A stretch of 5,736 nucleotides of DNA, taken from NCBI GenBank assembly GCA_016186945.1, contig JACPKR010000031.1, forward strand, positions 1 to 5,736, read 5' to 3'. A program made the position numbers and the translations under genes. Positions 1-5,736 of this stretch are shown here, in pieces; positions within the stretch are counted from its first letter, which is position 1; every line of letters starts with the position of its first letter. Origin of the DNA: Deltaproteobacteria bacterium (lineage in GTDB: Bacteria; Bdellovibrionota_B; Oligoflexia; Oligoflexales; Bog-1112). The notes beneath the pieces were generated by a model. The model searched no databases and was not told the origin of the DNA. It worked only from the letters and a program-made list of their open reading frames with translations.

Positions 1-317
1 AACTCCCTGACAATCAAGCTCTGAGGGAAAAAATATCGAGAGGCTGCCTGCCCAACTCCCTTGATGTAGGTGTCGAAGATCATCAGAAAGCCAGATTCAG
101 CGGCCTGGCGCAAGGCCCTGGCAATCGTCGTCGTGCTGAGGTCCAGCTCAGACGCCAACTTGGCTTGTGACATCGAAAGCCCGTCCAGGCCGTCCTGGTC
201 GTAGTGGTCAAACAAAGTTTTCAAAACTTTGATCGTGGTGGCGGCCAGCGGCAAACTTTCGATGTCAGCGTGGGAGATTCTTCTTGTAAGTGGATGCGTG
301 AATGCTACTGTCTTCAT
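1..317 (-). CDS. Winged helix-turn-helix DNA-binding protein, C-terminally truncated by the window edge
   Basis: I translated this from the reverse strand: ATG at 317-315, then 105 uninterrupted codons to the window's left edge with no stop, so the C-terminus lies outside. Residues 25-36 form an amphipathic helix. Residues 48-80 (LSMSQAKLASELDLS, then TTTIARALRQAAESGFL) read as a helix-turn-helix with a recognition helix around T62-A73. Residues 77-97 fit the beta-hairpin wing. The pattern resembles winged-helix domains of the HTH_36/MarR-like type found in transcription factors and in plasmid or phage replication proteins; which of these it is cannot be decided from the fragment. The start is supported by an AGGAG ribosome binding site at 325-329, 7 nt before the ATG. 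It is transcribed in the same direction as the gene at 535-1278 but lies 217 bp away, so it probably has its own promoter. A 9-1-9 palindrome lies inside the gene at 213-231. Confidence 0.72.
   Translation of the reverse strand, partial: MKTVAFTHPLTRRISHADIESLPLAATTIKVLKTLFDHYDQDGLDGLSMSQAKLASELDLSTTTIARALRQAAESGFLMIFDTYIKGVGQAASRYFFPQSLIVRE
213..231. repeat. Perfect 19-bp palindrome (9-1-9) inside the winged-helix gene
   Basis: The sequence caaagtttt, one centre base c, then aaaactttg is an exact inverted repeat. It covers roughly codons 29-35 of the winged-helix gene. It could be an intragenic binding site, including one for the encoded protein, or a coincidence of AAA/TTT-rich codons. The symmetry is directly visible; any function is inference. 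Confidence 0.5.
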
Positions 318-346
318 CAGACGACTCCTAGCTACTTAGGTTGTTG

Positions 347-375
347 TTTAGAGGTGCAAATGTTGTTATTAGCAA
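347..375 (-). promoter_or_regulatory. Candidate sigma70-type promoter for the winged-helix gene
   Basis: On the minus strand TTGCTA (375-370) is followed after exactly 17 nt by TCTAAA (352-347). Each box matches 4 of 6 consensus positions. Predicted initiation near 340 would give a leader of about 20 nt carrying the AGGAG site at 325-329, which is a sensible geometry. Both boxes lie in or overlap the inverted repeat at 351-386, which would suit an operator. The boxes are weak and this is a tentative call. Confidence 0.3.
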
Positions 376-386
376 CTTTGCGCCTC
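351..386. repeat. Imperfect inverted repeat (candidate operator or leader hairpin)
   Basis: The left arm 351-365 (gaggtgcaaatgttg) pairs with the right arm 373-386 (caactttgcgcctc) around a 7-nt loop at 366-372. This gives 14 base pairs, one a G-U wobble, with a single bulged t at 361. It lies 34 nt upstream of the winged-helix start codon and overlaps the candidate promoter. An autoregulatory operator is the most natural reading. It is not a typical intrinsic terminator because no clean T-run follows on either strand. Confidence 0.6.
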
Positions 387-451
387 GCCTTTATTGAGAA
401 TGTCTATGGAAAGTAGAACGTAGAATTTTTAGAAAGGCAAGATTTATTTTA

Positions 452-523
452 CTTGGTTCCTCCAAGAACGCTTGTAGCAAGGAGGTGGTTTGGAGGAAAC
501 TGCGCAGCTGGTTCCTCCAAGAA
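452..523. repeat. Three alternating copies of TTCCTCCAA / TTGGAGGAA (alternative-hairpin cluster)
   Basis: The 9-mer ttcctccaa occurs at 457-465, in reverse complement at 490-498, and again directly at 512-520. The outer two sit in an exact 15-bp direct repeat, tggttcctccaagaa, at 454-468 and 509-523. Copy 1 is itself a small hairpin (CTTGG-TTCCT-CCAAG, 452-466). The middle copy can pair with either neighbour: with 512-520 it forms a 10-bp stem with one bulge and a loop at 501-510. These structures exclude one another. The cluster starts about 12 bp beyond the stop codon of the 535-1278 gene, so it lies in that gene's 3' region. It may act in termination or 3'-end stability, or as a protein-binding cluster between the two minus-strand genes. 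On the minus strand the last hairpin is followed by TAAAATAAAT but no true U-run, so I do not call a terminator. Confidence 0.6.
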
Positions 524-534
524 ATCACTTGCAG

Positions 535-1278
535 TCAAAGTTCCTCTACTTCTTCCCTACAGTCACTGCTTCCCACCAAGTTTTCAACTGATTCGAAACC
601 AGATGACACTGCTTTTTCTACAGCGGGACCGTAGACCGGATCAAGAGCATGTAGAGAAAGAATCACTATCAAAGAACCATAGGCACCGTCGCTGGCGTCA
701 ACATAGCTGTTAGCTTCTTTCCCAGCCCTCCGGGCGCTCACCACACCTTTTACCACTGACTCCGGAACTTCAATCGCTGAGCTGACCGCAAAATTGGTCG
801 CAGGATCTGGGCCAAACAGCGAACCCAACAACTCGTAAGCCGCGTTGTTGTACGCTCCTGTCAAGACAACCAGTGGGTCCAGGGTCCATCCTCCCGCTAC
901 ATACTTCAACGACCCACCTAAGGCACCACAGGCAACATTTTTTAGGGAAACATAGCCAAGGCCAGGTACCCAAACTTTCGCATCTGCTTCAAAATACTCT
1001 TTGCATGCATAACGAACCCCGTAACCTAAAAAGGCGGCACCTGTTTTCACCAAAATAACTTGAGGTGCTACGGCATGGGTAAGCGCTAACGCGGAGAAGA
1101 GAACTCCTTCCACAAAAAGGCCACTCCGAACAGCATTGGGAAACGTTTTTCTAACGGCTTGATAGAGAGTTTTTTCTGAATGAGGGCTGCAGGCTGTTGT
1201 TTGCTGTTCTTTGGCCAAACTCAGGTTTGGCAACGCCAAACCGACGACGAGGGCTAAGGTATTTACATACCTTTTCAT
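535..1278 (-). CDS. Exported protein of unknown function, four cysteines, signal peptide
   Basis: This 247-residue protein begins with a Sec-type signal peptide: positive residues K2 and R3, a hydrophobic core (residues 8-17), and a likely signal peptidase I site after A22 (S20-L21-A22). No cysteine is placed to make it a lipoprotein. The mature part has four cysteines (C30, C92, C117, C240), which could form two disulfides in the periplasm or outside the cell. It also has small-residue-rich hydrophobic stretches around residues 53-88 and 105-155. These hold many Gly/Ala residues and are not clearly transmembrane. The last eight residues are acidic. GGGAGG at 1284-1289, 5 nt before the ATG, supports the start. 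It is divergent from the lipoprotein gene at 1441 and shares a 162-bp intergenic region with it. I do not recognise the family. The reading frame is sound, but the function is open. Confidence 0.8.
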   Translation of the reverse strand: MKRYVNTLALVVGLALPNLSLAKEQQTTACSPHSEKTLYQAVRKTFPNAVRSGLFVEGVLFSALALTHAVAPQVILVKTGAAFLGYGVRYACKEYFEADAKVWVPGLGYVSLKNVACGALGGSLKYVAGGWTLDPLVVLTGAYNNAAYELLGSLFGPDPATNFAVSSAIEVPESVVKGVVSARRAGKEANSYVDASDGAYGSLIVILSLHALDPVYGPAVEKAVSSGFESVENLVGSSDCREEVEEL

Positions 1279-1323
1279 GAAATCCTCCCAGTTTTAAAGG
1301 GGTTTTTGAAATACAAGACCGTG

Positions 1324-1352
1324 TTTATAGCAGGATGGCGATGAGACAGCAA
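1324..1352 (-). promoter_or_regulatory. Candidate promoter for the exported-protein gene
   Basis: Minus-strand TTGCTG (1352-1347) and TATAAA (1329-1324) are separated by 17 nt. The -10 box matches 5 of 6 consensus positions; the -35 box matches only TTG. Initiation near 1317 would leave a leader of about 38 nt ending in the GGGAGG ribosome binding site at 1284-1289. Position and spacing are good, but sequence support is modest. Confidence 0.35.
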
Positions 1353-1359
1353 CAGAAAT

Positions 1360-1383
1360 TTGGCTGGTGAGCCAATTTTTTTT
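1360..1383 (+). terminator. Intrinsic terminator in the 5' leader of the lipoprotein gene
   Basis: TTGGCT (1360-1365), loop GGTG, and AGCCAA (1370-1375) form a perfect 6-bp stem with a tetraloop. It is followed at once by eight T residues (1376-1383), the standard form of a Rho-independent terminator on the plus strand. No plus-strand gene lies upstream, since the neighbour at 535-1278 is divergent, so it is not an ordinary end-of-gene signal. It ends 57 nt before the lipoprotein start codon. It may be an attenuator for a transcript starting upstream, an end for a short leader or antisense RNA, or insulation with the real promoter lying downstream. Confidence 0.6.
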
Positions 1384-1428
1384 CGTCCCCTAAAGTTCAT
1401 CAAAAAAGAAACCGAAAAAAGCTTGATT

Positions 1429-1434
1429 GGGAGG
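1429..1434 (+). promoter_or_regulatory. Ribosome binding site that fixes the lipoprotein start at 1441
   Basis: GGGAGG lies 6 nt before ATG 1441 and directly precedes a canonical lipoprotein signal peptide. The reading frame stays open back to a TTG at 1360, but that codon lies in the terminator stem and lacks a comparable site. An out-of-frame ATG-TAA at 1436-1441 overlaps the true start; it is probably incidental. Confidence 0.75.
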
Positions 1435-1440
1435 TATGTA

Positions 1441-3951
1441 ATGCAGGCATTAATATTTTTAGTTTCTTTCCTTTTCCTTGCCGCTTGTCAAGAGTCCAAG
1501 CCCCAGGAAAGAAAATCAAGGACAGGCATATCTGACAAACCCGTCGCAACGGCAATGACGGAGGAAGGAGGCTCGAAAGTAGACGATGCCTCTGGACAAG
1601 GAGCAAGTGCTCCCGGTGAGGAAGAGGATGAGACCGCAGACGATGGCGCTCCTCCTAAGCCCAAAGGAAAATCGTGCATAACTCTGACTCCTGTGGAAAA
1701 TGGCAAGTGGCCCGAAGGAACGACGAGTGCTGATGACGGAAGTTCCATTACAGGAGCGTGCAATGAAGGCTATGATGGGAATCTAACTATCGCCTGCTTA
1801 GACGGGACTTGGGGGGCCGTGCAAAATACCTGTACGGAACGGCTATGTGCGAATCTAGACCAGGCAAAGCGAAACCTAACAGCGACTTTCGCATCGCAAA
1901 GTGCAAAAATCGGAGACTCGTTGACAGGAACGTGTGGAGCAGGCTTCGATGGATCGCCCGTAGCAAAGTGTGAACCCAACGGTTCATGGACGATTACAGG
2001 CGGATGTACACCTACGGGCCAGGCTCCTTGTACGAATCTAGAAACCTCTGTCGAACTTCTCCATGGAATTTGGCCTACAGACACCGACTCGGCGGACTGG
2101 GGCGCATCCATCGTGGGAACGTGTAACGAGGGGTTTAAGCCGTTCCCCTCACAACCCACTGCGACTTGTGTAAATGGCACCTGGAGATTTACTCCTGGAT
2201 GCGAGTCGAGTTGCACCAATTTAGACAAGACTCCGCCCGCAAACGGCACTTGGATTACAGCTAAAGATGCAGTCATTCCTGCGGGACAATATGCAACAGG
2301 GGTATGTGAAAAAGGTTACTACGGGGATTTTTCCGTCGCGTGCCGACAGGGCAATTGGGCGAACCGCATAGCAGGTGGATGTACGCCAGATGGACAAGAG
2401 CAATGCTCTAGCTCTACCCTTAGTTCACTTGCAAACGGGGTGTGGGAACGAACGTCCGCACATTGGTTCGAGACACAACCCATTCAGGGCACCTGTAATG
2501 CAGGTTTCATTGGCAACCCTACAGCAAGCTGCACACCGAACGCAGCTCTGAGTGCCGCCTTATGGGTGAGCAACGGAACCTGTGTTCAAGGCTGCTTAAA
2601 GGCCGATCTCGACAGCGCCTATAACCTTGTTTATGGTTCTTGGAAATGGCCTCCCGGACTATCAGCACAACTGCTCCCTGATTCTGCACCAACGATTGTT
2701 GGAGAGTGTAATCCTGGAGCTACAGGAACTTCAGACCCACCTGCAGCGAAATGCACCGACCACGGATGGGAAGTTTCCGGAGACTGCGGGGCGATCTGCT
2801 CGGGGTTAAGCACCCCTCTGGATCATGGCACATGGGAGAAGAAAAGCACTGGCTGGGGAACAACAGTGACAGGAACCTGTATCTCGCCATGGGACGGTAG
2901 CCCACAGATTGAGTGCAAGGCAGATGGAACATGGGGAAATTTAGTTGGAGACTGCAATAAATCGCTCAATGACTTTGCAGATGGAGGTGTTTACACCATA
3001 AAGTGGGCAAAAGCAACCCCAGCAAGGTTGATGACTTTGCACTATCAATTCTCAACCGATCTAATTGGCGCAGATAAAGACTGGAGAAAAACACAAATAT
3101 ACACCTCTAGTGGCATAGCCGCTCTCGCTGAGGGTCGTCAACAGTGGAGACTTCACTATGCCTATGGCGAAGATAAAACGAATTGCTACAAAATAAAATC
3201 ATTAAAATATGAGACTACAGATGGGACTGGTTGGTTCCTGAAGGCTTACTCTAAGGACAGTGGCTACTGGGGGCTGGCTGTGATTCAATCCGCTCAAATT
3301 GACGCAAGTCAGACTTGGTGTTTTACAAAAGACCTGATAACCTCAAACTACCAGATCGTGCAAAAATCCTCAGGGAGCGCATTGAGTGGCTATGAAAACC
3401 ATGATTACAAAGCTATAATCCGAACAATGCCCGATTCTCGAGAGGATGTCATGAAATGGAAAGCCGTCGACGACTGGCACCTTCGACATATGGTTGATTA
3501 TGGTACGGATAAAGCAAGGTATCTGGATGCTTATGAATGCACAAGGACTGTTACCACAAGAACGTACCAGAGCGACCTCACGCAAAAGTGGCGCTTCGCG
3601 AATGAGTTTGGTAAAGGAGCAAATGACGTCGATATTTGGCGATGGGACGAAAAGACTTGCGGGGGCTTAGTCCAGAACGACGCCGTAAGGATAAAACACT
3701 CTCATACAGGCGGCGACCTTCTCAAAACCGCGACATGGACCGAAGTAGGTAAGTGGGAGTATGCGCAATGGGACGTAATAGCCAAAGACGATTATGTTTT
3801 CATGTTCAGAACGGGGCCCACAAGGGAAGTAGCAGAGTATCTGACTGCTTACTTCTCGGACCCTTGGGCTGTTAAGGTTGAAACCAAAGCGACAAACCCT
3901 GGCCCCACCCAACTCTGGATTATAGAAAAGTATATTCCTCCATCTCCATAG
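1441..3951 (+). CDS. Large modular surface lipoprotein: seven CCP/sushi-like modules and a ricin-type beta-trefoil-like C-terminal half
   Basis: The product is 836 residues, taking ATG 1441 as start. Residues 1-16 are a lipoprotein signal peptide with lipobox LAAC; C16 would be lipidated, and Q at +2 fits outer-membrane delivery under the E. coli Lol rule. Residues 17-78 form a charged Glu/Asp/Ser/Gly/Pro-rich linker. Seven four-cysteine modules follow, bounded by cysteines at 79-131, 136-189, 197-254, 258-314, 322-381, 385-449 and 453-505. Each follows C..L...G.W...G...GtC..Gf.G...C...G.W...C, the layout of complement-control-protein (sushi) domains. The C-terminal 330 residues carry six QxW-type motifs with Trp at 569, 626, 673, 717, 777 and 826, spaced 44-60 residues, as in ricin-B-type beta-trefoils. 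Cysteines C582/C627 and C700/C740 suggest one disulfide per trefoil. A likely role is carbohydrate or protein binding at the cell surface; no enzymatic domain is visible. It is convergent with the barrel gene at 3956-5185. Domain identity is by pattern only. Confidence 0.85.
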   Translation: MQALIFLVSFLFLAACQESKPQERKSRTGISDKPVATAMTEEGGSKVDDASGQGASAPGEEEDETADDGAPPKPKGKSCITLTPVENGKWPEGTTSADDGSSITGACNEGYDGNLTIACLDGTWGAVQNTCTERLCANLDQAKRNLTATFASQSAKIGDSLTGTCGAGFDGSPVAKCEPNGSWTITGGCTPTGQAPCTNLETSVELLHGIWPTDTDSADWGASIVGTCNEGFKPFPSQPTATCVNGTWRFTPGCESSCTNLDKTPPANGTWITAKDAVIPAGQYATGVCEKGYYGDFSVACRQGNWANRIAGGCTPDGQEQCSSSTLSSLANGVWERTSAHWFETQPIQGTCNAGFIGNPTASCTPNAALSAALWVSNGTCVQGCLKADLDSAYNLVYGSWKWPPGLSAQLLPDSAPTIVGECNPGATGTSDPPAAKCTDHGWEVSGDCGAICSGLSTPLDHGTWEKKSTGWGTTVTGTCISPWDGSPQIECKADGTWGNLVGDCNKSLNDFADGGVYTIKWAKATPARLMTLHYQFSTDLIGADKDWRKTQIYTSSGIAALAEGRQQWRLHYAYGEDKTNCYKIKSLKYETTDGTGWFLKAYSKDSGYWGLAVIQSAQIDASQTWCFTKDLITSNYQIVQKSSGSALSGYENHDYKAIIRTMPDSREDVMKWKAVDDWHLRHMVDYGTDKARYLDAYECTRTVTTRTYQSDLTQKWRFANEFGKGANDVDIWRWDEKTCGGLVQNDAVRIKHSHTGGDLLKTATWTEVGKWEYAQWDVIAKDDYVFMFRTGPTREVAEYLTAYFSDPWAVKVETKATNPGPTQLWIIEKYIPPSP
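1675..2955 (+). repeat. Seven in-frame CCP/sushi-like coding repeats
   Basis: These are the nucleotides encoding the seven four-cysteine modules (first cysteine codon 1675, last 2953). Module starts share recognisable DNA: tgtgcgaatctagac at 1846, tgtacgaatctagaa at 2029 and tgcaccaatttagac at 2212 all encode C-(A/T)-N-L-(D/E). This points to growth by internal duplication, with modules 2-4 the closest at this point. Module lengths run from 53 to 65 residues. The fifth and sixth are the longest and most divergent. Confidence 0.7.
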
Positions 3952-3955
3952 ACAT

Positions 3956-5185
3956 CTAAAACGTCATGAGAAACGATGCCTGACCTCCCCCCCAGGGTTG
4001 GAAGGGGACTCCTCGGTGGTCCCAGAGTCGGTCGAGGTCCCAGGTGAGGTTCCAGAAGGAGATCGCGTTGTCGGAGAAGTTAAGTTCGAAGGCTGTCTGA
4101 ATTTTCAACTCCCTGTCCAGTTCATATTCACTGTCGACATCGAATCTCATGCGGTTGTAGAACAATCCCCACTGCCAGCGTGCGAAGCTTGACAGCGGGC
4201 GGTTTCGCGTAAACGCAAGCGCCCACTCTTGCCGCGTAGAATCGGGGCTGAAACGTTCAGGTTGTGCGGAACCCTCGATATAATCGTAGTCTGCGTGTCG
4301 AAAGATGGACTGCACGAAGAACTTCGTAAGTTTGTCGTCCTTCTCCCTTAGAAGTCCAAGCTCGACTGTTTCCGCAAAACGATCCATGGATTTTCGGTAA
4401 CCCACCGAGGTCCATTCCTTTGCTTCTGCTTTTCGTTCTCGTTCCCATGATAGATAAAGTGCGCTGGCCCTCCATGTAGGGGATCTTAATTTGACATGCT
4501 CTTTGATTTTTCGGTATTCGTACACGTAGCCTTGATTGCCTCTGTACCATACCAGGGGTTGGTCGTGTTCCAGCGTGGCTTGCACCTCACTGTCCCCCCA
4601 CAGCGTCCAGCGAGTTTTCGCTCCCACGGTTCTCAGGTATTTCGGGTCACGTGAGTTTTCGACGAATTCCACTTTCGAATTGTAGTAGTGGTCCACGCTC
4701 CAATAGAAGACTTCGAAGTAGCGGTTCTCACTCTGGCGAAAACCAAGTGCTCCGCCCATATCTGCCCATTTCTTGAAGGTTCCTCCATCTGCCAGCAGAG
4801 AAAAATAGGGACCCATGGGGGTATTCAATGTAAGACGAAGCTCCTGGAAAAAATTCTGCTCCAGCAGACTCTCATCCCTTTGTTGTAAGAAATGCAGATC
4901 GACAACTTGAGGTTCTCGGGAAGAGCCGAGCTTGATGGTCTCCAGAAAGGCGAAGCGGGCAAGATCTAGACTTCCTGCCGACACCCTGTAGCCTATTTGA
5001 GCTACGTCGAAGTATCGGGACCACAGGTAAGGGTAGTCATAGCTATTGATGTCGTTGAAGTACTCGCTGCTTAATCGTTCCTCACGATCCACTTCGTCTG
5101 CGTCCGTGTGGTAGAAGCGTCCTTCGGCAGTATAAGCAATTGAAACGGTAAGGAGGGGGGTAACGAACGAGCATAGACTTCGCAT
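3956..5185 (-). CDS. Outer-membrane beta-barrel protein of unknown specificity
   Basis: With the start taken at ATG 5185-5183 the product is 409 residues. It opens with a Sec signal peptide (MRSLCSFVTPLLTVSIAYTA, probable cleavage after TA or AEG). The body has many alternating polar/aromatic stretches rich in Tyr, Trp, Phe and Arg (for example RYFEVFYWSVDHYY and ARWQWGLFYNRMRF). It ends SFLMTF, with the terminal Phe typical of proteins inserted by the BAM machinery. No TonB box, plug domain or OmpA-like peptidoglycan domain is visible, so a simple porin- or channel-like barrel is the best reading. An in-frame ATG two codons upstream (5191) lies only 1 nt from the GAGG site and is the poorer start. 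The gene is convergent with the lipoprotein gene. It lies downstream of the GIY-YIG gene on the same strand, 96 bp away. I do not recognise the specific family. Confidence 0.8.
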   Translation of the reverse strand: MRSLCSFVTPLLTVSIAYTAEGRFYHTDADEVDREERLSSEYFNDINSYDYPYLWSRYFDVAQIGYRVSAGSLDLARFAFLETIKLGSSREPQVVDLHFLQQRDESLLEQNFFQELRLTLNTPMGPYFSLLADGGTFKKWADMGGALGFRQSENRYFEVFYWSVDHYYNSKVEFVENSRDPKYLRTVGAKTRWTLWGDSEVQATLEHDQPLVWYRGNQGYVYEYRKIKEHVKLRSPTWRASALYLSWERERKAEAKEWTSVGYRKSMDRFAETVELGLLREKDDKLTKFFVQSIFRHADYDYIEGSAQPERFSPDSTRQEWALAFTRNRPLSSFARWQWGLFYNRMRFDVDSEYELDRELKIQTAFELNFSDNAISFWNLTWDLDRLWDHRGVPFQPWGGGQASFLMTF

Positions 5186-5192
5186 CGGCATG

Positions 5193-5196
5193 CCTC
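5193..5196 (-). promoter_or_regulatory. Ribosome binding site deciding the barrel-protein start
   Basis: Minus-strand GAGG (within GTGAGG) sits 1 nt before ATG 5191 but 7 nt before ATG 5185. Normal spacing therefore selects the second ATG and shortens the product by two residues. The signal peptide is intact either way. Confidence 0.5.
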
Positions 5197-5230
5197 ACAT
5201 GATGTTTTTCCTAATATCATAGCATCATGT
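5197..5230. repeat. 8-bp inverted repeat upstream of the barrel gene
   Basis: acatgatg (5197-5204) and catcatgt (5223-5230) are exact reverse complements separated by 18 nt. The pair lies directly upstream of the barrel gene's ribosome binding site. A minus-strand TATGAT (5222-5217) lies between the arms and could be a -10 box, but no -35 box is seen at the right distance. A regulator-binding site is possible; arms this short can arise by chance. Confidence 0.35.
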
Positions 5231-5253
5231 CTCGACAGCGGGGTCCACTTCCT

Positions 5254-5275
5254 CCTGCTATTATCCTGCTATTAT
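5254..5275. repeat. Tandem duplication of an 11-bp unit
   Basis: cctgctattat is present twice head to tail (5254-5264 and 5265-5275) and is followed by the start of a third partial copy (cct). It lies just past the stop codon of the GIY-YIG gene, between it and the barrel gene. On the minus strand each copy contains GATAAT, which resembles a -10 box, but there is no supporting -35 box. Replication slippage is the simplest origin. Confidence 0.5.
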
Positions 5276-5281
5276 CCTCTT

Positions 5282-5569
5282 CTATATTATAGCCTCGTAC
5301 AAATCCAACCACGACGGATTGGTTTTTTCGATCAGGGCTAGCTTCCATTTTCGAGGCCATTCTTTCAGACGCTTTTCACGTTTTATTGCATTAGTCATAT
5401 TATCGAAATGTTCATAGTAGACCAGTTTATCGACTTGGTATTTTGCAGTGAAACCCTCGATTGATTTGTTTTTGTGTTCCCAAACACGTTTGACGATGTG
5501 GGAGGTGACACCAACATACAAGGTCCCATTTCGTCTGCTTGCCAGTATGTATACGCAAGGGTTTTTCAT
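5282..5569 (-). CDS. Stand-alone GIY-YIG nuclease superfamily protein
   Basis: The 95-residue product is the usual length for single-domain GIY-YIG proteins (UvrC/Slx1-like N-terminal fold), which cut DNA with one metal ion. Residues 6-9 (VYIL) and 18-20 (YVG, in GTLYVGVTS) are the two halves of the signature. R28 in the following helix (KRVWEHK), E65 in AIKREKRLKEW and N84 in NPSWLDLYE fit the conserved Arg, metal-binding Glu and Asn. All catalytic positions therefore appear intact. No other domain is attached, so the target is unknown. Upstream AGAGA at 5576-5580 is only a weak ribosome binding site. The start codon lies 17 bp from a perfect GC-rich palindrome and a tandem repeat array (5587-5736). 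The gene may be expressed from within or beyond that array. Stand-alone genes of this type are widespread next to repeats in proteobacteria and often seem recently acquired. Confidence 0.9.
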   Translation of the reverse strand: MKNPCVYILASRRNGTLYVGVTSHIVKRVWEHKNKSIEGFTAKYQVDKLVYYEHFDNMTNAIKREKRLKEWPRKWKLALIEKTNPSWLDLYEAII

Positions 5570-5586
5570 AAGGCGTCTCTAGTTGG

Positions 5587-5609
5587 ATCCCGCGGTCAAG
5601 CCGCGGGAT
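5587..5609. repeat. Perfect GC-rich palindrome upstream of the GIY-YIG gene
   Basis: atcccgcgg (5587-5595) and ccgcgggat (5601-5609) are exact inverted repeats around the loop tcaag. A t-g wobble adds a tenth pair. On the minus strand it reads gtcatcccgcggcttgacc and onward. Palindromes of this kind are dispersed in many proteobacterial genomes, where their chance translations appear as VIPRLDRGIQ-like peptides. The right arm is also the start of the tandem array. Confidence 0.75.
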
Positions 5610-5736
5610 GACAAAGCCGCAAACCGCGGGATGACAAAGCCGCAAACCGCGGGATGACAAAGCCGCAAACCGCGGGATGACAAAGCCGCAAACCGCGGGA
5701 TGACAAAGCCGCAAACCGCGGGATGACAAAGCCGCA
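5601..5736. repeat. Tandem array of an exact 23-bp unit, open at the window end
   Basis: Units start at 5601, 5624, 5647, 5670, 5693 and 5716. The first five are complete and identical, and the sixth is cut by the window edge after 21 bases, so the array length is unknown. Each unit begins ccgcgggatgacaaag and ends ccgcaaa, and contains the self-complementary hexamer ccgcgg. The first half of the unit equals the right arm of the adjacent palindrome, so the array appears to have grown from half of it. There are no unique spacers, so this is not a CRISPR array. Because 23 is not a multiple of 3, all frames are cycled, which creates a spurious minus-strand open frame. Confidence 0.9.

What the first reader, a model, noticed from the sequence alone, without database searches (positions are those of the whole stretch)
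1441..3951. Bacterial lipoprotein joining seven CCP/sushi-like modules to two beta-trefoil-like domains
Seven regular four-cysteine modules match the CCP/sushi layout, a fold best known from eukaryotic complement regulators and adhesion proteins and uncommon in bacteria. They are tethered by a lipidated cysteine and an acidic stalk, and followed by six QxW-type motifs typical of ricin-like lectin folds. This is the architecture of a long, disulfide-rich surface probe with a sugar- or protein-binding tip. It could serve adhesion to other cells, predation or host interaction. The motifs are directly visible, the domain names rest on known family patterns, and the role is inference.
Basis: partly seen in the sequence, partly recalled or inferred. 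Interest (0 to 1): 0.72.

Follow-up and report, generated by a model that had tools for sequence, protein, structure and literature searches.

The report
Bacterial sushi-rod lipoprotein with lectin tip
An uncultured Oligoflexales bacterium encodes a lipid-anchored protein built from seven 'sushi' modules, a fold best known from animal complement proteins, ending in what is probably a pair of sugar-binding lectin domains, most likely a cell-surface rod for gripping other cells or polysaccharides.

Summary
Window 1441-3951 encodes an 836-aa lipoprotein (lipobox LAAC, acidic linker) with seven four-cysteine modules at residues 79-505. Pfam Sushi is matched well above cut-off (E 3.9e-14). An AlphaFold model of the protein itself, although of modest confidence, retrieves CCP proteins from the PDB (beta2-glycoprotein I, E 2.7e-13). 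The C-terminal third (506-836) has no family match of its own. A full-length paralogue in the same genome (E 2e-69) has a clear RicinB_lectin_2 domain at the same place, and its repeats are recovered in order in the window protein, so a double beta-trefoil is well supported by homology. Two structure predictions did not confirm it. The host belongs to order Oligoflexales. Sushi modules were found in 4 of 8 genomes of the host's own family, in none of the other 50 held genomes of its phylum, and in 0/368 Bdellovibrionota, 0/392 Planctomycetota and 16/377 Myxococcota. In the family's other genomes sushi modules carry other tips (a glycosyltransferase-like domain, a possible J domain) or none. 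Most likely this is an outer-membrane rod presenting a lectin for attachment to prey, algae or polysaccharide. Surface display, sugar binding and role are inferred. Verdict: a real, lineage-restricted new variant of the fibrillar-adhesin plan.

The parts
1429..1434 (+). ribosome-binding site GGGAGG, 6 nt before the ATG
   Evidence: read directly in the sequence
1441..1488 (+). type II signal peptide, lipobox LAAC, lipidated Cys16
   Evidence: MQALIFLVSFLFLAAC; the paralogue has ...LLLFSC at the same place
1489..1674 (+). low-complexity acidic linker (EEGGSKVDD...GEEEDETADD)
   Evidence: composition; the paralogue has a similar acidic linker
1675..1833 (+). CCP/sushi module 1 (residues 79-131)
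   Evidence: Pfam PF00084 22.7 bits, over cut-off; 51.8 bits to the paralogue's module model
1846..2007 (+). CCP/sushi module 2 (136-189)
   Evidence: Pfam PF00084 19.4 bits; 43.9 bits
2029..2202 (+). CCP/sushi module 3 (197-254)
   Evidence: Pfam PF00084 27.3 bits, over cut-off; 42.2 bits
2212..2382 (+). CCP/sushi module 4 (258-314)
   Evidence: 43.9 bits to the paralogue's module model; AlphaFold pLDDT mostly 60-77
2404..2583 (+). CCP/sushi module 5 (322-381)
   Evidence: 35.7 bits
2593..2787 (+). CCP/sushi module 6 (385-449), the most divergent
   Evidence: 17.9 bits; its 200 shuffles reach at most 10.6
2797..2955 (+). CCP/sushi module 7 (453-505)
   Evidence: Pfam PF00084 13.4 bits; 54.0 bits
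2986..3465 (+). inferred first beta-trefoil (about residues 516-675; boundaries approximate)
   Evidence: collinear with the paralogue's RicinB_lectin_2 domain, E 1.3e-14; repeat model matches; no direct Pfam hit
3466..3948 (+). inferred second beta-trefoil (about residues 676-836)
   Evidence: repeats RYLDAYE...QKW and YLTAY...QLW match the paralogue's repeat model; BLASTP to the paralogue's C-terminus E 2e-5

Best explanation
The gene encodes an outer-membrane lipoprotein that works as a short fibrillar adhesin. The lipidated N-terminus and acidic linker anchor it. Seven disulfide-stapled CCP modules form a rod, about 25 nm if extended (from general knowledge of CCP size of 3.5-4 nm each). 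Two beta-trefoil lectin-like domains at the distal C-terminus bind glycans on another cell (prey, alga) or on polysaccharide. Shown: lipoprotein signal, seven CCP modules, CCP fold, an intact paralogue with the same plan, restriction of sushi modules to one Oligoflexales family within the held phylum. Supported by homology: the double trefoil. Inferred: surface display, sugar binding, attachment role.
For: Pfam Sushi 53.2 bits, E 3.9e-14. PDB sequence search hits factor H, E 2.8e-7. An AlphaFold model of the window protein matches CCP proteins at E 2.7e-13 and probability 1.00. Paralogue E 2e-69 over the full length, with RicinB_lectin_2 in the corresponding place, E 1.3e-14. The window C-terminus scores 30.5 bits against the paralogue's trefoil-repeat model; shuffles reach at most 7.4. 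The two-sequence C-terminal profile finds a solved agglutinin, 2x2s, E 0.0034. Relatives in the same bacterial family put other C-terminal domains on sushi modules, the grammar expected of a stalk with exchangeable tips. Anchor, tandem stalk domains and distal adhesive domain define fibrillar adhesins (PMC8286594). An Oligoflexales bacterium is reported to attach to and kill Nannochloropsis (PMC12865303), so attachment to eukaryotic cells probably occurs in the order.
Against: No direct family hit on the C-terminal third of the window protein even at E 10; AlphaFold gave pLDDT around 20-38 there and 31.5 for the paralogue's C-terminus; hhalign to a RicinB alignment from the same family was negative. 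Nothing shows surface display; many lipoproteins face the periplasm. No predation, colonisation or secretion gene lies beside it: the neighbours are divergent and convergent genes without family matches. The host is an uncultured bacterium of unknown lifestyle.
Confidence: 0.6

Rival explanations
1. Polysaccharide-foraging or matrix-binding lipoprotein: the trefoils act as carbohydrate-binding modules that hold the cell to algal or bacterial exopolysaccharide rather than to a living target cell.
For: RicinB_lectin_2 is common in the order (18 of 43 genomes) and abundant in some; the paralogue also weakly matches the trefoil of an ulvan lyase, PF24208.
Against: No enzyme domain in the protein and no CAZyme-like match among the neighbouring ORFs scanned.
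Confidence: 0.2
2. Periplasmic lipoprotein: the rod spans the periplasm from the outer membrane and binds peptidoglycan or other envelope glycans.
For: [quoted passage not shown] CCP disulfides can form in the periplasm.
Against: Seven CCP modules plus two trefoils would be longer than a typical periplasm is wide if extended (general knowledge); tip variation among relatives fits contact with changing external targets better.
Confidence: 0.12
3. Self/kin recognition or aggregation: the protein binds glycans or proteins on sister cells.
For: Two diverged paralogues with the same plan in one genome.
Against: No polymorphism data; no known exchange system tested here.
Confidence: 0.05
4. Complement-regulator mimicry: CCP modules interfere with an animal host's complement.
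For: Best sequence and fold matches are complement proteins.
Against: Those matches reflect the shared fold; no animal association of this lineage was found here; lectin tip and low identity argue otherwise.
Confidence: 0.02

Closest known systems
CCP/sushi (SCR) module proteins of animals: factor H, CD55, beta2-glycoprotein I
   Same: Tandem four-cysteine modules with Trp between Cys3 and Cys4; same fold by model.
   Different: Bacterial lipoprotein anchor; mostly GGC/GTC/GDC rather than P-x-C before Cys4 and a frequent extra GxW motif after Cys1; trefoil tip; no evidence of complement function.
Sushi-repeat proteins of Myxococcota (e.g. L108, L109, L113)
   Same: Bacterial exported proteins, at least some with a lipoprotein signal, with sushi modules, tandem in some.
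   Different: Modules score much higher against Pfam (up to 59.7 bits) and are joined to EGF or FGE-sulfatase domains in some; no lectin tip in those examined.
Fibrillar adhesins of bacteria (PMC8286594)
   Same: Anchor, tandem stalk domains, distal adhesive domain.
   Different: Neither sushi stalks nor ricin-type tips are mentioned in the main text of that survey; anchor here is an N-terminal lipid.
RicinB_lectin_2 proteins of the same Oligoflexales family (e.g. G003:C58, G003:C275)
   Same: Tandem double ricin-type trefoils at the C-terminus.
   Different: Pentapeptide or unknown N-terminal parts instead of sushi rods; trefoils of the window protein are far more divergent.

Membership tests
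CCP/sushi module (PF00084) | Profile score above Pfam's cut-off | tested here: met
   53.2 bits against cut-off 20.7, three stretches
CCP/sushi module (PF00084) | Four cysteines per module and a Trp between Cys3 and Cys4 | tested here: met
   7 of 7 modules; 14 of 14 with the paralogue
CCP/sushi module (PF00084) | CCP fold | tested here: met
   Foldseek's 50 listed matches are CCP-containing proteins or their complexes, best E 2.7e-13; modules 1-4 modelled at pLDDT mostly 60-77, modules 5-7 mostly below 50
CCP/sushi module (PF00084) | Cys1-Cys3 and Cys2-Cys4 disulfides | not testable with these tools
   model coordinates are not returned
Ricin-type beta-trefoil lectin (PF14200) | Profile score above cut-off in the window protein | tested here: not met
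   no hit even at E 10
Ricin-type beta-trefoil lectin (PF14200) | Profile score above cut-off in the homologous paralogue | tested here: met
   55 bits, E 1.3e-14, first trefoil; second trefoil 18.8 bits, below cut-off
Ricin-type beta-trefoil lectin (PF14200) | Six repeats with QxW-like ends (two trefoils) | tested here: inconclusive
   30.5 bits to the paralogue's repeat model over five segments in order, shuffles at most 7.4; but two of the five segments are weak and repeat 5 is not recovered
Ricin-type beta-trefoil lectin (PF14200) | Beta-trefoil fold | tested here: inconclusive
   AlphaFold pLDDT too low; no significant fold match
Ricin-type beta-trefoil lectin (PF14200) | Sugar binding | not testable with these tools
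   needs a binding assay
Fibrillar adhesin | Anchor, tandem stalk, distal putative adhesive domain | tested here: met
   order lipobox - seven CCP - inferred double trefoil
Fibrillar adhesin | Surface display and adhesion | not testable with these tools
   needs experiment

The most novel reading that the evidence does not exclude
One Oligoflexales family uses CCP/sushi modules as a general lipid-anchored rod on which different tips are mounted (double lectin, glycosyltransferase-like enzyme, J-domain-like), a modular surface toolkit for contact with prey or eukaryotic hosts built from an animal-type module.
Probability: 0.35. Interest if true: 0.65.

Novelty: new variant of a known kind. Interest (0 to 1): 0.5.

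Why it matters
Sushi modules are textbook animal complement and adhesion parts. A bacterial family that uses them as stalks with exchangeable tips, in an order reported to include predators of microalgae, gives testable candidates for how these uncultured bacteria grip their targets, and a case for tracing transfer or independent use of the module outside animals.

Tried and rejected
Mobile or viral origin: no match of the protein in 72,556 plasmids or 50,697 phage records. Eukaryotic contamination: rejected because the gene has a bacterial lipoprotein signal and ribosome-binding site and its 16.6-kb contig carries lepA, uvrA-like and dnaJ-like genes. Recent acquisition: GC3 of the sushi and trefoil parts is the same (0.465, 0.470) and close to one neighbour (0.44), so no compositional sign. 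A genome-contig scan with the window protein found nothing. Direct structural proof of the trefoils failed: full-length model, paralogue C-terminus model, its fold search and hhalign to four RicinB domains. The weak G001 match L003, brought in by whole-protein search, was not followed: it lies in a 115-aa open frame without a clear gene. No literature on sushi domains in Oligoflexales or on bacterial sushi adhesins was found in the held library, which misses most subscription journals.

Full report
Observation. The plus-strand ORF 1441-3951 encodes 836 aa. It starts with a good ribosome-binding site (GGGAGG, 1429-1434) and a type II signal peptide ending LAAC, so Cys16 is the lipidated residue. 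An acidic, low-complexity linker follows. All 28 cysteines between residues 79 and 505 form seven modules with Cys spacings 27-38 / 12-15 / 11-17, each with a Trp between Cys3 and Cys4. The C-terminal 331 residues contain four scattered cysteines and four strict QxW motifs plus two near ones.

Sushi modules. Pfam Sushi (PF00084) matches the whole protein at 53.2 bits against a cut-off of 20.7, with three stretches passing alone. Scored against a model made only from the paralogue's modules, every one of the seven modules reaches 17.9-54.0 bits, while shuffles that keep the cysteines in place reach at most 12.5. A sequence search of the PDB finds factor H at E 2.8e-7. AlphaFold with a two-row alignment modelled modules 1-4 at pLDDT mostly 60-77 and the rest poorly. 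Foldseek with this model returns 106 PDB matches at E up to 0.001, and the 50 listed are CCP-containing proteins or their complexes, such as beta2-glycoprotein I, CD55, CD46 and factor H. The disulfide pairing itself could not be read out.

C-terminal domains. The window's C-terminal third has no Pfam match even at E 10. The same genome holds a paralogue (G000:C40, 799 aa; translated) aligned over the full length at E 2e-69, 27% identity, with lipobox, acidic linker and seven modules in the same order. Its C-terminus matches RicinB_lectin_2 at E 1.3e-14 in the first half and weakly (18.8 bits, below cut-off) in the second. The two C-termini are homologous (BLASTP E 2e-5). A model of the paralogue's six trefoil repeats scores the window C-terminus at 30.5 bits, with five segments in the right order, two of them weak and repeat 5 not recovered; shuffles reach at most 7.4. 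A profile of the two C-termini finds a solved agglutinin (2x2s, E 0.0034). Structure prediction of this part failed both times, its fold search gave nothing significant, and hhalign to four RicinB domains from the same bacterial family was negative. So the double trefoil is well supported by homology, not demonstrated.

The paralogue pair. Corresponding modules are more alike (mean score 85.9) than non-corresponding ones (64.9); only 64 of 5040 module orders score as well as the collinear one. The seven-module array therefore probably predates the duplication. The paralogue lies in a different contig beside a secD-like gene and an ABC-transporter-like gene (named here by reading the translations), preceded by a small cysteine-rich lipoprotein.

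Host and distribution. LepA from the same contig places the genome in order Oligoflexales (best named match 74%); the named relatives are environmental metagenome-assembled genomes. Pfam Sushi was searched in 43 held genomes of the order and all 58 of the phylum: over-cut-off matches occur in 4 genomes, all in the host's own family (4 of 8). It is absent at E 1e-4 in 368 Bdellovibrionota and 392 Planctomycetota genomes, where the search had no positive control of its own, but present in 16 of 377 Myxococcota with up to at least 16 modules per genome. So sushi modules in bacteria are rare but not new. The window-type C-terminus was found only in the two proteins of this genome among 43.

Tips. 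In other genomes of the family the sushi modules carry other C-terminal parts: in the same genus a glycosyltransferase-like domain (PF03407, 23 bits against a cut-off of 22, and PF05637 just below its cut-off) in one ORF with a sushi module, its lipoprotein start separated by an assembly gap; in G007 a 580-aa lipoprotein with at least four sushi modules and a C-terminal segment that looks like a J domain (HPD motif, Pfam E only 0.068); in G004 a 247-aa exported protein with one Pfam-supported module. Ricin-type trefoils are common in the order without sushi rods (18 of 43 genomes).

Mechanism. Lipid anchor, flexible acidic linker, stiff disulfide-stapled rod, distal putative lectin: this is the order of parts of a fibrillar adhesin as defined in PMC8286594. 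Steps shown: signal, modules, fold, conserved plan. Steps inferred: transport to the surface, sugar binding, attachment. An Oligoflexales bacterium is reported to attach to, replicate in and kill Nannochloropsis (PMC12865303; not yet isolated in pure culture), so attachment to eukaryotic algae is a reasonable target, but the lifestyle of this bacterium is unknown. The two flanking genes are transcribed in the opposite direction and have no family match, so context does not decide.

Novelty. Each part is known: sushi modules in bacteria (Myxococcota), ricin-type lectins in the order, fibrillar adhesins. The combination, seven CCP modules plus an inferred double trefoil on a bacterial lipid anchor, restricted to one Oligoflexales family with other tips in relatives, was not found described in the held literature and is a new variant of a known kind.

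Noticed in passing
window 5597-5736, with further copies at 5784-5852 and a related array at 5994-6059 in L019: Tandem array of a 23-bp unit (CAAACCGCGGGATGACAAAGCCG), interrupted by a masked stretch in the contig; the translated frames read like the 'VIPRLDRGIQ' dispersed repeat.
   Followed up: partly
L019:9897-11147 (dnaJ-like ORF) and L002:1013-1417: The C-terminal extension of the dnaJ-like ORF (PFSKTSISKVFWGEAWGGTFFQKRSSPQMLF) also appears in a spurious ORF on another contig: a dispersed repeat element apparently running into a gene end.
   Followed up: no
window 3956-5191 (-): 411-aa exported protein ending in ...FLMTF, outer-membrane-barrel-like by eye, convergent with the lipoprotein gene; no Pfam or NCBIfam match. 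Whether it helps surface display of the lipoprotein is untested.
   Followed up: no
window 535-1278 (-): 247-aa exported protein of unknown family, divergently transcribed from the lipoprotein gene.
   Followed up: no
L143:438-1967 (-) and L144:455-1954 (-), same genus: Putative lipoproteins joining a ricin-type trefoil to a capsular-synthesis/DXD glycosyltransferase domain (PF05704, E 3.1e-18 and 5.5e-15; PF04488 in L143), which suggests surface or exported glycosyltransferases with lectin parts in this genus.
   Followed up: partly
G040, G035, G038 (order Oligoflexales): Strong expansion of RicinB_lectin_2 domains: 52, 32 and 20 matches per genome.
   Followed up: no
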